NCBI RefSeq assembly: GCF_021107415.1
Contig: NZ_JAIOSW010000466.1
Location: forward strand, 1 to 6,223
Length of the DNA stretch: 6,223 bases
From: Desulfobacula sp.
GTDB lineage: Bacteria > Desulfobacterota > Desulfobacteria > Desulfobacterales > Desulfobacteraceae
Reading direction: 5' to 3'
Part shown: positions 1 to 6,223 of the stretch, one piece after another
Numbering within the stretch: position 1 is the first letter of the stretch
How the letters are laid out: each line of letters begins with the position of its first letter
The notes under the pieces: model-generated
Databases searched by the model: none
What the model saw: only the letters and a program-made list of their open reading frames with translations
Told to the model about the DNA's origin: nothing
Position numbers and translations under genes: made by a program

Positions 1-552
1 TCCGGTGTCAATGGCTTGCCGCGGCGTGAAATCATAACCTATCCTTATATAGTGGTTGAAATTATGGATAGATTATCATGTAATATCTGTCTTAGTCAAG
101 TATCAATTCATATGCGATTGACTATAACAAATCGCAATTCAGGAATTAAATTCAGAATACAAATTAAAAAAATGGGATTTGATCTGTCCAATGATTTCTA
201 TGTGACCAATACAGTAAAATGCTTCACTCCAGGACTTACTCCAGAAGAAAAAATAAAAGTGAAAAATAATTGCATTGTTCACCTGATGCAGGAAATCGAA
301 ATGATTCAACCTGAACTAATTGTTTGCGTGGGAGGAACGGCATTAGAAGCAATTTACGATCAAATTTTAAAAAAGAAACCTCCTGGTGTAAAAATTAGTA
401 TTGAAGGGGGTGCAAAAAAGGTTGATGGGTATCATGTTGCAACAATGCTTCATCCATCATGGTATGATTATTGGAGTAGAAAGTGGGAGTGGACTGAAAA
501 AAATTATCTAAATGATAGTCGTTCTATTTTGCTACAGTATTCAAAAAAATAA
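1..552 (+). CDS. Uracil-DNA glycosylase superfamily protein, N-terminal motif missing (partial or degenerate)
   Basis: The frame is open from the first base, so the true start may lie outside the window; internal start candidates are TTG 16 and ATG 64. Numbering from base 1, residues 47-183 look like the C-terminal part of family-4/5 uracil-DNA glycosylases: S47-G48 and a helix, then YVTNTVKC (67-74, the strand and loop before the DNA-binding region), a strand LIVCVGGTALEAI, and MLHPSW with H151, the HPS motif of the uracil pocket. Such enzymes remove uracil from DNA to start base-excision repair. The GEAPG-type motif that activates water and the G-x-PF-x-G stretch are not visible in any frame upstream. 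A C-x-x-C (27 and 30) sits where the iron-sulfur cysteines would be, as if about 30 residues between it and S47 had been lost. It may be an inactive remnant or a divergent paralogue. Family assignment is fairly secure; function is doubtful. Confidence 0.6.
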   Translation, partial: SGVNGLPRREIITYPYIVVEIMDRLSCNICLSQVSIHMRLTITNRNSGIKFRIQIKKMGFDLSNDFYVTNTVKCFTPGLTPEEKIKVKNNCIVHLMQEIEMIQPELIVCVGGTALEAIYDQILKKKPPGVKISIEGGAKKVDGYHVATMLHPSWYDYWSRKWEWTEKNYLNDSRSILLQYSKK

Positions 553-731
553 GTTCAAAACAGATAACAAAATATCATGAATTTTAAATTCAATATTACC
601 CATAAGTCGTTTCAAATCTTAACTTCTTACAAAAAATTAAGATTCAATTATATTCCCTAACATGTTTCATTTAGGACATCTTTCCACAGCATTCTTTATA
701 ATAGCACATCTTACAGAACTGCTTTGGCGGA

Positions 732-866
732 GGCAGGGGTGAAGGTGATGCTTTGGGCGGGTTAAAATCGCTGCGGAGGCACGACGCTGAGAGCAGCGAT
801 TTCACCTCTTCATCGGACATGGATGTCCGATGAAGTTTAGCCCAAAGGATTGCCTTTACTCCTGCC
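732..866 (+). repeat. Nested inverted repeat able to fold as a three-way cloverleaf (REP/MITE-like or structured RNA)
   Basis: Three stems can be read directly. The outer stem pairs 732-758 with 840-866 (27 positions: 22 Watson-Crick, 4 G:U, one G:G mismatch). Inside it, hairpin 1 pairs 765-774 with 793-802 (10 of 10, aaatcgctgc/gcagcgattt) around an 18-base loop. Hairpin 2 pairs 808-819 with 824-835 (12 of 12) around the tetraloop tgga. All four wobbles of the outer stem are G:U on the + strand and would be A:C mismatches on the other strand, which favours a + strand RNA or a + strand single-stranded DNA fold. The block is clearly GC-richer than its surroundings. Base run gctttggcgg at 721-730 is repeated as gctttgggcgg at 750-760, so the right arm has an alternative partner. 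It could be a dispersed palindromic element or a structured RNA; no transposase is adjacent. Confidence 0.7.
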
Positions 867-946
867 GGCACATCTGGAATTCCTTCAATCTACTTGCGAT
901 CATCCTTAAAAAAAATACCTGTCACAAGATTTTTTTTGATTTTCTT

Positions 947-973
947 TTGAACAGGACTTTATTTATTTATAAA
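947..973 (+). promoter_or_regulatory. Weak candidate sigma-70-like promoter for the MerR-like gene
   Basis: TTGAAC (947-952) and TATAAA (968-973) resemble -35 and -10 boxes, but the 15-base spacer is shorter than the usual 17, and the region is so AT-rich that matches arise easily. Position, 70-100 bases ahead of the coding sequence, is suitable. This is a suggestion only. Confidence 0.2.
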
Positions 974-1033
974 AATTCAATAAACTTACATTAATTGTCG
1001 ATTCAAGCTATGTTAAATCAATTTAATAAAGAT

Positions 1034-1038
1034 GAGGA
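1034..1038 (+). promoter_or_regulatory. Shine-Dalgarno site deciding the MerR-like gene start
   Basis: GAGGA lies 4 bases before the ATG at 1043. Neither of the upstream in-frame start candidates (TTG 995, ATG 1010) has a purine-rich site before it, so 1043 is the preferred start although the spacing is slightly short. Confidence 0.5.
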
Positions 1039-1042
1039 AAAA

Positions 1043-2410
1043 ATGACCCGGGAAAAACTTTTATCTGTTTTAGACATTGCTGAAGAACTGAATACGGGTA
1101 AAGCTACGACAAAATTCATGCTGAAACGCTTTAAAAAATGGCTGCCTTGTGACCTCATTGACGGGCAAGCCTTTTATCATCCTGACAAGACTATTAAATT
1201 ATTATTTATAATACAAGAGAACCTTGACATGGGGATGCTTCCAAGCAAGATTGAAAAAAAACTGGACGTCTTACGCAATGGTAATTCAGATGATTTTTCA
1301 AACCCTTCGAAAAATGAAGACATCCGCTTGAATAATGGCGGATTAAATATTATAGAATCACTTATCACCGACATTGGAGAACAGCAAAAAAGGATTGCCA
1401 AAGCACATGAAAAAAGGGCTGAAGTTGAGGAGAGAAAGGCTTTTGCCATTGAAAAAAGAGCTGAAGCTGAAGAAAAAAAAGCTGATGCCATGAATAATAT
1501 AGCCGCGGCTTTGCAGGAAATGAACCGGCTCAGGACAGGCGACCCTGCTGCCCGACAGATAGCCCACCAGGCTGCATCCATAATTGTTGCGGATGAAACT
1601 ATACAAGAAGACACACCTATTGAGCTTGATGATCTTTCAAGTCTGATTCAAGACCAGGACAATTTTGACAAAACAGATGCCGGCCCGTCTTCTCTGCTTG
1701 AAGAGGACGCTATACTTGAAGAATTTGATAATCTGTCATTGTTATTGGATGAGACAGAAGAATCGGATGATAAACCAGATGATAAACCAGATGATAAAAT
1801 TGATGATCTGTCTGAACTGATTGATGAAGATCCTTTAGCAAGTGCTGAATCTGTACAACTGGATGATTTATCATTACTTCTTGATCCAGCCGCCGCAGCA
1901 GATGATATCCCAAAAGATCGGGAACAGACAGATCAACCTCTCGCTTTGGATGACCTATCCGCCTTAATTGACCAGACTGATAACGAACCGGCAATAGAGC
2001 CGTCTATTGAACTTGATGATCTGTCTCAACTCATAGACGACTCATCAGATTCCGGGCAGAAAGCCCGGGATTTGGATGATCTCTCTTTATTGATAACAGA
2101 CGATTCCCTGCAAATGGATGATTTATCAAAACTGATTGATGATCCAAAAACTTATAAAGAACCTTCTTCCGGAAAAGATGAAATAGAAGACACACCAGCG
2201 ATAAAAATCGATATTTCACCTGAAAAGGATTTGGGAAAATATAAAGCAGCCATCATGAAGATTATTATTGAACTAAAATCGGATGGCTTAAGCGTTGAAG
2301 AGGCAACAGACCGTCTAAACAAGAATAAAATTAAAACTTTGTCCGGAAAACCGGAATGGGGCCAAAAAGCAATTTCGCAAATCTATAAATTCATTGAGTC
2401 TGCAAAATAA
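1043..2410 (+). CDS. MerR-like HTH / coiled-coil / acidic-repeat protein with recombinase-like C-terminal domain
   Basis: This 455-residue protein has four visible parts. Residues about 6-74 match the MerR-type winged helix-turn-helix: a LLSVLDIAEELN-type first helix, a turn, KWLP, then QAFYHPDKTIKLLFIIQ and a helix ending in KIEKKL. Residues about 103-164 are a charged coiled coil containing a 14-residue tandem duplication (123-136 and 137-150). Residues 194-366 are acidic and low-complexity and carry eight copies of x-[LIFM]-D-[DN]-L-S-x-L-[IL]-x. Residues about 399-455 (IIIELKSDGLSVEEATDRLN, then IKTLSGKPEWG and a final helix) resemble the DNA-binding domain downstream of the catalytic core in large serine recombinases, but no recombinase catalytic domain is present. 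A DNA-binding regulator or scaffold with two DNA-contacting ends is the likeliest role; target and effector are unknown. There is no signal peptide or membrane segment. Starts at 995 (TTG) or 1010 (ATG) would add 16 or 11 residues. Confidence 0.8.
   Translation: MTREKLLSVLDIAEELNTGKATTKFMLKRFKKWLPCDLIDGQAFYHPDKTIKLLFIIQENLDMGMLPSKIEKKLDVLRNGNSDDFSNPSKNEDIRLNNGGLNIIESLITDIGEQQKRIAKAHEKRAEVEERKAFAIEKRAEAEEKKADAMNNIAAALQEMNRLRTGDPAARQIAHQAASIIVADETIQEDTPIELDDLSSLIQDQDNFDKTDAGPSSLLEEDAILEEFDNLSLLLDETEESDDKPDDKPDDKIDDLSELIDEDPLASAESVQLDDLSLLLDPAAAADDIPKDREQTDQPLALDDLSALIDQTDNEPAIEPSIELDDLSQLIDDSSDSGQKARDLDDLSLLITDDSLQMDDLSKLIDDPKTYKEPSSGKDEIEDTPAIKIDISPEKDLGKYKAAIMKIIIELKSDGLSVEEATDRLNKNKIKTLSGKPEWGQKAISQIYKFIESAK
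1409..1492 (+). repeat. 42-base tandem duplication encoding two double heptads
   Basis: Units 1409-1450 and 1451-1492 encode EKRAEVEERKAFAI and EKRAEAEEKKADAM. The unit length of 14 residues keeps the heptad register of the coiled coil, so it looks like an in-frame duplication that lengthened the rod. Confidence 0.75.
1622..2140 (+). repeat. Eight-copy peptide repeat x-L-D-D-L-S-x-L-I-D
   Basis: Copies begin at 1622 (ELDDLSSLIQ), 1721 (EFDNLSLLLD), 1796 (KIDDLSELID), 1856 (QLDDLSLLLD), 1943 (ALDDLSALID), 2009 (ELDDLSQLID), 2069 (DLDDLSLLIT) and 2111 (QMDDLSKLID). Start-to-start distances range from 42 to 99 bases, so these are islands in variable acidic linkers and not a strict tandem array. 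Codons for the same residues differ between copies (ctt, ctg, tta, cta, ctc for the second Leu), so the peptide is conserved while the DNA has drifted. Each copy is a short amphipathic acidic-hydrophobic segment typical of a docking motif. Confidence 0.85.
1766..1801 (+). repeat. Short 12-base tandem repeat (DDKP units)
   Basis: Two exact copies of gatgataaacca (1766-1777, 1778-1789) and a third diverged copy (1790-1801) encode DDKP-DDKP-DDKI in an acidic linker. This looks like recent slippage, unlike the older DDLS motifs around it. Confidence 0.7.
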
Positions 2411-2427
2411 TCAAGGTCTATTTTGCA
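2401..2427. terminator. Inverted repeat over both convergent stop codons, possible shared terminator
   Basis: tgcaaaata (2401-2409) pairs with tattttgca (2419-2427) around a 9-base loop, and a T6 run follows on the + strand at 2433-2438 after a cctgcc spacer. The stem is AT-rich and the T run is not adjacent, so termination would be weak. Part of the symmetry has a simple source: both proteins end in Ala-Lys-stop (gca aaa ta-), and the genes face each other. Confidence 0.35.
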
Positions 2428-3356
2428 CCTGCCTTTTTTGCAAAACTTGTATCAACAAATTTTTCAAGATCAATCAAGCTTGTCATAATTTTCATCTCGT
2501 CCATCATGTATTTCTGGATTGTATCAAGATCCTTAATGATGGGGAACAGCTCACCTGTCAGGATACGATCAGGAGGATCAGTGAGCACTTTTTTGATCAC
2601 TTCTTTATCCTGGGAAAGAAAATCGCCACCAATAATTGAAGCCGGTCCGGGTTGCGCATCTATGGCAAGTCCGGATTTGACAAAACTGTCACAGATTTCC
2701 TGAATTGCTTCGGGATGTTTTTCAATAATTTCATTTCGCACGACAAAAACACAGCAGGGATGATTCGGCCATAAATCTTTGGAAAGATAAAATTCTTCTC
2801 CAAACCCCTTGGCGATAACCTGTGATCCAATGGGTTCTGCAACAATAAACCCTCCGATTTCACCCTCTTCGTCATATTCTAACGCTTCAGGCATCTGGAA
2901 GGGCGCAACAACTTCGAGAGTGACATCAATACCCTTTTCGGTTGATCTTCCGGGCTTTAAGCCCTTTTCGGACAGAAGCTTGTGAAACAGCATATTATGA
3001 ACTGACAGTTGATAAGGGATCAGAACAGTTTTTCCGGCAAAATCCTCAATCTTCTCAATATGAGCATTTTTACTTTTAACCAAAATACTTCCTGATTTAT
3101 GGGCAAACAGCAAGAGTTTTATATCAGTACCCGCTTTAAAAAGATCCATAGCCGTCGGAGCAAGTATCAGGGCACCATCAAGGGACTTCACTGAAAGTGC
3201 ATCCGCCACCTCATTCCATCCATTCTTCAGCACAGGGTTAAGAGTACAGTGTTCAAACTTCTCCATACCCTTTTTTAATTTAAGGTCTGTAACGCCAAGA
3301 ATAAGATGATCTGTAATTTTAAGATAACCAATCTTTAATGCAGGTTTTTCCGCCAT
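2418..3356 (-). CDS. NrtA/TauA/SsuA-type solute-binding protein without signal peptide
   Basis: The 312-residue product resembles the periplasmic-binding-protein fold of the nitrate/taurine/alkanesulfonate ABC transporter family. It shows the opening strand IGYLKITDHLILGV (9-22), a GALILAPTAMDLFKAG segment (61-76) at the first lobe, IEDFAGKTVLIP (103-114) before the hinge, a GGFIVAEPIGSQVI stretch (168-181) typical of the second lobe, and WPNHPCCVFVVR (196-207), characteristic of the NrtA-like branch. No hydrophobic signal sequence, lipobox or Tat motif precedes the domain, so the protein should stay in the cytoplasm unless the start is misjudged. The ATG at 3356 is preferred because a strong GGAGGT lies 6 bases before it; the upstream ATG at 3380 would add eight residues and still no signal. 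No permease or ATPase gene is nearby, so a cytosolic ligand sensor or a dedicated binding role is as likely as transport. The ligand cannot be read from the sequence. It follows ispD after 51 bases. Confidence 0.8.
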   Translation of the reverse strand: MAEKPALKIGYLKITDHLILGVTDLKLKKGMEKFEHCTLNPVLKNGWNEVADALSVKSLDGALILAPTAMDLFKAGTDIKLLLFAHKSGSILVKSKNAHIEKIEDFAGKTVLIPYQLSVHNMLFHKLLSEKGLKPGRSTEKGIDVTLEVVAPFQMPEALEYDEEGEIGGFIVAEPIGSQVIAKGFGEEFYLSKDLWPNHPCCVFVVRNEIIEKHPEAIQEICDSFVKSGLAIDAQPGPASIIGGDFLSQDKEVIKKVLTDPPDRILTGELFPIIKDLDTIQKYMMDEMKIMTSLIDLEKFVDTSFAKKAGAK

Positions 3357-3362
3357 TATGGT

Positions 3363-3368
3363 ACCTCC
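3363..3368 (-). promoter_or_regulatory. Strong Shine-Dalgarno site of the solute-binding protein gene
   Basis: GGAGGT on the minus strand ends 6 bases before the ATG at 3356. It selects this start over the longer frame beginning at 3380, whose ATG has no such site. Confidence 0.75.
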
Positions 3369-3407
3369 GATTATGTGCATGGATAAAGACTATTTTTATT
3401 ATTATGC

Positions 3408-4124
3408 TTAACTTAATTTCAAAGTCAATAGATATTTTCCCAAAACAAGGTCTTCCGGAGTCGTAATTTTAATATTTAGCTTAGAACCGTTTATGATAAC
3501 CACCTTGTGACCTAAATGTTCAACTAGTGAAGCATCATCGGTTCCTAAAAATAAAATTTTCCCTGCGTGCTCGAATGCGCGTAAAATCAAGTCCAGTTTA
3601 AAGGTTTGAGGTGTCTGGGCGTTATAGAGATTCTCCCTGTTTAATGTTTTTTGAATAAAATAATCACTAGAGACATGTTTTACCGTATCTGTTATTTTAA
3701 CCCCAGGGATACAGGCACCATATTCAACGGCATTCCAGATACAATCTTTTATAATATTTTGATTTACAAAAGGGCGTACACCATCATGAATCATTATGAT
3801 GGCTTCTTTATCCCGGCTCATTTTATCACGAATATAGTTCAGGCCTTTTAAGACAGAATCCTGCCTTTTTTTTCCGCCTTCAACTAAATGAATCTTTTTT
3901 TTAAACCCATATGGATCAATAATATGGGTTTTGCAATACATTTTTTCTTGTTTTGGGACAACAAGGATAATTTCATGGACCGGGTCACACTTATCAAACG
4001 CCATAATGGTGCGGGTAAGGATTGGGATACCATCCAAATGAAGATATTGCTTTTTCATCTTTTGGTCCATTCGCAGGCCTTTGCCTGCGGCAACAATGAT
4101 GGCAAAATGTCTTAATTCATCCAT
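3408..4124 (-). CDS. ispD: 2-C-methyl-D-erythritol 4-phosphate cytidylyltransferase
   Basis: IspD joins CTP and methylerythritol phosphate to give CDP-methylerythritol in the MEP pathway to isoprenoids, in the cytoplasm. The 238-residue length is normal. The nucleotide-binding loop AAGKGLRM (12-19) with R18 and K25-Q-Y has the same seven-residue Arg-Lys spacing as the E. coli enzyme (R20/K27). RQDSVLKGL (87-95), HDGVRPF (113-119, metal-binding Asp), TDDASLVE in the second half and NIKITTPEDL (217-226, catalytic K219) complete the family signature. HDGVRP replaces the commoner HDAARP, which occurs naturally in the family. The start at 4124 is one base after the stop of the HPr-domain gene (TGA-A-ATG), so translation is probably coupled; only a weak GAG precedes it. 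IspF is not fused to it or adjacent. Confidence 0.95.
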   Translation of the reverse strand: MDELRHFAIIVAAGKGLRMDQKMKKQYLHLDGIPILTRTIMAFDKCDPVHEIILVVPKQEKMYCKTHIIDPYGFKKKIHLVEGGKKRQDSVLKGLNYIRDKMSRDKEAIIMIHDGVRPFVNQNIIKDCIWNAVEYGACIPGVKITDTVKHVSSDYFIQKTLNRENLYNAQTPQTFKLDLILRAFEHAGKILFLGTDDASLVEHLGHKVVIINGSKLNIKITTPEDLVLGKYLLTLKLS

Positions 4125-4125
4125 T

Positions 4126-5436
4126 TCAGCTCAAATAAGACAGTTCTTTGGGTAAGGGGATTCCTTTACCCATATGGTCTTCTCCATAATTCACACCCGC
4201 AAGAATTTGAAGATCGGTTAATGCCCGCAAGTCACCTTTAAACTGAACGATTTCTACTTCTTCTTTTTTTATTTTTCCGCCGGCCCATTGAATATCCAAA
4301 ACACTTGCAGCATCAAAAATATCATTATTGACAAGCATCCTAACTTCACCGCCATAATGCTGAACAATTTTAGCGACCAAAAGACTTGGACGACTATGGA
4401 ATCCTCGATCCATGGGAATTCCAACTTCTATGGTAGAGGTTTCCATATTTTCATTCAATATTCTGGATGCCAGTTCTTTTCCTGAGGATAAAAATTTCCT
4501 GGCATAAAACAAGCAGTAATTAACCGCCCGATCCAGCAAAACATCCGGATCAATCAAATCGGATAAAGACACACTGACATTTTTGTATACATCCTTAAAT
4601 CCAATGTCATACATATGACGTTCATAAAAATGTAATAATCTGCCCGCTACCTGAAGAAGATGAAATACAACAGAAAAATGGCTTCTAAGCTGCTCAAGCA
4701 TAATATCTTCTGACGATGATTTTGTATTTACCACATATGAATCAAATGAAGACTGGATATTATGAATCAACATTTCATATCTTCTAATAGTAACTTCATT
4801 GATTTGTTCAGGTACAAGCTCATTTAGTTTTTTTAAGTCATAGCGCTCATAAAATGCTAATTGATCGAAATCTTTTACAACTTCCAAAAATTCACTGGCA
4901 ATACGCGTCAGGTTCTCTTTTTGTTGATCTTTGGCATTAAAATCATCTATATTGTGATCCAGCTGTTGTGTAGATGAAATTCCAGGGAAATAACTCAAAT
5001 TATACCCAGTATCCGGTATATTGATTTTCAGACGGCGGGCTTCTTCTATGATCACTGGAGCTGCAAGCCTTATGGATTCCTGTAAAATCTTCAGTGTATC
5101 AAACGCTTCAAGCTTAAATGTCTCATAGCGATTTTGTTCAAAAAAATAAAATTTAAACCGATTAAGAATACGTCTTTGAGAATAGCACGCCAATGCAAGA
5201 TGCCGAATGGTCGCAGACAATTCACGATAAAATACCCATTCTTTATTTTTTTTAGCCCCGTGGAAATCCAAAAAATCTTCAAGGATATGAGAGGTTGTAA
5301 TAAGTTTTGAGTATAATTTTTTTGTATAGATATACTCATCATCTTCAACTCCAACAACAAATAAAATGCATTTTAAATACTCAAAAGAAAAAATATTGGC
5401 TTTTTCTTTATATGAAATATCGCAAGTAAAACTCAT
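4126..5436 (-). CDS. Large protein with C-terminal HPr phosphocarrier domain
   Basis: This 436-residue protein ends in an HPr-like domain (about 333-415). IPMDRGFHSRPS carries H347, the equivalent of the phosphoacceptor His15 of HPr. AASVLD carries S378, matching the regulatory Ser46, and the spacing of 31 residues is the same as in HPr. The first 330 residues are predominantly helical (for example KLEAFDTLKILQESIRL, EEARRLKINIP, LRSHFSVVFHLLQVAGRLLHFYERHM), have no signal peptide or membrane segment, and match no family I can name. HPr normally passes phosphate from enzyme I to sugar permeases or, when Ser-phosphorylated, acts as a regulator; a fused copy in a probable sulfate reducer suggests a regulatory phosphorelay. 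That is inference. The ATG at 5436 is preceded by an in-frame stop two codons upstream (TAA-ATT-ATG), which fixes the start, although no good ribosome site is visible. It follows rnpB by 32 bases and abuts ispD. Confidence 0.8.
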   Translation of the reverse strand: MSFTCDISYKEKANIFSFEYLKCILFVVGVEDDEYIYTKKLYSKLITTSHILEDFLDFHGAKKNKEWVFYRELSATIRHLALACYSQRRILNRFKFYFFEQNRYETFKLEAFDTLKILQESIRLAAPVIIEEARRLKINIPDTGYNLSYFPGISSTQQLDHNIDDFNAKDQQKENLTRIASEFLEVVKDFDQLAFYERYDLKKLNELVPEQINEVTIRRYEMLIHNIQSSFDSYVVNTKSSSEDIMLEQLRSHFSVVFHLLQVAGRLLHFYERHMYDIGFKDVYKNVSVSLSDLIDPDVLLDRAVNYCLFYARKFLSSGKELASRILNENMETSTIEVGIPMDRGFHSRPSLLVAKIVQHYGGEVRMLVNNDIFDAASVLDIQWAGGKIKKEEVEIVQFKGDLRALTDLQILAGVNYGEDHMGKGIPLPKELSYLS

Positions 5437-5468
5437 AATTTATAATCCAACATCAGAAATAAAAAAAA

Positions 5469-5859
<391 letters not shown>

Positions 5860-5867
<8 letters not shown>

Positions 5868-6223
5868 ATTGTTCATAATAAAGTATTCTACTGCATTGCG
5901 GGCACAAAATCAATGAATCACCCCGCTGCACTTCAATATATAATTGAGGCGGTATATTCATAAAACATCCCATGCACACCTCTTTTCTCACCTTTACCAC
6001 TGCAAGACCCTTGTTCATTTTTGAAATTTTTACAAATCGGGTCATTAAAGAAGGATCAATATTTTTTCCAATATCTTTTTGCTGGGCAAGATATTCATCA
6101 AGAAGCTCTCTGTCATCCTTTGATTTTTTTTCAATATCTTTTTGTTCGGCTTCTATTTGATCCTTTAGAAGAAGAAACTCTTTTTCACTTTCCTGAACGA
6201 TTTCTTCCATTTTTTCTTTTTCA
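5860..6223 (-). CDS. C4 zinc-ribbon, coiled-coil protein (DUF164 type), N-terminus outside the window
   Basis: The frame is open through the right edge, so only the last 120 or so codons of a protein usually near 240 residues are seen. The visible part begins in a charged helix (EEIVQESEKEFLLLKDQIEA and onward), the end of the long antiparallel coiled coil of this family, and closes with the zinc ribbon VCMGCFMNIPPQLY, 20 residues between cysteine pairs, then CPQCSRILYYE. The CxxC-x20-CxxC pattern and IPPQ and RILY segments are diagnostic. Members are cytoplasmic proteins without an established reaction; nucleic-acid binding has been suggested for the family. The TGA stop (5862-5860) is inside rnpB helix P1, so the two genes overlap by 8 bases and a transcript reaching the stop includes rnpB. 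Confidence 0.88.
5875..5880 (-). promoter_or_regulatory. Candidate -10 box for rnpB inside the zinc-ribbon coding sequence
   Basis: TATTAT on the minus strand ends 7 bases before the first P1 base (5867), the right distance for transcription to start at the mature RNA end. No convincing -35 hexamer is found 16-18 bases further upstream, so processing from a longer zinc-ribbon transcript remains equally possible. Confidence 0.25.

Follow-up and report, generated by a model that had tools for sequence, protein, structure and literature searches.

A gene of Desulfobacula sp. encodes a protein in which a MerR-like head is followed by eight copies of one short motif, raising the question of what kind of protein this is and what the repeated motif may serve. 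The gene lies in a stretch of 6,223 nucleotides (the window), for which a preliminary description had proposed a scaffold that binds DNA through its head and gathers many copies of one partner through the motifs; the Recombinase-like tail, the companion family, the candidate promoter element and the prkA neighbourhood described below were all absent from that sequence-only reading. No named family of Pfam, NCBIfam or PHROGs covers the whole protein, and the titles and opening parts of abstracts in the literature searched hold no description of the family or its motif. Literature matches to the motif strings looked, among the matches listed, unrelated by title. The 455-residue protein belongs to a so far undescribed chromosomal protein family of sulfate-reducing bacteria. 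Its features and those of the surrounding DNA are collected in Table 1.

Table 1. Features of the array gene and its surroundings in the window
Feature	Position	Strand	Remarks
GC-rich structure between upstream gene and array gene	730-870		Folding z -7.65 (tested on 690-900)
CTTTATTTAT-N5-AAAATTCAATAAA, partly palindromic candidate promoter/operator element	957-984	+
GAGG, likely ribosome-binding site	1034-1037	+	Read from the sequence; 5 bases ahead of ATG 1043
Coding sequence, 455 aa	1043-2410	+	Reading frame open from TTG 995; ATG 1010 is an alternative start
Predicted MerR-type winged helix-turn-helix head	1043-1279	+
Predicted long helix/coiled coil	1334-1597	+	Model helices 109-177 and 179-196; invariant columns
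Array of eight [LFIM]D[DN]LSxL[IL] motifs in disordered acidic stretch	1625-2140	+
Motif copy 1, LDDLSSLIQ	1625-1651	+
Motif copy 2, FDNLSLLLD	1724-1750	+
Tandem repeat of 12 bp	1766-1798		2.8 perfect copies; encodes DDKP within an array linker
Motif copy 3, IDDLSELID	1799-1825	+
Motif copy 4, LDDLSLLLD	1859-1885	+
Motif copy 5, LDDLSALID	1946-1972	+
Motif copy 6, LDDLSQLID	2012-2038	+
Motif copy 7, LDDLSLLIT	2072-2098	+
Motif copy 8, MDDLSKLID	2114-2140	+
Predicted Recombinase-like three-helix tail	2210-2407	+	PF07508 match and model helices
NMT1/SsuA-like protein gene	2418-3359	-	No obvious signal peptide at the sequence start (by eye)
Gene of a conserved 436-residue protein	4126-5436	-	Between ispD and RNase P RNA; weak HPr-like stretch near the end

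Domain Organization of the Protein

Translation was taken to start at position 1043 because relatives start at the corresponding Met. Five parts follow from there: the winged helix of MerR type, a short and variable link, the long helix, which is charged, the disordered acidic array and a small helical tail. The head (model residues 21-90) is predicted with a block pLDDT of 89-96. MerR proteins rank highest among its matches in both Foldseek and VIA-align; MarR, MntR and others rank below them in Foldseek. The Pfam profile MerR_1 scored above its cut-off in three relatives (L048, L053 and L058), below it in L054, and was not listed for the window protein. Judged by the model the head is a MerR-type winged helix, and the structure comparison thus supports the MerR-like head that had been proposed. 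In a viral structure library, the only matches were to phage proteins, at their MerR-type heads (best E 0.0024).

Of the two helices listed for this part in the monomer model, the first, long one is predicted with high confidence, and the densest run of invariant columns of the whole family falls in the long helix (AHEKRAxAEERKAxAIEKRAEAEEKKAxAMNNIA). Its coiled-coil type in the model also supports the coiled coil of the preliminary description. In the MerR family, the dimer is formed through an antiparallel coiled coil. Matches of the long helix to designed coiled coils (E 0.017-0.9) were attributed to composition. The C-terminal effector-binding domain of the MerR family is absent from the protein, and the array and the Recombinase-like tail stand in its place; MerR proteins without an effector-binding domain exist, HiNmlR being one. 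Unlike the head, long helix and tail, which are confidently modelled, the array is disordered in the model (block pLDDT 42-54, residues 201-390), with short helical turns at some motifs, and the stretch carries a net charge of -53 (residues 197-400 of P0001).

Conservation of the Motif Array

When the 213-residue array stretch was shuffled 20,000 times, the motif appeared in none of 19,958 shuffles and once in each of the other 42, against eight copies in the real sequence, which confirms the eight diverged copies noticed at the outset. The formula x-L-D-D-L-S-x-L-I-D, under which they had been introduced, holds as a repeat but is slightly idealised in its exact form: the first place is taken by L, F, I or M, DN stands for DD in one copy, Leu for Ile in two, and the final D is absent in two. 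At motif position 4, Leu is encoded by CTG three times, by TTA twice and by CTT, CTA and CTC once each; the motif Ser is encoded by TCA four times, TCT three times and TCC once, and the first Asp is GAT in all eight copies, so the synonymous scatter sits in Leu, Ser and Ile.

When codons were compared with those of nine relatives, with gaps set aside, identity at the amino-acid level was 84% for the six core positions (non-synonymous change in 60 of 380 aligned codons; 52 gaps) and 31% for the array linkers (616 of 894 codons; 348 gaps). The contrast is somewhat inflated, and hence an upper bound, because the codon alignment was anchored on the motifs. Synonymous differences at unchanged residues were similar in the two (47% of core and 43% of linker codons), bearing out the earlier claim of selection on the peptide motif. 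The head, coiled coil and tail reached 66%, 77% and 76% identity in the same comparison, and by these sequence measures the motif core is about as constrained as the folded parts. This bears on a neutral origin, in which the array would be a functionless low-complexity repeat grown by slippage. Such growth is suggested by tandem expansions, as in L056, where a recent in-frame expansion comprises 11.2 copies of a 45-bp unit (87% match) with the core retained, and by exact 13-mer repeats in L037, L040, L044, L048 and L051. Exactly repeated 13-mers are present in just 9 of 155 proteins, however, so most motif copies look old, and the core is held across the family and across barely alignable linkers despite the synonymous change in its codons; we therefore disfavour a neutral repeat as very improbable.

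We collected 786 motif copies from 121 entries (the window protein being included twice) with a pattern in which D and L were fixed and the remaining core places were restricted to D, N or E, to S, A or T, and to hydrophobic residues. In these copies the first place is L in 49%, M in 25% and I in 14%, followed by D, then D or N (91 and 9%), L, S (92%), any residue, the second L (99%), I, L or V (70, 18 and 12%) and finally D or E (83%). When the Ser place was left open, Ser accounted for 1043 of 1359 copies (77%), and most of the others had W (74), A (60), T (37), Y (35), N (32) or G (16). Desulfoluna-type members carry DDLW and L056 mostly DDLG. Partner specificity may thus differ by lineage, or the motif may merely be an amphipathic acidic element.

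Motif-like sequences were also sought elsewhere. A DNA pattern for DDLSxL(I/L/V)(D/E) with wobble neighbours gave 58 matches in 10 genomes, 35 of them at the array locus (one to seven per genome in nine of the 10) and 23 as scattered singles, compared with nine matches of a reversed control pattern in the 10 genomes. G044 had no match to the pattern, and the head-plus-helix profile found no family member there either. Given the excess of single matches, motif-like singles may exist in other proteins. Used as a protein query against 14 genomes, the array recovered its own family gene in six and missed it in eight, and is therefore too insensitive to exclude motifs in other proteins; its one other match was to a 1276-residue frame (27% identity, E 0.36).

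Family Membership and Distribution

A protein search yielded 275 relatives from 7996 scored candidates (120 listed), and a second search with a distant profile yielded 57. Counted as D[DNE]LxxL plus a hydrophobic residue, the motif occurs 4-12 times in 190 of 191 distinct head-plus-tail proteins and twice in the remaining one. Most of the 191 were found with array-containing queries; the exceptions are 48 distinct head-plus-tail frames obtained by an array-free route, 47 of which carry 5-12 motifs and one carries two (L052 has just two copies). Left out of the 48 are L022 (split), L041 (partly masked), L043 and L059 (cut by a contig end) and L060 (headless). A protein with head and tail that lacked the motif did not occur, either among the 191 or among the 48, and copy number and linkers vary freely while the core is kept. 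The motif array marks this head-plus-tail family. P0155 has no strict motif, but is a 219-residue piece from a 967-base contig.

Among 33 distinct sequences that bear the tail and lack the head, 27 have no motif, one has a single motif and five have 4-8. Four of these five (L022, P0153, P0154 and P0006) look like truncated or split members, and the fifth, L060, is a natural headless form. In L022 (595-2010; G028), the head and the array-plus-tail lie in two separate open frames, and the gene seems to be split or broken. L060 (5952-7133) encodes the helix, four motifs and the tail, with no MerR head in the three upstream forward frames. Headless L060 keeps its array, so the array does not have to work where the head sits.

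The array-free head-plus-helix profile matched 60 of 86 family genomes and 102 of 291 class genomes at E 0.001, with at least 66 bits in 56 of the 86 and at least 47 bits in 46 of the 291; the weaker matches are mostly to the helix alone. At the phylum level, 32 of 395 genomes matched a full-length profile at E 1e-6, over the full length in the centre genome only, the others being short head-like, helix or tail matches. Named members belong to Desulfobacula, Desulfobacter, Desulfoluna and other Desulfobacterales. Searches of viral contigs, plasmids and phage records gave no relatives.

The Recombinase-like Tail and a Companion Family

The tail matches PF07508 with 22.8 bits (cut-off 21.1) over profile positions 3-48, i.e., 46 of the 102 positions, and its three helices (408-424, 429-438 and 452-465) are modelled with a block pLDDT of 90-96. 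Among relatives, L048 matches PF07508 below the cut-off, and L053, L054 and L058 are not listed at E 0.01. Taken together, model and profile show a Recombinase-like helix-turn-helix fold, which gives the protein a second nucleic-acid-binding-like domain. The tail has no credible sequence relatives among solved structures, and VIA-align is uninformative on its fold, as no row among the matches listed spans it. In PHROGs, the tail of the window protein gives a weak integrase match, and relatives give weak matches of unknown function.

The same tail recurs in a companion family of about 190-400 residues, in which a basic N terminus with a conserved helix (M[ND][DE]FL..LR.G) is followed by a long helix, a motif-less acidic linker and the Recombinase-like tail (loci L099-L111, L113-L117 and L119-L128; some genomes give several matches). 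The tails of the two families are homologous (hhalign 97.4%, E 1.1e-11), and similarity between their long helices was detected by hmmsearch and not by hhalign, whereas the MerR head and the motif array are missing from the companion. Its model shows the long helix, a low-confidence linker and the three-helix tail in the same order as in the window protein, with serine integrases among the weak fold matches (E 1.1 and worse). Besides the tail, the companion members tested match no named Pfam or NCBIfam family. At E 1e-6, the companion is present in 150 of 291 class genomes: in all 47 that hold the window family (the 46 with at least 47 bits plus G197 with its headless member), versus 103 of the 244 others, figures that are uncorrected for kinship. 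Its listed place differs from that of the window-family gene in 45 of the 47, and no place is listed for G003 and G065. Through the window family, the helix-plus-tail module, which these bacteria carry widely, could gain its first known function.

The strong charge of the array invites an intramolecular explanation, in which the acidic stretch and DNA would compete for the head or tail of the same molecule, so that the protein is kept off DNA. The array has a net charge between -22 and -101 in the 124 of 155 proteins in which it was measurable, and the adjoining tail one of -3 to +6 (median +2), as such a screen would suggest. The head and tail are only weakly charged, however, near-invariant Asp and Leu positions would be superfluous for a charge screen, and the companion family has the tail and helix without an array. 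We regard such a screen as quite unlikely.

The Upstream Element

Upstream of the array gene lies a 28-bp element that agrees at 20 positions with its own reverse complement when the two are shifted by one base. When 12 genomes were searched at up to three mismatches, nine contained the element exactly once without mismatch, always upstream of the array gene; five further matches, all with three mismatches, lie away from it. One of these is the sole match in G002, and G027 and G085 gave no match at up to three mismatches. The element lies 86-89 bp before the start in all but one of 11 loci; the exception, at 76 bp, is L012, where the start was taken four codons before the matching Met. The element stays with the gene regardless of the upstream neighbour, be it prkA or another gene as in the window. 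A scan limited to 16-18 bp spacers listed no sigma-70-like site at the element; MerR operators are palindromic and lie in promoters with a 19-20 bp spacer. In the simplest reading, the element would be the operator of the protein itself, presumably bound by its head. The GC-rich structure farther upstream has a copy of 86% identity on another contig in G003 and weaker copies in three other genomes of 10, and looks like a small dispersed hairpin element.

The single site is relevant to the possibility that the array is an acidic activation segment that contacts RNA polymerase or a sigma factor, which would make the protein an activator with a eukaryote-like multicopy region. A repeated acidic and hydrophobic short motif on a MerR head, with the net charge given above, would suit such a role, and the DDLW variants resemble the p53 segment FSDLWKLL. 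MerR activation itself works by DNA reshaping. MerR proteins activate promoters with an over-long spacer, as excerpts of one source describe (PMC8113463), and activation of this type needs no such segment; moreover, one exact element per genome in nine of 12 means that few genes would be served through it. An activation segment of this kind, which we think unlikely, is the docking case with polymerase as the partner and is inseparable by sequence from the rest of that case.

Gene Neighbourhood

In the window, the array gene is preceded by a uracil-DNA-glycosylase-like gene and followed by a convergent gene for an NMT1-like substrate-binding protein. Beyond this lie ispD, the gene of a 436-residue protein, an RNase P RNA of class A and the gene of a zinc-ribbon protein. 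The NMT1/SsuA-like protein is 89-96% identical in nearer relatives, and its gene still adjoins the array gene in some distant ones (68-73% identity). Among 27 loci, we counted the NMT1-like gene in 16, prkA and a DUF444 gene in 15 each, spoVR in 11, ispD in 10 and cheW in five. Each neighbour family was identified on a single member (CheW on two), and several loci end too early for all neighbours. A stand-alone cheW lies close downstream on the same strand in L041, L042, L044, L045 and L046. Since the links differ between lineages, the neighbours name no partner.

The recurrence of prkA, which is divergent in 14 of the 15 loci (the exception, L047, being on a short contig), raises the idea of a phospho-switch acting on the motif Ser, with the kinase/ATPase PrkA, the product of the neighbouring gene, as the possible source of the phosphate. 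The frequent adjacency of prkA, DUF444 and spoVR genes would fit, as would Ser being the commonest residue at its place. Yet L056 has an adjacent prkA and carries Gly for Ser in nine of 11 motifs, DDLW and other non-phosphorylatable forms exist, and prkA does not adjoin the window gene. We disfavour the switch and give it hardly any weight.

Discussion

We lean, with some caution, towards a chromosomal scaffold that binds DNA as an oligomer, controls its own gene and carries a strip for multivalent docking. Its MerR-type head, assembled into a dimer or larger oligomer through the coiled coil, would most likely sit on the 28-bp site and thereby regulate its own gene, with the tail as a possible second contact to DNA. 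The coiled coil and the tail are joined by a flexible, strongly acidic strip, which displays the short amphipathic motif, usually 4-12 times, and could dock many copies of one partner. A docking strip is suggested because the stretch is disordered and selection keeps the motif core while spacing and copy number drift, and a DNA-bound platform appears likely because a MerR head comes with a dedicated element. Architecture and motif conservation agree with the scaffold of the preliminary description; its DNA binding and its gathering of one partner we infer.

It is tempting to extend the scaffold to a hub, a MerR-headed oligomer whose LDDLSxLI motifs recruit many partner copies, RNA polymerase included, to one chromosomal site; we offer this as a tentative and somewhat doubtful proposal. 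If true, bacteria would have an equivalent of multicopy activation segments, one that evolves as motifs are gained and lost and that has spread through a class of sulfate reducers. Docking through repeated short motifs is familiar for DNA-bound regulators of eukaryotes; in bacteria it is, to our knowledge, rare. The family combines a defined motif with natural variation in its copy number (2 to 12) and, at one position, in its residue (S, W, G, A); together with a headless natural variant and a candidate DNA site, these make valency, motif chemistry and DNA targeting separately testable.

Several known systems share parts of this architecture. Large serine recombinases have the PF07508 domain in common with the window protein, which has no listed catalytic domain (no Resolvase domain in an hmmscan up to E 1). 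CsoS2 and EPYC1 are disordered chains that bind one partner through repeated short motifs, by description like the array, but they are not known to bind DNA. The MerR regulators TnrA, GlnR, HiNmlR, CadR and MtaN have a similar head, to which the window protein adds the motif array and a predicted second helix-turn-helix, with no recognisable effector domain. TnrA senses glutamine synthetase by binding it. GlnR senses the same enzyme through binding, according to excerpts of a published account (PMC9249791). RacA of Bacillus shares both the MerR-like head (TM 0.75-0.79 by RacA's length) and a coiled coil. It is an anchor between DNA and a partner protein, with a DivIVA-binding C terminus, many chromosomal sites and no known motif array. 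In contrast to the many sites of RacA, the window family has one exact element, beside its own gene, in nine of the 12 genomes.
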